NCBI RefSeq assembly: GCF_000317085.1
Contig: NC_019691.1
Coordinates: forward strand, 1-63,272
Origin: Synechococcus sp. PCC 7502
GTDB taxonomy: Bacteria; Cyanobacteriota; Cyanobacteriia; Pseudanabaenales; Pseudanabaenaceae
Length of the DNA stretch: 63,272 nt
Direction of reading: 5' to 3'
Shown here: positions 1 through 63,272 of the stretch, one piece after another
Layout: each line of letters begins with the position of its first letter
How positions within the stretch are numbered: the first letter of the stretch is position 1
Program-made: the position numbers and the translations under genes
Notes under the pieces: model-generated
Told to the model about the DNA's origin: nothing
The model's database searches: none
What the model saw: only the letters and a program-made list of their open reading frames with translations

Positions 1-164
1 TAAACCAGTTAATAGGATTGAACTAACTGCTAGAGTGCGATCGATGTACCGAATAATTTACCGATAGTTAATGCTGTTTTATGTTTGTCCATTTCTTTTA
101 CCTTTAATAACATTTACCCCATCTGAAAGACTTTCTAGCATTTTTTATTTCTATCGATCGCAAC

Positions 165-178
165 TGGTAAATTTACCA
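165..178. repeat. 14-bp palindrome TGGTAAATTTACCA, copy 1
   Basis: Perfect 14-bp palindrome in the non-coding lead. A GTTCTAGGGG decamer follows at 209-218. The same palindrome recurs at 1360, 42572 and 43759. Nothing else is evident in bases 1-283: the short open frame there has no protein-like signature. Confidence 0.6.
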
Positions 179-283
179 CTTTCAAATGGATTACCTACGG
201 TATCGCACGTTCTAGGGGTAACAAATCTTGTAGCAGGTAAATCCAGTGGGTTGTAGGATTTTAGAGAAGCACTAAAAATATCT

Positions 284-1114
284 ATGCCAAGAATCTGCCG
301 ACATTTCTCCGCACTCAGGAGGAATCAATTATCCAGACCGATTAAGCAAGCAATCGCTAAAAAGATCATTCTGCCTAGTGACACAATCTTTGATTATGGG
401 TGTGGATTTGGTGGTGATGTGGAGAGGCTAAGGATATTGGGATATAAAGCCAATGGCTTTGATCCATACTATGCCCGACATAATCCATTGATTTACTCTG
501 ATATAGTCACCAATTTGTTTGTCATAGATGTGATTGAGAATGAGAGCGATCGCATAGCGGTAATCAAGAAATGTTGGATGCTATGCCGCAAGATATTCCT
601 ATTGGCAGTGAGGATGGATGGGGAGATCAGGAGCCAGACAACTGGGAGATTTTATAATGATGGACGGATCAGGCTGCGGACATTTCAAAGGGGCTGGCAT
701 CAACCAGATTTCCGAGAATTTGTAGAGGACACATTGCAGCAAAAGACATATTTATTTGGCGATGGCATGGTGGCACTGGTGAAGAACTTAGATTATATTC
801 AGCATTACCGAGATCACCGTAATATCAGGCTAACTAGGATAGTTCGACCAGAGCTTGCAAAGAGGCACCGAATTGGAAATTCCGACAGGTTAGATATTCC
901 CGTCCAAGCTGCCCAAACTGAGCCATTGCTAACTGGTCATCAAATTCCAAGCGTTCAAAGTACTGGATTATTAAGCGATCGCCTGTATGGGCAGTCGTCT
1001 GAAATATCGAGTTATGAACCACAATGCCAGCAATGTGCAGATTCTTTGCCCAAACGTATGGCGTGGAAACACCGCAAAAGTACAATACCGAGCCTTCAGG
1101 ATAATCCAAAGTAA
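284..1114 (+). CDS. Class I SAM methyltransferase, DNA-phosphorothioation-associated type, probably altered at the 3' end
   Basis: The first ~190 residues resemble the putative methyltransferase associated with DNA phosphorothioation (Dnd) loci. They have an N-terminal RNQLSRPIKQAI segment, a glycine-rich SAM motif FDYGCGFGGDVERL near residues 37-50, then GFDPYY and a DVIEN segment. Family members are usually much longer. From about residue 184 the frame runs antisense to a convincing leftward gene (834-1277), and that tail lacks family-like sequence. I infer that the coding part ends or is frameshifted near base 830. No dndA-E genes are visible, so its role is unknown. The ATG at 284 precedes the conserved start of the domain. 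Confidence 0.6.
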   Translation: MPRICRHFSALRRNQLSRPIKQAIAKKIILPSDTIFDYGCGFGGDVERLRILGYKANGFDPYYARHNPLIYSDIVTNLFVIDVIENESDRIAVIKKCWMLCRKIFLLAVRMDGEIRSQTTGRFYNDGRIRLRTFQRGWHQPDFREFVEDTLQQKTYLFGDGMVALVKNLDYIQHYRDHRNIRLTRIVRPELAKRHRIGNSDRLDIPVQAAQTEPLLTGHQIPSVQSTGLLSDRLYGQSSEISSYEPQCQQCADSLPKRMAWKHRKSTIPSLQDNPK

Positions 1115-1277
1115 TCTCGGTATTGATGGGCATTTTCAAGCCAAAGTCATTGCAGTATTTCCCGATTAGGCATCTAGCACAATGCACTTTTGGATCAAAA
1201 CCAGTGACTTGCTTTAACCATAGATACTTAAAGCCGATTATTCTATCTGCCTCGGACTGCCAAGTAAGGTTAATCAT
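834..1277 (-). CDS. Hypothetical protein (147 aa)
   Basis: I do not recognise the family. The protein has natural composition, with aromatic residues and several cysteines (HCARC and KYC near residues 32-42), which might bind a metal. It is the last member of a leftward series of small genes downstream of the replication gene. Its 3' half lies opposite the tail of the rightward methyltransferase frame, so one of the two annotations must be wrong there; the leftward protein looks more genuine. ATG start. Confidence 0.5.
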   Translation of the reverse strand: MINLTWQSEADRIIGFKYLWLKQVTGFDPKVHCARCLIGKYCNDFGLKMPINTEITLDYPEGSVLYFCGVSTPYVWAKNLHIAGIVVHNSIFQTTAHTGDRLIIQYFERLEFDDQLAMAQFGQLGREYLTCRNFQFGASLQALVELS

Positions 1278-1359
1278 AGATTTGGGAGGGGAAACCAGTT
1301 CCCCCTGATCGTTGGACTGTGCAGAGTTCTAGGATCATTTTCACCATAACACGAAGGAC

Positions 1360-1373
1360 TGGTAAATTTACCA
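1360..1373. repeat. 14-bp palindrome TGGTAAATTTACCA, copy 2
   Basis: Identical to the copy at 165, in the 127-bp gap between two leftward genes. The inverse decamer CCCCTAGAAC follows at 1378-1387. Confidence 0.6.
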
Positions 1374-1404
1374 CTCACCCCTAGAACTTTGATCGCTATG
1401 ATTA

Positions 1405-1641
1405 TTAACCTATTGCCATCTTGATATGTCGATATTCCGTTGCCTTAGTTCTTGGGTGGCACCGATGTCTAAAGGTATGAACATAATCTGAGCCTTCGAT
1501 CTTTGATCCCATATACTGCCAAACTTCGTTATTATTCAAGCATTCCGTATCTCCTTCTAAAATACCTAATTGATTCCAAATTATTTCCCACAGATTTGGC
1601 ATTTCACTTGGATCAACCCAAAAACATTTCAACTCATTCAT
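1405..1641 (-). CDS. Hypothetical protein (78 aa)
   Basis: Small acidic protein of unknown family with several Trp residues (FWVDPS, LWEIIW). I chose the ATG at 1641 because it overlaps the TGA of the upstream gene (1634-1636) by only a few bases, a typical coupled arrangement. The ATG at 1653 would overlap more. It is probably co-transcribed with the 216-aa gene before it. Confidence 0.5.
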   Translation of the reverse strand: MNELKCFWVDPSEMPNLWEIIWNQLGILEGDTECLNNNEVWQYMGSKIEGSDYVHTFRHRCHPRTKATEYRHIKMAIG

Positions 1642-2284
1642 AATTTTTCTCAAGCATTTTGATTTCCCTAGTAATCCTATCTAATTCATTTCTACGGGCG
1701 ATCGCTTCGCCTGCGGCTCTAACTTGTTTAGAGTTTTCTTCGCCTATATATTGACGCTTCACCAGACCAGATTCACCACTTAGCAAGGCAGCTTGAAGTT
1801 TAGATTGAAAGATAGGCTTATTACTGCGATAGTATGCCTGACGGAATTTTCGCTTGGATACCTTGCCATATTCAATCCAAACACCTTGCTCGGCAACGGG
1901 ACCAGTCGCTAGAATTTGATTGCGCCTTGCTTCTAGTTGAGCAATCCTATCAATTATGTTTTGATTTTTGCTATCTCCACTGATAAAGGTAGGTACTTTT
2001 AGTGGCTTGGTCGACTTGGGCTTAATTAATTGATCAAATAGATCATATAGTTCCTTGGGCAGTCCAATCATGCCATTGATCAGACTAAGTGCCATGACTG
2101 GATTAGTATCAACTAAACTATGTGCTTGCCTTAGAGCAGAGTTTGTATAGTAGCCGTAACTTTCTTGGTCAAGATATAGAGTTTCAAGCAGAGCTTTTAA
2201 TTGTTCTATGGGTAACTGATCTCTTTCTACAGTGATCGCACGTTCTAGGGGTAGTAATGTTTGAATTCCATTAACTTTTCTCAT
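1634..2284 (-). CDS. Hypothetical plasmid protein (216 aa)
   Basis: Family not recognised. The N-terminal half is helical. The middle has a basic stretch (VSKRKFRQAYYRS) and the C-terminus is a predicted coiled-coil-like segment (ELDRITREIKMLEKNYE). It lies 23 bp downstream of the HNH nuclease gene, and its stop overlaps the next small gene, so it belongs to the leftward replication-region operon. The decamer GTTCTAGGGG at 2242-2251 is embedded in its 5' coding sequence, where it encodes PLER. No enzymatic motif is visible. Confidence 0.55.
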   Translation of the reverse strand: MRKVNGIQTLLPLERAITVERDQLPIEQLKALLETLYLDQESYGYYTNSALRQAHSLVDTNPVMALSLINGMIGLPKELYDLFDQLIKPKSTKPLKVPTFISGDSKNQNIIDRIAQLEARRNQILATGPVAEQGVWIEYGKVSKRKFRQAYYRSNKPIFQSKLQAALLSGESGLVKRQYIGEENSKQVRAAGEAIARRNELDRITREIKMLEKNYE

Positions 2285-2307
2285 AATTCCCCACTTTTTT
2301 AGTGAAA

Positions 2308-2700
2308 TTAACTTGAGCCATTTGTCACCTCTAGTGTTAGTTGACCGTGACGTTCTTTTTTTAATCGTTTTTTCGTTGCCATTTGTCCAACGTCATACCT
2401 GAGATGGCATGGTTTACATAGGGCTTTTAAGTTGGAGCGATTCCCTTCGGGATGCGTACCGCCGCAATTACTTTGCACATGATCTAGTTGAGCTACGGTC
2501 AATGTAAATCGCTGGGGATGATCGATTGCCTCGGCAAATTCCGAGCTTTGCATATCCCACTCTGAAAAGAACTCAGCCCATGATTCTCCATTGCGGCGAT
2601 ATTGTTTGCCGCATTTTTCGCATTTCCAGTCAACTGCTTCTTTTATGGCAATAGCGATTTGCTCCCAATCTGTTGGGTACAACTTACGATCCATAGACAT
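2308..2700 (-). CDS. HNH endonuclease domain protein
   Basis: Small nuclease of the HNH superfamily (130 aa). Visible are a CEKCGK zinc knuckle near residues 28-33, the LDHV motif carrying the first catalytic His, an Asn-containing GNRSN segment and the ALCKPCH zinc/His motif near residues 93-99. The spacing is typical of stand-alone HNH proteins on plasmids and phages. It sits between the CyRepA1-like gene (51 bp upstream) and a hypothetical gene, in the same direction. Substrate unknown; it could be a homing-like, mobilisation or restriction nuclease. Confidence 0.85.
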   Translation of the reverse strand: MSMDRKLYPTDWEQIAIAIKEAVDWKCEKCGKQYRRNGESWAEFFSEWDMQSSEFAEAIDHPQRFTLTVAQLDHVQSNCGGTHPEGNRSNLKALCKPCHLRYDVGQMATKKRLKKERHGQLTLEVTNGSS

Positions 2701-2751
2701 ACTTAAAATCCTCTGTCTTTAGCCTAAATTTCGAGATAACTGGCAAGACTG

Positions 2752-5700
2752 CTAGCTATCATAGTATAGCCATTGTGGGTATACCCACCGTTGAATAGTA
2801 GCCTTTACCCTATTGGATAAATACTGCCAAACTTGTCGAATAACTTCAACTGAGTATTGATTTTTAATTTTTGTAAGCAAAGTAGCATCTAAACACTCAA
2901 AATTTGTTTTAGCTAAAGTTTCTACAAGCTGATCTGCTATCTTTTCTTGTTCTTTAGTTTGGTTAGGCATTAGATCGATCGCCCCTTCCTGATTAGTTTC
3001 TATAATGGTGGGGGGGATCTCTTCTTTTACCATAAATTCATTTCGACGATGTTCACGTCTTGCCACTATTGCTTGTAATTGCGCCCATGCCTCAGAATCA
3101 ATCCAGCAGTAGTTAGTCATACTATTGTTCTCATGCACTCGCTTTGATTTAGTTGTAATACCTAACTGGGAGCATAAACTACGAAAGATCCAGATATTAG
3201 TTTGATCTTGGGGAATATTAAACCCTAAATACTTTTTAATATCTTCTGCACATTGGCGACAGATTTGACCTATATTTTCTAAGTCTTGATTTGTGTACTC
3301 TTGATTAAGTACTAAGAATTTTTCTAGTCTTAGTTTATTGCGAATGAAGCTACCTAAAATATGACAAGGTTGATCTGGTATAAAAATCCCTTGATCATAT
3401 TTGGCTTGTTTAGAGATGGCATCTAAGTCACTTTTAATTGCTAAGTCAGTATTAAATAAAGCCTCAAATCGAAGAATCTTGATACGGGTTTGCCCATCAC
3501 GATCATATTCAACTAATTCAGGGCTAACATCGTCGGTACAATAAAAATTTGCAATAGCCGTTTTAGTTTCATTTAATATTTCATCCGGAGAACGTGATTC
3601 CTTTTTAGAAAGATCTTGAATCTGTGATTTTAAGAGAATTTTAGCAGAGGCGATCGCCTGATATTGTTCTTGCTTTACTTGTTGTTTGGCTTCTTTAACC
3701 AGATTAGAAATATTCGACTCGCTATCTTCATGGTTAATAACTGTAACAATATTACCCTCGTAGATTAGACGCTCTAAAAGATGATCTCGCAATGACCACA
3801 TAGAAGAATTATTGGCAGCTTCAATTTTTGCCCAAAGATCAATATGCGGATTATCCCAAGTTACGCCATTTAATACCAGATTTAAATCCGCACCCAAGCT
3901 GGCTCGGATTAAACTTGCTTCTCGATCCCAACGACTTTGGAGTGTATTCTTTATTTTCACAGGAAATTCAGAGCGATCAATCCGACTAAAATTATTACCT
4001 CGGGCTTTACACCAAACTACACGGGGGATATTATCTCTCACTCTAGATAAAGATTGGCTAATATCAGCATCGGTGAGAGTTCCATAAAACATCCCATAGA
4101 CTTTATCGAACCACTGAATTTCAATAGAAACTCCCGTACTCATTGAAGGCGTGGATATAACCACATCGTAGTCTTGAACTTTTTGATTAATATTACGAAT
4201 GAATTCTGATTCGATTTCTCCGCCACTAGTTTCTGAATTGATTAATAGTACTTTTAATCTAGGGCGCACAGACTTCATCTGGTTTACTAACTTAGCGATC
4301 GCCTTGGAACTAGCTTTACTATCGGTAGCAATAAACAACTTTTTACCATTTGAAATATCAATTAATAATTCAGAAGTAATTTCAGCATCAGACTTAGCAC
4401 GAAAGAATTTGGTTGGATAACCTTGAGGCTTATAAGTATTCTGGATCAAATAAATATCATTATCATCTCCACGCAAAGCTTTGAGATAGTCTAAACTCAT
4501 ATCGCTGAGGTCGGCATCAGCCACAATCACCCTTTGAGCAAAGCGAATCAGAAGTTGTAATCGAGCAATTAATGCGGGGCGTTTACCATCTTTGTTGCAA
4601 GTGGAGCCAGAAATTAGATGTCTAAGTACCTGTTCTACTTCATCAATGACTAAATCACAACCAATAAAGTTTGTGGGATTAAAAGCCAAAATACTATCTA
4701 CACAGGCACCAACTCGTAATGTATAGGCAGAAGCAGTGATAAAGTTTCCACTTACTTGATCAATATCGCCTTTGAAGTCAACCCCAAGACGTTGGCAAAG
4801 GTTACGCATTAGGCTTACTCTATGACCAAGGAGTGCTAGCTTATCTGCACTATTAACTGACGAGGCGATCGCTTTGGTTTTACCCGTACCCTTAGCAGAC
4901 TGGATCGCAATAATGCCAGATTTAGGAATATCTAATGTCGTATGGGATAGGTCATTTATATTCAAACATAGCGATGGCTTATAGGTAAGTTGATGCTTTA
5001 GAGTCCATATCCATTGATAGCTAGCCAGTGGTAGAGAGTTATTGTATAAATTCTCAAAGCTATCAGCCCCAAACGCCACAATAAAATCATCAACTCCAGT
5101 TTTATCAGTATTTGGTAACAATGGTAATTGAATAATTTTTACAGAGCAGCCAGCAGCTTCAAACAGTTTTCCAGTTCTAACTTGAGCGAGATAAACTGCT
5201 TTCTTGGTTTTAGGTTTAGTTTCCGTATCAAAGCAAAACAGAACAGTTCGATCCGAAGTAGCAAAAAGCTGGAGATAGGACTGAAGAGTTACATTATTTT
5301 GTTCGTTTCTACCTCTCCCCATTGTGATTCCTCGGAGAGCGATCGCTATATAGCCTTGAGAAAGTAAAGCACAGGCTTTCTTCATGCCTTCGCAAATTAT
5401 AATCGGTAAGTTATGCTGTCTTACCCATGCCCAAAAATTAGAACCATCTATAGGGCAATTATGACGCAGTGCTACGGTTTGCCAAACTGATAAAGGGATC
5501 TTGGCAAATCCACCCACTTGTCCTTGTCCAATTGGATTTTCGTATTTACGGGGCTTTAATTTAGTTTGATCTAAAACTGGATGTTCAAGCTTAACTTGAA
5601 ATACTTGTGCAGATTTTTCATCCTCTGTGAATGGATTAATTGTATGAATAATCGTCCCATATTGCTCAGGACGCTGCACTTTACCAGTTAACGATGTACG

Positions 5701-5895
5701 CCAGCGCTTAATTTCCCAATTTAAAGCTTCGTGGATGGGATAACTAACATCTCCACCGTACGTGATAACTTCATCGGCAGTGACTGTTGTGTTCGCAAAA
5801 AACAACTCAGGGGCGATCGCACTTTCAATTACCCATTCTTGGTAAACCTGATCAGCATAAGTTTGAAAATCGTGGGGTACTTTTAGCATAAGCAC
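2752..5895 (-). CDS. CyRepA1-family plasmid replication protein (TOPRIM-like DUF3854 plus helicase domain)
   Basis: A 1047-aa replication protein of the type found on many cyanobacterial plasmids. The N-terminal third has a DUF3854/TOPRIM-like domain: IICEGMKKA supplies the acidic Glu and LFCFDTE the DxD-type acidic cluster, consistent with primase-like catalysis. A P-loop helicase follows, with Walker A SAKGTGKT, Walker B LVIDEVEQ and a later TPSMSTGVSIE segment resembling helicase motif V. It is transcribed away from the iteron origin, which lies directly upstream. The family assignment comes from architecture and length; enzymatic roles are inferred. The ATG at 5895 is followed by a second in-frame ATG two codons later. 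Confidence 0.8.
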   Translation of the reverse strand: MLMLKVPHDFQTYADQVYQEWVIESAIAPELFFANTTVTADEVITYGGDVSYPIHEALNWEIKRWRTSLTGKVQRPEQYGTIIHTINPFTEDEKSAQVFQVKLEHPVLDQTKLKPRKYENPIGQGQVGGFAKIPLSVWQTVALRHNCPIDGSNFWAWVRQHNLPIIICEGMKKACALLSQGYIAIALRGITMGRGRNEQNNVTLQSYLQLFATSDRTVLFCFDTETKPKTKKAVYLAQVRTGKLFEAAGCSVKIIQLPLLPNTDKTGVDDFIVAFGADSFENLYNNSLPLASYQWIWTLKHQLTYKPSLCLNINDLSHTTLDIPKSGIIAIQSAKGTGKTKAIASSVNSADKLALLGHRVSLMRNLCQRLGVDFKGDIDQVSGNFITASAYTLRVGACVDSILAFNPTNFIGCDLVIDEVEQVLRHLISGSTCNKDGKRPALIARLQLLIRFAQRVIVADADLSDMSLDYLKALRGDDNDIYLIQNTYKPQGYPTKFFRAKSDAEITSELLIDISNGKKLFIATDSKASSKAIAKLVNQMKSVRPRLKVLLINSETSGGEIESEFIRNINQKVQDYDVVISTPSMSTGVSIEIQWFDKVYGMFYGTLTDADISQSLSRVRDNIPRVVWCKARGNNFSRIDRSEFPVKIKNTLQSRWDREASLIRASLGADLNLVLNGVTWDNPHIDLWAKIEAANNSSMWSLRDHLLERLIYEGNIVTVINHEDSESNISNLVKEAKQQVKQEQYQAIASAKILLKSQIQDLSKKESRSPDEILNETKTAIANFYCTDDVSPELVEYDRDGQTRIKILRFEALFNTDLAIKSDLDAISKQAKYDQGIFIPDQPCHILGSFIRNKLRLEKFLVLNQEYTNQDLENIGQICRQCAEDIKKYLGFNIPQDQTNIWIFRSLCSQLGITTKSKRVHENNSMTNYCWIDSEAWAQLQAIVARREHRRNEFMVKEEIPPTIIETNQEGAIDLMPNQTKEQEKIADQLVETLAKTNFECLDATLLTKIKNQYSVEVIRQVWQYLSNRVKATIQRWVYPQWLYYDS

Positions 5896-6118
5896 CTCGC
5901 ACTTAGACTTGCAAAAGACTTACTGCACACCCAAAATTGCCAAGGGGTGAAGATAAATTTCTGTTGTTGGTAGTTGATTTTGCAAGTCATTGCATATTTA
6001 TACCAGACAAAATTTTTGTAATCAGAGCGCAAAACCCTGATTTTTGTAATCACTTTTTATAATTTTGTAATCACTTTTTTTTAAAACCCTGATTTAATCA
6101 AGGTTTTTCTCTTTTATT

Positions 6119-6546
6119 AGGGGTGGGGTTCTAGTGTAATTGGCAATTATCAGGGGTGGGGTTCTAGTGTAAAAACTTTTTTAGAACTTTATAAGGGGTG
6201 GGGTTCTAGTGTATTTTGTAATCAAGTTTTAAAATCATTTAAAGTCTATAAACCCTTGCTATAACTTAATTATATGAGTTTTCCACAGAAAATTATAAGG
6301 GGTGGGGTTCTAGTGTCGATTACACAGTTTTCAGAGGGGTGGGGTTCTAGTGTATTTTGTAATCAATAATCTTCAAACCTATATATGGCGAAGTTTTCAA
6401 TGATTAGAACATTCAAAGGGGTAGGGTTCTAGTGTGTTTTGTAATCAGTCAGGATTTCATGACAATTGCTTGTAATGATTAAGCAGCAAAGCTTTAAGGT
6501 CATTTTTAATATTTTGATGAAATTATCAGGGGTGGGGTTCTAGTGT
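6119..6546 (+). repeat. Iterons: seven copies of AGGGGTGGGGTTCTAGTGT
   Basis: Exact copies occupy 6119-6137, 6152-6170, 6194-6212, 6298-6316, 6335-6353 and 6528-6546. A one-base variant (GGGTAGGG) is at 6417-6435. All point the same way. Spacing is irregular (33 to 111 bp between starts), so they are not all in helical phase. Likely bound by the HTH initiator encoded just to the right. Confidence 0.9.
6279..6287 (+). promoter_or_regulatory. DnaA-box-like site TTTTCCACA
   Basis: Matches the TTTTCCACA form of the DnaA box used in cyanobacteria. It is the only one seen in the origin and lies between iterons 3 and 4, next to an AT-rich stretch that could be the unwinding region. Confidence 0.5.
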
Positions 6547-6597
6547 GTTTTGTAATCAATGTAATCAGTATTATTTCACTTGAAAGAATGTAGTTAA

Positions 6598-8055
6598 CTA
6601 AGTCGCAAAATGCTTATGGTTAGGTTGTTCTAAACGCAATCCCCATGTTTTTGGATCTAAGGTTTTTTCTAAAATTTCTTCATTTTCAGGACTAATCGTG
6701 CGCTCTCCATTTTCAATTAATGAAATTAGACCCTGACTGATTTTAGTTACAGTTGATAGCTTGCGTTGACTCCAGCCTTGTTGCATCCTTAGTTCTTTGA
6801 CGCGAGCACCATTTATTTTTGGCAGTAACAAAGATTTCTCAGTCTGTAATTCAGCTTCTAACTTAATCTCATTATCCATTATATCTTTGAGGGAAATTTT
6901 AATAAATGCTCCAAGAAGTTGATCGAAAAAGCCTTTAGGTCTATGAGATTTTGTGCGTCCAAAACCTATTGGTTGAATCTCAGGGGGATAGGTTTCAGAA
7001 TCAAATTCGATTGCCCAGCCCTTTTCCTGTAAAATTAGCAAGTCACTATCCCACTGGGAAACTAACTTTTTACGTAGGTCTTGATTATTTTGAGAAGCTA
7101 TAAGCTTTTGCGAACCGTAGGCAATTTCCATTAATGTTTTTACGGCAACTAAGCTATCACAGTCAAACTGTGTCTTAAATAGTAACCACATCATTAAGCG
7201 TGCTGCTCCCTCGTGGTGCTGCCAAATGCTCATCACACTCTCTAAAAGGTTTTTGGAAAGATACCCTAGCTGACTATAAGCAATTTTATCCTTTAATCCT
7301 TCTTCATTCAGAAAATATCTAGCCCACAGACCAGGTTTAACTATAAAGGTAATGCCTATAAGTTCTTTATCTCCTAATAGGTTTTCTTGATACTCATAGC
7401 GTTTACCTAGAATATGCCATAACCGTCCTTCTTCTACCGTAAATCCTTTGACTTTCCCTTGAGTTGGATAAGAAATGAATGTAGTAATTTTACAAGGTTG
7501 AGTGGCAATTTCTTCAATTAATGCTAGTTTCTCATGTCTGCTTTTATCTGTTCGCTTTTTTAAGCCTAGATATGATTCAATTTGGCGATCGCTAATAATA
7601 AATTCTTGCTCCCAAGGTCTTTCAAGTTGGGTGGCATGGGCGGCAAAAATCAGGTGCATACAGGCGGCACGGATGTCAAAGGTATCAATAACTGCTAGAG
7701 CCGCAGCTCCTGCAAGAGTAACTGGGTTTTCATCCTCTAGGTTATCTGTTACCCAGAAGTGAATGGCTCCATTGCCGATGTCTCTGGCATATCGGAGTTT
7801 ACCTTCTCGATCATTTAACCATAGAAGTTGATTGCGCTGAGTGAGGATATTACTAGCTTCCCAAATCGGCAAAGCTGATGCCATGCGATTGATCTTCTGC
7901 TCTGTAAAAAGGGTAGGACTAGTTGTTGGTTGAGTAGATTCAGGATGTATAGCCGTTCCCAGTGATTGAGTTAAATCTTCGTTTTTTAGATCGTTTCCAC
8001 TAGCTTTTGCAACTTTTTTGGATGAGACCTTATCACTTTTATTCTTACCAGCCAT
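6598..8055 (-). CDS. Plasmid replication initiator-like protein with C-terminal XRE helix-turn-helix
   Basis: A 485-aa protein encoded immediately right of the iterons and transcribed towards them. The N-terminal 50 residues are Lys/Ser-rich and probably disordered. The long middle region (about 60-400) resembles Rep-type winged-helix proteins of cyanobacterial plasmids, though I see no diagnostic motif. An XRE-type HTH sits near residues 415-465 (VKELRMQQGWSQRKLS followed by QGLISLIENGERT). Position next to iterons plus the HTH make an iteron-binding initiator or its regulator the best reading. Inverted repeats upstream (8075-8082 / 8138-8145) may be its operator. Confidence 0.65.
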   Translation of the reverse strand: MAGKNKSDKVSSKKVAKASGNDLKNEDLTQSLGTAIHPESTQPTTSPTLFTEQKINRMASALPIWEASNILTQRNQLLWLNDREGKLRYARDIGNGAIHFWVTDNLEDENPVTLAGAAALAVIDTFDIRAACMHLIFAAHATQLERPWEQEFIISDRQIESYLGLKKRTDKSRHEKLALIEEIATQPCKITTFISYPTQGKVKGFTVEEGRLWHILGKRYEYQENLLGDKELIGITFIVKPGLWARYFLNEEGLKDKIAYSQLGYLSKNLLESVMSIWQHHEGAARLMMWLLFKTQFDCDSLVAVKTLMEIAYGSQKLIASQNNQDLRKKLVSQWDSDLLILQEKGWAIEFDSETYPPEIQPIGFGRTKSHRPKGFFDQLLGAFIKISLKDIMDNEIKLEAELQTEKSLLLPKINGARVKELRMQQGWSQRKLSTVTKISQGLISLIENGERTISPENEEILEKTLDPKTWGLRLEQPNHKHFAT

Positions 8056-8074
8056 ATATTTACTCTAAATGTTG

Positions 8075-8145
8075 GTGATAAATACCGTTTTACTTTGATT
8101 TAACTATGAAACTAGCTACTATAGTCACTATTCCAAGTTTATCAC
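8075..8145. promoter_or_regulatory. Inverted repeat GTGATAAA / TTTATCAC upstream of the initiator gene
   Basis: GTGATAAA at 8075-8082 and its complement TTTATCAC at 8138-8145 flank the probable promoter of the leftward initiator gene (start 8055). An autoregulatory operator is possible; the 55-bp spacing makes this weak. Confidence 0.25.
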
Positions 8146-8200
8146 TAATATTTTCTATACATACTGATACGATTTGACTTTTTCCTAGAATGAGTTGTAA

Positions 8201-10405
8201 TTATTCAAGATTAGCTAATTTTGAGATTCTTCTAGCAAGGTAGGTATATCTGTTTCTGTCATTCACCTGCTTAACTGCTAATCCTATAGCTTTGGATTCT
8301 CCCACGATGATTGCGAGTTTTTTGGCACGGGTAATGCCTGTGTAGAACAAATTGCGAGAGAGCATGAGAAAGTGTTGCATAAACATGGGAATAATCACCA
8401 CAGGATATTCACTGCCCTGAGCTTTATGAATAGTAGTGGCTCTAGCTAGGGTGATTTCATTGAGGTCTGCGGAGTCGTAGGTGACTTGTCTATCGCCAAA
8501 AATAACTGTAATTTCTTGCTCTTCTAAATCTACACCCGTAATTGTGCCGATGTCGCCATTAAATACTTCACGGTTATAGTCGTTTACCTGTTGCATAATG
8601 CGATCGCCCAGACGGAAGATCGTACTACCTCGCTTAATTTCAGGTTTGGTATGGTCAGGTGGATTGAGCAGTTGTTGGAGAACTTGATTGAGATTTCGAG
8701 TGCCTACATCGCCTCTGGTCATGGGACAAAGTACCTGCATATCCTGCTGGGGATTAAAGCCTAGATTGGGTATGAGATGGGTGATTAGGTCGCAAATGCC
8801 TTGCACTCCTGCCTCTGCTGTCGGCATTTCTAAGTAGAGACAATCGGTTTGGGGTTGATTGGTGGCTTTTTCAATCTGGGGATATTTGCCCGTATTGATG
8901 CGGTGGGCATTTTGAATAATTTGGCTTGCCTGTGCCTGACGGAAGACTTCGGTAAGAGTGATCACGGGGATGTGTTGGGAATCGATTAAATCTTTTAATA
9001 CATTTCCTGCGCCGACACTGGGGAGTTGATCGGTATCGCCTATTAAGAGTAGTTGTGTACCGATGGGAATGGCTTTGATTAATGAGAATGCTAAGAATAT
9101 GTCCAACATAGAAGCTTCATCCACAGCGATCGCCTTGGCAGTAAGAGGATAGTCTTGATTGCGTTTAAATCCCATAGAACTAGGGTCAAATTCCAGATAA
9201 CGGTGTAAGGTCTTTGCTTCGCAACCTGTGACTTCTTGTAACCTTTGGGCGGCTCTACCTGTGGGTGACGCGAGGGCGATCTCTTTTCCCATAGCTTTCC
9301 AGAGGGCGACGATAGTGCGGGTGGTGGTGGTTTTACCTGTACCAGGTCCACCTGTGAGAATTAGGATTGAAGAAGTTGCTGCCATTTCTACGGCTTGGCG
9401 TTGTTGTGCCGAGAGGGTGATGCTTTGATGGGCGGTATAGCGATCGATCCAGTTATTGACTCGATCCATATCGACTGTGATTTTGTGTTGGAGCAGTTGA
9501 TAGATGCGCTCTGCTAATCCTTTCTCGGTGTGGTAGATGCTGGGTTTGTAGCAGATGAATTGCCCTTGGTAGTCCCCTTGCATAATTAGCTGGTCGTTAA
9601 TTGCCAGTTTGTGGGTGAGGGCTTCGATGCTGTTGGGGTCTGGTTGATACTCTTCTAGGGTGAGCAATTTAACAGTGCGTTCGATCAATTCAGATTGCGG
9701 TAGGTAGCAATGTCCTTCTTCTCCTGCTTCGCCTAAACTGTGGAATATCCCAGCTATTGAGCGGAATTCTGAGCTGATTTCAATGCCTATATTTCGAGCG
9801 ATCGCATCGGCAGTAAAGAAGCCTATGCCATAAATATCGGTGGCAAGTTTATAGGGGTTTTCAGTAACGGTGCTGATCGAATCATTGCCGTAGGTCTTGT
9901 AGATTTTGACAGCGTAGGTGGTGGATACACTATGTCCTTGCAGGAATACCATGACCTCTTTGATGGATTTCTGGGTTGACCATGCGGTTTGGATCATTTT
10001 TACCCGCTTTTTGGCAATACCAGGAACTTCAATGAGGCGATCAATTTGGTTTTCAATAATGTCTAGGGTATCAAGTCCAAAGTGTGCCACGATGCGTTTA
10101 GCAGTAACTGGACCAACGCCTTTGATTAAACCACTACCTAGATATTTCTCAATGCCTGTGAGGGTGGCGGGTTTAGTTTCTTGGTATTGGCTAACTTGGA
10201 ATTGGTCGCCGTATTTTGGGTGGCTGCGCCAGATGCCTTCAAGTGCTAGGGTCTGTCCTGCTTGGATGTTGGCAAAGTTTCCGACTATGGTGATTAGGTC
10301 TGGGGATTTGGGTGTTTTGAGGCGGGCGATCGCGTACCCTGTCTCTTCGGAATGAAAGGTTAGTCGTTCAATTACACCTTGGAGATAGTCGGTTTTGTCT
10401 GGCAT
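8201..10405 (-). CDS. recD2: RecD2-like SF1B DNA helicase
   Basis: A 734-aa ATP-dependent 5'-3' helicase of the RecD2 family (RecD without RecBC). The N-terminal OB-like region (VIERLTFHSEETGYAIARL) is followed by helix-hairpin-helix segments (GLIKGVGPVTAKRIV and IEVPGIAKKRV), as in RecD2. The helicase core has Walker A GGPGTGKTTTT, Walker B VDEASMLD, and the C-terminal motifs ATTIHKAQGSEYP and YTGITRAKK. Full length for the family. It is followed 46 bp downstream by no coupled gene in frame, and a same-strand methyltransferase gene lies upstream (start 11075). Confidence 0.93.
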   Translation of the reverse strand: MPDKTDYLQGVIERLTFHSEETGYAIARLKTPKSPDLITIVGNFANIQAGQTLALEGIWRSHPKYGDQFQVSQYQETKPATLTGIEKYLGSGLIKGVGPVTAKRIVAHFGLDTLDIIENQIDRLIEVPGIAKKRVKMIQTAWSTQKSIKEVMVFLQGHSVSTTYAVKIYKTYGNDSISTVTENPYKLATDIYGIGFFTADAIARNIGIEISSEFRSIAGIFHSLGEAGEEGHCYLPQSELIERTVKLLTLEEYQPDPNSIEALTHKLAINDQLIMQGDYQGQFICYKPSIYHTEKGLAERIYQLLQHKITVDMDRVNNWIDRYTAHQSITLSAQQRQAVEMAATSSILILTGGPGTGKTTTTRTIVALWKAMGKEIALASPTGRAAQRLQEVTGCEAKTLHRYLEFDPSSMGFKRNQDYPLTAKAIAVDEASMLDIFLAFSLIKAIPIGTQLLLIGDTDQLPSVGAGNVLKDLIDSQHIPVITLTEVFRQAQASQIIQNAHRINTGKYPQIEKATNQPQTDCLYLEMPTAEAGVQGICDLITHLIPNLGFNPQQDMQVLCPMTRGDVGTRNLNQVLQQLLNPPDHTKPEIKRGSTIFRLGDRIMQQVNDYNREVFNGDIGTITGVDLEEQEITVIFGDRQVTYDSADLNEITLARATTIHKAQGSEYPVVIIPMFMQHFLMLSRNLFYTGITRAKKLAIIVGESKAIGLAVKQVNDRNRYTYLARRISKLANLE

Positions 10406-10451
10406 TTGCCTAAATCTATGGCTCTAGGATAAACCTTAATTATCTGCAAAT

Positions 10452-11075
10452 TTATAGCTCATCAACTATTTTCTGAGCCACAATTACTAACCAAGGGCAT
10501 TCTGCGATTGGCATTCCTTGGGGGCGATAGTAGTGATGGAGTATTTGAAATTTTGCTGCTTTTAGCTTTGGTTTTAGGGTTTCATATTCCCAACCTGTGA
10601 CGTAGCGATAACCTGTGGGACGCTTAGAAAAGCCCTCCTGATCTCCGCGAACCATTGACATTAATAAAACACCGTAATCGCTTAATGCCTGATTTAGATG
10701 TTTGAGAACACCCATCATTTCTGCGCTTGGTACATGGATTAGAGAAGCATTGGCAAAGATACCATCAAAGCTATTACTGGGAAGATTGAGACTCAAAAAA
10801 CTTTGCTGCCAGACTTCGCAACCTGCTGTTTGCTTTGCCATTTCTACAAAAGCTGGTGTTGCATCTAGTCCAGTGACTTCATATCCCATTTCTTGAAATG
10901 CAATTAAGTCTCTACCCGGACCACAGCCAAGGTCGAGGATTTTACCTTTCTCTTTGGATATGGCGGCAATTAGGGCTTCACGATTTTGAGATACATCGTG
11001 GTTCCAAGTACCATTGCGGTAGTCTTCGGCGGTGAGTTGGTATTCAGCGATCGTTATTTGTTCCTGCTGTTCCAT
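10452..11075 (-). CDS. Class I SAM-dependent methyltransferase
   Basis: A 207-aa Rossmann methyltransferase. Motif I is ILDLGCGPGRDL (about residues 46-57), the acidic end of strand 2 is GLDATPAFVEMAK, and the post-I region is FDGIFANASLIHV. It resembles small cyanobacterial UbiE/Tehb-like methyltransferases that act on small molecules; the substrate cannot be told. It ends 46 bp upstream of recD2 on the same strand, so co-transcription is possible but a functional link is not evident. A disrupted redoxin gene diverges from its 5' end. Confidence 0.88.
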   Translation of the reverse strand: MEQQEQITIAEYQLTAEDYRNGTWNHDVSQNREALIAAISKEKGKILDLGCGPGRDLIAFQEMGYEVTGLDATPAFVEMAKQTAGCEVWQQSFLSLNLPSNSFDGIFANASLIHVPSAEMMGVLKHLNQALSDYGVLLMSMVRGDQEGFSKRPTGYRYVTGWEYETLKPKLKAAKFQILHHYYRPQGMPIAECPWLVIVAQKIVDEL

Positions 11076-11087
11076 GACTTATTTTCT

Positions 11088-11733
11088 ATGACTGTAAATA
11101 AAAGTATGCTTGATAAAGCGATCAATAAGAACCTGCTCATGGATACTGTGGAAATCTTAAGACATACCCAACGTCAAAGGGTCAGTGATGGTGAAATTCT
11201 ACCAATTTTGACTGGGTGCGAATCTTTTAATCAAATACTCATGATTGTTTTGCCTCAATTGGGGGACTTTGACAGCATGGAATATGCTTGGTGGCTTCAG
11301 CGTGAGACTCTACCTTCCACTATGGCTGTTAGGTTAGTTGGTATTGGCGGCGCCACAATTAATTGCCAGCGATGAAGAGATAAAAGCATTTCCCCTGCCT
11401 GTGCTTAAAGGCTCATTTTTTAATTTGGTTGATGGTAGCGGTTTTCAGCCTCCGTTTGAGCTGGCGACTTTACCGCTACGAAATATGACTGAGGTTCTCA
11501 GTCACTGGAAAATCTATGTGCCGAATGCTGATTTTCTTACCCAACGAGGCAGCACGTTTTTAATTGATAACCAAGGAAAGGTTCTTTATCAATATTGCGA
11601 TCGGGGTATTTTAGGATTTGCTAAGAATATGAGTCGTCCGCTTTCTTGTTTAACTGCCCAATCAAATAATCGATTGAACTACAAATTGGCAGATTTGCAA
11701 GTAGTAGTAATGCATTTGGAAGAGCGGAACTAA
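11088..11733 (+). pseudogene. Disrupted AhpC/TSA-type peroxiredoxin-like gene
   Basis: Two halves of a known cyanobacterial redoxin family lie in different frames. The N-terminal part (from ATG 11088) contains VSDGEILPILTGCE and VLPQLGDFDS and runs to about 11345. The C-terminal part resumes one frame over at PQLIASDEEIKAF and continues through GSFFNLVDGSGFQPPFEL and LTQRGSTFLIDNQGK to 11733. About 80-100 residues expected between them are missing, so an internal deletion with frameshift near 11345-11360 is inferred. It diverges from the methyltransferase gene. Confidence 0.7.
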
Positions 11734-11821
11734 TAGTGATCGCTCCTAAGCTCTGTAATTGGCTGTGCCCTGCCCTAAATTGCCAGTCCATAAAACCTGA
11801 GCCTGATAGCAATGGATCTTA

Positions 11822-12096
11822 TCATTTGCCATAAACGCTCCCCCCGTTCTCCACTAGCGTGGCAATCTGCACAAACTCGATGCTAGGGCGTACACCGTAA
11901 AGAACACTTTAGCTGCATCCTCTGACTCCCAAACGTAAAAGTTCGTGGCCTCACGCTTTTCGGAATTGAGCGTGAACACCTTTGAGCGTAATTCCAGCAT
12001 TCCCTCAAAACTTGGACCTGCGGTCTCCGCGATGTTCCGCACGGCTTGCTCTCCGAAATTGTCTGTGTAGTGAAATGTTACGAATACACCGATCAT
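11822..12096 (-). pseudogene. Frameshifted small dimeric alpha/beta-barrel (monooxygenase-like) protein
   Basis: The start (MIGVFVTFHYTDNFGE) to VWESEDAAKVFFT reads as a small ABM/YdhR-like protein. The frame then drops out, and the expected C-terminus VRPSIEFVQIATLVENG is found in another frame, ending at a TGA at 11822-11824. Roughly a dozen codons between FFT and VRPS are missing, with a net frame change. Such proteins are often encoded beside oxidoreductases and hydrolases like those to the right. The 250 bp beyond its start hold no gene that I can support. Confidence 0.6.
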
Positions 12097-12346
12097 GGCG
12101 GACTCCTTTCGAGGTAGTTATCAACGTTACTATGAACTAAAGCACCCGTGTCCAAAAAAGAGCAACCGCCTAGTGACTACGAACGCAGATGGGGTTGCGA
12201 GACACAGAATTGCGTCATCGGCGAGATGTCTAACGATGCCCATCAACTGCCGCCAAAAATCCCTGCCCCACAACCGATCAACTCTCAGCATTCGGCATTC
12301 TTGATCGTAGTTAGTCCTAATCAAAGATCCATCAAAGTAGAGCTAA

Positions 12347-13729
12347 TTAGGGTTTGATGTTCTGGTTGAGATGGAAAATGTTCTCAGGATCGTAGCGCCG
12401 CTTGATCTGCACTAAGCGATCGTAGTTAGATCCGTAAGCTGCAGCGATCCGTTCACCCTCCTCTTCGGTCATAAAGTTCACATAAGCACCGGCGGATGCA
12501 TAAGGGGCAGAAACTTGGAAAAACTCACGTGCCCAGACAATACCAATTTGATCTTGCGTTGCATCATCCCATCGTCCATGCACGTTCAGTACGAATTTGG
12601 CATCACGATGATAATATGCCGTGGCATCTGCTGGGATGCGGTTGGCTGCCCCGGCAATAAATCCTATGAAGATTTCACACTGAGGTGAGGGTAGCTTGCT
12701 TGCAGATTCCACGATCGCATCCAGTGCTCCATCACGTAACTCTATGAAATTATGAGATTTCCAGTAGTTCCTTGCACCGCGTGTAAGTAAGGGGTCAAAG
12801 GCTTGTTGCCATTGTACGTAGGGCTGAACGCCGATGTGTTCGCCATAGGCATCGCCAAAACCACGCAGAGGTTCGATCAGTTTCTCACCCTCGACAATAT
12901 CGCCAACATAAAAGACAGCCAGCACGATCACCTCTTTCCCATACACAGTCTCAGCCAGAAAAGGCAATGGCGGAGCTTTGCGAAGTACCACCCACACGTT
13001 GAGTTCTTCTGGGGCTGAGTCAGCAAATTTACGATACTGTGTCAGTACCTGTTTGGCTTGACTAAACGGAAAAACGATCAGCCCAGCTAATATTTCAGTC
13101 CCTACAGGGTGGAGAGCAAATTCAAACTCAGTCACGACACCAAAGTTACCGCCGCCGCCGCGAAGCGCCCAGAATAGGTCAGTGTTTTCGGTTTCACTTG
13201 TTCGGATCTTATTCCCATCCGCTGCGATCACTTCCGCAGAAACTAGATTATCGATCGTCATGCCGTACTTGCGCGTCAACCAACCAAAACCGCCGCCTAG
13301 GGTCAGACCTGCGATACCTGTCGTTGAATTAATTCCCACGGGAGTCGCTAACCCATAGACCTGCGCCGCTCGATCGAAATCAGCTAGCGTAGCACCGGGT
13401 TCGACGTACGCACGCTGCTTCTGAGCATCAATGCGAACATTCGTCATGGGTGAAAGATCGATCATCACGCCGCGATCGCACACCGCATTGCCCGCAATGT
13501 TGTGTCCACCGCCCCTGACTGATATTTCCAACCCGTTCTCTCTCGCAAAGGTGATCGCGCGGGAAACGTCATCAGCTTCCCCACACTGCACGATTACAGC
13601 AGGTTTGCGATCGATCATCGCATTCCAGATCTCGCGAACTTCGTTATAGCTCGGATCGTTAGGAAGCACCACGTGCCCCTTCACATTGGTCTTCAATTTC
13701 TCAATCGTCTCATTCTGTATTGTTTTCAT
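12347..13729 (-). CDS. FAD-binding oxidoreductase, berberine-bridge-enzyme type
   Basis: A 460-aa flavoprotein of the FAD_binding_4 / BBE superfamily. The PP-loop region contains SVRGGGHNIAG, whose His is the usual 8-alpha-histidyl FAD attachment site, followed by VMIDLSPM and the TLGGGFGWLTRKYG stretch. The C-terminal BBE segment NYDRLVQIKRRYDPENIFHLNQN closes the protein. Length is normal for the family. Substrates vary widely (sugars, alkaloids, antibiotics) and cannot be inferred here. It is part of a leftward group with a SnoaL-like gene and opposite a TetR regulator, suggesting a small inducible detoxification or modification cluster. Confidence 0.9.
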   Translation of the reverse strand: MKTIQNETIEKLKTNVKGHVVLPNDPSYNEVREIWNAMIDRKPAVIVQCGEADDVSRAITFARENGLEISVRGGGHNIAGNAVCDRGVMIDLSPMTNVRIDAQKQRAYVEPGATLADFDRAAQVYGLATPVGINSTTGIAGLTLGGGFGWLTRKYGMTIDNLVSAEVIAADGNKIRTSETENTDLFWALRGGGGNFGVVTEFEFALHPVGTEILAGLIVFPFSQAKQVLTQYRKFADSAPEELNVWVVLRKAPPLPFLAETVYGKEVIVLAVFYVGDIVEGEKLIEPLRGFGDAYGEHIGVQPYVQWQQAFDPLLTRGARNYWKSHNFIELRDGALDAIVESASKLPSPQCEIFIGFIAGAANRIPADATAYYHRDAKFVLNVHGRWDDATQDQIGIVWAREFFQVSAPYASAGAYVNFMTEEEGERIAAAYGSNYDRLVQIKRRYDPENIFHLNQNIKP

Positions 13730-13780
13730 GGTTATTTCTCCTTACTACTTGAAAAGTAATGCTTATGTCATTGTCCTGAG

Positions 13781-13906
13781 TTACCGCTTTTCGGTTGGTA
13801 TTGACCTGATTTCATCGGCGAACTGCGCATGAGCTTTCGGTTCGACAAGCTTGTGCTGGGTTACAGATATGTGCCAGTTTGGAAAGATAAATTCATAGTT
13901 TTCCAA
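13781..13906 (-). CDS. Possible small ORF or gene remnant (41 aa)
   Basis: Between the SnoaL-like gene and the oxidoreductase an open frame from a TTG at 13906 reads as natural protein (NYEFIFPNWHIS, then KLVEPKAHAQFADEI) to a TAA at 13781. The frame also continues upstream without a stop for several codons. It could be a short gene or the tail of a lost one; no family recognised. Confidence 0.25.
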   Translation of the reverse strand: MENYEFIFPNWHISVTQHKLVEPKAHAQFADEIRSIPTEKR

Positions 13907-13929
13907 TGTTGTTGAATACAGTCGCGTTT

Positions 13930-14280
13930 TCAGCGCTTGGGCACGATCTTGCTGGCGAATGACTGAGCCACAATCTTGCCATCCCTCACTACGAATGTGT
14001 CTGTGGCAAACTCATACACGTTATCGGCGGTTTCTGCTGTCCACAGAATATAAGCATGGTCGCCATCGACAAACTGCTGCTTCATGCTGAACGTTGCTCC
14101 AGGTTTCCTAAACTCTGCGATCATTCCCTGGAACAAAGCTCTAATCGCGTCGATACCTCTGAGCGGTCCTTCTGGCGTGAACAGGACGGCTCCCGTCGTA
14201 TAGTCAGATAGGATGCCGTTGAGGTCACCACTATCAAAACACTTCAAGTGATGATCGAGAACATCTTTCGCTGAAACCAT
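13930..14280 (-). CDS. SnoaL-like / NTF2-fold protein
   Basis: A 116-aa protein with the cone-shaped NTF2/SnoaL fold pattern: an N-terminal helix with HHLKCFDSGDLNGILSDY, GPLRGIDAIRALFQ in the middle and beta strands AYILWTAE and FVVRDGKIVAQSFASKI. Members are isomerases, hydrolases or ligand-binding proteins, and the fold alone does not tell which. It is the first gene leftward of the TetR operator region and therefore a likely repression target together with the FAD oxidoreductase. Confidence 0.8.
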   Translation of the reverse strand: MVSAKDVLDHHLKCFDSGDLNGILSDYTTGAVLFTPEGPLRGIDAIRALFQGMIAEFRKPGATFSMKQQFVDGDHAYILWTAETADNVYEFATDTFVVRDGKIVAQSFASKIVPKR

Positions 14281-14371
14281 TTTTCATCCTCCTTTGTTTC
14301 TATCGCTCGCTTCAACGATTAGTCTTCGCTGAGTCGTGTCTTTCTTGGCTTTAGTTTTGCAACAGATAATA

Positions 14372-14421
14372 AAACGACCGTTCGTATTTATTATCTTGAT
14401 TATTACAACCGTTCGTGTTAT
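14372..14421. promoter_or_regulatory. Pair of TetR-operator-like sites (ACCGTTCGT)
   Basis: The divergent spacer before the TetR gene has two near-identical sites. ACGACCGTTCGT (14374-14385) is a 12-bp near-perfect palindrome, and ACAACCGTTCGT lies about 31 bp further on (14405-14416). They sit between the SnoaL-like gene and the TetR gene, where a repressor could control both. Confidence 0.5.
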
Positions 14422-14460
14422 TGTCAAGCTACAGTTAATATTTCGTTATTAAAAATCAGT

Positions 14461-15147
14461 TTGGAAGAAATCAAACTCCACAAATCGAGAGGACAGACTA
14501 GTCGCGAGACCATTCTACTTAACGCTACTAGGCTAGTAACAATTAAGGGGCTAAGTGGCTTGTCTCTTGGAGACCTAGCCGCTGAGGTTGGGATGAGTAA
14601 GAGTGGACTCTACGCGCACTTTAAAGACAAAGAAGAACTGGAATTGGCGACGATCGAAACGGCAGCCGTAATTTTTGATCGTGAAGTGCTTCAACCCGCG
14701 ATGAAAGCACGAGCGGGAACTGAGAGGCTTAGGGCAGTGGTTAATGCATTTCTTTCCCATCTCGAACGTAGGGTTTTTCCAGGTGGGTGTTTTTTTGCCG
14801 CAGTCGCTGCAGAACTCGATACACGACCCGGACCAGCACGCGATCGGGTCGTCATGATGCTAGACAATTGGCTCTCATTATTTAGACAGTGCATCCTTGA
14901 GGCGCAGGACTTGGGAGAGATAAATCCCAAGGCAGACGTTACTCAGGTAGTTTTTGAAATCGAGGGTATGCTTTTAGCTTCAAATTTCCTGTTTGTCATG
15001 AGGAATGACCCAGTTCATTTGGTACAAGGGCGCAAGGGTGTGGAAAATGTACTAGCACAACTCAAAGTTAGTAAGGAATCGAAGAAGCGGCGATCGCCAT
15101 CTAAATTGAGAGATCGCATGGTCACTCGTCCTGCCACTGACTGTTAA
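14461..15147 (+). CDS. TetR/AcrR-family transcriptional regulator
   Basis: A 228-aa regulator. The N-terminal HTH is clear (TRLVTIKGLSGLSLGDLAAE, then VGMSKSGLYAHFKDKEEL, residues ~20-60). The C-terminal ligand-binding domain has a GGCFFAAVAAELDTRPGP motif typical of TetR regulators of oxidoreductase clusters. The start is a TTG at 14461; no strong ribosome-binding site is visible and no ATG is available before the HTH. It is transcribed away from the SnoaL/FAD oxidoreductase genes, with the ACCGTTCGT sites between them, so it probably represses that set and itself. Confidence 0.88.
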   Translation: MEEIKLHKSRGQTSRETILLNATRLVTIKGLSGLSLGDLAAEVGMSKSGLYAHFKDKEELELATIETAAVIFDREVLQPAMKARAGTERLRAVVNAFLSHLERRVFPGGCFFAAVAAELDTRPGPARDRVVMMLDNWLSLFRQCILEAQDLGEINPKADVTQVVFEIEGMLLASNFLFVMRNDPVHLVQGRKGVENVLAQLKVSKESKKRRSPSKLRDRMVTRPATDC

Positions 15148-15220
15148 AAAATATCAGTTGTGACCGAGTTTCCCTTCCAACTCACTTGACGCGGCAGCCC
15201 AACACACACAGAAATTAATT

Positions 15221-15511
15221 TCATGCAGCAACCCCTGCGACAATTACTCCTTGAAAGTCTACCGCACCTTCACGTAGTTTTCTGATTTCGGCATACTCTT
15301 TTGAATGCCAGTAATCGATAAAGGCTTGACGTGAAGGATATTCAAACATAGCCGACATTGATCCTGTATTACTAACTTCGATCACTTTGGGAATTCCCTG
15401 AGCAATCAATCGTCCACCACGCTGTTCGATCAATAGCATAACTGCCTGAAAGCACTCCATGAACCGATCAGCATCAGTAATCTTGAGCAAAACGACAAAA
15501 TAAACTACCAT
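15221..15511 (-). CDS. DUF1330 domain protein
   Basis: A 96-aa dimeric alpha/beta-barrel protein of the DUF1330 family. YFVVLLKITDADRF opens the first strand and helix, the middle has GGRLIAQGIPKVIEV, and MFEYPSRQAFIDYWHSKEY is the hallmark second half. I chose the ATG at 15511 rather than 15565 because the family begins here and GAGGAT lies just upstream as a ribosome-binding site. Function unknown; it neighbours redox and hydrolase genes. Confidence 0.82.
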   Translation of the reverse strand: MVVYFVVLLKITDADRFMECFQAVMLLIEQRGGRLIAQGIPKVIEVSNTGSMSAMFEYPSRQAFIDYWHSKEYAEIRKLREGAVDFQGVIVAGVAA

Positions 15512-15630
15512 CTTTGTATCCTCATAATGTTTGAATGTGCGATCGTCTCGCTTAAAACTGGGCATCTTGCCCAGTCGCTAAACTTTGGTACAACCTGGAC
15601 TGACTCAGCCAGATGTTAAGCATTTATCTG

Positions 15631-16455
15631 TTAGTCCAGATAAGCTGGAATGAAGCGTCGGATATGACCAGCGATCGCATCACCCTCTTCATCTAGAACA
15701 AAATGTCCGGTATCGAGGAGGTGTAACTCCACATTTTTCAAATCCCGCTGGAAGGACTGAGCACCGTCAGGACCAAAGAACGGATCATTCTTCCCCCAAA
15801 CAATTAAAGTCGGTGGTTGATGAGTGCGGAAATATTCATGCCATTCCGGATAGCGATCTAAGTTTGCCCGATAGTTGTAGAACAGCTCCAGTTGAGCCGC
15901 CGCATTCTCTGTCCGATCCAAAAAGGATTGATCGAGATTCCAGTTATCGGGGTTGATATTTTGGCGATCGCGCACCCCCGCCGTGTAAAAGAAAATTGTC
16001 GTATCCCGTTTGAGGAAATTGCGCACCGGTGCTTCGGTGGCTTCTGAGCGATCGCTCCATAAATCTCGAAAAGCCTGCCAAGCTGGAGTCAACCCTTCCT
16101 CATAAGCATTGCCATTTTGCACAATCAAAGCTTGAATCCACTCAGGATCGCGAGTGGCAATCCGAAAGCCCACAGGTGCGCCATAATCTTGCACATACAA
16201 ACTAAATTGATTCAATCCCAAGGCTTGCAAGAAATGCTCAGTGATATCGGCAAGGCGATCGAAACTATATTCAAATTCAGCGATTGCAGGGGTATCACTA
16301 TTACCAAAACCGGGATAATCGGGTGCAATCAAGTGAAACCGATCGGACAATTTAGCCATCAGGTCTCGATACATGTGCGAGGATGCCGGATAGCCATGAA
16401 GTAGAACGATGGTCGGATTGGTTCTTAAGCCTGCTTCACGGTAGAAGATGTTCAA
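15631..16455 (-). CDS. Alpha/beta hydrolase (haloalkane dehalogenase / epoxide hydrolase-like), 5' end lost to an IS
   Basis: A 274-aa hydrolase. The oxyanion segment is LLHGYPASSHMYRDLM. The nucleophile elbow VQDYGAPVG has Asp rather than Ser, as in haloalkane dehalogenases and epoxide hydrolases. The C-terminal DTGHFVLDEEGD supplies the catalytic His. Codons upstream of the TTG at 16455 continue in frame as NTISIDGL, typical of the family, up to the IS boundary at 16479; beyond the IS no matching ATG is found. I infer truncation by about a dozen residues, with possible residual translation from the TTG. Promoter loss is likely. Confidence 0.8.
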   Translation of the reverse strand: MNIFYREAGLRTNPTIVLLHGYPASSHMYRDLMAKLSDRFHLIAPDYPGFGNSDTPAIAEFEYSFDRLADITEHFLQALGLNQFSLYVQDYGAPVGFRIATRDPEWIQALIVQNGNAYEEGLTPAWQAFRDLWSDRSEATEAPVRNFLKRDTTIFFYTAGVRDRQNINPDNWNLDQSFLDRTENAAAQLELFYNYRANLDRYPEWHEYFRTHQPPTLIVWGKNDPFFGPDGAQSFQRDLKNVELHLLDTGHFVLDEEGDAIAGHIRRFIPAYLD

Positions 16456-16488
16456 GCCGTCAATTGAAATCGTGTTATAGAGCCTGTT

Positions 16489-17085
16489 TCATATCTCATG
16501 AGTAGCAATTCTTTTTAGCATCAAGCGAATAAAGCAAAGATTGAGTTTAGCTGTAGCATTAACGAGAGTTCTCTCAAAGTTCTTAACTAAGATTTTGCAT
16601 CTTTCAACCCAAGCATTTGACCTTTCAATTACCCACCTTGTCGGCACAACTACAAACCCAGACAGACCTTTTTCTGCCTGCTTTTGCTTTGATACCTTAG
16701 GAGAAATTTCAAACCTAATCTTAGTCATAATCTCAGGATAAACCTTCTGTAAATCAGTCGTCAATTTTTCGATATGATAACCACTATCCAGCAATATCGT
16801 AGTTAGCGTAATGTCATCTGGCTTCGATTTGAAGTAATCAATGTTAAACGTTAACATCTCAATCAGTCCTTGGTCATCTGATACATTTGCTCTTGTTAAA
16901 TAGGTAAAGAAAGGAAATCCCAGAGTGTCAACGGCTAAATGTCTTTTGATCCCGTTAGTTGCTTTGTAGGAGCAGAAGCCCTTGGATTCTATACTTGCAT
17001 TACAGGTATTTTTCACTGCTTGTGAGTCAATGATGATTAAAGTTGTCCATTTTGATTTTTTTTGACTGTTCACGGGCTGTTGCAT
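16489..17085 (-). CDS. IS427-type transposase, OrfB (DDE catalytic part), copy 1
   Basis: Encodes the catalytic core. The first Asp is in IIIDSQAVK, the second in LLDSGYH, and the Glu in WVIERSNAWVE. It overlaps OrfA; a run of eight A residues in the overlap is the likely site of programmed frameshifting that makes the full transposase. Intact in this copy. Confidence 0.9.
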   Translation of the reverse strand: MQQPVNSQKKSKWTTLIIIDSQAVKNTCNASIESKGFCSYKATNGIKRHLAVDTLGFPFFTYLTRANVSDDQGLIEMLTFNIDYFKSKPDDITLTTILLDSGYHIEKLTTDLQKVYPEIMTKIRFEISPKVSKQKQAEKGLSGFVVVPTRWVIERSNAWVERCKILVKNFERTLVNATAKLNLCFIRLMLKRIATHEI

Positions 17086-17338
17086 GCAAAGCTTCCATAA
17101 TCGCAGTAAATGTACCTGTATCTTTCCACTCCTTGTAGTATCGATACACTGTAGAGAATGGTGGTAAGTCTCGGGGCATATCTCGCCAATTACAACCGTT
17201 TTTGAGTTGGTAGAGTATGCCGTCTAAAATTTGTCTTTTTGTCCAAGTTGGCGGTCTAGTTTGCTTTTTCTTTGGGAGCAATGGTTCTATAATTTCCCAT
17301 TCTTTATCTGTTAGGCTACTTGAGTATGGATTTAGCAT
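17027..17338 (-). CDS. IS427-type transposase, OrfA (N-terminal DNA-binding part), copy 1
   Basis: 103-aa N-terminal part (DUF4096-like), with LTDKEWEIIEPLLP, TKRQILDGILYQLKNGCNWR and FSTVYRYYKEW. It ends inside OrfB after the A-run. Identical to copy 3. Confidence 0.9.
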   Translation of the reverse strand: MLNPYSSSLTDKEWEIIEPLLPKKKQTRPPTWTKRQILDGILYQLKNGCNWRDMPRDLPPFSTVYRYYKEWKDTGTFTAIMEALHATAREQSKKIKMDNFNHH

Positions 17339-17558
17339 TTTCTAAGCATCATAAATCTTGCTCATAATAGATATGAAACAGGCTCTATATAGGGGTAGAT
17401 ACAGGATACACCCGAAAACCTGCAAGATAGTGCGATCGCCCCTAGAACATAATATTGCTGAATCGGTTACTTACTCAATTGATGCAGTGAGCACTTAGGA
17501 GCCAATAAATCAACTGAAGCTGGAGCAGATAGTGTGGATCGACAACTTTGTATATTTA

Positions 17559-18173
17559 TTAACTTTTTGTGGCTACCCCTTGGTAGAAATAACCACCAAC
17601 TTTTAGTAATCCATCTACTTGAAATTCTTTGATTGTGATTTCAGTAAATTCTCTCTCTATCAAATTAAGAATATTGCGATTGAGGTGACATCCGTCGGCA
17701 ATAACTTTTTGTATGGGAGTCAAGCGATTTTGCCAAACTTGGAGCTTGGGATCTTTACTTAAACCATGTTCGATAAAGAAAAACTTACCCCCTGGCTTCA
17801 AAACTCGATAAATTTCCTGTATGGCTTTTTCTACTTTAGTAATACTGCATAGCGTCCATGTACTAACTACACTATCAAAAGTATTGTCTGGCATTGTTAT
17901 GTTCTCGCCGCTACCTATGCACGATTCAACATTAATTGATGACTGTTCTATCCTTTTCTGCGCTATGGCACTCATACCAGTATTTGGTTCAACTGTGACG
18001 ATCTTTTTAATTTGTTCTGGATAAAACTCTAAATTTAGTCCCGAACCAAATCCAATCTCTAACACTTCTCCCCTTACATCAGCTAATACTTCTTGGCGAT
18101 ATTTAGCCAATGCCCTGCCAGACATTGACCAATCCATAAGCCTTGGGAGTAAATTTGAAGAATAAAAGTTCAT
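17559..18173 (-). CDS. Class I SAM methyltransferase (UbiE/METTL7-like)
   Basis: A 204-aa methyltransferase. Motif I is VLEIGFGSGLNLEFYP, the acidic strand end is TVEPNTGM, motif II is NTFDSVVSTWTLCSI, and LKPGGKFFFIEHGLS is the motif III region. The C-terminus has the DGCHLNRNILNLIE segment seen in a group of bacterial METTL7-like methyltransferases. The substrate is probably a small lipophilic or thiol compound, but that is family-level inference. It stands alone on the minus strand just right of IS copy 1. Confidence 0.87.
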   Translation of the reverse strand: MNFYSSNLLPRLMDWSMSGRALAKYRQEVLADVRGEVLEIGFGSGLNLEFYPEQIKKIVTVEPNTGMSAIAQKRIEQSSINVESCIGSGENITMPDNTFDSVVSTWTLCSITKVEKAIQEIYRVLKPGGKFFFIEHGLSKDPKLQVWQNRLTPIQKVIADGCHLNRNILNLIEREFTEITIKEFQVDGLLKVGGYFYQGVATKS

Positions 18174-18399
18174 TAGGTTTAACCTCTATTGCTAAATATA
18201 TCTGCCATCGAAATTAGCACCAATTCCAATAGCGATCGCCAGGAAATAAGTATCAAGTTATTTACATTAAATCAAGACATTAAACAAGAATTTCATAGGT
18301 TGCTACTATAACTCTAATGAACATTCAGCATCTTGAAGCTACAAGCTCATTAACTCGCAAGCAAAACTACAGTTCTATTAATACCTTGAGGATATAAAG

Positions 18400-18585
18400 A
18401 TGAAAAAAGATACTACAGCATGGATTAGTCAGGTCTGGACTTCATTTATTGTGCCAACTTCGCCTTTAACCTGCGGTATTCTCTATTAACCCGTAGATAA
18501 TAGGGTGAAAGGATTTATGGGGGAGAGTTTTGCAATTTCTATGAGTTCTTCTTTTACCCTTGCCAAAAGAATTAGAAATAATTAA
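18400..18585 (+). pseudogene. YiaA/YiaB-like inner membrane protein, nonsense-interrupted
   Basis: The frame from ATG 18400 reads DTTAWISQVWTSFIVPTS, a typical start of cyanobacterial YiaA/B-family two-helix membrane proteins. It hits an in-frame TAA at 18487-18489, then continues in the same frame as PVDNRVKGFMG and SSSFTLAKRIRNN to a TAA at 18583. The conserved KGFMG and TLAK segments after the stop show that one gene has decayed. The second TM helix and usual C-terminus are also degraded. Confidence 0.65.
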
Positions 18586-18604
18586 ATCAGCCCAGAATAA
18601 AACT

Positions 18605-19270
18605 ATGAAACTACGCGATCGCCAGAAATTAAATATCGACTTCCTCAGTACAATTAAAGGTGCAATTTCTCTATTTAGAGATCCGACTCAAACTGATTCT
18701 GTTTATGATATTGAGGATGGCTTGCGTCAGACTAAAGCTACGGAACTAGCCGTAGAATTTGTTAAATCACAGCCAAAGGTTGCGGCAATTATTCAAGAGA
18801 GATACGTTCCTCCTCGTTTGGATATGGAACTATTGTTAACTCTACCTACAGATTCTTTGGGCTATGCCTATGCCACTTACATAAAGGATTCGGGCTTCGA
18901 CCCAAATTTTTATAGAAAAATTGAAATTAAAGATGATGTCAGTTATGTTTTGTTACGCTTGCGACAAACCCACGATATTTGGCACATTATCTGTGGATTT
19001 AGCACGGATGTAAAAGGAGAGTTAGGATTAAAAGCCTTCGAGTTGGCTCAAACTAGACGTACTATGGCTATAGTCTTACTAGCAGGTGGACTCTTGAGTA
19101 CATTATTCAAGTCACCGGCTGACTTAGAGGAAATATTAACAAGTATTGCTTGGGGCTATCGGCTAGGAACAAAAGCCCAACCGCTGTTATCCGTGAAATG
19201 GGAAGAGCAATGGGAAAAACCTTTGATCCAATTACGACAAGAATTAGGCATAGAAATTGCTGAAACCTAA
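18605..19270 (+). CDS. Coq4-family protein
   Basis: A 221-aa protein related to ubiquinone-biosynthesis protein COQ4. The metal-binding signature HDxxH-(11)-E is present as HDIWHIICGFSTDVKGE, and the N-terminal FVKSQPKVAAIIQERYVPP matches the family. I chose the ATG at 18605 (MKLRDRQ), where homology begins; an earlier in-frame start overlaps the YiaA relic. Cyanobacteria make plastoquinone rather than ubiquinone, so a quinone or isoprenoid-related role is possible but unproven. Confidence 0.85.
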   Translation: MKLRDRQKLNIDFLSTIKGAISLFRDPTQTDSVYDIEDGLRQTKATELAVEFVKSQPKVAAIIQERYVPPRLDMELLLTLPTDSLGYAYATYIKDSGFDPNFYRKIEIKDDVSYVLLRLRQTHDIWHIICGFSTDVKGELGLKAFELAQTRRTMAIVLLAGGLLSTLFKSPADLEEILTSIAWGYRLGTKAQPLLSVKWEEQWEKPLIQLRQELGIEIAET

Positions 19271-19498
19271 TTAGGCGATCGTCAAAATCAGTCACAGGCT
19301 TCCTATAAACATTGGTCACATAACGACAACGATGAATTCTTGCGCGTAAATGTTCAAATACCACCCGTTGCCGATTGTACGGTTATGTCGTTTCTTTGTC
19401 CCGTTCTAGGGGTAACTTTTTCTAAGCAATACCTAATTCACACTAGAAATGTTTACAGTAGCGATCGCAAAATTTGCTAAATAAGAATGTCGATCGCT

Positions 19499-20847
19499 TT
19501 ACACGTATTTACTTTTTACCCGCGCGCTTACACCTCCATTTGGTGCTAATGTTACCCCACGACGAACGGGCATAATTGGGAGTTTTCCAATTAGCTGTAA
19601 TTGACAGTGAGATAGAATTTCAACTATGACTAATTTGAGTTCTAATTGCGCCAATGCCATGCCCACACAGCGCCGACTACCGCCACCAAAAGGCAAGTAT
19701 TCATAGGGTGAAAACTGACGCTCTAAAAACCGTTCGGGCTTGAATAGATGTGGGTCGGGATAGGTATCTTCGCGGTGATGAGTGAGATAAATACAACCCA
19801 TTACTACGGTATTTGGTTTGATTTCATAACCACGGATTGATATTGATTCATTAGTAATTCTTGGAAACGTTAGCATTCCCACGGGATAAATTCTTAAAGT
19901 TTCGGCACATACTGCATTTAGGTATGGAAGTTTACTTAGGGATATGGCATCTGGTTCTGTCCCTAAAGTCGCAATTTCTGTCAGTATTTTTGTTTAACTT
20001 CAGGCAGATAATTAATCCAATATATTGCCCAAGCTAGAGCGGTTGCAGTAGTTTCATGCCCTGCAAATAAAAGAGTCATCAATTCATCGTGTAATTCTAG
20101 GTCGCTCATCCTATTGCCATCGGAATCTTGGGAGCTAATCAACATACTTAAAATGTCAGATCGCTCTTCGTTACTATTTTGACGGTGATCGCTAATTTCA
20201 TCATAGATTAGCCGATCTAGCTCAGCGCGATCGCGGACGAAACGCCTCCAGGGACTCCAAGCACCTAAATCTTTTTGCATAAACGGAAGAAATAGAAAAG
20301 CAGCATTAATTGGAGATTCAATTAGTGAGAGCATTTTGGATAATTTTTCCCGAATTTGATCGTATCTTTTATCTCGATCTAACCCAAAGACGGTTTGTAA
20401 AATGACTGAGAGTGTAATTTTTTCCATCTCTTTTCTGACATTAAGTTTCTCTCCTACTTGCCATCCTGCAATTAAGTTTCTAGTGATTTGTTGGATCGCA
20501 TTGGTATAATTCCGTACTTTATCACCATGAAATTGGGGCATCAGTAATTGTCGGCGTTGTCGATGCTCACGTCCATCTAAGAGGATAACCCCGCGATCGC
20601 CTAGAAAAGGCTTTAAGATTTGATTGATCGATCCAGGGGCTGAAAATTGTTTAGTATCGCTTGTTAATACTTGTTGAATTGCTTGAGGATGGCTGACAAA
20701 TACAGCGCCGTTAAAGACGCTAGACATATTCACTGTAAAAATATCTCCACACTCGCGATCAAACTTATGCAAATAATCGAGTGGTTCAACAATCCATTTC
20801 CATAATTGCAGGACTTTAGGCGAATTAATGGTAGGCGGTATGGTCAT
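19499..20847 (-). pseudogene. Cytochrome P450 (CYP110-like), single frameshift
   Basis: All P450 landmarks are present but in two frames. The N-terminal frame (20847 to 19981) has the C-helix HRQRRQLLMPQF and I-helix LLFAGHETTATA and breaks at LPEVKQK. The C-terminal frame resumes at LTEIATLGTEPDAI, with the ExxR motif AETLRIYP, PERFLERQF and the heme-ligand loop FGGGSRRCVG. One A missing from the run at 19987-19991 (T on the plus strand) explains the break. With it restored the protein would be ~450 aa, resembling cyanobacterial CYP110 enzymes. A sequencing error cannot be excluded. Confidence 0.85.
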
Positions 20848-21154
20848 AAATATTTAGATAAGTGAATAGAGAACATAATGACGATCCGTAAGAATTATTA
20901 GACGAGTTGCTTAATGACTACAAAAAAAATCGATGATACGAGTAATCATAGTTTCTTGGCTTCCATGTGAAAAAAGATAGGAGATTACCAAGGATTCCTA
21001 GAGTACATTGATAAACAAATTAGAATAATCCCTAACAACAAGACTTTCTATAGAAGCAATTAACTCATAAGCGAGCCTCTATGAATTTCCTTGATATGGC
21101 TTCAGTAGCGATCGCCTATAGAATGGCTTTGAAACACTACCGTTAAATCCAAAA
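20848..21154. other. Intergenic region, nothing recognised
   Basis: 307 bp between the divergent P450 and xseA starts. It should hold both promoters. I see no repeats, RNA or protein-like frame. Confidence 0.5.
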
Positions 21155-22354
21155 ATGTCTAAGAACAACGTCCAAATTAGTGTTTCTGCCCTAACCCAAA
21201 AGATTACTAAGCTGCTCAGAGAAGGTATTGGCGAAGTTAGAGTACTGGGTGAAATTTCGGGCTATAAAGCTGCGTCCTCTGGGCATAGATATTTCACACT
21301 CAAAGATGATGAAGCTCAAATAGACTGTGTGCTTTGGGGTAGCAAGCAAATCTCGTTTATGCCACGAGGGGCAAGTACCAAATAGACTGCCAAAGTTTGA
21401 TACCTGCGGGTCAGGGCGAGTTATATCTTGCCTTTGAGCGACTAAAACAGGATTTAGCTGATGGTGGATTTTTTGATCGCAAGCGTCCTATCCCAGCATT
21501 ACCTTTGCATATAGGCATAGTGACTTCTCGCACGGGAGCAGCCATACAGGATATGTTATCTACTCTTAATAGGCGATCGCCCCACTGTCAGATTTATCTT
21601 TGTCCAGCTAGCGTTCAAGGTGAATATGCTTCTGAAGAAATTGCCAATGCCATTACCAGACTAAATCAAGTCCTGCTGGGTTTTGATAATGCGGTATTGA
21701 TCGTGGGTGGTGGTGGTGGTTCCCTAGAAGATTTATGGGCTTTCAATACTTTACCCGTTGCCGAGGCTATTTATAATTCCGAAATTCCTATAATCTCCGC
21801 AGTGGGGCATGAGACAGATTTTACGATCGCTGATTTTGTTGCCGATGTCCGTGTCGCTACGCCAACCGCCGCCGCCGAATTGGTAACTCAGAGCGATCGC
21901 AATACTTTACTGGGCTTTATTCAATCGGTTGAGCAAGAGTTAACTGAAAATATTCAAGCAGTCTTAGAGTCTAAGAAGCAAAAGATTGATCGCCTAATTA
22001 ATAGCTATGGATTTCAGAAATTGAGCGATCGCATTCACAACTACAGCCAAAGAGTAGATGAAGTCGAGAATGCCTTAACCAAGCTGATAAATCGTAACTT
22101 AAAAACTGCTAGAACTAAACTAGATGCTCTTGAAGCTCATGGTAAATCGCTGCATCCATTGTCTCCTCTAAAACGTGGTTATGCATTACTAAAAGATGGT
22201 GAACATATTATTTCTGCCAATGAATCTTTGAGTAAATTTGACCAGATAGCGATTACCTTGCGGTATGCGTTCCGCCGTGCGTAATACCGAAGTTGCCCAT
22301 GCTACGATCCAGACCGTAAAGCCCAAACTAACATATCACCATGACCAGCTTTGA
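21155..22354 (+). pseudogene. xseA: Exonuclease VII large subunit, frameshifted twice
   Basis: The N-terminal OB-fold frame (VLGEISGYKAASSGHRYFTL to FMPRG) ends early at 21385. Continuation GKYQIDCQSLIPAGQGELYL lies in the next frame, and about 17-20 residues expected in between are missing, so a deletion with frame change occurred near 21360-21370. The catalytic domain is otherwise well kept (GIVTSRTGAA, VGGGGGSLEDLWAFN, SAVGHETDFTIADFVAD). A second shift near 22260-22270 moves the conserved C-terminus (MRSAVRNTEVAHATIQTV) to another frame, ending at a TGA (22352-22354) that overlaps xseB. The product cannot be functional as read. Confidence 0.82.
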
Positions 22355-22526
22355 ACAGCAGATTCAGCGATTAGAAATTATTGTAAAAACCTTAGATCGT
22401 GGTGATGAACCGATTGCAGTTTTACTCGAACTATATGAACAGGGTATAGGTTTAGCGGGTAAATGCCGAGAATATCTTGAGACTGCCGACCAAAGGGTAA
22501 CACTGATCCATCAAGAATATGAGTAA
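22341..22526 (+). CDS. xseB: Exonuclease VII small subunit
   Basis: A 61-aa XseB with the standard FEQQIQRLEIIVKTLDRGDEP helix pair start and LLELYEQGIGLAGKCREYL. It binds XseA to form exonuclease VII. The ATG overlaps the end of the ancestral xseA frame, so the two were translationally coupled. Since xseA here is broken, this subunit has no local partner. Confidence 0.88.
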   Translation: MTSFEQQIQRLEIIVKTLDRGDEPIAVLLELYEQGIGLAGKCREYLETADQRVTLIHQEYE

Positions 22527-22531
22527 CTTAA

Positions 22532-23275
22532 ATGGGAATTAGTTATCATTTTCAAGCATTTAACTTTTTGAAAAATAATCCGTCTCTATGGGGCTATATT
22601 ACTATTCCAATTTTGATTAATGTATTTGTCGGTATAGCTCTGTACTTTGGTTTACTAATTCCTGGGTTGCAGTGGATAGATACAGTGATCTTAAATTTGC
22701 CCACATGGTTAACTGTTCTATCTGGTATCCTGCATTTTGTCTTTGGCTTAGGTATATTGATATTAGTTGGACTATTGATCGTGCAAATTGGCGTAATTTT
22801 AGGCTCACCTTGGTACGGTCAGCTAGCCGAACAAATTGAAAAACTGAAAATTAATAATTTACCCACAGAAGAGACTTTTAGTTTTGGCAGGACGATCTCT
22901 GATGTTTTTAGAGCTTTATTGTTTGAGGTAAAAAAATTAGCTTTGATAGCGATATGTAGCTTTTTAACATTTGTACTTAGTATAGCGATCGCTCCCGTGG
23001 CTCCTGTAATAGCAGGAATAGTTGGCATAATTCTATCGACAATTTTAATGTGTTTAGATTTCCTCGACCCTGCTTTGGAGAGAAGAAGACTTAGCTTTAG
23101 AAACAAACTAGGCTGGATAATTCGCTCTGCCCCAGCTAGTATCGGGTTTGGTTTAGGTTGTGTTGTTTTAACCAGCATCCCAATTTTGAACTTTCTGACG
23201 GTGCCTCTCTGTATGGTGGCTGGGACTTTATTCTTTTGTGATCGCATTTGGCAAAGAATTGAAACTACTTCGTAA
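22532..23275 (+). CDS. EI24 / CysZ-like integral membrane protein
   Basis: A 247-aa protein with several hydrophobic spans (about residues 20-45, 65-95, 130-175 and 200-235). A charged middle loop (QLAEQIEKLKINNLPTEE) and FLDPALERRRLSFRNKLGWI are typical of the EI24 domain family, which includes the sulfate permease CysZ. Five bases separate it from xseB on the same strand, so it is co-transcribed. No sulfur-assimilation genes are nearby, so a sulfate role is not supported by context. Confidence 0.8.
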   Translation: MGISYHFQAFNFLKNNPSLWGYITIPILINVFVGIALYFGLLIPGLQWIDTVILNLPTWLTVLSGILHFVFGLGILILVGLLIVQIGVILGSPWYGQLAEQIEKLKINNLPTEETFSFGRTISDVFRALLFEVKKLALIAICSFLTFVLSIAIAPVAPVIAGIVGIILSTILMCLDFLDPALERRRLSFRNKLGWIIRSAPASIGFGLGCVVLTSIPILNFLTVPLCMVAGTLFFCDRIWQRIETTS

Positions 23276-23284
23276 ATATCAATG

Positions 23285-23339
23285 GCTTAGAGGTTTCAGA
23301 TTAACAAAAAAGAATCTGAAGCTATAAAGCACTCTAAGC
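23285..23339. terminator. Two-layer hairpin between convergent genes
   Basis: GCTTAGAG (23285-23292) pairs with CTCTAAGC (23332-23339), and inside it TTCAGATT (23295-23302) pairs with AATCTGAA (23313-23320). It lies between the ends of the EI24 gene and the leftward AbiTii gene, so it probably terminates both. Confidence 0.5.
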
Positions 23340-23350
23340 ATAACCAGGCT

Positions 23351-24079
23351 TTACTTTCTGATAGTAGCGATCTCCTGTAAAATTTCAGAATTATTTGAAA
23401 TAATAGTTTGATTTACATTGGCAGTATTTTCCCTCCCTGTCTGAACTGCTCCGACAGTGGCGTAGAAATTTTGAATAATATTATTGATTTCATACTTATG
23501 CTGAGCAGCAGATTCCTTTTCCTGTTGTGAAAAGGTCATTCCTTCCCCTAAAATTCCCTTCTCTTCCAATTCCAATGACCATCTTAGGATAGTGTTCCTA
23601 ATAGTTTCCAGTATTCTACCGATACTCACATTCATAATACAAAGCATTATTTTTAAGTCGATAGAATAGAAATCATAGATTTTTCTTTCTAATTCGGGAG
23701 CATCCCTTACTTGCAAATTTTTGGACTGATTAAAAAGTATCTCTAAATCGCTGATAGCCGAGTATAAATATTTAGATCTACCTTGCAAAGACTCAAAAAT
23801 TTCATCTTGATCGTCTCCCACAATTGGTCGCCATCCATGCGAAGGTAAATGATATTCAATCAAACCCTTTAGATGGCGATATTCAGGGAGTACTAACATA
23901 TTTTGATATCCATTAAGTTCAGAGTTTATCCACTCCTTAAAGTCCTCAAGTTTTAACTTAGTGGCAACTAAGAGAGCTTTCCGAAGAAGGCTAAGAGTGG
24001 ATATCGATGGATCAAGTGCTTCCTTTTGTAAATCTAAAACAAGATAACTCAATTTATTTACTCTCCTGCCAGTCTTCAA
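23351..24079 (-). CDS. AbiTii-domain protein (candidate abortive-infection gene)
   Basis: A 242-aa protein. The N-terminal 60 residues (LSYLVLDLQKEAL, SLLRKALLVATKLKLEDFKE, WINSELNGY) match the AbiTii domain, found in a phage abortive-infection context. The rest is helical. The C-terminus carries NFYATVGAVQTGRENTANV, a motif shared with its upstream neighbour. The ATG at 24079 overlaps that neighbour by 26 bases; a TTG at 24052, preceded by CAGGAG and one base after the neighbour's stop, fits the domain start better. The two genes are surely one operon. Confidence 0.75.
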   Translation of the reverse strand: MKTGRRVNKLSYLVLDLQKEALDPSISTLSLLRKALLVATKLKLEDFKEWINSELNGYQNMLVLPEYRHLKGLIEYHLPSHGWRPIVGDDQDEIFESLQGRSKYLYSAISDLEILFNQSKNLQVRDAPELERKIYDFYSIDLKIMLCIMNVSIGRILETIRNTILRWSLELEEKGILGEGMTFSQQEKESAAQHKYEINNIIQNFYATVGAVQTGRENTANVNQTIISNNSEILQEIATIRK

Positions 24080-24692
24080 TCACTGCCATGAAAATATTTA
24101 CCAACGGGTTATCTAGTAACTCTTTGATTCCTTCAATACCACCCACCCTAATAGCAGAGATAATTCTAGCTTTCCAAGAAGAACTGTTTTCGATCTGCTC
24201 AACGGCTTTAGTAACAACTGCTAATTTTTCGGTTTGAGTATTTGTTGGATAAGTTTTAGCTAACTGATCAAGAAGTTCCTGAATTTCTTTAGCTGCGTCA
24301 ATGAGACTTTGCTGTGAGTAATTATTCTGAGTAACATGAGCTATATTGCGATCGCCATTTTGAACTGCTCCTACATTGCCATGAAAATTATTTGTAACTC
24401 CACTGGCTGAATTATTAAGTGATTGTTTCATTGACATAGCGTACTCCTGTAACTTAGATTTTGTTGCTTGATTGCTGACAAAGCCACTATTAAGTGTAGG
24501 GTGAGAAATTAGATGATAAGTAATAAGTAACCTAGTCAATATAGCTGTTGCCTCTTCTAAAGATAGTCCAGTATATTTAGCCACATCTTCGTCACTAATT
24601 CCATTCCAATCCTCTGGTTTAGAGTGGTCGTAAACAGCTTTTAATACAATGTATTCCTTCTGGTCATTTTCTAAAATATTATCTATATCCAT
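24054..24692 (-). CDS. Winged-helix protein with GAVQxG motif, partner of the AbiTii gene
   Basis: A 212-aa protein. The N-terminus looks like a winged helix (DEDVAKYTGLSLEEATAIL then RLLITYHLI). The middle has NNFHGNVGAVQNGDRNIAHV, sharing the GAVQxGxxNxAxV pattern with the AbiTii protein. The C-terminal ~90 residues (AAKEIQELLDQLAKTYPT, GGIEGIKELLDNPLVNIF) form a helical region that I recall in many cyanobacterial proteins of unknown function. Encoded just upstream of and coupled to the AbiTii gene. A defence role is inferred from context only. Confidence 0.6.
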   Translation of the reverse strand: MDIDNILENDQKEYIVLKAVYDHSKPEDWNGISDEDVAKYTGLSLEEATAILTRLLITYHLISHPTLNSGFVSNQATKSKLQEYAMSMKQSLNNSASGVTNNFHGNVGAVQNGDRNIAHVTQNNYSQQSLIDAAKEIQELLDQLAKTYPTNTQTEKLAVVTKAVEQIENSSSWKARIISAIRVGGIEGIKELLDNPLVNIFMAVIEDWQESK

Positions 24693-24781
24693 AATTGTTA
24701 CCTTTGATTTACTAAACCCGAGACCGCACCCAAGAAATTAAAAGCCTCTTATCCCGACACATCTAAAAAGTGTGAGCTAGT

Positions 24782-24810
24782 AAAAAAGGGTATTTACGTA
24801 GAATACCCAT
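24782..24810 (-). terminator. Rho-independent terminator (leftward)
   Basis: Read on the minus strand: GGGTATT stem, seven-base loop, AATACCC, then six T residues (24782-24787). It lies 13 bp beyond the stop of the 55-aa gene at 24823 and isolates it from the AbiTii pair. Confidence 0.8.
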
Positions 24811-24822
24811 AATGTAAGTTAG

Positions 24823-24990
24823 CTAGTCCTCTTTGCATACACCCTTAAACGGATCACCATCCTGCTTTACATCCATGAACCGACCTGTTTCTGTGTCACG
24901 CTTCACATATTGATCAGTTTTGGGATTATAGGTTTGACTGCGATTATCCACAGCACCTCTACGGTATCCCTTACCAGTATTCTTTGCCAT
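24823..24990 (-). CDS. Small conserved basic protein (55 aa)
   Basis: Open frame from ATG 24990 to TAG 24823, with a strong GGGAGGTGATGAAG upstream. It reads GKGYRRGAVDNRSQTYNPKT, then YVKRDTETGRFMDVK and a PFKGV tail. Such small Gly/Lys/Arg-rich proteins recur in bacteria without known function. A different-frame open frame over 24903-25085 is less convincing. It diverges from the XRE-ImmA gene and has its own terminator, so it is an independent unit. Confidence 0.65.
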   Translation of the reverse strand: MAKNTGKGYRRGAVDNRSQTYNPKTDQYVKRDTETGRFMDVKQDGDPFKGVCKED

Positions 24991-25123
24991 CTCTTCATCA
25001 CCTCCCAGTGATAAAACTTTTCATCGCAAGCCACAGACCAAGTAAATTTGATTTTCTTAGTCTTATGGTTTACAATACATATCATTTTATAAAAATAATT
25101 ATTCTTTTTGTAAACCTAAAACT

Positions 25124-26230
25124 ATGATTGGCTCCCGTATAAAGCTAGCTCGGAAGAAAGCTGGCTATTCTTTACGAGGATTAGCTGATGCTTTGAATGG
25201 CAAAGTTAGTGCTCAAGCTATTGGCAAGTATGAACGTGATGAAATGACTCCAAGTTCAGATGTTTTGATTGCACTTAGTAAAACCTTAGAAGTATCAATA
25301 CATTATTTGCTTAATTCTCAACAAGTTGAACTTACTAATGTTGATTTTCGGACTAAAGCTAATACAACTGGAAAAGATCGCGCTCGTGTAGAGACTGAGG
25401 TTATTGAATGGGTTGAGCGATACCTAGAAATTGAACATATTTTAGAAATGAAAAGTGCTGAATGGAAGAAACCATTCGACAAAGTTGCTATTAATTCTGT
25501 AGCAGAGGCTGAAGCAGTAGCAATCAAATTGAGAGATGTGTGGAATCTTGGGACTGATCCAATCCCGAATATGACCGAATTATTGGAAGAGAAGGGATTA
25601 AAAGTTTTAGTTAGTGAGTTACCTAGTAATGTATCGGGATTTACTTGCCTTGTCCAAGGTGCCAGAATTAGTAATTTACCTATAATTGTCATAAATAGTC
25701 AGGTTTCCTTAGAACGGCGAAGACTAACACTTGCTCACGAGTTAGGACACAGACTTATCGATCCTGAACATCTATCAGAAAAAGAAGAAGAACAAGCTTG
25801 TAACCGTTTTGCAGCCGCTTTTTTAGTTCCCAAATCTCACCTTGAAAATGAAGTTGGACATTTACGACACTCTTTTGGCTATAGAGAGTTAATTTATCTG
25901 AAACAAATCTATCGAGTTAGTGGAGCGGCATTACTTGTGCGTCTAAGAAACATCGGCATAATAACTGATGCTATTCTCACTTACTCATTTCAGACTATTG
26001 CTCGGACTTGGCGGTCTAGTGAACCTGAGCCACTAGAAAATGAAGATGAGCGTGGGCAGAAAGAAAAACCTTGTCGATTTGAGAGGTTATGTTATCGAGC
26101 TTTAGCAGAAGACTTGATTTCAACCTCTAAAGCTGCGGAATTACTGCGCTATTCAATAGATAAAGTGGAAGCTGAATTAAAAGGAGAACCTCATATCCTT
26201 CATATAGAGCCTGTTTCATATCTATTATGA
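25124..26230 (+). CDS. XRE-family regulator with ImmA/IrrE metallopeptidase domain, 3' end replaced by IS sequence
   Basis: A 368-aa protein. The N-terminal XRE HTH (SRIKLARKKAGYSLRGLADA, residues 3-60) is followed by an ImmA/IrrE zinc peptidase domain with HELGH at residues 205-209 and the distal FAAAFLVP segment. Such proteins cleave repressors or act as antitoxin-like regulators. The last eight codons (IEPVSYLL) come from the IS end. Joining across the IS restores a natural end (HIKDAGHN, then TAG) overlapping the start of a PIN gene. The core is intact and may still work. Confidence 0.85.
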   Translation: MIGSRIKLARKKAGYSLRGLADALNGKVSAQAIGKYERDEMTPSSDVLIALSKTLEVSIHYLLNSQQVELTNVDFRTKANTTGKDRARVETEVIEWVERYLEIEHILEMKSAEWKKPFDKVAINSVAEAEAVAIKLRDVWNLGTDPIPNMTELLEEKGLKVLVSELPSNVSGFTCLVQGARISNLPIIVINSQVSLERRRLTLAHELGHRLIDPEHLSEKEEEQACNRFAAAFLVPKSHLENEVGHLRHSFGYRELIYLKQIYRVSGAALLVRLRNIGIITDAILTYSFQTIARTWRSSEPEPLENEDERGQKEKPCRFERLCYRALAEDLISTSKAAELLRYSIDKVEAELKGEPHILHIEPVSYLL

Positions 26231-26253
26231 GCAAGATGTATGATGCTTAGAAA

Positions 26254-26565
26254 ATGCTAAATCCATACTCAAGTAGCCTAACAGATAAAGAATGGGAAAT
26301 TATAGAACCATTGCTCCCAAAGAAAAAGCAAACTAGACCGCCAACTTGGACAAAAAGACAAATTTTAGACGGCATACTCTACCAACTCAAAAACGGTTGT
26401 AATTGGCGAGATATGCCCCGAGACTTACCACCATTCTCTACAGTGTATCGATACTACAAGGAGTGGAAAGATACAGGTACATTTACTGCGATTATGGAAG
26501 CTTTGGATTCAACAGCCCGTGAACAGTCAAAAAAAATCAAAATGGACAACTTTAATCATCATTGA
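26254..26565 (+). CDS. IS427-type transposase, OrfA, copy 2
   Basis: 103 aa, the same as copies 1 and 3 except for ALDSTAREQ in place of ALHATAREQ. It ends after the run of eight A residues within OrfB. Confidence 0.88.
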   Translation: MLNPYSSSLTDKEWEIIEPLLPKKKQTRPPTWTKRQILDGILYQLKNGCNWRDMPRDLPPFSTVYRYYKEWKDTGTFTAIMEALDSTAREQSKKIKMDNFNHH

Positions 26566-27087
26566 CTCACAAGCAGTGAAAAATACTTGTAATGCAAGTA
26601 TAGAATCCAAGGGCTTCTGCTCCTACAAAGCAACTAACGGGATCAAAAGACATTTAGCCGTTGACACTCTGGGATTTCCTTTCTTTACCTATTTAACAAG
26701 AGCAAATGTATCAGATGACCAAGGACTGATTGAGATGTTAACGATTAACATTGATTACTTCAAATCGAAGCCAGATGACATTACGCTAACTACGATATTG
26801 CTGGATAGTGGTTATCATATCGAAAAATTGACGACTGATTTACAGAAGGTTTATCCTGAGATTATGACTAAGATTAGGTTTGAAATTTCTCCTAAGGTAT
26901 CAAAGCAACAGAAGGCAGAAAAAGGTCTGTCTGGGTTTGTAGTTGTGCCGACAAGGTGGATACTTGGGTTGAAAGATGCAAAATCTTAGTTAAGAACTTT
27001 GAGAGAACTCTCGTTAATGCTACAGCTAAACTCAATCTTTGCTTTATTCGTTTGATGCTAAAAAGAATTGCTACTCATGAGATATGA
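26519..27087 (+). pseudogene. IS427-type transposase, OrfB, copy 2 (16-bp deletion)
   Basis: Reads like copy 1 until VVVPTRW. There a 16-bp deletion (around 26959) removes the codons for VIERSNAW, including the catalytic Glu, and shifts the frame to a stop at 26989. The rest of OrfB is still readable in another frame to 27087. This copy cannot make active transposase. Confidence 0.9.
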
Positions 27088-27104
27088 AACAGGCTCTATA
27101 AAAG

Positions 27105-27179
27105 ATGCAGGTCATAATTAGCGATACATCTTGTCTTATTGATCTGCGAAAAGCTTTATTGAACGCTTTAGAGCTATAA
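27105..27179 (+). pseudogene. PIN-domain toxin, N-terminal remnant
   Basis: An ATG at 27105 opens VIISDTSCLIDLRKALLNA, the start of a PIN-domain nuclease with its first conserved Asp, and stops after 24 codons. Before the IS inserted, this ATG overlapped the end of the ImmA gene. It is the leftover of an ImmA/PIN operon. Confidence 0.6.
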
Positions 27180-27348
27180 ACTGACGATCAAACTTCTGGC
27201 AGTTGTAGTTTTATAGAATTGCGATCGCCAAAAGCCATAAAATGCCCAAAGCAAGAGTAATCCTAAGGCTCTAACTGTGGGGCTTATTTTTAATGCGATC
27301 GCAATCAGGTGGTATAACTGAGTGATTTAGGTAATAAGGAATATAAAC

Positions 27349-30060
27349 TTGCAGCAAGAGAAAATTACCCTTAGTCAATTAGAAAATTTTCTGCTGAAGT
27401 CAGCCGATATTTTGCGGGGCAAAATGGATGCTTCGGAGTTCAAGGAGTTTATCTTTGGGCTGTTGTTTATTAAGCGGTTATCGGATGAGTTCGATCGCAA
27501 GCGGGAGGAGATTATGAAAACTACCTATGCTCATCTAGCTAATGAGCCTGAACTTTTAGCGGAATTACTGGAAGATAAAACTTCCTATGGCGAGACGTTT
27601 TTTATTCCGTCCCGTGCTCGTTGGCATGAGGCTTGGGTAGATGAAGAGGGTAATCAGATGCCGCCTCTGAAGCACCTCAAGCAAGATATTGGCAATATGC
27701 TGAATAAGGCGATCGCCGCAATTGAAGACGCTAATGATGCCTTAGTGGGAGTGCTGAAAAATAATATTGATTTCAATGTGACGAAGGGCAAAACCAAGAT
27801 TCCCGATCAGAAGTGGAAGGATTTGCTCGATCACTTTAATCAGCCTAAGTTTGTGCTGGTTAACGATAACTTTGAGTTTCCCGATTTGTTGGGGGCTGCC
27901 TATGAGTATCTGATTAAGTTTTTTGCGGATAGTGCGGGTAAAAAAGGGGGAGAGTTTTATACGCCGTCGGAGGTGGTGCGGCTGTTGGTGCAGTTGGTGA
28001 AGCCAGAGGCAGGAAGTACGATTTACGATCCGACGGTTGGGTCGGGTGGGTTTCTGATTCAGTCCTATCAGTATGTAGAAGAGCAGGGACAAGACCCGAA
28101 TAATTTGGCGATGTATGGGCAGGAGTCCAATGGTACGGTGTGGTCGATCTGCAATATGAATATGATTTTGCATAACATCAGCCGTTTCACGATTGAGAAT
28201 GGCGACACGTTGGAAGATCCGCTAATTCTGGATAATGGACAGATTCGGAAGTTTGATCGCGTATTGGCTAATCCTCCTTTTTCGCAGAACTACAGCCGCG
28301 CTAGTTTGAAGTTTGCTAATCGCTTTTGGGAGTTTTGTCCTGAGTCGGGCAAGAAAGCGGATTTGATGTTTGTGCAGCACATGATTGCCAGCCTGAAACC
28401 TAATGGTCACATGGCGACGGTTATGCCTCACGGGGTGTTATTTCGTGGGGGTAAGGAGAAGCTGATTCGGGAGGAGTTAATTAAAAATGATGTAATCGAG
28501 GCGATTATTAGTTTGCCGTCGGGTTTGTTTTATGGAACGGGGATTCCTGCCTGTGTGCTGGTGGTGAATAAGAGTAAGCCTGATGAGTTTAGGGACAAGA
28601 TTTTATTTGTGAATGCCGATCGCGAATATGCCGAAGGTAAGGCTCAGAATAAGTTACGTCCTGAAGATATTGAAAAAATTGATTTTGTCTTTACCCACAA
28701 GAAGGAATATCCAAAATATAGCCGTTTGGTGAGTAAGCAGGAGATTGTGGGGCAGCATGATTACAATCTGAATATTCGCCGCTATGTGGACAATACGCCC
28801 GAACCTGAACCCGAAGATGTGACGGCGCACTTGTTGGGTGGGATTCCTGAGCGTGAGGTTGTAGCGCGATCGCTAGAGTTCGCCAAATTTAGGGTGCAGT
28901 CTGAGACGTTGTTGCAGCCTTTGCGCGTTCACGTCAGTGCCGCTTTTAGCGATCGCTATTTGGCTTTTAGTTCAGAGATTACAACCAAGGCGGCGATTAA
29001 GACGACTTTGGAAGCGGATGCAAATCTGCAAAGCACGATCGCCGATCATTATGCTGCTCTAGAAAGTTGGTGGCAAGTGGCACGGGATGATTTTGCGATG
29101 TTGTCTAACGATCTGGGTGAAAGCAAGAAGATGCCAGAGGTGCGGCGGGAGTTGCTGACTGGTTTAAAGGATAAGCTGATCGGTTTGGGTGTGTTGGACG
29201 AGTTTCAGGCGGCGGGGGTGTTTGTCAATTGGTGGCAACAGATTCGCTATGACTTGAAGACGATTATTAATACGGGTTGGCATCATACGCTAATCCCAGA
29301 TGAGTATTTGATTGGGTCGTTTTTTGATGCTGAGGTGAGGGAGATTGAGGTTCTTGAGGGTCGCATCAGTGGGTTACAGGGTGAGTTGAGTGAGGCGATC
29401 GAGACGGCGCAGGAGGTGGCGAGTTATGAACCAGAGGAGGAGGAGTCGGTAACGGCGGCGACTATTAAGAAAGCGCTAAAGGATGCTATGGACGATCTGA
29501 AAGGTTCGGGTGGGGCTTCGGCGGCGCGGGAGTTGGCGAAATATCGAGAGGCACATGATGCGATCGCACAGCTCGAAAAACAGATTAAGGATTTAAGGGA
29601 TGAGGTAAAAGATAAACAAGCCGAGCTAGATTTAAAGTTACGGTTAAAGCGTCTGGGGGCTGAGGAGTTTCAAGGGGAAACGCGGGAATTGTTGGCGCAG
29701 TTAGAGAGTCAAATGGCGGCGTTAAAAACTGATGATAAAAACTATAAACGCAGTCTTACGGCTTGGACTAAGGACAAGTCTGTGTTAGAGGCGAGGTTGT
29801 TGCGGGTTGACGATTTGTTAGAGAAAATCGGCGGTCAGTTGACGACGGAGGAGGCGAAGGTTTTGATTTTGCAGAAACTCTATGATTGGGTGCGGGAGCA
29901 GTTAACTCGCTATTTGAATGGGGCTAAGCGATCGCTGATTGCGGTAGTGGAAAATCTTTGGGATAAGTATGCGGTTTCGAGTCAGGAGTTAGAGGCAGAG
30001 CGTGAGAAGACTTTGGCGGAGTTAAATGAGTTTTTAGTTAAGCTAGGGTATCTAAATTAA
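27349..30060 (+). CDS. hsdM: Type I restriction-modification system, methyltransferase subunit
   Basis: A 903-aa HsdM. The N-terminal helical domain ([19 protein letters not shown]) is followed by an N6-adenine methyltransferase fold with [10 protein letters not shown] near residue 230 and catalytic NPPF near 307. A long C-terminal extension from ~500 is partly coiled coil ([20 protein letters not shown]), as in the longer HsdM class. The start is a TTG with AAGGAATATAA upstream. The island continues with hsdS and hsdR on the same strand. The last ~45 bp are duplicated at 30667-30712. Confidence 0.93.
30009..30054 (+). repeat. hsdM 3'-end direct repeat, copy 1
   Basis: The terminal coding sequence of hsdM ([15 protein letters not shown]). 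It matches 30667-30712 with about six mismatches in the first 43 bases. Confidence 0.75.
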
Positions 30061-30079
30061 TTTTAGGAGGATTAAAACT

Positions 30080-30385
30080 ATGCTGTCGATTAAAAAACAA
30101 ATTGTGACAGATGAGGCATCTAAGCCCGTGGCGGTGGTGATTAATTACCATGATTGGCAAAGGATTGAGGCATTGTTGGCTGAACGCGAACAAAATTTAT
30201 TATCTAAGTTGGCGACAACTAGTGCGGTGGTGTGGTCGCCACAAGTCGATCAGCAAGCAATTTCTTCATTCACGAAATCGCTTATAGATCAGAATTTGGA
30301 TTCATTCCCAATTATGCAATTAGCGGAAACGGGTTTTGCTGAATGGAATGATCCAGAGGAAGATATTTATAACGATGTTGCCTAA
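30080..30385 (+). CDS. Phd/YefM-like antitoxin (probable)
   Basis: A 101-aa protein. The N-terminus (KKQIVTDEASKPVAVVINYH then DWQRIEALL) looks like the beta-strand/helix start of Phd/YefM or related antitoxins. The acidic C-terminus (FAEWNDPEEDIYNDV) matches antitoxins that precede MazF/PemK-type toxins. No MazF-like gene follows; the next gene is another small protein. AGGAGG lies 9 bp before the ATG. Confidence 0.6.
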   Translation: MLSIKKQIVTDEASKPVAVVINYHDWQRIEALLAEREQNLLSKLATTSAVVWSPQVDQQAISSFTKSLIDQNLDSFPIMQLAETGFAEWNDPEEDIYNDVA

Positions 30386-30420
30386 AACTAATGAAATTTG
30401 GCTAGTTAGATTCTAAATAA

Positions 30421-30651
30421 ATGAGAAAACAACGAATTATTTATACTTCACCTTTGGATGCGCTGGTTGCTGTGGCTAAGCGTTTGAGTTTATATGAGAC
30501 TCAGCAAAACATGAGTTCTGAGGACTTTTTTGATCGCTATAGTAAGGGGCAACTTTCTGATGAGGCGATTTTTATTGAATGGGCAAATGATTATCGTCAC
30601 TATTTTGGGCTGCGTCAGGAATTAGAAAAACGGTTACAGAATGTTGCATAA
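30421..30651 (+). CDS. Small conserved hypothetical protein (76 aa)
   Basis: Helical, acidic protein (SPLDALVAVAKRLSLYETQ, FFDRYSKGQLSDEAIFIEWA) of a type I recall from cyanobacteria near toxin genes and in antitoxin-like contexts. No enzymatic motif. Together with the preceding gene it forms a cassette inserted between hsdM and hsdS. It could be an antitoxin whose toxin partner is gone. Confidence 0.55.
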   Translation: MRKQRIIYTSPLDALVAVAKRLSLYETQQNMSSEDFFDRYSKGQLSDEAIFIEWANDYRHYFGLRQELEKRLQNVA

Positions 30652-30666
30652 AGTATTATCTGGGCA

Positions 30667-30712
30667 GACTTTGGCGGAATTAAATGAGTTTTTGAGTAAG
30701 TTGGGGTATTTG
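30667..30712 (+). repeat. hsdM 3'-end direct repeat, copy 2
   Basis: Reads [16 protein letters not shown] and ends with a TGA overlapping the ATG of hsdS at 30718, which is probably the original hsdM-hsdS junction. Confidence 0.75.
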
Positions 30713-30717
30713 GTGTG

Positions 30718-31504
30718 ATGGCTTTATCTAGTCAGGAAAAGGTCAAGTTAGGTCAGTTTGTTGATTTAATTAATGGATTTGCGTTTGCGTCTGACAAGTT
30801 TACAGATGGTGAAGGAATTCCACTTATTAGAATCAGAGATCTCGAAAAACAAGAAACTGAAATAAATTATCTTGGAAGCTTTTCTGAATATTACTTGATT
30901 CGTAATAATGATCTTTTGATTGGAATGGATGGTGACTTTACTACTGTTAGGTGGAAAGGTGAACTTGCTCTTTTAAATCAACGAGTTTGTAAATTAGTAA
31001 CTAAGAATAAAAATAATCTCAATCAAGACTTTCTTTATTATCGAATCATTACTGAAATCAACCGTATTCATAAGATAACTTCTGCAACAACAGTTAAGCA
31101 TCTATCATCCAGAGATATTCTAGACATTCAAATTGAATTACCAGAGATTAAAGAACAGGAAAAAATTGCTGAAGTTTTGTCTACGATTGATCGGGCGATC
31201 GCCAAAACCGAAGCCATCATCGCCAAGCAGCAACGCATCAAAACGGGACTAATGCAGGACTTGCTCACCAAAGGCATCGATGAAAATGGCAATATCCGCA
31301 GTGAAGCCACTCATGAGTTTAAAGATTCTGCGATCGGGCGTATTCCTGTTGAGTGGGATGTTGAGCTATGTGGATCGATATGTAAAGAAATTATAGTTGG
31401 TATAGTAATTCGCCCTGCTCAATACTATAAGCCGTCAGGAGTTCCTGTTCTTCGATCAGCAAATGTTAAAGAAAATGCAATAGATTTTTCTGATCTAGTT
31501 TATA
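30718..31504 (+). pseudogene. hsdS: Type I restriction-modification specificity subunit, 5' part (split by IS)
   Basis: First target-recognition domain (QFVDLINGFAFASDKF, IPLIRIRDLE) and the central conserved coiled coil (IDRAIAKTEAIIAKQQRIKT, GLMQDLLTKGIDENG). The second TRD starts (IGRIPVEWDVEL) but is cut by IS copy 3 after DFSDLVY. The remainder lies at 32411-32884. The 5' part alone could still give a half-HsdS; such truncated subunits sometimes dimerise. ATG at 30718 overlaps the duplicated hsdM stop. Confidence 0.9.
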
Positions 31505-31513
31505 GAGCCTGTT

Positions 31514-32110
31514 TCATATCTCATGAGTAGCAATTCTTTTTAGCATCAAACGAATAAAGCAAAGATTGAGTTTAGCTGTAGCATTAACGAGAGTTCTCTC
31601 AAAGTTCTTAACTAAGATTTTGCATCTTTCAACCCAAGCATTTGACCTTTCAATTACCCACCTTGTCGGCACAACTACAAACCCAGACAGACCTTTTTCT
31701 GCCTGCTTTTGCTTTGATACCTTAGGAGAAATTTCAAGCCTAATCTTAGTCATAATCTCAGGATAAACCTTCTGTAAATCAGTCGTCAATTTTTCGATAT
31801 GATAACCACTATCCAGCAATATCGTAGTTAGGGTAATGTCATCTGGCTTCGATTTGAAGTAATCAATGTTAAACGTTAACATCTCAATCAGTCCTTGGTC
31901 ATCTGATACATTTGCTCTTGTTAAATAGGTAAAGAAAGGAAATCCCAGAGTGTCAACGGCTAAATGTCTTTTGATCCCGTTAGTTGCTTTGTAGGAGCAG
32001 AAGCCCTTGGATTCTATACTTGCATTACAGGTATTTTTCACTGCTTGTGAGTCAATGATGATTAAAGTTGTCCATTTTGATTTTTTTTGACTGTTCACGG
32101 GCTGTTGCAT
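31514..32110 (-). CDS. IS427-type transposase, OrfB, copy 3
   Basis: Intact catalytic part (Asp in IIIDSQ, Asp in LLDSGYH, Glu in VIERSNAW). One substitution from copy 1 is visible (RLEIS for RFEIS). Confidence 0.9.
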   Translation of the reverse strand: MQQPVNSQKKSKWTTLIIIDSQAVKNTCNASIESKGFCSYKATNGIKRHLAVDTLGFPFFTYLTRANVSDDQGLIEMLTFNIDYFKSKPDDITLTTILLDSGYHIEKLTTDLQKVYPEIMTKIRLEISPKVSKQKQAEKGLSGFVVVPTRWVIERSNAWVERCKILVKNFERTLVNATAKLNLCFIRLMLKRIATHEI

Positions 32111-32363
32111 GCAAAGCTTCCATAATCGCAGTAAATGTACCTGTATCTTTCCACTCCTTGTAGTATCGATACACTGTAGAGAATGGTGGTAAGTCTCGGG
32201 GCATATCTCGCCAATTACAACCGTTTTTGAGTTGGTAGAGTATGCCGTCTAAAATTTGTCTTTTTGTCCAAGTTGGCGGTCTAGTTTGCTTTTTCTTTGG
32301 GAGCAATGGTTCTATAATTTCCCATTCTTTATCTGTTAGGCTACTTGAGTATGGATTTAGCAT
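32052..32363 (-). CDS. IS427-type transposase, OrfA, copy 3
   Basis: 103 aa, identical to copy 1. It overlaps OrfB at the run of eight A residues where frameshifting is expected. Confidence 0.9.
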   Translation of the reverse strand: MLNPYSSSLTDKEWEIIEPLLPKKKQTRPPTWTKRQILDGILYQLKNGCNWRDMPRDLPPFSTVYRYYKEWKDTGTFTAIMEALHATAREQSKKIKMDNFNHH

Positions 32364-32410
32364 TTTCTAAGCATCATACATCTTGCTCATAATAGATATG
32401 AAACAGGCTC

Positions 32411-32884
32411 TATATGTCTCAAAAAGACAATGATTCTCTTAGCAAAAGCCGTTTATTCGCAGGAGATTTAGTTACTGTTAGAACAGGCTACCCAGGGACG
32501 ACAGCGGTTATTCCACCTGAATTAGATGGCTGTAACTGTGTTGATATAGTGATTTCAAGACCAGACACTCGACAAATTAGATCAAGTTTTTTAGCTTTAT
32601 GGATTAATTCAGACTTCGGAAAAAAACAAGTTTTAGAGGGGCAAGGAGGATTAGCTCAACAACACTTTAATGTTGGAGAAGTTCGTAAACTATTAGTAAA
32701 AGTTCCTACGGTAAAAGAGCAATTACGAATTGAGAATTTTTTGTTTATGCAAAGCAATAGCCTACTGAAATATCAACAGCATTTAAGAAAGCTACAAAGG
32801 TTAAAAACTGGACTTATGCAAGACCTCCTAACTGGCAAAGTCCGCGTTACCAATCTCCTCAACCAAAAAGCACCAGCAAATTAA
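32411..32884 (+). pseudogene. hsdS: hsdS, 3' part
   Basis: Rest of the second target-recognition domain (SRLFAGDLVTVRTGYPGT, QVLEGQGGLAQQHFNVGEVR) and the distal conserved helix (KLQRLKTGLMQDLLTGKVRV). Removing the IS and one TATA joins DLVY to MSQKD in frame, so the gene was whole before insertion. Confidence 0.9.
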
Positions 32885-32957
32885 CTAAACTAGATACAGC
32901 CCATTAAATCCTTGTGATAACCTTATAATTAATGACTTGGCGCAAGAGAGTTAATCA

Positions 32958-33287
32958 ATGCTAGTCCTAGAACCTTTAACCCGTAACATTACCCTACCCA
33001 CCCAAGAAATACAAGAATTTTGTCAACGGTGGCACATCACCGAACTTGCTCTTTTTGGTTCTGTCCTGCGTGATGACTTTCGCCCCGATAGCGACATCGA
33101 TGTATTAGTAAGCTTTGACCCAAACTTTCAGCGTGGACTTAGTGAAACAATCCAAATGAAAGAAGAACTACAAACAATCTTTCAGCGCAAAATCGACTTC
33201 ATCGTTAAATCAGCCATAGAACGCAGCGAAAACTGGCTCCGCCGCCAAAATATTCTCACAACTGCTCAGGTGATCTATGTCCCGTGA
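32958..33287 (+). CDS. mntA: MntA-like nucleotidyltransferase antitoxin
   Basis: A 109-aa minimal nucleotidyltransferase. The signature GSVLRDDFRPDSDIDVLV supplies the GSx..R and two catalytic Asp residues, and IDFIV the third. In HepT/MntA systems this protein AMPylates and silences the HepT toxin. It overlaps the next gene by 11 bases (33277-33287), the usual coupled layout. Confidence 0.88.
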   Translation: MLVLEPLTRNITLPTQEIQEFCQRWHITELALFGSVLRDDFRPDSDIDVLVSFDPNFQRGLSETIQMKEELQTIFQRKIDFIVKSAIERSENWLRRQNILTTAQVIYVP

Positions 33288-33624
33288 TCTCGAATCCCTC
33301 ATTGATATTGAACGAGCAGCTACCCGCATTCTTAGATTTAGCCAAGGCATTCAATACAGCCAACTCATTGATAACAATGAAAAACTATCCGCAATTCTGT
33401 ATCAAGTTACAATCATTGGCGAAGCAACTAAACGCATATCTCCTGAATTTCGCCAAAGCCATCCAGAAATTCCTTGGCGCAACTTAGCGGGAATGCGAGA
33501 CATCATCATTCATCAATACGATCAAGTAGATTTTGATATTGTTTGGGATGTCATTCAGCACAAATTACCGCAACTGCTGATCAGTCTTCAGCCCCTAATC
33601 ACAAATTTCAATACCCCAAGCTAA
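33277..33624 (+). CDS. hepT: HepT-like toxin (DUF86, HEPN)
   Basis: A 115-aa HEPN protein with the RX4-6H motif as RDIIIHQYD, whose Tyr is the AMPylation site in characterised systems, and the conserved AILYQVTIIGEATKRIS helix. It acts as an RNase toxin in the HepT/MntA pair. It lies within the restriction-modification island between hsdS and hsdR. Confidence 0.88.
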   Translation: MSRDLESLIDIERAATRILRFSQGIQYSQLIDNNEKLSAILYQVTIIGEATKRISPEFRQSHPEIPWRNLAGMRDIIIHQYDQVDFDIVWDVIQHKLPQLLISLQPLITNFNTPS

Positions 33625-33632
33625 ACAAACCT

Positions 33633-33872
33633 ATGCCCCCCCTGCAACTTAGTACAGAGCAAGCCATCTCTCTCGTACAACAACTAACTCCATCCCAACA
33701 AGAAGACATCCTCAAATATTTGCTCCTGCAACCTTGGACATCATGGCTCAACCTAACTCAAGATGCACCCGACAAAGCTCGACAAGCCGCCGCCGAACGC
33801 GGTCAAAACTGGGACACCATGACCGAAGCAGAAAGAGAGCAATTCATTGACGACCTCCTGCATGAAGCTTAA
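33633..33872 (+). CDS. Small antitoxin-like protein preceding a PIN toxin
   Basis: 79 aa from the ATG at 33633 (MPPLQLSTEQAISL); the longer frame from 33543 overlaps hepT and lacks support. The C-terminus (ARQAAAERGQNWDTMTEAE then FIDDLLHEA) is typical of small antitoxins paired with PIN toxins in cyanobacteria. Three bases separate it from the PIN gene. Confidence 0.7.
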   Translation: MPPLQLSTEQAISLVQQLTPSQQEDILKYLLLQPWTSWLNLTQDAPDKARQAAAERGQNWDTMTEAEREQFIDDLLHEA

Positions 33873-33875
33873 GCA

Positions 33876-34286
33876 ATGAAGCCAAACGTTGTATTTGACA
33901 CCAATATTCTGATATCAGCCGTTTTATCTCCCAGTGGTAAACCATTTCAATGCACAGCCCTAGCCAAAAGAGCCATCATTACCTCCACCACCTGCGATGA
34001 AATCCTGCAAGAGTTTGAAGAAAAACTAATTAAAAAACTTCGATTTGAACCCCAACGGGCTAAAAGTTTGATTGATGAAATTCTAGATTATTCCACCCTA
34101 GTAAAGCTTACAGAAATTCCTAGAGTTGTTATTGACGATCCAGACGATGATTGCATTGTTCAATGTGCATTAACTGGCAAAGCAAACTACATTATTTCAG
34201 GAGACAAACATCTTTTGAATTTAATCCAATACAAAGATATTGTGATTGTTAAAGCTGCCAGTTTCATATCATTAATTCTTGAGTAA
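33876..34286 (+). CDS. PIN-domain toxin (COG1569-type)
   Basis: A 136-aa PIN nuclease. VVFDTNILISAVLSPSGKP carries the first Asp, CDEILQEFEEKL the conserved Glu, DDPDDDCIVQCAL the third acidic cluster and YIISGDKHLL the fourth Asp. Probably an RNase toxin counteracted by the gene before it. Confidence 0.87.
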   Translation: MKPNVVFDTNILISAVLSPSGKPFQCTALAKRAIITSTTCDEILQEFEEKLIKKLRFEPQRAKSLIDEILDYSTLVKLTEIPRVVIDDPDDDCIVQCALTGKANYIISGDKHLLNLIQYKDIVIVKAASFISLILE

Positions 34287-34298
34287 AACTAACTTAGA

Positions 34299-34478
34299 TC
34301 AACTATGCAAACGATATTTTATGCCCAATTGCATAGCCTTGTCATAGTCTGAACTATTCGCAAACTTCCCTAAATTTTTTTCCCACCAAGGCTTTGTAGT
34401 AGATATTTCTACCTTTTTCTTAATGAGTAGAATTTCAGATTCTAAGATCGCTACTCTTTCTTCTAGTGATACCGACAT
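34299..34478 (-). CDS. Orphan antitoxin-like small protein (59 aa)
   Basis: From the ATG at 34478: SVSLEERVAILESEILLIKK is a short coiled coil, followed by KPWWEKNLGKFANSSDYDKA, a pattern common in cyanobacterial small proteins encoded directly before PIN toxins. Here no PIN gene follows on the same strand; convergent to it is the rightward PIN gene ending at 34286. It may be a relic of another module. Confidence 0.6.
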   Translation of the reverse strand: MSVSLEERVAILESEILLIKKKVEISTTKPWWEKNLGKFANSSDYDKAMQLGIKYRLHS

Positions 34479-34612
34479 GGGTTTCTGGTATTTTTTGAGT
34501 TTGTAAGTCAAATTGTAACAGCAGACGATTAAAGCTATAGAGTTATCCAAAAAGCAGCAGCAAATTAACTAAACTAAACTAGACATAGCCCATTAACTCC
34601 ACCGTGAACCCT

Positions 34613-34822
34613 ATGCAACCTATTGAATTTGAAACCACCGTCCACAATGGAATCGTTACTATACCCCCCGAATATTCCAGCCAATGGGAAGGTAAAGTCA
34701 TGCGGTTCATCGCTTTGAACGATGCCGAGAACATAGCACCAGAAACTAAACCCTTATTAAAAGCCATTTCTCTTCAAACCAAGGGGTTCAAATTTAACCG
34801 AGACGATGCTAATGCCCGATAA
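34613..34822 (+). CDS. Antitoxin-like protein preceding a PIN toxin
   Basis: 69 aa from the ATG at 34613. PIEFETTVHNGIVTIPPEY resembles the swapped-hairpin or DUF2281-like start of small antitoxins, with KGFKFNRDDANAR at the end. It overlaps the PIN gene (34806/34812), a normal toxin-antitoxin arrangement. Confidence 0.68.
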   Translation: MQPIEFETTVHNGIVTIPPEYSSQWEGKVMRFIALNDAENIAPETKPLLKAISLQTKGFKFNRDDANAR

Positions 34823-35222
34823 AATTTTCCTCGATACCAATATCATCATTTACAGCTATTCCCAAGACGAACCTGACAAGCAGCAACAGGCGATCAAATG
34901 TCTTCAATCAGGTCAGCCTTGGATTAGTACCCAAGTAATTAATGAAACAGTCAACACACTGAGACGTAAATTTTCACTAGACTTTACTCAGATTAGTGCA
35001 GTTATCAACGAGCTAACACAACAACTGCAAGTCGCAACAGTTTCTGTAAAAACCATTCAGAGTGCGATCGCCATTTCTGACAAATATCAATTTAGTTACT
35101 TTGACAGCCTGATCATTGCCAGTTCCTTAGAAGTTGGTTGTAATCTTCTTTACACTGAGGATCTCAATGACGGGCAAAAAATCGACTATAGGTTAACTAT
35201 CTGTAACCCTTTTTTAAAATAA
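34806..35222 (+). CDS. PIN-domain toxin (VapC-like)
   Basis: A 138-aa PIN nuclease. FLDTNIIIYSYS holds the first Asp, VINETVNTLRRK the conserved Glu, SYFDSLIIASSLEVGC the third Asp and LYTEDLNDGQ the fourth. The ATG at 34812 (MPDKIF) is as likely a start as 34806. It ends 42 bp before hsdR. Confidence 0.87.
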   Translation: MLMPDKIFLDTNIIIYSYSQDEPDKQQQAIKCLQSGQPWISTQVINETVNTLRRKFSLDFTQISAVINELTQQLQVATVSVKTIQSAIAISDKYQFSYFDSLIIASSLEVGCNLLYTEDLNDGQKIDYRLTICNPFLK

Positions 35223-35264
35223 TTATGAAAAAAAAATAGCAGGTATAAGCCAAGGTAACTAAAA

Positions 35265-38200
35265 ATGCAACCAGATAAAACGCCCCCAGCCATCAAACTC
35301 GATGAACGTAACCACGTCGAAAAGCCCTTACTCGATCAACTAAAAGGCTTAGGCTGGGAAGTGCGCGACCTCGATCGCACCCAAAAACCACAGGATAGCG
35401 AACGGCAAAGCCGCGCCAAAGGCGAACGCGCCAGTTTTACCGAAGTTGTCCTATTGCCAATCTTGCGCCAACAACTGCAAATCATTAACCCTTGGCTCGA
35501 ACCAGACCAAATCGAAGAAGTCATCAAACAACTAACTGCCAACTTTCCGAGCAATAACCTCCTCGAAAATAACCGCCATCTCTTCACCCTGCTCCAAGAA
35601 AATACCAGCATCTCCGAAAACCGCAAAACAGGCGAAAAAAGCCCCACCGTTAAATTTGTAGACTTTGCCAATACTGCCAATAACTCCTTTATCGCCATTT
35701 GCCAATTTAAGATCCGTATTCTCGGCACAGAAAACCACATCATTCCCGATATCGTCCTTTTTCTCAACGGCTTACCCGTCGTCGTCATCGAGTGCAAATC
35801 GCCCAAGGTACAGGACGCAATACCCGAAGCGATCGAACAATTAATGCGTTACAGCGAACAACGCGGCGCAAAAGGTGAAGGCAGCGCACCCCTATTTTTT
35901 TATAACCAATTCATTATTGCCACTTGTCGCACCGAAGCCAAATTTGGCACAATCACCACTCACAATCAAAAATACTTTTATCGCTGGGCTGACCCCTTTC
36001 CCCGCACTCTCGAAGACCTCGATCATGGAGCTAGTAGCCCCAACGATCAACAGCGTCTCATCGCAGGAATGTTAGACCAAAATAACCTTCTCGAAATCAT
36101 CCGTAACTTCACCCTCTTCTCCGTCAATGACAAAGGCGAAACCATCAAAATCGTCGGACGTTACCAACAATTTCGCGCCGTCAAAAAAGCAATCAACCGA
36201 CTCCTAGAAGGCAAAACCCCGCGAGAACGTAGTGGCATCATCTGGCATACCCAAGGCTCAGGCAAATCCCTCACGATGATGTTTATGGTGCGAGCCATGT
36301 ACCGCCATCCCAACCTGTGCCAATGGAAAGTTATCTTTGTCACCGATCGCACCCAACTAGAACAGCAACTAGCCGAAACAGGTCAAAATGTCGGCTTCAC
36401 CGTCAAACCTGCTGATAGCATCGCCGCACTCAAAGAACTATTGCGAAGCGACTCCTCCGACCTAGTAATGGCAATGATCCATAAATTTCAAGAGCGTGAC
36501 CTTGCCGAAACCTTTCCTGAACTCAACACCAGCACCAACATTCTGGTAATGACCGATGAGGCGCACCGATCGCAATACAGCCTACTCGGAGCCAATCTCG
36601 ACAAAGCCATCCCCTACGCCACACGCATTGGCTACACAGGCACACCCATCGACAAAACTGAGCAGGTCTTTGGTGACTACATCGACAAATACACCATGCG
36701 CCAAGCGATTAGCGATAAAGTCACCCTCGAAATTGTCTATGAAGGTCGTACTCATAACGCTGAAGTTCCAGACCAGTCAGCAATGGATAGTGCATTTGAG
36801 GATGTTTTTAGCGAATATAACCTTACCGAACGTCTCCAGATTTTAGGCTACGGCTCCCGTGATGCTTATCTCGAAGCCGAACCCACTATCGCCGCCAAAG
36901 CCAAAGATATCGTTAACCATTACCTACAATTCATTTTTACCAATGGCTATAAAGCCCAAGTAGTTGCCACCTCTCGCGAAGCCGCCGTCCGCTACAAAAC
37001 CCACATCGATATCGCCCTAACCGAAGCGATCGCCCAACTAGAAATATCTAACCCCCATAACATCAATCTCGAACGACTCAAAAAGCTCAAAACCGATGTA
37101 GTTATTTCAAGCAGTAACAACGATTTACCCCACCTAAAGCCCTATACAAACGACCCAAAGACTAAGATTGCCAGCTTTAAACTGCCCTTTGATAGCGAAG
37201 ATAACGGCATTACAGGTGATATCGGGATACTCATCGTCAACAATATGCTACTGACTGGCTTCGATGCTCCTGTCGAACAGGTGATGTATCTCGATAAAGT
37301 CATCCAGGCACATAGTTTGCTTCAGGCGATCGCCCGTGTTAACCGTGTCGGTGGGGCTGATAAGGACAAAGGTTTTGTTGTTGATTATGTCGGTGTGGGG
37401 CATCACCTCAAGAAAGCCCTCGATAGCTATGACGAACGCGAACAGAAGGAAGTCGAAGACACCCTTAGTTTTCCTGAAGCAGAAATTCGCCAGTTAGAAA
37501 CAGACCATCGGACGATCATGGAAATGCTTGCCGAAAATGGACTGACTGACCTAACCGATACTGATGCTTTCTACGATCTCTTCTACGATGAGGATATTCG
37601 CTTTAAATATATTCTTGCCTTCAAGCAATTTACTCGTAGCCTGAACCTCGTTTATCCTGCTAGACAAGCTCTTACCTTTATTTCTGACCATCAGGCGTTA
37701 GCTGCTATTAACGTAAAGGCGGAGGAGCATTTCCGCGATTCTCGCCTCAGTATGAAAGGCATCCCCGCCAAACTGCGAGCAATTACCGATGCTTACCTAG
37801 TTTCCACGGGCATCGATCTCAAAATTAAACCGATCTCAATCCTCGATGATGACTTTGAAAAGGAAGTCAATCAGAGATCTCGCACCAAAACCAAAGCCGC
37901 AGCGATCGAACACGCGCTCCGCCACCACATCGATATTGATTTAGATGATGACCCCGATCTACAAGCATCCTTTGCCGCAGCCCTTGCCCAAATTCTCGAA
38001 CAATTTAAAGACAACTGGCAACAAATCTACATCGAATTAGAAAAACTCCGCCAGCGTGTTAGAGATGCCGAAAATGAACCTACCTATGGCTTGCACAAGA
38101 AAAAACAAATGCCCTTTTTTCGGATGTTCAAAAGTGAGCTTTTTGGCAATGTCGAACTAAATGAAGATCTAATCGCCCAAAACGTAGCATTAACGCAACA

Positions 38201-38411
38201 AGTGTTTATGGTGGTGGAGCGCGAATTACAACTAGCAGGTTTCTGGGAAAGTATTCCCGCCCGTAGTAAGCTCAAGAGTCAAATTCAAGAAATTCTGCTA
38301 TCAATTGAATTTAATAAATTGCCGAACATCCGCACCAATCGTAATCAGATTATTTCGCGAGTCATGGAGTTAGCCGAAAAAAATAGCGATCGCATCCTAT
38401 ACGCTGACTAA
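35265..38411 (+). CDS. hsdR: Type I restriction-modification system, restriction subunit
   Basis: A 1048-aa HsdR. The N-terminal PD-(D/E)xK nuclease domain has IIPDIVLFLNGLPVVVIECK with the ExK at residues 176-178. The SF2 translocase motor has Walker A WHTQGSGKSLTM at about 331 and DEAH at 431. LLTGFDAPVEQVMYLDK and QAIARVNRV are motif V/VI. The C-terminal helical domain is complete. With hsdM intact and hsdS split, the nuclease may lack targeting. Confidence 0.94.
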   Translation: MQPDKTPPAIKLDERNHVEKPLLDQLKGLGWEVRDLDRTQKPQDSERQSRAKGERASFTEVVLLPILRQQLQIINPWLEPDQIEEVIKQLTANFPSNNLLENNRHLFTLLQENTSISENRKTGEKSPTVKFVDFANTANNSFIAICQFKIRILGTENHIIPDIVLFLNGLPVVVIECKSPKVQDAIPEAIEQLMRYSEQRGAKGEGSAPLFFYNQFIIATCRTEAKFGTITTHNQKYFYRWADPFPRTLEDLDHGASSPNDQQRLIAGMLDQNNLLEIIRNFTLFSVNDKGETIKIVGRYQQFRAVKKAINRLLEGKTPRERSGIIWHTQGSGKSLTMMFMVRAMYRHPNLCQWKVIFVTDRTQLEQQLAETGQNVGFTVKPADSIAALKELLRSDSSDLVMAMIHKFQERDLAETFPELNTSTNILVMTDEAHRSQYSLLGANLDKAIPYATRIGYTGTPIDKTEQVFGDYIDKYTMRQAISDKVTLEIVYEGRTHNAEVPDQSAMDSAFEDVFSEYNLTERLQILGYGSRDAYLEAEPTIAAKAKDIVNHYLQFIFTNGYKAQVVATSREAAVRYKTHIDIALTEAIAQLEISNPHNINLERLKKLKTDVVISSSNNDLPHLKPYTNDPKTKIASFKLPFDSEDNGITGDIGILIVNNMLLTGFDAPVEQVMYLDKVIQAHSLLQAIARVNRVGGADKDKGFVVDYVGVGHHLKKALDSYDEREQKEVEDTLSFPEAEIRQLETDHRTIMEMLAENGLTDLTDTDAFYDLFYDEDIRFKYILAFKQFTRSLNLVYPARQALTFISDHQALAAINVKAEEHFRDSRLSMKGIPAKLRAITDAYLVSTGIDLKIKPISILDDDFEKEVNQRSRTKTKAAAIEHALRHHIDIDLDDDPDLQASFAAALAQILEQFKDNWQQIYIELEKLRQRVRDAENEPTYGLHKKKQMPFFRMFKSELFGNVELNEDLIAQNVALTQQVFMVVERELQLAGFWESIPARSKLKSQIQEILLSIEFNKLPNIRTNRNQIISRVMELAEKNSDRILYAD

Positions 38412-38421
38412 ATTAACCAAA

Positions 38422-39102
38422 ATGAAACTTGATTACGCAGTCATCTACTCCTCAAAACGCAAAACGCTCACGATTACAGTTGAGCGCGATCGCTCAGTTG
38501 TCGTCAAGGCTCCCACAGGCACACCACCCGAAAAAATTAATGCGATCGTCGAGTCCCGCAAACTATGGCTATACCAGAAAACTAACCACGAACAAAAGTA
38601 TCACCCACCTCTCCCCCCAGGGAAAGAATTAATTAGTGGTGAGTCTCTACCCTATCTAGGACGCAACTATCGACTAGAGCTATCAGACAGCATCGAGGAA
38701 ATTCAATTTATCAGTAATCGATTTTTAGTCCCCAAAGCCCAAGAAAATCATCGCGGCGAGATCTTTAAAAACTGGTACATCAAAAAAGCTGAAGAGAAAA
38801 TTCTCCCCCGCGTTCAATTTCATGCCCAACGCATGGGTACAGAGTTCAACCTAGCCAAGATTACAGACAGTAAATATCATTGGGGTTCCTGCACTCCAAA
38901 AAACAACTTAAATTTTAACTGGCGATTAGTCAAAGCTCCCATGTTTGTCATTGACTATGTAATCGTTCACGAATTAGCCCATCTGATAGAGCCTAACCAT
39001 ACGCCGCGTTTCTGGAACGTCATTAAAGCTCAATTAGCCACCATGGATAAAGCTAAACAATGGCTCAAAGATAATGGCGAACTATTAGAACAAAATCTAT
39101 AA
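38422..39102 (+). CDS. YgjP-like M48-type metallopeptidase (DUF45)
   Basis: A 226-aa zinc-peptidase-like protein. The active-site motif HELAH is at residues 183-187, followed by PNHTPRFWNV with the third ligand region. The upstream segment DSKYHWGSCTPKNNLNFNWR is the hallmark of the YgjP/SprT-related DUF45 family. It lies 10 bp after hsdR, in a position often seen for this family next to type I R-M genes. Function in that context is not established. Confidence 0.87.
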   Translation: MKLDYAVIYSSKRKTLTITVERDRSVVVKAPTGTPPEKINAIVESRKLWLYQKTNHEQKYHPPLPPGKELISGESLPYLGRNYRLELSDSIEEIQFISNRFLVPKAQENHRGEIFKNWYIKKAEEKILPRVQFHAQRMGTEFNLAKITDSKYHWGSCTPKNNLNFNWRLVKAPMFVIDYVIVHELAHLIEPNHTPRFWNVIKAQLATMDKAKQWLKDNGELLEQNL

Positions 39103-39165
39103 CAATTAGAATTCTTCTCCTTTTCTCAAGATAATTTAATTTAACTTGCCAACAATTTAACTTGT

Positions 39166-39306
39166 TGTATTTATGTATTGCTAACTTGTCGGCAATATAA
39201 CATTATGATCATTGCTTGTGCAAATCAAAAAGGTGGGGTAGCAAAAACCACGACAGTTATCTCCTTGGGTGGATTGCTACTAAATTCTGGTTCTTGTTTA
39301 GTCGTT
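39166..39306 (+). repeat. Partial duplication of the parA promoter and 5' end
   Basis: About 141 bp here match 39363-39503 with roughly four mismatches, covering the TTAACTTGTCGG box and the first ~35 codons of parA. The repeat period is 197 bp. Confidence 0.9.
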
Positions 39307-39348
39307 GCAACTTGCTGTATTTACATATTGTTAACAAGTTGTTGCTAA
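39205..39348 (+). pseudogene. Truncated parA 5' fragment (47 codons)
   Basis: The ATG at 39205 opens the same N-terminus as parA, including the deviant Walker A KGGVAKTTT, up to CLVV. It then diverges (ATCCIYILLTSCC) and stops at 39346-39348. It keeps the same upstream box and start context, so a short peptide could be translated. Most likely a relic of duplication. Confidence 0.75.
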
Positions 39349-39401
39349 TTTTTCTAGCTTCCTGTATTTATATATTGTTAACTTGTCGGCAATATAACAT
39401 T

Positions 39402-40154
39402 ATGATCATTGCTTGTGCAAATCAAAAAGGTGGGGTAGCAAAAACCACGACAGTTATCTCCTTAGGGGGATTGCTACTAAATTCTGGTTCTTGTTTAGTC
39501 GTTGACCTAGATCCTCAGGGAAATTTGACCACTGGTTTGGGGGTTGAGATTCAGGAAAATCAAATTACTACATACGAAGTAATTACTGAGCGCGCGACTG
39601 CTAGTGACAGCTTGATGACCACATCGAGTGGGCTAAGCTTAATGCCTAGTGATATCAATTTAGCTAAGGGAGAGCCAGAGATTTTATCGAAAGTCGGCAA
39701 CTTTGGATTGTTAAAAGAATTTCTCGAACCAATTAGGTATAAATTCGATCATATATTAATTGATTGTCCTCCTAGTCTGGGATTGCTAACTATCAATGGG
39801 TTAACTGCTGCTGATGCGGTATTAATTCCTGTACAGTGTCAATTTTTTGCACTTAAAGGATTGGCTTCTCTATTAGAGACGATCCAAAGTGTTCAAAAGC
39901 GTCTTAATCCAAATTTAAAAATTTTAGGTGTTCTACCAACAATGGCGGAACCTCAAACTTTAATGACCCAAGATGTTCTAGTTTCACTTAAGAAACGATT
40001 ACAGAATATTCATGTTTTTGATCCTGTACCCAAGTCAATAAAGTTTTCTGAATCAAATCTGGCTGGCGAACCCATTAGTGTTTATTCAGGTCACAAAAAG
40101 TTAGTTCAACCTTACCAAGTGATCGCCGATTTAATACAAGCGGGAAACAAATAA
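39402..40154 (+). CDS. parA: ParA-family partition ATPase
   Basis: A 250-aa type Ib-like ParA without an N-terminal DNA-binding domain. The deviant Walker A KGGVAKTTT is at residues 9-17, VVDLDPQGNLTTGL is motif A', and HILIDCPPSLG is Walker B. C-terminal sequence (SNLAGEPISVYSGH) is complete. I place the start at ATG 39402 because the duplicated upstream copy shares exactly this start; the longer open frame from 39216 runs through the duplication. The small size fits a partner that is a short ribbon-helix-helix centromere binder, as encoded downstream. Confidence 0.92.
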   Translation: MIIACANQKGGVAKTTTVISLGGLLLNSGSCLVVDLDPQGNLTTGLGVEIQENQITTYEVITERATASDSLMTTSSGLSLMPSDINLAKGEPEILSKVGNFGLLKEFLEPIRYKFDHILIDCPPSLGLLTINGLTAADAVLIPVQCQFFALKGLASLLETIQSVQKRLNPNLKILGVLPTMAEPQTLMTQDVLVSLKKRLQNIHVFDPVPKSIKFSESNLAGEPISVYSGHKKLVQPYQVIADLIQAGNK

Positions 40155-40199
40155 ATGCTAAATAAAAAATTCCCCTTTGATCTTAACTGCAGTTTAGGA

Positions 40200-40285
40200 A
40201 GTTAACAAGTTGACAATATATAAAGAAGACAAGATATCTTTAAGTATTGCTATCAAGTTAACAAGTCAGGAAGTCAATACTGCTT
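40200..40285 (+). repeat. Centromere-like repeats between parA and its partner gene
   Basis: AGTTAACAAGTTGACAATATA (starting near 40199) and AAGTTAACAAGTCAGGAAGTC (near 40256) resemble the boxes TTAACTTGTCGGCAATATA upstream of parA. Candidate parS or operator sites. Confidence 0.55.
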
Positions 40286-40300
40286 TAGTAAGATTTGATG

Positions 40301-40379
40301 GGTGAGCTAATTAATGTTTACTCAGGTTACAAACCATTTAGTTCACAGCTAATAATAATATTCTCAATATAATAATTAA
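40301..40379 (+). pseudogene. Relic of a parA 3' end
   Basis: GELINVYSGYKPFSSQL in frame from 40301 mirrors parA's GEPISVYSGHKKLVQPY, and the DNA is visibly similar. It then runs to a stop at about 40379. Shows that a second parA copy once stood here. Confidence 0.6.
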
Positions 40380-40383
40380 ATAT

Positions 40384-40773
40384 ATGCCAAAACAACGTGT
40401 GCGTCTGACAGAGAAAAACGATCCTTTAACCTCAACTGAAAGTGTATTCGCTGTTTTTGAACAAGCCAGTAAGTCAACAAGTCAGCAAGTTGAGAATATA
40501 GCAGTACAGGAAGTAGACAATACAGCTTTAAGTGTTGCCGAAAAGTCAGCAAGTCGGGAAGTTAAAAAGATAGTATTACGAAAGTCAACATTTCAACTGA
40601 GTGAAGAAATTCTCAAACAGCTTGATATATATCATTTGCAGCTACAGCTTGAAATGGGTAAGGCTGATGCGCCATACAAGGAAGTGATTGTGGAAGAAGC
40701 AATCTCCCAGTTTTTAAGTAATTCTGATACCAAAAGTTTGGAGAAATTACTAAAACGTCAGAAAACTAGGTAA
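40384..40773 (+). CDS. Small ribbon-helix-helix partition partner of ParA
   Basis: A 129-aa protein. The N-terminal half is low-complexity Ser/Lys/Val-rich (KSTSQQVENIAVQEVDN) and probably flexible. The C-terminal half (KSTFQLSEEILKQLDIYHLQ then KEVIVEEAISQFL) has a ribbon-helix-helix pattern. Next to a small ParA this fits a ParG/ParB-like centromere-binding protein. DNA encoding its flexible part contains the same AAGTCAACAAGTCAG repeats seen in the intergenic region. Confidence 0.65.
   Translation: MPKQRVRLTEKNDPLTSTESVFAVFEQASKSTSQQVENIAVQEVDNTALSVAEKSASREVKKIVLRKSTFQLSEEILKQLDIYHLQLQLEMGKADAPYKEVIVEEAISQFLSNSDTKSLEKLLKRQKTR
40465..40570 (+). repeat. Centromere-like repeats inside the partner gene
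   Basis: AAGTCAACAAGTCAGCAAGTT (from 40481) and AAAGTCAGCAAGTCGGGAAGT (from 40541) resemble the AAGTTAACAAGTC boxes upstream. They encode the KSTSQQV and KSASREV stretches. Confidence 0.5.
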
Positions 40774-40927
40774 AGCCTTTCATCTTAATTTAAGTTTTTA
40801 GCTTTTTTGCCCTATTGCGATAAGAGCAAGTTATTAAATCTTGTATATTTCTTTAGTGTAAATATGTTCAAGATTTTTAGTTTTTACTTTAGTGCTAAAT
40901 ATTTGGACTGAGATCGTATGAGTAGTG

Positions 40928-42943
40928 TTAAGATGCCAATATCTCCATAAGTTCCTTAGCTAAGTCCTTAATCGAAGCAATCCCTCTTAGGGTTTTACGC
41001 TTACCTTTGAGGATCAGGTCAATGCGCTCCGATTTCTGTTGGATTATTTGGTTAATTAAGTCATCAACTCTGCCGAATTTTATCCAGATAGAATTAACCG
41101 TATTAGTCTGCCCAATCCGATTACAACGATCTTCAGCTTGTTCAGCATCGCACGGTGTCCAAGGACGATCGCACAGAATTACCGTACTAGCAGCAGTCAA
41201 GGTAATACCGACACCACCTGCACGGATAGTCCCGACAAATACTTTACTTTCCCCAGATTGGAATCTATCTACCAGTGCTTGACGGTCTTTCACATCCGTA
41301 GCACCAGTTAATAACTCACCACCCAGAGCTTTATGTAAAGCCTTAGCTGATTCTATGAACTCAGTGAAGATTACCACTTGGTTCCCTTGCTCCAAGACTT
41401 CCTCAGCGATCGCAATCGTAGTTTCCACCTTAGCCATTGAACCAGCGAGGCGAAGCTGCCCCAGAGTCACCATTGCTTCAGCATCATCGGAGATCAGATT
41501 TAATCTAACCCGTTCACGGTAACTTGCCAACAGCTCATCAATTTCTTGGTTATATGCCTTTAATCCTTCCTTAGATACTTCAGCATTGATGAATGATCTA
41601 ATCTTGGGTGGTAGATTTAAGCATTCAGATTTCTTGCGTCTCAGCATAATGTCAGTGGTCTTAGCACTAAGCTCATTTAAGTGAGCAGCACCCGAAGCAT
41701 CCCACACTGACTTCGAGCCAATGTCTTTATGTGTAGCAGCACAGTAATATTTCTCATAGCTAACCTTGTCATAACTGAGAGGATGACCTGTGGCAACGAG
41801 TAATGGAAATAGATTTTTAGGACGACCATTTTTAATTGGCGTACCAGTCAATAGCCATGCGGCAAGACATTTCTTAGATTTTGCCAGTGCTAATAGTCCT
41901 TTGGTTCTGGCACTTTTCATTTCTTGGGCATAGTGCGCTTCGTCCGCAATGAGGACATATTTAGATTGTTCTAGGGGTGATGGTAATTTTGCCCATGAGA
42001 ATACTTTGATCGCAATGCCAACACCCTCAGCTTCTCTAATCCAGTTATCCTTCAAACTCGCTGGACAAATTACTAAGATTGGGCAGTTATAAACTTTAAC
42101 CATTGCCTTTGCAGCTACTAAAGCACTACAGGTTTTTCCTAAACCCATATCATCGGCAAGGATGCCACCCTTGTAGATACCACCTTCACGGTGCGAGAGT
42201 AGCCATTGCACAGCTTCTTTTTGATGGTCAAATAGAGTCCGCCCATTGGGTAATGGTTTATCTAGTTCTGCTTCATGAATTAACTCTAAAATCTCCTCTG
42301 CGGCGGCGATCGCTTGCTCAAATTTAGTTTGCTCAATCTCAGCAATTACCTGATCAATTTCGGGAGCGATCACAAACCGACTCAATAACCCAGCCTGAGC
42401 GAGAGCATCAATTAAGTTCTTAGTTTGGGCAATGTCATACGTCCATGCCTTTTCTACAGCTTTCTGCCACACATAGCCACTGACAGATTTGTAAACCTCA
42501 TTTAATACACCCGTTGGATCATACGGACTAAAGGCAGCGATATAGTTTCCGTGGATTTCAAGGCGATACTCTGGTAAATTTACCAACTTTGGTTTGGCAC
42601 GTTCTAGGGGATAGGTTTCTAAATAGTTGTTAGCGATCGCTTCCCAATCTGGCAAGAAGATCGAAGCATTTTCCAACTGGCGTTTATATTTACTGAGCAT
42701 TTTATAGGCACTCGCTGCCCACTTTTTGAGGATAGGTTTACCAGTTTCAATGCGTTGGTTAAGCCAATGACCATAGCCAGCATCAAAGCCGTTGAAGCCT
42801 TGACCATCTTGATTAACAGCCCCATCGCATCGTTCCGCAAGAAAGATAATTGCTTGCTCCAGAGTGGCAGGAGGTACTATCGTCCGTTTGATTTTCTTCC
42901 ACTTGGCGATCGGTTTGCGTTTAACGTCCTTCCATTTAGCCAT
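40928..42943 (-). CDS. SNF2-family DEAD/DEAH helicase
   Basis: A 671-aa SF2 translocase. About 220 N-terminal residues of unknown role precede the motor. Walker A ADDMGLGKT is at about 264-272 and DEAH at 334-337, with LLTGTPIKN as motif III. The C-terminal half has GGVGITLTAASTVILCDRPW and QAEDRCNRIGQTNTVN, typical of SNF2 motifs V-VI. It starts 23 bp downstream of the ParB-like gene, so they form one unit. SNF2 helicases on cyanobacterial plasmids serve replication, repair or defence; this one cannot be assigned. It contains palindrome copy 3 in its coding sequence. Confidence 0.9.
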   Translation of the reverse strand: MAKWKDVKRKPIAKWKKIKRTIVPPATLEQAIIFLAERCDGAVNQDGQGFNGFDAGYGHWLNQRIETGKPILKKWAASAYKMLSKYKRQLENASIFLPDWEAIANNYLETYPLERAKPKLVNLPEYRLEIHGNYIAAFSPYDPTGVLNEVYKSVSGYVWQKAVEKAWTYDIAQTKNLIDALAQAGLLSRFVIAPEIDQVIAEIEQTKFEQAIAAAEEILELIHEAELDKPLPNGRTLFDHQKEAVQWLLSHREGGIYKGGILADDMGLGKTCSALVAAKAMVKVYNCPILVICPASLKDNWIREAEGVGIAIKVFSWAKLPSPLEQSKYVLIADEAHYAQEMKSARTKGLLALAKSKKCLAAWLLTGTPIKNGRPKNLFPLLVATGHPLSYDKVSYEKYYCAATHKDIGSKSVWDASGAAHLNELSAKTTDIMLRRKKSECLNLPPKIRSFINAEVSKEGLKAYNQEIDELLASYRERVRLNLISDDAEAMVTLGQLRLAGSMAKVETTIAIAEEVLEQGNQVVIFTEFIESAKALHKALGGELLTGATDVKDRQALVDRFQSGESKVFVGTIRAGGVGITLTAASTVILCDRPWTPCDAEQAEDRCNRIGQTNTVNSIWIKFGRVDDLINQIIQQKSERIDLILKGKRKTLRGIASIKDLAKELMEILAS
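42572..42585. repeat. 14-bp palindrome TGGTAAATTTACCA, copy 3
   Basis: Inside the SNF2 helicase gene, where it encodes LVNLP. GTTCTAGGGG follows at 42601-42610 and encodes PLER. Confidence 0.6.
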
Positions 42944-42966
42944 TTATTATTGTTTTATTTATCTTG

Positions 42967-44283
42967 CTAAAGTGCTGCTAACTGATGATTGAGAACGGAT
43001 ACGATTTCTCTTACTTCTTCCTCTTCGCATTCATCGATGGCAGCTTCGGCGACGGTCTTTGCCCCGAACTTCTCCACGAGGGCGATGATCATATCTTCCA
43101 GAGTTTCACTGGTATGTTTAATTTCATTCGCAATCAAGTTCTTAACTGAGCTAGGGCTGCTGATTCTGTCTCCAACTGCTTGACTGTAATTTTGAGGCTC
43201 TGGATTTGGTTCAGGATTTGATAATGATGGATTGCTTAAATCCTTGGGTGGGCTAACACTCAGAATTTCTTGCTTGGTCGCTTCAATAATTGGATTAGAT
43301 TTAGGTTTAGCACTTTCCTCAAGCAGCTTTCGCATTTTGCCAACGGTGGGATGTGTGACTCCGCAATGGGTAGCAATATCGCGATCGCTCATCCTCCGCC
43401 AATCTGGGTCTGATAAAATTGCTTTTACTCTTTTAGCTTTATCTTCTCGGCTTAAACTGAGTCCGTGGTGTTTGTTACTGGCAAAGCTTTCCCAGATTGC
43501 ATTTCTCAGAGTCCCTTTCACCACTTGCACAAATATCTGATCAATTTCATTTAAGATGGCGGCTTCAATGCGGTGATGTCCATCGGAGGGATATTTATTC
43601 TTGCCATCATCAAATATTTTAATTAATGGTTTTCTTTGCCAATCCCATTCACCCTCTGCCATGATCTCGGCATATTCTTGAACTTTCTCGCTAGATGCTT
43701 TGCGGGTCTGGGTGCCAGCATTGATCGTAATGGATTTGGGATTGACCCATACCCCTGTTGGTAAATTTACCACTTCTTTTTTAGGTTTCACTTTGGCTTC
43801 TTCTTGCGCTTCTTTGGGGACTTCTACTTTGATTTCTGGGGATACTTCGGTTTTAATTTCTACTTCAGGTATTTCCAAGGGTGGGCAGAATTTCAAGCCT
43901 CGTTTATCAATATATTTGGCACAGTGCAGGGCATATTCATATTTTTGGTTGCCTTCATAACTCTGCCACCATTCCATTAGTCTTTGTGCTTTAACTTTGC
44001 CACTGCCTTGGACTAGAACTGTGAAATTACCTTTGATATATTGGTTACCAGTCGTAAAGATTTCATACCCATCAGGATTTGCCTGAGCGACTATAAACTC
44101 AAAGACATCAATGCTAGTTTTTACACCTGATTGCTCAAAGATTGTGAATACTGTACTTTCTGGGATATGTTTACATTGGTATTTATCGCCATCTTTAACT
44201 GCGAATTTTTCTAAACCATTAATGAAAAACTTGACCCAAGTGGCATTACCTGATTCCTCTCCATGTTTATATTCAATATTCAT
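42967..44283 (-). CDS. ParB/Srx-fold DNA-binding protein with HTH
   Basis: A 438-aa protein. Residues ~1-130 form an unrecognised domain, followed by a Pro/Glu/Lys-rich linker (EVPKEAQEEAKVKPKKE). A ParB N-terminal-like domain begins at NLPTGVWVNPKSI, with the YPSDGHHRIEAA motif of the ParB/Srx superfamily. A KorB/ParB-like HTH follows (MSDRDIATHCGVTHPTVGKM). Rather than the classic partner of ParA, it may be a plasmid regulator or nuclease of the ParB-Srx type. It heads a two-gene unit with the SNF2 helicase. Confidence 0.8.
   Translation of the reverse strand: MNIEYKHGEESGNATWVKFFINGLEKFAVKDGDKYQCKHIPESTVFTIFEQSGVKTSIDVFEFIVAQANPDGYEIFTTGNQYIKGNFTVLVQGSGKVKAQRLMEWWQSYEGNQKYEYALHCAKYIDKRGLKFCPPLEIPEVEIKTEVSPEIKVEVPKEAQEEAKVKPKKEVVNLPTGVWVNPKSITINAGTQTRKASSEKVQEYAEIMAEGEWDWQRKPLIKIFDDGKNKYPSDGHHRIEAAILNEIDQIFVQVVKGTLRNAIWESFASNKHHGLSLSREDKAKRVKAILSDPDWRRMSDRDIATHCGVTHPTVGKMRKLLEESAKPKSNPIIEATKQEILSVSPPKDLSNPSLSNPEPNPEPQNYSQAVGDRISSPSSVKNLIANEIKHTSETLEDMIIALVEKFGAKTVAEAAIDECEEEEVREIVSVLNHQLAAL
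43759..43772. repeat. 14-bp palindrome TGGTAAATTTACCA, copy 4
   Basis: Inside the ParB-like gene, encoding VVNLP at the linker/domain boundary. No GTTCTAGGGG decamer within 60 bp. Confidence 0.6.
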
Positions 44284-44372
44284 AAACCTGCTACTGCTTT
44301 CTATGGTGATTCTAACTTCTAGATAGGCAAAATGACTTAACCTGATTATATTTCTGTACTTATAAAGTATTT

Positions 44373-44708
44373 ATGGATAAAAAATCAAGAATCAAAATTA
44401 AAGAAGCGGCATTATTAATTCAAGAATATGCCACGATTTCCCATAACTTGAGGGCAATCGCGATCGAGTCTAAGGATCAGAAAAAACTATTGGCGATCGC
44501 TAAGGCTTTGGATCAGATGCCAGAGCTTTTAGACCCATTATTTGCCAAGACCTTAAAGCTGTATATGCTGATGGCGGATGGCTATTCGGAGGCAGAATTG
44601 GCGGAAAAGATTGGTGAGTCTGTATTGACGACTAAGCAAAGGATTAATGCACTTAAGGCGGGAGGAATTAGGGTGAGTCGGACATTTAAGGTTGCTCAGA
44701 CTCGGTGA
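44373..44708 (+). CDS. Hypothetical helical protein with HTH-like C-terminus (111 aa)
   Basis: Helical protein. The C-terminal DGYSEAELAEKIGESVLTTK followed by INALKAGGIRVS reads like a sigma-70 region 4 or MerR-like HTH. It diverges from the ParB-like gene (44283) and converges with the next small gene, overlapping it by 23 bases. It may be a small regulator of the neighbouring unit; no family was recognised. Confidence 0.5.
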   Translation: MDKKSRIKIKEAALLIQEYATISHNLRAIAIESKDQKKLLAIAKALDQMPELLDPLFAKTLKLYMLMADGYSEAELAEKIGESVLTTKQRINALKAGGIRVSRTFKVAQTR

Positions 44709-44922
44709 TTTGTTTCTCCCTTGCTTCGATCCATTTGACTGCCTCATCTTGAGAGGTTGCCCACCCAATGATGATATGGTCAGATTTCTTGGCGATCGCT
44801 ACTTGGTTATCAGAGCTATAGGCAATGCAATAATGCCATGCGGGCGATCTCATATCTCGGCTGGCGTGATACAGATCATGAGCAACTCTGAGAATAGATA
44901 AAGCTGGTAATCCTTCTTGCAT
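44686..44922 (-). CDS. Hypothetical protein (78 aa)
   Basis: Small protein (LSILRVAHDLYHASRDMRSP, HIIIGWATSQDEAVKWIEAR) of no recognised family. The final helix resembles the end of DUF2188-like small proteins. Its 3' end overlaps that of the convergent 111-aa gene. Confidence 0.5.
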   Translation of the reverse strand: MQEGLPALSILRVAHDLYHASRDMRSPAWHYCIAYSSDNQVAIAKKSDHIIIGWATSQDEAVKWIEAREKQITESEQP

Positions 44923-44993
44923 ATATGTCCTATTTGATTCTCAAAGAATAACCATGTTCTTCAAACTTAGTGAAGGGTAAACTACCTAATAGC

Positions 44994-45242
44994 TTAAATA
45001 TTCTCTGGACGAATTTGAGGAATATTGCGATCGCCGTTAGCTCGAATTTCATACAGAGCATTAACAATTTCATGGAGCTTGTCGATGTGGCTGGGATCAA
45101 ATAGGGTTGTAATTTCTGTTGATCTATTCCCGTTTGCCATCGTCAGAATCACGAAATGAGGATGCACTTTCACTTCCAGCTTTTCTGGATTGATATTCAT
45201 TGAAACGATCATATTTCCTCTATTAATACTCTGCGATTCCAT
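44994..45242 (-). CDS. Hypothetical protein (82 aa)
   Basis: Unrecognised small protein of two beta-rich segments (KLEVKVHPHFVILTMANGNR) and a helix (HIDKLHEIVNALYEIRANG). A later ATG (residue 11) may be the true start. First gene of the long leftward stress array. Confidence 0.45.
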   Translation of the reverse strand: MESQSINRGNMIVSMNINPEKLEVKVHPHFVILTMANGNRSTEITTLFDPSHIDKLHEIVNALYEIRANGDRNIPQIRPENI

Positions 45243-45373
45243 TTTGGCAGCTTAATTGCTGTATTTACCATCTACCTAAACTAATCTGTAAAATAGTCAC
45301 CTTCTTCTACTGCGGCTGCATGTAAGACTTTATGCTTTTTCGGCTTAAATTCTCGCTGCGATCGCTAGTAAAG

Positions 45374-45646
45374 TTATTGAATTTTCGATGCAACCAGACC
45401 AACGAGCACAATTAGACCTAATGTTCTACGAAAATAATTTACGCCTTGAAACAATTCTTCCCAAGCCCAAGTAAATAAGGTACCAAAAGCGATTAATTCC
45501 AGTCCCATATTAAGTCTGCCTGTGCTAAAAATCAGCTTTAATAAACTAGCTGCAATCCAGACTATGAGAGGTAAGTTCGGCATCTGCGCCATAACAATTT
45601 TGCCGTTGCGATCGCGAAATACTTGATTAAAGAATGTGTTTTCCAT
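45374..45646 (-). CDS. Small membrane protein (90 aa)
   Basis: Two to three hydrophobic segments (LPLIVWIAASLLKLIF, LELIAFGTLFTWAWEELF, LGLIVLVGLVASKI). Family not recognised. It lies 34 bp downstream of the FMN-reductase gene on the same strand and may be co-transcribed. Confidence 0.6.
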   Translation of the reverse strand: MENTFFNQVFRDRNGKIVMAQMPNLPLIVWIAASLLKLIFSTGRLNMGLELIAFGTLFTWAWEELFQGVNYFRRTLGLIVLVGLVASKIQ

Positions 45647-45680
45647 TGGTTTATATCTTGAAAGTAATAATTATTTTTCT

Positions 45681-46262
45681 CTAAAATGGCGTTCCCTTAT
45701 CCATTCTTTGACGTTGCAAAGCTTCTTCATACCACTCCAATTCATCCAAGACCCTAACTAATCGTTGCGGTAGAATTTCTTCTTGATAAATACCACTATC
45801 ATCTAGAGATTTACTAATTTCTGGAATAGAAAAAATACTGGAAATTGTAGGCATCCCCATCTCTGTTAAAAAAGAACATAATTGAATCGCTGCCCTTACT
45901 CCGCCAAACTTACCAACCGAATAGGAAACGATCGCCGCAGGACGGAAGTAATATTCCTCTAGAAAATGATCCATCATATTACTCAATCCTGGCTGAATAG
46001 AGTGATTATATTCTCCAGCTACAACTATGAAGCCATCGGCAGTGCGGATATGAGTGGCTAATTTCTCCATTTTTGGGGGAGCATGATCTTTTTCATACTC
46101 TTTGTACATTCGGTTTAAGATCCCGAAGTCATAATCCATAGCATCAGCAAATACAACTTCATGATTTCTTTGCTTAAGCTGATTAATTATGAATTTAACC
46201 GCTTTAATGCCTTGGCGATCACTTCTGTAGGAACCATAGAAAACTAATGTTTTAAAGCTCAT
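45681..46262 (-). CDS. NAD(P)H-dependent FMN reductase (flavodoxin-like fold)
   Basis: A 193-aa flavoprotein of the NADPH-dependent FMN reductase family. The FMN phosphate loop is FYGSYRSDRQG near residues 8-18 and the second flavin-contact loop is VVAGEYNHSIQPGLSNMMDH. Typical of small oxidoreductases that reduce FMN, quinones or azo compounds. It stands in the redox/stress array, consistent with a quinone-reductase-type protective role, which is an inference. Confidence 0.88.
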   Translation of the reverse strand: MSFKTLVFYGSYRSDRQGIKAVKFIINQLKQRNHEVVFADAMDYDFGILNRMYKEYEKDHAPPKMEKLATHIRTADGFIVVAGEYNHSIQPGLSNMMDHFLEEYYFRPAAIVSYSVGKFGGVRAAIQLCSFLTEMGMPTISSIFSIPEISKSLDDSGIYQEEILPQRLVRVLDELEWYEEALQRQRMDKGTPF

Positions 46263-46975
46263 TACTAATTACCCTTATAATTCAATTGATCTACTTAAAA
46301 AAACAAAGTCCTATTTTAGTAGCAGGTGGGGCACAGCAATAGTTGAGGAGGTAGTCTTCAAACTCTCTTAACTCAGATAATTGGCAATTTGCTAACACGG
46401 GCTGAAGGAGAATCTTAGTTAGGCGTAAAGTGAGTTATTTATTTTGAATCTTAGAATCACTTCTTTGAAAACTATCTGGATACAGTTCACCCAAGACTTT
46501 TAAAGCCTCTATTGTTTGAACGCCGCTCAGCGGGACGACCATTCCAAATTTCTGCTTGAGGGGTGATTCCAGAAAACCATGAATTGCATAGAGTTATATA
46601 CGCAAGTTCAGTTTTATTTTGCATTGTAGTTTCCCCAAAAATTTAGCATTTGAATAGTCTTTTGACTTCTAATACCATCAACTATCTATGATTGAAATCC
46701 TATTTGAGTTGATGCAGGAATGTATATCTTGTATTGATACCTCTTAAATATTCATGATGTCGTCATGATCCTTGATTAATTCTTTAGATAAATTGGCTTT
46801 CAAATCGTGGTGCTTATTAATGCTTATTAAAGAGAACATCCGTAAGTTGATTAAACCGTAGCTTTGCTTGGTGATAATTGATTGCCTAAAAATTAGATGA
46901 TTCTGGTTTATTTCTTTTTCTGAATTAGTAACTTGATGTGGGTTGCCATATAGATAATAATCATAACTTAGAGAT
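46263..46975. other. Long intergenic region with at most coding relics
   Basis: 713 bp between the FMN reductase and tspO genes. It has one protein-like open stretch (46435-46593, listed separately); otherwise AT-rich sequence without clear genes, RNA or repeats. The 92-aa frame at 46744-47022 overlaps tspO and looks spurious. Confidence 0.5.
46435..46593 (-). pseudogene. Possible gene fragment (~52 codons)
   Basis: An open stretch without a good start reads LYAIHGFLESPLKQKFGM, then PLSGVQTIEALKVLGELYP, to a TAA at 46435. The composition is natural but the family is unknown. In an overlapping frame the same DNA reads GITPQAEIWNGR, recalling the high-light-inducible protein motif. Both cannot be real; a decayed gene is likely. 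Confidence 0.25.
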
Positions 46976-47461
46976 TTAGCTGGGATTGAGACGGGCGATC
47001 GCCCAAGTAGCATATGAACCAATTGGACTCCAAGTTAGATAGGGCAGAAGTAAGATTGCTCCCCAGTTAGAGATTTGCCATACTTCCAGAGCTAGGACTA
47101 CTCCCATGCCAAAGCCGATTAATCCCACCCAAGTTCCTAATTTAAGATTGCGCGATCGCTGGGTAATGGGAATATAGGCGATGATCATAATTTCTAGTAA
47201 CAGATAAAATGCCATAATCACCCAACCTCTTATGCTACCTAGCTCCTCCTCCCAAATCAGATAAGCAGAGATGCCGCCACAGATTAAAATTAATGTCCAA
47301 ATTACGGGGATGAGTACCTCAAAAGTTAGCCAACGGGGACGACGAAGCTCCATAAACCATCTGCGATCGCTAGGCGAAGTGAATAGATTTGCTCCTAAAG
47401 AAACTATGAGCGTAATTGTGGCGATCGCCATCCAGGATTTAATCATTATTTTGATTATCAA
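46976..47461 (-). CDS. tspO: TspO/MBR-family membrane protein
   Basis: A 161-aa tryptophan-rich sensory protein with five predicted TM helices. The family marks RRPRWLTFEVLIPVIWT and YLTWSPIGSYATWAIARLN are present. TspO proteins bind porphyrins or other tetrapyrroles and are tied to stress and light responses in cyanobacteria. Twelve bases separate it from the HAD-ATPase gene upstream, so they are probably co-transcribed. Confidence 0.9.
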   Translation of the reverse strand: MIIKIMIKSWMAIATITLIVSLGANLFTSPSDRRWFMELRRPRWLTFEVLIPVIWTLILICGGISAYLIWEEELGSIRGWVIMAFYLLLEIMIIAYIPITQRSRNLKLGTWVGLIGFGMGVVLALEVWQISNWGAILLLPYLTWSPIGSYATWAIARLNPS

Positions 47462-47472
47462 GAGCTTAAAAA

Positions 47473-49182
47473 TTAAGCAGATAAGGTATAGCGTTTTTCA
47501 ATTGCCAATTTAATGCGATCGCGACTTTCATCAGGTGAAATATCCGTAGTTAATTCAATCTGGCTAACCTCCGATGCTAAGGTCTTATCTTTAATCGAAT
47601 TTTGGAGCCAATTTGAGTAATCTTGTTGCTGTAAATGATATAGCCAAGTGCGATCGTCTACCCCTGCCGCTAATTGGATAAACATAATTAGGTTGTGGGC
47701 TCTTAAATTTAATTTCTCATCCTCACCCCTAAAATAGAAGCTCCGATCTTCACCCAATTTACCTTCAGCATAGTTGCGCATATGTCGTTGTCTTTCTTGG
47801 CGTGGGGCGATTACCTGAAATTGAAACGGCTGCTCTTCATTATCTAGAAACCATGCAACTGCTTCTCCAGCCACCAGTTCTGATGGTAATGGCTCGGTTG
47901 GTAATTCATATTCTACGCTTTTACAAAAATCTGTAATTGTCTTCATCGGTGACTTAACCGCAATGATGGTATCAACCAAAGACAAAGCGGAAGCTGCTAA
48001 GTGTTCGGGATGAACTGTAATCATCAAAATTCCATTTACAGCCTGAGGTAAAGTCACCGCAGCATTCCAATCTGCATGAAACATATGATGAACTTCATCA
48101 ATCACAATCCAATGGGGTCTTCCTGTCCGTACTCGCATTTCTAATAAAGAAGGCAATAGCTGTGATAAAAATAGAGGGCGATCGTCAAGCTTTACCCCGA
48201 TTAAATTAACCACCAGATTCTGCTCAGGCTTACTCAAAATGGCTATTACTTCTGTAGGATTCGGAACCTGTTGCGCATTTCCCAATACTACTGTGCCATC
48301 AAAGTTTTGATAGTCTCCTTCAGGATCAATAATACAAAACTGATAGCCTTTATCTCTAAACCTTTCTAGTAATCCCGTCGCTAGAGTTGATTTCCCCCCA
48401 CCCGAAATTCCTGCCAGCAAAATATTACGGTTCAGTGGCTGAATATAGACTTCCTGATCCCCTTGAAGTTTTCCTAATATGATCCGATTACGCTCCGGTA
48501 AAAGCGAAAATTCTTCCCCATCTTGAGCTAATAGTCGATCAATTAATTCAATTACGCCATCACCTCTAGCTCCTGCAGTTGTCCAATCCACTTCACTCTT
48601 CACCGATGGTAGGGAATTAGCAACAGCCACTGAATACTCACATAATTTTAGAAAAGCCAGATCATTCTCAGCATCCCCAATCGCCACCGTATTATGCATA
48701 GATAAATTCATTCGACCTAGTGCGGCAGCTAGTCCCGAAGCCTTGTTGACCCCTGCTGGTAAGACCATCACCGCACCTTTATTAAAGATTACCTGTAAAT
48801 CTAAGCCCTGTTCTCGAATTACATTAAGCACCTCTGTTTCGTTGGGTTCCCATGTTGCCACAATCACTTTGCCGACCGAGAGGGGATCAATATTTAGCGA
48901 TCGCAATTTCTGCACAAAACTTTCTGGAGGTAAACTTCCTAGTAATAATTCTTCTCGAGTTGACGGAAAGTATAATACTGCTCCATTCTCAGCTACCACA
49001 CAATCAAATAAGTTAACTTCAGGAAATACCTCACAAAGATCTTCTAGTTGCCTTCCTGTAACCAAGATTAGCTTGCGTCCAGATTTTTGTAATCGTTTGA
49101 GTGCATCTAGAGTCGCTTCTGATACTTTGCCATTAGTAGCTAAGGTGCCATCGTAGTCTGTTGCCAATATTAAATAATGCAT
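47473..49182 (-). CDS. HAD phosphatase fused to a HerA/DUF87-like P-loop ATPase
   Basis: A 569-aa two-domain protein. Residues 1-220 form a Cof-type HAD phosphatase: DYDGT with nucleophile D9 and D11, VTGR motif II, and GDAENDLAFL near 169. Residues ~240-500 form an ATPase: Walker A GISGGGKST at 258-266, DPEGDY, and Walker B HWIVIDEVHH at 357-366, resembling HerA/VirB4-like motors. The combination is known to me only as a recurring cyanobacterial-type fusion without assigned function. Co-transcribed with tspO. Confidence 0.82.
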   Translation of the reverse strand: MHYLILATDYDGTLATNGKVSEATLDALKRLQKSGRKLILVTGRQLEDLCEVFPEVNLFDCVVAENGAVLYFPSTREELLLGSLPPESFVQKLRSLNIDPLSVGKVIVATWEPNETEVLNVIREQGLDLQVIFNKGAVMVLPAGVNKASGLAAALGRMNLSMHNTVAIGDAENDLAFLKLCEYSVAVANSLPSVKSEVDWTTAGARGDGVIELIDRLLAQDGEEFSLLPERNRIILGKLQGDQEVYIQPLNRNILLAGISGGGKSTLATGLLERFRDKGYQFCIIDPEGDYQNFDGTVVLGNAQQVPNPTEVIAILSKPEQNLVVNLIGVKLDDRPLFLSQLLPSLLEMRVRTGRPHWIVIDEVHHMFHADWNAAVTLPQAVNGILMITVHPEHLAASALSLVDTIIAVKSPMKTITDFCKSVEYELPTEPLPSELVAGEAVAWFLDNEEQPFQFQVIAPRQERQRHMRNYAEGKLGEDRSFYFRGEDEKLNLRAHNLIMFIQLAAGVDDRTWLYHLQQQDYSNWLQNSIKDKTLASEVSQIELTTDISPDESRDRIKLAIEKRYTLSA

Positions 49183-49199
49183 AAATTTTGTGTAAGGGC

Positions 49200-49325
49200 T
49201 TAATGATCATCCCTTTGATTTGGTTGAATCCGTGCGATCGCTGTTTGTAACTCTGGCTCCATTTCCGCCGAGGTAATGCGATCGGGCTGAAAAAGATTAC
49301 CAAAAAAAATTACGGCGTTCTTCAT
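49200..49325 (-). CDS. Possible small protein (41 aa) upstream of the HAD-ATPase gene
   Basis: ATG 49325 to TAA 49200 reads KNAVIFFGNLFQPDRIT and MEPELQTAIARIQPNQ. It ends 17 bp before the HAD-ATPase start. No recognised family and no clear ribosome-binding site, but natural composition. Confidence 0.35.
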   Translation of the reverse strand: MKNAVIFFGNLFQPDRITSAEMEPELQTAIARIQPNQRDDH

Positions 49326-49359
49326 GGGTTGTTAGTTAAAATTTGGAAGATATTAATGA

Positions 49360-49647
49360 TTAGCTGGTTCCTGCTTGATCCCAAGCTTCTCGTGCGGCAT
49401 CTTTAGCTTGTTCCCATGGTACTCTGATTCCACTTTTTTGAGCTAGTTTTTCATAATCACTTTTCAGTTCAGTTTCTGCTTCATCAAAGCTTTTACCAGA
49501 ATAGCGATCGTATCCTTCATGCCCTGACTGATAGGCTGATTGATAATCTTCGTAGCAGATACTTTTATCATGATGAGGATGGGTACCATACTTTTGTCGC
49601 CAATAGTTATCATCAAAGTTTCGAGGTATTTGAGTTGAATTATTCAT
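49360..49647 (-). CDS. Small stress-type protein with YEDYQxAY motif
   Basis: A 95-aa hydrophilic protein: NYWRQKYGTHPHHD, then CYEDYQSAYQSGHEGYDRYS, and a C-terminal WEQAKDAAREAWDQA helix. The C-terminal two thirds is clearly homologous to residues ~80-165 of the glycine-zipper protein encoded at 56818-57321. Function unknown; the genomic setting among Dps, BON and LEA-like genes suggests stress. Confidence 0.7.
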   Translation of the reverse strand: MNNSTQIPRNFDDNYWRQKYGTHPHHDKSICYEDYQSAYQSGHEGYDRYSGKSFDEAETELKSDYEKLAQKSGIRVPWEQAKDAAREAWDQAGTS

Positions 49648-49683
49648 GGTAATTTTTATTAAATTTGCGTAAAAAAAAAGTGA

Positions 49684-49830
49684 TTAGCTAAGTTGATGGT
49701 CAATTTGTTTGAACTGATGATCGTAGTGGTCAGTTAAAATCAGCTTTTTGTCGGGAACGTAGACCAAAACAGTCAAGTCCAAATTGGGAAAATCATGTCG
49801 AAAGCCTTGGGCTAAAGACTGGGTTAGACA
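49684..49830 (-). pseudogene. Possible gene fragment (3' end)
   Basis: An open frame lacking a start reads SLAQGFRHDFPNLDLTVLVY, then VPDKKLILTDHYDHQFKQI, to a TAA at 49684. Protein-like but cut off upstream by a stop at about 49835. Family not recognised; probably the tail of a lost gene. Confidence 0.3.
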
Positions 49831-49882
49831 TAGTTAATATTTCCAATATTTTAGAGGAATTCTCAAAAGATTAATAGTGTTA

Positions 49883-50035
49883 TTAATTAAGTAAAACTAT
49901 TGGTATTGTCAGCTTTAGCCATATCGAATGACATATTTCTACCATTGCGATCGCCAAGCTGAGAATAGTGGCTTTTAATAAAGAGTTAGAAAAGGGAAAA
50001 ATCTTTTTTTGCTGATATTTAGTTGGAGAAGTCAT
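49883..50035 (-). CDS. Small ORF, truncated paralogue of the Pro/Asn-rich repeat protein
   Basis: 50 codons from ATG 50035. SLLKATILSLAIAM matches TLLKATILSIGLAI in the signal/TM region of the next gene (50141-50773), and about 19 bp of the DNA are identical (around 49966 and 50627). It lacks the repeats and is likely a decayed duplicate. Confidence 0.4.
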   Translation of the reverse strand: MTSPTKYQQKKIFPFSNSLLKATILSLAIAMVEICHSIWLKLTIPIVLLN

Positions 50036-50140
50036 AATCTGTCCTAATAAAAAATTTACTTTAAGTGATATCAGTTCAGCCTAGAAAAGAATTAGAAGGG
50101 AAGTTAGAAGAATATCTGTATTTATCTACTAAAGCAGATA

Positions 50141-50773
50141 CTATGGTTTACTTCCTCCGTTTGCAGGATTGGGTAGATTATCAGGAGCAACATTAGGATT
50201 GGGATTAATCTGATAAGTTGGAAAACCATTCGGGCTTAGTGGCTTAGGATTATTTACACTATTAGGAGCAACATTGGGATTATTGGGATTAATCTGATAA
50301 GTTGGAAAACCATTCGGGCTTGGTGGCTTGGGATTATTCACACTATTAGGAGCAACATTGGGGTTGGGATTATTGGGATTAATCTGATAAGTGGGAAAAC
50401 CATTTGGGCTTGGTGGCTTAGGATTATTCACACTGTTAGGAGAAACATTGGGATTAGGATTGTTGGAATTAATTTGATAAGTGGGAAAACCATTTGGGCT
50501 TGGCAGCGCGGGTACAATCAGTGGATTTATAGGCTGATTATTAGAAGGATTAACTGGATTATTTGTCTCAGTCTGTGCCAGAAGAAATGGAACGGGCAAT
50601 ACAATTGCTAAACCTATACTTAAAATAGTGGCTTTTAATAAAGTTTTGAGACGATTGCTAGGTTGGGTATTTAGGATTAAAGGCATACCTGCAAACATTA
50701 AACCACCAACTCCATAAATTTCCCATTTGATCAGGGAACGTTGAGAGTTGGAGGACATCTTGCGATGATTCAT
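50141..50773 (-). CDS. Exported or membrane-anchored Pro/Asn-rich tandem-repeat protein
   Basis: A 210-aa protein. Residues ~43-67 form a hydrophobic signal or TM segment (TLLKATILSIGLAIVLPVPF) ending LLAQT. The remainder is four repeats of 26-30 residues built on PSPNGFPTYQIN, NPNVAPNSVNNPK. Low-complexity, extended and probably extracytoplasmic. Function unknown. No close coupling to neighbours. Confidence 0.7.
   Translation of the reverse strand: MNHRKMSSNSQRSLIKWEIYGVGGLMFAGMPLILNTQPSNRLKTLLKATILSIGLAIVLPVPFLLAQTETNNPVNPSNNQPINPLIVPALPSPNGFPTYQINSNNPNPNVSPNSVNNPKPPSPNGFPTYQINPNNPNPNVAPNSVNNPKPPSPNGFPTYQINPNNPNVAPNSVNNPKPLSPNGFPTYQINPNPNVAPDNLPNPANGGSKP
50160..50515 (-). repeat. Four tandem coding repeats (~80-90 bp each)
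   Basis: Near-identical units encoding SPNGFPTYQIN plus NPNVAPNSVNNPKP, with small length changes in the Asn-Pro stretches. Prone to copy-number variation. Confidence 0.8.
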
Positions 50774-51010
50774 AATTCAGACTCCTAAATAGTGATGCAG
50801 ACAATTTATGTACTCAATCACATCTTTACAGGTTAATGTTAGAAATCATGTATACCTATTTGTTTGACAATGAACTAATTGATTCATTTGTGTAGGAATG
50901 TTGTAAATCTTAATTTCCCGTATATTTCAGGTTCTGGGCGATCGCCAATAATGTCACAAATAACATGGTTTAAACATTATCTAATCTTTATTAAAAAATG
51001 TGTTTTTCCA

Positions 51011-52144
51011 TTAGTTTACAGAAGAATAAGTTGAACGAGAACAGTGACGAACAAAATTGGCTACTGCCTCCACAAATTCTTGGTGTTGCTCCATCATACT
51101 CATATGTCCCGAAGGCGCTAGAACTACTAATTCCGAATTTTCTATTTGCTCATGCATATAGCGACTTGCCTCAACAGGGGTAGCCCCATCTTTATTCGCA
51201 GAAATTATCAAAGTTGGGATCTCAATCTCTTTGAGAACTTCAGTGGCATCGTAATGCATCATCCCTAACATTTGTCGCCCTAAAACTGAGGGTGAGACTC
51301 GTGCCGAGCGATTAATTAAATAGTCCAACTGTCCCCTAGTGGGACGACCCGCAAAAGAAGAAAATCTTCCAGAAATATGTGAAGTTCCATTCAAATAGCT
51401 CAACCATGTTTGCGCCCAGACAAGTGGCGATAAACCAATCATTAAGTAAAGGAGGGGTTCTAATAAGGGCTTTTGTAAGACTTGCAAAATATTTGCAAAT
51501 GGAGCTGTATGCACTGGATTAGTAAAAGTAGTATTAACTAAACCAATACCCGCCACACGCGTTCCTAAATGTTGGGGAAATAGACGACAGAATGTTAATA
51601 AAATCATGCCCCCCATACTATGTCCAAAAATAATCGCTGGTTTATCTCCTGCCAAATGCAGAACCGCTTCCAGATCGGTTGCTAAGTTCTGCATACTATA
51701 ATCATGAGCAGGAACTTGTCCAGATTTTCCACTCCCTGGTACATCCCATAGGATTAAGCGAAATTCATCCACTAAAGCTTGTTTAATGTAGTACCAATGC
51801 GTGCTATTACAACTCCACCCATGGGTAAAAATGATCGGTGGAGCATCGCGATCTCCGAATAATTCAACGTGAATATTTGTCCCATCTGGTCGATGGATTT
51901 GTTTAACCTCTCGGGAACGCGAAGGCGTTGGTTCATTATCGGCGGGATTAGCTAGCAGCCATAGGATCACAAAGCGTCCTAATAGGCTAAAAACTAACAT
52001 GACAATGCCCGAAATAAATAAAGCGATAACTGTAATCCAACCCAGATACCAACCAATTACAAAATACAAGCCAAAACCAAACAATGCTGTAGAAAGTAAT
52101 CCAAGCAGCAAGATAATTAGTGGAGCTAAGGGAAAAATAGACAT
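51011..52144 (-). CDS. Alpha/beta hydrolase with N-terminal membrane anchor
   Basis: A 377-aa hydrolase. Residues 1-65 contain two hydrophobic helices (PLIILLLGLLSTALFGFGLY and VIALFISGIVMLVFSLLG). The catalytic domain has IFTHGWSCNSTHWYY, the nucleophile elbow GHSMGG, and APSGHMSMMEQHQ with the likely catalytic His. Probably an esterase or lipase-like enzyme at the membrane. Located 100 bp downstream of dps on the same strand. Confidence 0.88.
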   Translation of the reverse strand: MSIFPLAPLIILLLGLLSTALFGFGLYFVIGWYLGWITVIALFISGIVMLVFSLLGRFVILWLLANPADNEPTPSRSREVKQIHRPDGTNIHVELFGDRDAPPIIFTHGWSCNSTHWYYIKQALVDEFRLILWDVPGSGKSGQVPAHDYSMQNLATDLEAVLHLAGDKPAIIFGHSMGGMILLTFCRLFPQHLGTRVAGIGLVNTTFTNPVHTAPFANILQVLQKPLLEPLLYLMIGLSPLVWAQTWLSYLNGTSHISGRFSSFAGRPTRGQLDYLINRSARVSPSVLGRQMLGMMHYDATEVLKEIEIPTLIISANKDGATPVEASRYMHEQIENSELVVLAPSGHMSMMEQHQEFVEAVANFVRHCSRSTYSSVN

Positions 52145-52243
52145 ATATTTAAGTATTAGGTTGCTCTAGGTTTTACGGTGACTTACTTATTGCCCAGAAA
52201 AGCCCATTCATGAATGGTTCTTTCTGAGGCAATATCGTAGTTT

Positions 52244-52780
52244 TTAAACTCCGACAGTTTTTTTACTAGGTTCTGGCTTTGCACCATTGGATGCGATCGC
52301 TTCGCCTTCAACAAAAGAACGCAGCATCCATGAGATTTGCTCATGCTGTTCCATCAAACCTGTAAGAAAGTCTGCGGTTCCGTCATCTTTAAACTTGTTG
52401 CTACATTTCTCAATATGTTCACGCAAATTGCGTACCACTTGTTCATGATCGGCTAGCAAGTGCGATACCATACCTGTTGCTGTGGGGATTTTTCCAGCAT
52501 CTTCTTTGAGAGAACAGATTTTGAGAAATCCTTCCATCGTTCCGACAGGGTAACCACCTAAAGTTCTAATCCGTTCGGCAATCACATCCACATTGATGGT
52601 GAGGGCTTCATAATGCGCTTGCCATAGTTTGTGCAAGGTCATAAATTGAGGTCCTACCACATCCCAATGAAATTTCTTCGTTTTGACTAATAGCAAATAG
52701 CTATCTGCCAAGTCGTTGTTGAGGAGGTCGATCACGCCTTGGCGTTGGGTATCGGTTAGTCCAATATTAATTGTTTGCAT
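52244..52780 (-). CDS. dps: Dps-family DNA-binding ferritin-like protein
   Basis: A 178-aa Dps. The four-helix bundle has the ferroxidase residues of KFHWDVVGPQFMTLHKLW and AHYEALTINVDVIAERIRTL, as in Dps/NapA. It stores iron and protects DNA from peroxide. Alkaline C-terminal tail (AKPEPSKKTVGV). Between the rubredoxin and hydrolase genes on the leftward stress strand. Confidence 0.92.
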   Translation of the reverse strand: MQTINIGLTDTQRQGVIDLLNNDLADSYLLLVKTKKFHWDVVGPQFMTLHKLWQAHYEALTINVDVIAERIRTLGGYPVGTMEGFLKICSLKEDAGKIPTATGMVSHLLADHEQVVRNLREHIEKCSNKFKDDGTADFLTGLMEQHEQISWMLRSFVEGEAIASNGAKPEPSKKTVGV

Positions 52781-52895
52781 AATAATTTTCCTGAATTAAT
52801 GAATAGTGTTGGTTAAAGACTCTAAGAGATCACCCTCAATCCTCTTTAAAAAGGGGGGGGGCTGAGGGAATCTAGAGCAATTCTTAAATGAGTTC

Positions 52896-53093
52896 TTAGA
52901 CTGGTTCCATTAAAGGAACGTCTGTAGCTGGCGTATCTTCTGGCTCAAAGTCAGCCTTGGGAGTTCCACATTTGGGACAAACCCAATCATCGGGCAAAGC
53001 TCCAAAGGGAATACCAGGTTCAATGCCTGAGTCTGGATCGCCGAGTGCAGGATCGTAGACATATCCACAGGTTTTACAGATATACTTTTCCAT
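52896..53093 (-). CDS. Rubredoxin
   Basis: 65 aa with the two Cys knuckles [10 protein letters not shown] and [11 protein letters not shown] that bind one Fe, and [14 protein letters not shown] between them. I chose the ATG at 53093 (MEKYICK); the longer frame adds an unrelated N-terminus. An electron carrier, likely serving the Rieske oxidoreductase or peroxide/NO reduction by neighbouring proteins. Follows the Rieske gene by 97 bp that can form hairpins. Confidence 0.95.
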
Positions 53094-53136
53094 TTTTGAC
53101 TCCAAATTTCTAAACATAAAAATGATTTGAGAAGCG

Positions 53137-53187
53137 CATAATGTGCAGCGCAGAGAACCACACATTATGTCCATCACCAAGGTGATG
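53137..53187 (-). promoter_or_regulatory. Two hairpins between the Rieske oxidoreductase and rubredoxin genes
   Basis: CATAATGTG (53137-53145) pairs with CACATTATG (53161-53169), and CATCACC (53172-53178) with GGTGATG (53181-53187). No U-run follows, so attenuation or mRNA processing is more likely than full termination. Confidence 0.4.
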
Positions 53188-53190
53188 AAT

Positions 53191-54705
53191 TTAGTTAACG
53201 ACTTGCTCCAAGTCCCTGACAGCAGGTCCTTGAATCACTTTGCCGTCACAGCTAAATCTTGCGCCGTGGCAAGCGCAATCCCAACTTTTCTCAGCGTTGT
53301 TCCAACTCACAATACAAGCGAGATGAGTACATGTTGCCGAGACAGCATGGATAGTTCCCTGTTCATCGCGGTAAGCTGCGACCTTTTCATTATCAATGGT
53401 CAGTAGTTTGCCTTCACCCTTAGCCACTTCGCTAAAGGAAGAAGATAATAAACCTTTGAAGCGATCGCCAATCCATCGAGTTACCACACTAGCTTCTTGT
53501 TTGACCGATTCCACTGTTACAAATGGAGTTGCACGCAGTGAGTCATACAGGTCTGTATAAGGATTGTCTTTTCCGAGAATTAAGTCGGAGAGAATCATCC
53601 CAGACATAGTTCCCTTCGACATGCCCCAGAGACTAAATCCTGTGGCGACATAAATGTGTTTATTGAAGGGAGTCAAGTTACCAATGTAGGGAAGCTTGTC
53701 AAAGGACACCATGTCTTGGTTTGACCAACGGTATGCAAAGGTATCAATACCAAAGCGATCGCGGGCATAGGATTCTAGTTTTTGATACCGTTCCTCAGTA
53801 TTAGTAACTGTGCCAACTTTATGCCCTTCACCACCAACCAGTAGGAGTAGCCCATCCTCATAGGGAGTGGTGCGAATCGAATGAGAAGATTTTCCGCTAC
53901 CGATATACATTCCCTGCGGTGCTTTCGCGGGATCGATTTTTGCACCCACGATGTAGGAGCGTTCAGGATAGGTTTTGGCGAAGAAAAGCCCTAGGTTTAG
54001 AATCGGTAGATTCGTGGCAACAACTACATCTTGGGCATTAATTACACCCAGATCAGTAACAACGTAACAGGAATCACCATCATCAACTCTCTGAACCCTA
54101 GTATTCTCAAATAAATAGCTGCCAGCGCCAGCAATATTTTTAGCAAGATGTAGCAAATATTTGCGAACATGAAACTGAGCTTGATTTTCAAGCTTGATTG
54201 CTCCTGCGATCGCAAATGGTAGTGATGTTTCTGTAATAAAGGTCGCGGGAAGTCCTAGTTTATGAGCGGCTTCCACTTCATCTTTAATTTGATCTAGCTC
54301 AATATCTCGCTCAGCAAAAGTGTAAGAGCTTTGACGACTAAAATCACAATCAATCTGCTCTTCAGAGACAAAAGCGGCAACTTGCTCAACTCCAGCTAGA
54401 TTTGATTCTGCATAAAGTTTTGCTTTCTGTTGTCCAATTTGCTCAATTAAATCCGCATAAATCAGTTGATGTAATGCTGTAACTTTAGCAGTTGTATGAC
54501 CGCTGACACCTAAGGCAACTTGTCTAGACTCAATTACCGCAACGGTTTTTCCCGCCCGTTTTAGCAATGTCGCTACAGTGAGTCCCACGATGCCACCACC
54601 TATAATGGCAACATCGACTGAAAGCCTATTTTCAAGAGAGGGATAAGTAGTGACAGGAGTTGAGTCGATCCAAAAGGAGGCGTGTTTACCAGATAAACTT
54701 GTCAT
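53191..54705 (-). CDS. FAD-dependent oxidoreductase (DAO type) with C-terminal Rieske domain
   Basis: A 504-aa flavoprotein. The N-terminal dinucleotide-binding motif is [20 protein letters not shown] and the body resembles the DAO / glycine-oxidase group. The C-terminal ~90 residues are a Rieske [2Fe-2S] domain with CTHLACIV and CACHGARF as cluster ligands. The same two-domain layout is common in bacteria; electrons may pass to a soluble partner such as the adjacent rubredoxin. Substrate not known. Confidence 0.92.
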
Positions 54706-54888
54706 AGAATTTCTCCTAACTTAATAAACATGAAAGGATTAAGAGTCAGGATATTTATCCCATTTACTCTTACAGGTAAGTATTTGATTTCCTGACTGAA
54801 TTAATTGAATAGAATACAAAACGTAAATGAGAATGCTCAAATTAAGATCTGTAGAAGTATTTGCAAAAGTAATTGTGGCGATCGCTAT

Positions 54889-55386
54889 CTAGGAATACTT
54901 GTTGGGAATAGACAAATTTGACTGGGGCGCCAACTTCACCGTAACAGCCATACTCTTTACCCCCTTGATTTCCATTCCTAACTTCTGGATTTTAGGAATC
55001 TGATCGGGTTTAGGTACGGTACCTGACACAGTGACGATCGCATCTTTAGCGGCAACAGTAAGATTACCACCTGGAATATTAGCTTCTAATTTGCTTCGCA
55101 CTTCACTGGCAAGATCGCTATCATCCCGTTTTAGCTGATCGCCTGCCACGTTATTCCGTTGTTCCCTAGCTCGAATATCTGCCGCTAGCTGTTTTTGGCG
55201 AACTTCACTTTGAGCATCATCCTTAGCCACTTTAGAATCTTGTGAATTTTGAGCGATCGGAGCGGAATTGCTATTATTAGTTGAATTAGGCTCTGGAGCT
55301 TGGGATGTAGTTTTGGCATCATTACAAGCAGAGGTGGCAATCATTAAGATCCCAACCACAAAGGGGGTGACTATTTTTCTATTCAT
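54889..55386 (-). CDS. BON-domain lipoprotein
   Basis: A 165-aa exported protein. The signal peptide ends in a lipobox (ATSAC near residue 20), followed by a Ser/Asn/Gln-rich linker. A BON domain covers ~90-155 (LASEVRSKLEANIPGGNLTV then VTVSGTVPKPDQIPKI and VKSMAVTVKL). BON proteins such as OsmY act at membranes under osmotic stress. Confidence 0.87.
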   Translation of the reverse strand: MNRKIVTPFVVGILMIATSACNDAKTTSQAPEPNSTNNSNSAPIAQNSQDSKVAKDDAQSEVRQKQLAADIRAREQRNNVAGDQLKRDDSDLASEVRSKLEANIPGGNLTVAAKDAIVTVSGTVPKPDQIPKIQKLGMEIKGVKSMAVTVKLAPQSNLSIPNKYS

Positions 55387-55659
55387 TTTTCTTACTATTT
55401 AACTTATTTTTCAACTTAAATTTCTTTAGAAATTAGGCATAAAGAGAAGGCTCTCCTATCTTGCCAAGGGGATACCGATCAGTCCTTAGGTTGCTTATGG
55501 ATCAACAGCTCCTTCTTTATAAAGAGTGCAGGCTAATAATTTTTATCCGCACCCTTATGCCCATCATAGATTCCCCAATCATCAATTCCACGCCGACTCA
55601 GGATAGACTTACCATAACTTCTACTCAAGCAGGTCAATTAGGGCAAGCCCGCAGAAAAT

Positions 55660-56697
55660 CTACTGAGCAGCAAGGGCTAGTCGCTGGTCTTGAATCTTAC
55701 TTTTAGCGGCTTTAAATTCAGTAGCCATGAGCTTCTGCTGTTCATCGCCAAAACTTTCTTTAATACGAGGAAACATTTCATCTTCCTCTTCTTTAATATG
55801 AGCAGTGACAGCAATCATCAAACCCTCTACCGCAGTTTTGAATTCCACCGTGTCTTCACAACTCATAGCTTTGATCTGCTCTAAAAGATTCTTCGCTTTT
55901 GCTTGTTCGTCATACAGTTCCTGAATATCGTTATAATATGGACGGACGGCGGGATAGACAACCTCCTCTTCAGCTTCAGAATGAGCGGATAAGTCTAAGT
56001 ATATCTGCCCAAAATACTCTTGTAATTTTTGCGGATCATTAGTAGCTTTAATCTGGGCAAATAGGGTATTGACCTTAGTATGATCCAATCGAATTAAGTC
56101 ACAGATCCCAATTTCATGATCACTACGACTTATAATACCACCCGCAACTCCACTAATGGCTGCGATGGTATCCTGAACCCTTGACCATAGACCATTATCA
56201 GAAGGCAGACCTGTGAGTTCTAATGTACTCAAGGATTCCATAATTCCTTTCAGTTGCTCCTCATGTCCACGATTATCAAAGTTAACTCCATTAAGAGGAG
56301 CGATCGCCACGGCAATATCCGCACCAACTACTTGACCAGCCTTATGCACAAGTACTCCTGCCATTGCCTGTGTATGGGTGAGGAGTTCATGTTTGGCAAC
56401 TTTCTCAAATAAAGTGACATCTGAATCCTTCATGATCTTTTGCACTTCTTCCATCTCTTTCTGCACTTTAGCTTTTGGTTCAGCTTTAATGCCATACTGC
56501 ACAATTACAGTTTCAATAATTCCTAGGTTCTTGCGATCATCACGGAGTAAACTCTCTAACCGATTAGTAATTTCCCGATCAGGACAGGCTTCGATCAAAG
56601 CTTCCTCATTAGAAATAAGTAAATTCTGTAAAGCCTTCATCTCTGATAGCTTTACTGCGATCGCAGTCCGTTTGGTATCTTCTATTTGTACAGACAT
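55660..56697 (-). CDS. Hemerythrin-like HHE-domain protein
   Basis: A 345-aa protein with a divergent N-terminal helical half and a C-terminal HHE cation-binding domain. Ligand-type residues are in DLIRLDHTKVNTLFA, DLSAHSEAEEEVVYPAV and AVTAHIKEEEDEMFPRIKES. It binds a di-iron centre in relatives and is linked to O2/NO sensing or iron handling. The N-terminal half also has HELLTHTQ. Stands alone in the leftward stress strand, between BON and glycine-zipper genes. Confidence 0.88.
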   Translation of the reverse strand: MSVQIEDTKRTAIAVKLSEMKALQNLLISNEEALIEACPDREITNRLESLLRDDRKNLGIIETVIVQYGIKAEPKAKVQKEMEEVQKIMKDSDVTLFEKVAKHELLTHTQAMAGVLVHKAGQVVGADIAVAIAPLNGVNFDNRGHEEQLKGIMESLSTLELTGLPSDNGLWSRVQDTIAAISGVAGGIISRSDHEIGICDLIRLDHTKVNTLFAQIKATNDPQKLQEYFGQIYLDLSAHSEAEEEVVYPAVRPYYNDIQELYDEQAKAKNLLEQIKAMSCEDTVEFKTAVEGLMIAVTAHIKEEEDEMFPRIKESFGDEQQKLMATEFKAAKSKIQDQRLALAAQ

Positions 56698-56817
56698 AGT
56701 ATATATTCCCCTAAATTAAAAGGTATGAGTGATTACTTGAAACGAATTAAATCTGAACCCTTAGTCAGCTTTGGATTAAGTCTGAAGAAGGGCTATTAAA
56801 TTACTGGATTTGATTAA

Positions 56818-57321
56818 CTATCTACTCGGTACAGATGTAGCTGCTCGATCCCATGCATCTTTAACTGCGTGTTTAGCTTGCTCCCAACTCAAAGATCCAG
56901 TTTTATTCGCATCGTAATCCCGATGTAAATCTGATTCAACATCATGGAAACTCTGACCGCTCTTGCCATAGCGTGCATAGCCTTCATAGCCAATACGATA
57001 GGCAGGTTGATAGTCTTCGTATACTGCTCCTTTTTCCACATATGGACGAGAACTATAGCTTGCCCGCCAATGGGTATCTTCAACTGTGGGATTAATTTGC
57101 TCGGCGGTACTTTTACCAGCTAATCCTCCTACCACTGATCCGACCACAGCTCCAACTACCGCACCGATTGGTCCTCCCACAACTCCACCAATCACTGTGG
57201 CAGTGGCACCCGCACCTGCGGCACCTACACCTGTTCCCAAAGGATGTGCGCCTGATTCTCCAGTAATAGGATCAGGGTTAGAATCCGTTTGATTGGTAGA
57301 ACTTATCTTTTCATTATTCAT
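56818..57321 (-). CDS. Glycine-zipper protein with YEDYQxAY domain
   Basis: 167 aa from ATG 57321 (MNNEKISS); the upstream extension has no family features. After a disordered start comes a Gly/Ala/Val-rich glycine zipper (GGPIGAVVGAVVGSVVGG) that may insert in membranes. The C-terminal domain (HWRASYSSRPYVEK, VYEDYQPAYRIGYEGYARYG, WEQAKHAVKDAWDRAA) is shared with the 95-aa protein at 49360. Probable stress function by analogy of context. Confidence 0.75.
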   Translation of the reverse strand: MNNEKISSTNQTDSNPDPITGESGAHPLGTGVGAAGAGATATVIGGVVGGPIGAVVGAVVGSVVGGLAGKSTAEQINPTVEDTHWRASYSSRPYVEKGAVYEDYQPAYRIGYEGYARYGKSGQSFHDVESDLHRDYDANKTGSLSWEQAKHAVKDAWDRAATSVPSR

Positions 57322-57527
57322 GTTGACTTTTCCTGATAAATGACTTGAAATAAATGGCTTAAAACTATGACAGAAATTGAAAATTGAAAGCTTTTTCCTG
57401 TCACTCAACTAAAGAATATTTACGCCAATAACATAGAGTTAGGGACTATATGGTTCCCATTACATAAGGGGAATATTCGATAATTAATGACAGGTCTGCT
57501 CTAAATTGCTGCCAGAAAAAAGAGTAA

Positions 57528-57743
57528 TTACGAAGCTCTTGAGACTAACCGAACTCCATATAGTAAGACTACTGCCCCAATAGTTGCTACCAGTAAACTA
57601 CCGATTAAGCCACCACCAGTGGAAACTCCAAAAGTACTAAATAGGAAGCCTCCTAATAATGCACCAATAATACCGACAACGATATCACCAACTATGCCGA
57701 ATCCGCTTCCTTGAACTAAACGACCAGCTAAGGCACCTGCCAC
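57528..57743 (-). CDS. GlsB/YeaQ/YmgE-family stress membrane protein, N-terminus interrupted
   Basis: From a GTG at 57743, 71 aa: LVQGSGFGIVGDIVVGIIGA and LLGGFLFSTFG are the core of the transglycosylase-associated (GlsB) family. Upstream, in the same frame, come FILIGLV, a TAG at 57762-57764, then EFI and an ATA. EFI-W-FILIGLVAGALAG would be the normal start, so the first TM helix appears broken by nonsense and a start-codon change. The gene is probably inactive or makes a shortened product. Confidence 0.7.
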   Translation of the reverse strand: MAGALAGRLVQGSGFGIVGDIVVGIIGALLGGFLFSTFGVSTGGGLIGSLLVATIGAVVLLYGVRLVSRAS

Positions 57744-57824
57744 TAGCCCAATTAAAATGAACTAAATAAATTCTATCTAATTTCTCCAATATTTAAAATC
57801 TAAAATCTGTAGCTGTCTTGGTTC

Positions 57825-58382
57825 TTACTGTCCTAGAAAATCTTTAACAGAATCAACCATTTCTCCCACTTTGTTACCAGACTTTTCTGATAGCTCTTTA
57901 GTGTTATCTAAAGCTTCATCAGTGCGATCGCCAACCGCATTTTTAGCTTTCTCTACACCATCACCAATATCATTCTTAGCAGTCTTGGTGGCATTCTCAA
58001 CTTTACCAATATTTTCCTTGGTACCATCTTTCACATTTTTAGCTAATTCCTTAGCTCGATTTCCCATTTCTTTCGAGATTTCTTTGCTGGAAGTAGCGAC
58101 CTTGTCAATCACCTTATCCGTTCTACCATCTCGGATATCACGACTGATTTCCTTAATAGTTCCTGCGGCTTTATCAATTCCCATATCGATTTTTACACCT
58201 TCAACTTGTTTAGAAAAAGGCGCAGCGATCACCGCAGGACTGAAGAAGGTAGCTTGTAATACTAGGACTAAGGCTACTACAACTCCAAGCATAGGCAGAA
58301 AGCCTTTTTTAATATCTGCCAAGACATCCTTAACCTTGACAGTCAAAGCATTTAAAGAAGCAGAGTTAATTTTATTGATCAT
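57825..58382 (-). CDS. LEA-like / apolipophorin-like hydrophilic protein with membrane segment
   Basis: A 185-aa protein. One hydrophobic helix (FLPMLGVVVALVLVLQATFF, residues ~28-47) is followed by a long amphipathic Lys/Asp/Glu-rich helical tail with repeating 11-residue-like patterns (ISKEMGNRAKELAKNVKDGT, GDGVEKAKNAVGDRTDEAL). This is typical of LEA-like or CsbD-like stress proteins. Probably anchored and periplasmic or lumenal. Confidence 0.75.
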   Translation of the reverse strand: MINKINSASLNALTVKVKDVLADIKKGFLPMLGVVVALVLVLQATFFSPAVIAAPFSKQVEGVKIDMGIDKAAGTIKEISRDIRDGRTDKVIDKVATSSKEISKEMGNRAKELAKNVKDGTKENIGKVENATKTAKNDIGDGVEKAKNAVGDRTDEALDNTKELSEKSGNKVGEMVDSVKDFLGQ

Positions 58383-59066
58383 TGTAATTTACCTAACGAT
58401 TTATATCATCCGTTGATAAAAAAAATCATCACATCAAGATGTATCAAATCATGTTTGAGCAATGTATGGTTTAATTGAGTTGCATAATAAAGATAGAAGT
58501 CTTTACAATAAGAATTCATATTAACCATAAATTGACTCCATCCAAATATTAGCTAACCAAGCAACTAACGTGTAAATGGTGAAAATATGCTGGCTGGTGG
58601 TAAACCCCGCTTTTCATTACCATGTCCTGCTGGCTTAACCGATGAGAAGCTTACAGCAACATTTGAATACGATCGCAATTAAGAGCGGATTATACTTTTC
58701 TAAGTGTTCTTTGTGCCTTCCTTCAGTGATTTGTGAAAAGTTTGAAGGGCAACTCACTAGGATTTCCCGCAGACAAGTATCCATGTTCTGGCTAGATGTC
58801 GCTATCTGGGCGATTGAGCTTTAGTATCAATAACTATATTAAGTTTTGTAACGTATTTAAGCAACTTACCTAAGTTAATCACTTACTCAAACATAAGCCA
58901 AATAAATTAAAAAAAATAGAAGTTAATAAAAAAGCTTCTACTATTAGCAAAATTTTTTAAAACCTATTTGAGATTTACATTATAAGAAAATCGGAGAGTT
59001 AGATCAAGCAGAGAAAATTACTCAAGATGCGGAAACTGCTACGAAATCATAGATGAGGAGAATCTC
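58383..59066. other. Long intergenic region
   Basis: 684 bp between the divergent LEA-like gene and hybrid kinase gene. It includes AT-rich sequence and one short protein-like frame (58587-58682). No RNA, repeat or clear operator was found. Confidence 0.5.
58587..58682 (+). CDS. Possible short ORF or relic (31 aa)
   Basis: ATG 58587 reads LAGGKPRFSLPCPAGLTDEK and TATFEYDRN to TAA 58680. Natural composition, family not recognised, no ribosome-binding site. Could be a fragment. Confidence 0.2.
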   Translation: MLAGGKPRFSLPCPAGLTDEKLTATFEYDRN

Positions 59067-62000
59067 ATGGAATATCCACAAATACCAACAAATGAGAACG
59101 ATCGTCTAGCTGAACTCAACCGCTACAATATTCTTGATACATTACCAGAACAAGAATATGACGATATAACTAACCTTGCTTCTAAAGTTTGTGGAACGCC
59201 AATTGCTTTAATATCATTTGTTGATCGAGATCGGCAATGGTTTAAATCTCGTGTCGGATTGGACGAAACAGAAACACCTCGCGAGATTTCTTTTTGTGGT
59301 CATGTTGTTTTTGACAATGAAATCTTAAATGTTCCCGATGCGACCAAAGATTTGCGTTTTGCCGATCATCCATCAGTTACCGAAAGCCCAAATATTCGTT
59401 TTTATTTGGGAATTCCTTTAAAATCCCCTGACAACTATACATTGGGAACTTTATGCGTAGTCGATTACCAGCCTAGAGAGCTGACACCAGAGCATATTAG
59501 CCAACTAGAATCCCTCAGTCGCCTAGTCATTAGTCAGCTAGAACTAAGAAGAAATGAGCAAACTTCTCGTCTATTAAACTCAGTGGTTGAGTCTTCCCAT
59601 GATCCAATCATTACTAAAACCCTAGATGGAATTGTTACTAGTTTGAACCCTGCGGCTGTACGGGTGTTTGGCTACTCAACCGATGATATCGTGGGAAAAT
59701 CGATTCTATTAATGATTCCTCCAGATCGCCAAGAAGAAGAGACCATGATTATTGCTCGCCTCCGCCAAGGGGAAAGGATAGAGCATTTTGAAACCATTCG
59801 TCTCTGTAAAGATGGCAGTACACGAGATGTATCCTTGACTATTTCTCCTTTGATGGATGAAAAGGGTAAAGTTATTGGTATTTCCAAAATTTTGCGTGAT
59901 ATTACCGAACACAAGAGATGGGAAGAACAAAAACAACGACTAACAGAACGCCTAACTTTAGCACTCGAGTCTGGGGCGATCGGCTGCTGGGAATGGGATA
60001 TTTCGCAGAACATTATTGATTGTGACGATCGGATGTATGAAATGTATGGAATATCAAAAGAAACTGATTCCCATCAGCTTTTTGAAATTTTGGTAAACGC
60101 GATCCATCACGAAGATCGTAGCGATACTTTAACTTTGCTCGAACAAGCCTCATTAGGACTTGCCGAGTATGATTGTGAGTTTCGAGTCATTCATCCCGAT
60201 CGCAGTATTCACTTCATTAAAGCCTATGGAAAGCTTGTTCGGGACGATCAATGTAATCCTAAATGTATGATTGGGATTAATTTTGATATTAGCGATCGCA
60301 AAGAGGCTGAGGCTAAGTTATCCCAGCTAGTAACACAAAAAGAGGCACTATTTTTTATTACCCAATCGATTCTCCAAGTCCTAGATATTCCCCACATTCT
60401 CAATATCACTGTAAATAAGATCAGAGAAATATTAGACTTAGATCGCGTTGCCATTTATCGCTTTCAGCCCGATTGGGGTGGTGAATTTATCGTCGAATCC
60501 GTTGATGATGCTTGGGTTAAACTCATAGAAAATGGAGTACATAAGACTTGGGACGATACTTACCTCCAAGAAACCAGAGGCGGTCGATTCCGCAAGCATG
60601 AATGTATGGTTGTTCCCGATATTTATCAAGCGGATTTTTCTCCCTGTTATCTCGAAATATTGGAGCGGATGCAAGTAAAAGCCTACATGATCACGCCCAT
60701 TTTCATTAATGAAACACTCTGGGGTCTGCTAGGACTGTATAAAAACGTTCAGCCCTACGCATGGCAATCATGGCAAATCGAATTATTAGAACAAACTGAG
60801 AAGCAAGTAGCAATCGGCATTCACCAAGCCAATCTTTATGAACAAGTTCAATCTGAATTGGCGATTCGCAAACAAACCGAAATCCAACTGCTCAAAGTCA
60901 ATGATGAACTTCTGAGTGCCACCAAACTCAAGGATGAATTTCTCGCCAACATGAGTCATGAACTCCGCACCCCACTAAATTCCATTTTGGGACTATCCGA
61001 GGGTTTGCATGAGCAACTTTTAGGGACGTTGAACGAAAAACAATTAAATGCGATCGGCACAGTAGCGTCAAGTGGCGAACACTTGCTATCCCTGATTAAT
61101 GACATTCTCGACCTGTCGAAAATTACATCAGGGATGATGAAACTGGATATTTCACCAGTCTCAGTCAAAAATCTTTGTAATTCCAGCCTCGCTTTTATCA
61201 AACAACAGGCATTTAATAAGAGAATTCAAGTCTCCTGTAATATTCCTCCACATATCAACAAGATCAATGTCGAAGAGCGCCGCATGAAACAGGTATTAAT
61301 CAACCTGCTCACCAATGCCGTCAAATTCACCCCCAATGAAGGACAAATCAGGCTATTAGTTGCCGATGGTAGCGGCGGTACATGGCAAGGAGAGGCGATA
61401 ATTCCCCAACGAATTAGAGACATAAATTCGCCAATGATCGTATTTCAAGTCGTAGATACGGGCATTGGCATTGCCGCTAAAGATTTACCACGACTGTTTC
61501 AGCCCTTTGTACAGGTAGATAGCGCCCTCAACCGTCAGTACGAAGGCACTGGCTTAGGACTCGCCCTAGTTAAGCAAATTGTCGAACTACATGGCGGTCA
61601 AATCATGGCTGAGAGTGAAGTTGGCAAAGGCAGCCGTTTCACCGTTGCTCTGCCCTATCAAAGGTCTGAGTCTAGCGCTCCAGAATCTGAACCAACCGTC
61701 ACAACTTCACCGCCACTGGTCGTAAATCCTGAAAATGCGCCGCTTATTTTGTTAGCCGAAGACAACGACGTGAATATTCAAACCTTCACCTCCTATCTGA
61801 CCGCCATCAATTACCGAGTCATCATCGCCAAAAACGGAGAAGCAGCAGTGAGCATGGCAAAGGCAAATTCCGCAGATATCATCCTTATGGATATTCAAAT
61901 GCCGGGTATGGATGGGTTTGAGGCAACTAAGCAAATTCGCCTCGATCCTAACTTGATTAATACTCCGATCATTGCCATAACTGCTCTGGCGATGGAAGGC

Positions 62001-62108
62001 GATCGGGAAAGATGTCTCGCGGCAGGCATGAATGGATATATGAGCAAACCACTCAAGCTCAAGCAACTCGCTACGCAAATTGATGAGTTATTACAAATAA
62101 AACCATGA
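59067..62108 (+). CDS. Hybrid histidine kinase with GAF, PAS and cyanobacteriochrome-like GAF domains
   Basis: A 1013-aa sensor kinase without TM helices. In order: GAF (~20-165, NILDTLPEQEYDDIT, GIPLKSPDNYTLGTLCV); PAS (~170-290); second PAS (~295-415); a cyanobacteriochrome-like GAF (~420-590) with AIYRFQPDWGGEF, TYLQETRGGRF and SPCYLEILE, whose Cys527 sits at the usual bilin-attachment position; HisKA with HELRTPLNS at His631; HATPase (VDTGIGIAAKDL, GTGLGLALVKQI); REC with Asp942 in LMDIQMPGMDG. AGGAG precedes the ATG. Overlaps the next gene by four bases (ATGA). Confidence 0.88.
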   Translation: MEYPQIPTNENDRLAELNRYNILDTLPEQEYDDITNLASKVCGTPIALISFVDRDRQWFKSRVGLDETETPREISFCGHVVFDNEILNVPDATKDLRFADHPSVTESPNIRFYLGIPLKSPDNYTLGTLCVVDYQPRELTPEHISQLESLSRLVISQLELRRNEQTSRLLNSVVESSHDPIITKTLDGIVTSLNPAAVRVFGYSTDDIVGKSILLMIPPDRQEEETMIIARLRQGERIEHFETIRLCKDGSTRDVSLTISPLMDEKGKVIGISKILRDITEHKRWEEQKQRLTERLTLALESGAIGCWEWDISQNIIDCDDRMYEMYGISKETDSHQLFEILVNAIHHEDRSDTLTLLEQASLGLAEYDCEFRVIHPDRSIHFIKAYGKLVRDDQCNPKCMIGINFDISDRKEAEAKLSQLVTQKEALFFITQSILQVLDIPHILNITVNKIREILDLDRVAIYRFQPDWGGEFIVESVDDAWVKLIENGVHKTWDDTYLQETRGGRFRKHECMVVPDIYQADFSPCYLEILERMQVKAYMITPIFINETLWGLLGLYKNVQPYAWQSWQIELLEQTEKQVAIGIHQANLYEQVQSELAIRKQTEIQLLKVNDELLSATKLKDEFLANMSHELRTPLNSILGLSEGLHEQLLGTLNEKQLNAIGTVASSGEHLLSLINDILDLSKITSGMMKLDISPVSVKNLCNSSLAFIKQQAFNKRIQVSCNIPPHINKINVEERRMKQVLINLLTNAVKFTPNEGQIRLLVADGSGGTWQGEAIIPQRIRDINSPMIVFQVVDTGIGIAAKDLPRLFQPFVQVDSALNRQYEGTGLGLALVKQIVELHGGQIMAESEVGKGSRFTVALPYQRSESSAPESEPTVTTSPPLVVNPENAPLILLAEDNDVNIQTFTSYLTAINYRVIIAKNGEAAVSMAKANSADIILMDIQMPGMDGFEATKQIRLDPNLINTPIIAITALAMEGDRERCLAAGMNGYMSKPLKLKQLATQIDELLQIKP

Positions 62109-63262
62109 ACAAACCATCTATTTTGGTCGTTGACGATGAACCCAATAACTTTGATGTGATTGAAACCTTCTTAAGCAATCAAGACTATCAATTACATTAT
62201 GTGGCTAGTGGTAAAGAGGCGATCACCTCCCTCGATCTATTGCAGCCCCATCTAATTTTGCTAGATGTAATGATGCCAGGCATGGATGGTCTTCAGGTCT
62301 GTAAAGAAATTAAAGCGATGCCACAATGGAGTAACGTGCCAATTATTATGGCTACGGCTTTAACGGACAAAAAAGACCTTGCCCAAGCCCTGTTTGTAGG
62401 TGCTGATGACTTTATTAGTAAACCTATCAATCGTTTAGAGCTAATGGCAAGAGTTCACTCCATGTTGAGAATTAAAAACCAGTACGATCGCATTCAATCA
62501 TTTTCCAACCTACAACGGAACACGATCGCACTTTTGACAGATAATTTACAAGCAGTACGGGGTAATATTGCTTCCAGTTTGCCCCATGAATTGAACACCC
62601 CCCTCTGTGGCATTTTATCGGGGATTCAGTTCTTAATCGATGGTATTGATGATATGGGTTCTGAGGAAATTCATGAATGGTTGGATATTTCTTATCAATC
62701 AGCCCTGCGCTTAGAAAAATTGACCCAGAAATTTTTAAACTATCTTTTTCTCGAACTTGTTCTGACTTTACCTCAGGAAGAAGGTACTGCTAAGGATACT
62801 GCCAACAAAAGTAATAATAGTTCTAGGAGTATATTTATTCAGGATTTTGCAGCAACGATCGCCCAAGAATGTCACCGCCTTGAAGACCTAGTCTGCCAGA
62901 TTGAAGACGTGGAGCTATCAGTTCCTTCTAGCCATCTCCAATGGATTGTGAATGAGTTGTTGGAGAATGCCTTTAAGTTTTCTGAACTAAAAACTTTAGT
63001 GACTGTGCGTGGAGAAGGCAAGGATGGAATGTTTCATCTCTGGATTAGCGATCGGGGACGGGGTATGACCGAGACACAAATTGCTACATTGGGCGCATTT
63101 ATGCAGTTTGAACGCCAAATCTACGAACAACAAGGTATGGGACTAGGACTGAAAATTGCGGAGAAGGCTGTCAAATTGTATGGTGGACGATTTCTCATTA
63201 CTAGTATTTGCAATCAAGAGACAACGGTTTATCTCACACTGCCCTTAAAAAACCTGATCTAA
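62105..63262 (+). CDS. Response regulator with C-terminal histidine-kinase-like domain
   Basis: A 385-aa protein. The N-terminal REC domain (ILVVDDEPNNFDVIETFL, phospho-acceptor Asp54 in LLDVMMPGMDG, conserved Lys in FISKP) is followed by a dimerisation helix with HELNTPLCG (His161) and an HATPase domain (NELLENAFKFSEL, DRGRGMTETQI, GMGLGLKIAEK). Translationally coupled to the hybrid kinase (ATGA overlap), so it is likely its phosphorelay partner. It has no DNA-binding output; signalling must pass on elsewhere. The gene ends 10 bp before the window edge. Confidence 0.9.
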   Translation: MNKPSILVVDDEPNNFDVIETFLSNQDYQLHYVASGKEAITSLDLLQPHLILLDVMMPGMDGLQVCKEIKAMPQWSNVPIIMATALTDKKDLAQALFVGADDFISKPINRLELMARVHSMLRIKNQYDRIQSFSNLQRNTIALLTDNLQAVRGNIASSLPHELNTPLCGILSGIQFLIDGIDDMGSEEIHEWLDISYQSALRLEKLTQKFLNYLFLELVLTLPQEEGTAKDTANKSNNSSRSIFIQDFAATIAQECHRLEDLVCQIEDVELSVPSSHLQWIVNELLENAFKFSELKTLVTVRGEGKDGMFHLWISDRGRGMTETQIATLGAFMQFERQIYEQQGMGLGLKIAEKAVKLYGGRFLITSICNQETTVYLTLPLKNLI

Positions 63263-63272
63263 AATTTATCAG

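Follow-up and report, generated by a model that had tools for sequence, protein, structure and literature searches.

Two leftward genes lie end to end at positions 23351-24692 of the window, by which we mean the whole 63,272-base stretch of DNA analysed here. The upstream gene encodes P0001, in which a winged helix, a short motif and a helical domain follow one another, and the downstream gene encodes P0002, a short AbiTii protein that ends at a second copy of the motif. The features of the locus are as follows:

24054..24692, (-) strand: gene 1, P0001, 212 aa, ATG start; winged helix, motif and helical domain; AbiTi-like partner
24408..24692, (-) strand: N-terminal domain of P0001, aa 1-95, resembling DNA-binding winged helices (VIA Z up to 12.0 for the AlphaFold2 model)
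24324..24392, (-) strand: shared motif in P0001, aa 101-123, NNFHGNVGAVQNGDRNIAHVTQN; unstructured in the monomer model
24063..24329, (-) strand: C-terminal domain of P0001, aa 122-210, made of four helices; mobile in cyanobacteria
24061..24066, (-) strand: GGAGAG within the end of gene 1, the likely ribosome-binding site of gene 2, read from the sequence
23351..24052, (-) strand: gene 2, P0002, 233 aa, TTG start; short AbiTii protein
23495..24043, (-) strand: AbiTii domain of P0002, aa 4-186 (PF18864, 3e-45; PADLOC AbiTii, 1.1e-44)
23408..23485, (-) strand: shared motif forming the tail of P0002, aa 190-215, NNIIQNFYATVGAVQTGRENTANVNQ; the place where fused AbiTii-AbiTi proteins start their AbiTi part

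The preliminary description had taken the two neighbouring genes to be translationally linked, and the open reading frames agree: a single base separates the stop of gene 1 from the TTG of gene 2 on the same strand, with GGAGAG ahead of the TTG, so that the locus has the adjacent, co-directional two-gene layout of the AbiT two-component system. The next gene begins only ~75 bases beyond P0002, which is therefore not obviously broken. The window is an entire contig (C1) with a ParA gene at 39216-40154 and is therefore probably a plasmid. The neighbours of the pair are a gene of the HTH-M78 type and a type I restriction-modification cluster; the former, a divergent HTH + M78 (ImmA/IrrE-like) peptidase gene at 25124-26230 that matches the PADLOC RmrA models at 5e-48, adjoins the pair and separates it from the latter. 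A near-identical transposase occurs in three copies (16489-17085, 26254-26989 and 31514-32110), the third of them lying between 30715-31530 and 32414-32884, two parts of one type I specificity gene that looks disrupted. On the other side of the pair an exonuclease VII large-subunit-like gene (xseA, 21155-22284) and a cytochrome P450-like gene (19499-20847) each seem to occupy two reading frames, through a frameshift or an assembly error, and an EI24-family gene (22532-23275) is intact, with a decayed second copy containing stops on the chromosome (C3:2926976-2927563).

The AbiTii identity of P0002, proposed earlier from the letters alone, is firmly established by the HMM searches, since both the Pfam family PF18864 and the PADLOC AbiTii model match (values above), and the conserved AbiTii residues are E45, G48, Y49, P56, Y58 and R59; P0002 is thus an AbiTii protein with the PF18864 domain, as AbiT systems have. 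Compared with solved and viral structures, the predicted structure matches none significantly (Foldseek E of 0.35 at best in the PDB; VIA Z <=5.6) and therefore suggests no enzyme, an absence that does not prove the fold to be new. A search of the phage collection with P0002 returned no match; AbiTii is present in proviral contigs.

P0001 has no Pfam family above the cut-off, and its winged helix is without a family match. Its AlphaFold2 model, built from 3 input sequences and with a mean pLDDT of 67, shows a winged helix and, after an unstructured stretch, four C-terminal helices. Within this model residues ~1-100 resemble the winged-helix DNA-binding domains of PadR, MarR and CggR (VIA Z up to 12.0, the value for the CggR DNA-binding domain, with an rmsd of 2.2 over 87 residues). 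The N-terminal winged-helix-like region described from the sequence is thus recovered as a predicted fold, and we treat the N-terminus as a DNA-binding-like winged helix with putative DNA binding. The C-terminal helical domain (~90 aa) had been called common in cyanobacterial proteins; it occurs in 49 of 386 cyanobacterial genomes, alone or after pentapeptide repeats, an HD protein or Roc-COR GTPases, and a related class of glycine/asparagine-rich stretch usually precedes it. The end of one Roc-COR GTPase (L060, 1-1923) combines the same motif class (NFHNSVGQVVTGDQNVAGDN) with this helical domain. P0001-type winged helices are otherwise rare in the phylum, and no relatives of the helical domain were found in viral contigs.

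How closely P0001 is related to AbiTi was approached with several profiles. The curated AbiTi model (PADLOC PDLC02333) does not match P0001 at E up to 1, which rules P0001 out as a strict AbiTi member. An AbiTi-type HMM built without P0001 matches its residues 88-182 weakly, at 0.0016, and a profile-profile alignment (hhalign) of the cyanobacterial with the AbiTi helical domain is not significant; because of these three results we call the pair AbiT-like rather than AbiT. The PADLOC candidate PDC-M14B matches P0001 at 1e-4 over profile positions 137-234 of 267 only, short of its full length, and this C-terminal part of PDC-M14B is common to AbiTi-type proteins. The family search placed no NTPase family in either P0001 or P0002.

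The two proteins were said to carry the same short motif, GAVQxGxxNxAxV, which we find at residues 108-120 of P0001 and 201-213 of P0002, inside Asn/Gln/Gly-rich stretches in both; its local alignment score of 63 exceeds the maximum of 56 in 20,000 shuffles. In P0002 the motif is the C-terminal tail of the AbiTii protein and in P0001 it lies between two domains; both stretches are unstructured in the AlphaFold2 monomers (pLDDT <50, in P0001 over residues 90-126). In its coding form the pattern VGAVQ[TNK]G has exactly two sites in the 3.58-Mb genome, one per gene, and among the 386 cyanobacterial genomes this is the only one with the pattern in this context. In 13 other genomes it falls in unrelated proteins or outside plausible genes, at about the frequency of the reversed control. 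Nine viral contigs match the pattern, in none of which an ORF carries it as a motif, and plasmids yielded no match to a 24-aa motif query. The idea that GAVQ is a widespread linker unrelated to pairing can therefore be set aside. The broader class to which it belongs, VGxVxxGdxxV, was found by the family search before the P0001-type helical domain in many cyanobacterial proteins: the motif class is common and the GAVQ form alone is rare. The two copies use different codons at 7 of 12 identical motif residues and are therefore not a recent DNA copy.

The relatives of P0002 place the pair in a wider setting. Most AbiTii proteins of plasmids and proviruses are ~295 aa long and consist of the AbiTii domain, a motif (e.g., GDVSGSQIQIGSNSSNQTQ) and then a helical domain, as on plasmids of Vibrio, Pseudomonas, Aeromonas and Brevibacillus; the C-terminal part of the Vibrio protein matches the PADLOC AbiTi model at 1.1e-7, and we therefore read the long AbiTii proteins as AbiTii-AbiTi fusions. 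Nearly all of them scored as AbiTii plus an AbiTi-type part, a few (e.g., L116, L141) falling below the cut-off for the second part. Nor do they have a separate AbiTi-type neighbour, except in Nostoc and in a tandem array in Aeromonas. This array, on plasmid pAER-f909 (L056, 862-8432), comprises six AbiTii ORFs of tandem AbiTii-AbiTi fusions in ~7.4 kb, and the plasmid record has AbiTii at nine places.

Short AbiTii proteins, by contrast with the fusions, end at the motif. We compared eight loci of this kind (the window, L036, L037, L039, L040, L117, L122 and L076), and in seven of the eight, or four of five once close relatives are merged, a neighbouring gene carries the same motif with a helical domain; the sole exception is an Enterococcus locus (L076), which lacks a matched partner. 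The sequence of the motif varies between loci and matches within each locus. Two proviruses (L117 and L122) are laid out as the window is, with a motif plus AbiTi-domain gene followed, after 12 and 9 bases respectively, by a short AbiTii gene in whose product the tail repeats the motif (NNFYGNITNSQIQQN / NNYFYGDVSDSQIQQN). The PADLOC AbiTi model itself starts at the motif: the L117 partner matches AbiTi positions 4-112 at 1.9e-13, and the tail of the L117 short AbiTii protein alone matches positions 3-27 at 6e-4. In Melainabacteria-type genomes (L036-L040) a short AbiTii with the tail NFNFNSFDNSTQN faces a small convergent gene with NFSFNSFDNSTQN and a helical domain. A small beta-rich N-terminal domain precedes the motif and AbiTi-type domain in the L117 partner (1396-2022) and in L128-L131; proteins of this build are widespread on Enterobacteriaceae conjugative plasmids (IncA and others), with no adjoining AbiTii in the loci read.

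A winged helix precedes the P0001-type helical domain, as in the window, at two further loci. At the Pseudanabaena frigida locus (L002) the gene for a 356-aa protein carrying NFNGNVGAVQTGNHNIAHVTQNN comes before that for a 206-aa winged-helix protein carrying NINAEKIGAVQTGNYNTANVTQNF; the locus retains the GAVQ motif and a C-terminus of the P0001 type, but AbiTii is absent and a winged helix takes its place. Here 9 of 16 identical motif residues have different codons. On a Nostoc plasmid (L077) an AbiTii gene is followed by one for a winged-helix/motif/helical protein, in the reverse order to that of the window; the motif differs from GAVQ, yet the motifs of the two neighbours resemble each other (GVVAGGNINGNLTN and GGVAGRDYTGDVTHN), and the Nostoc AbiTii has a partner although a helical part is already fused to it. 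Co-occurrence of the two genes in other genomes, on which the preliminary description had staked its proposal, is thus real but rare, AbiTii being found with a winged-helix/motif/helical protein once more, in Nostoc.

To assess the matching itself, each first-gene motif region was scored against each second-gene region. The true assignment was the best of 120 with five loci, among the top 5 of 5040 with seven, and the best of 24 for four independent motif groups; as the loci are few and some are related, 1 in 24 is the honest figure. The earlier suggestion that the shared motif marks cooperating proteins gains from the recurrence of matched pairs with other motifs (L077, L036-L040, L117/L122) and from the fact that the halves are mostly fused, and at the level of sequence comparison we consider it well supported. 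The more interesting and general result is the match between the AbiTi-type and AbiTii proteins of a locus in a motif specific to that locus; the open-licence literature naming AbiTii, in the portions available, makes no mention of such a shared motif.

Taking as our observed basis the domains, the operon layout, the match and rarity of the motif and the recurrence of matched motifs at other split loci, we propose that the locus is probably a split, two-gene AbiT-like pair of the abortive-infection type, joined by a homotypic motif. Gene 2 would supply a short AbiTii and gene 1 an AbiTi-like partner with an N-terminal winged helix, and the matched Asn/Gln/Gly-rich motif would be the homotypic interface through which P0001 and P0002 bind and co-assemble. 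The two chains would in this way do the job of the single-chain AbiTii-AbiTi fusion, in which association is made permanent, and the winged helix may add the sensing of a signal or regulation of the operon. Assembly may free one or other domain to act, and phage infection would be the trigger. Of the two, the AbiTi-type helical part is more likely to be the harmful one, because an AbiTi homologue of C. catus is described as toxic in one report (PMC3985639). That single report and the name of the AbiT family are what point to a possible role in phage defence or regulated death. The occurrence of AbiTii genes elsewhere on plasmids and proviruses speaks for the split pair, as does the position of this one beside the HTH-M78 gene and the type I restriction-modification cluster. 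Against it count the lack of a match to the curated AbiTi model, the non-significant profile-profile alignment, the small and partly related set of loci behind the pairing figures, the unmatched Enterococcus locus, the Nostoc AbiTii with its fused part and partner, and the C. catus and L. lactis results given below; the matched motif could also partly stem from an old duplication within the locus.

Carried to its end, such a duplication yields an improbable alternative in which the locus is a relic: P0002 would be what is left of an AbiTii-AbiTi fusion after loss of the helical domain, P0001 would have gained its motif by local duplication, and the two would no longer interact. P0002 does stop where the fused proteins run on into AbiTi, and the motif copies of one Melainabacteria-type locus (L039) are 83% identical in DNA; in the window and in P. 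frigida, however, the synonymous motif sites have diverged with the residues kept, and proviruses and Melainabacteria-type genomes show the same arrangement around motifs of their own. A toxin-antitoxin type of operon is a stronger contender, if still an unlikely one. Under it the winged-helix protein would be a DNA-binding autoregulator and antitoxin that holds a toxic AbiTii through the motif until infection frees it, as might be read from the regulator-like first gene, the translational coupling, the similarity of the winged helix to PadR/MarR domains, the conserved glutamate of AbiTii (also noted in PMC3710099) and, from the same source, the fusion of AbiTii elsewhere to HEPN domains. Yet other AbiTi-type partners (L037, L117) have no winged helix, the AbiTii model matches no solved structure significantly and hence points to no enzyme, and according to PMC3985639 it is AbiTi, not AbiTii, that is the toxin in C. 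catus, where it inhibits growth of E. coli and AbiTii, without a neutralising effect, is not its antitoxin; AbiTi and AbiTii of L. lactis, each alone, are described there as not toxic in E. coli.

Somewhat less likely again is amyloid-type signalling, in which the motif would belong to the bacterial amyloid signalling motifs and one protein, once ordered into a seed, would template the other into fibres, as in the NLR/BASS pairs of filamentous bacteria. Neighbouring genes with matched motifs are the signature of bacterial amyloid signalling (BASS) pairs, whose families came to light through neighbour comparisons of this sort (PMC7889193, PMC8086366), and the layout is alike: the genes are adjacent, the N/Q/G-rich motif is terminal in one protein and internal in the other, changes between loci while matching within them, and is unstructured in the monomer models. 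The stretch VQNGDRNI of P0001 also resembles VQVGDGNV of a Frankia BASS3 motif. The core common to RHIM, PP and BASS3, G-phi-Q-phi-G (PMC7885112), is nonetheless absent, the window having AVQNG and AVQTG, the similarity to the BASS3 peptide does not reach significance (shuffle p 0.08 and 0.51), and the family search finds neither an NLR nor any other NTPase receptor in P0001 or P0002. Membership in BASS3 or RHIM is accordingly unsupported by the sequence.

The split, motif-joined pair thus remains the reading we prefer, and it may extend further. As a tentative generalisation, AbiT systems at large might be built on a homotypic motif particular to each locus, which could form an amyloid-like or else a finite beta assembly. 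It would couple an AbiTi-type helical effector to interchangeable parts (AbiTii, winged helices, GTPases and the small beta-rich domain), and one partner could be swapped for another with a matching motif; if true, bacterial immunity would have a modular signalling code that needs no NLRs. The split pair itself, if rightly read, would show motif-matched signalling outside NLR pairs, in a small defence system of two genes. AbiT dates from 2002; a 2023 review (PMC10286901) still describes its molecular mechanism as unknown and maps escape mutants to two early phage genes and the one for the major capsid protein. A matched, locus-specific motif in AbiTi-type and AbiTii proteins makes this open mechanism directly testable, as the motif can be removed, or exchanged between loci, and so offers a handle on the cohesion of the pair and on partner choice.

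Among known systems the nearest is AbiT (AbiTi + AbiTii) of Lactococcus lactis, whose founding pair was compared through the PADLOC models only, with no Lactococcus plasmid among the matches listed. The window shares with it an adjacent two-gene locus, a PF18864 AbiTii, a motif plus helical partner in the position of AbiTi, and relatives on plasmids and proviruses; it differs in that the partner has a winged helix and a cyanobacterial-type helical domain that falls below the AbiTi model, and its GAVQ motif contrasts with the SQIQQ-like form of the proviruses L117 and L122. The fused AbiTii-AbiTi proteins (~295 aa) have the same AbiTii domain with the same kind of motif directly after it, whereas their helical domain is in the same chain and there is no separate partner. 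The 356-aa protein of P. frigida is a strong member of PDC-M14B (5.8e-42) and is ~66-68% identical to P0001 over motif and C-terminus; P0001 lacks the N-terminal domain of PDC-M14B and matches it by the motif and helical part alone (1e-4). With the BASS pairs of filamentous bacteria (NLR/Bell) the window has in common that neighbouring genes encode products with a short matched motif; without an NLR, the G-phi-Q-phi-G core or significant similarity to BASS3, its likeness to bacterial amyloid-signalling motifs is one of layout and not of sequence.
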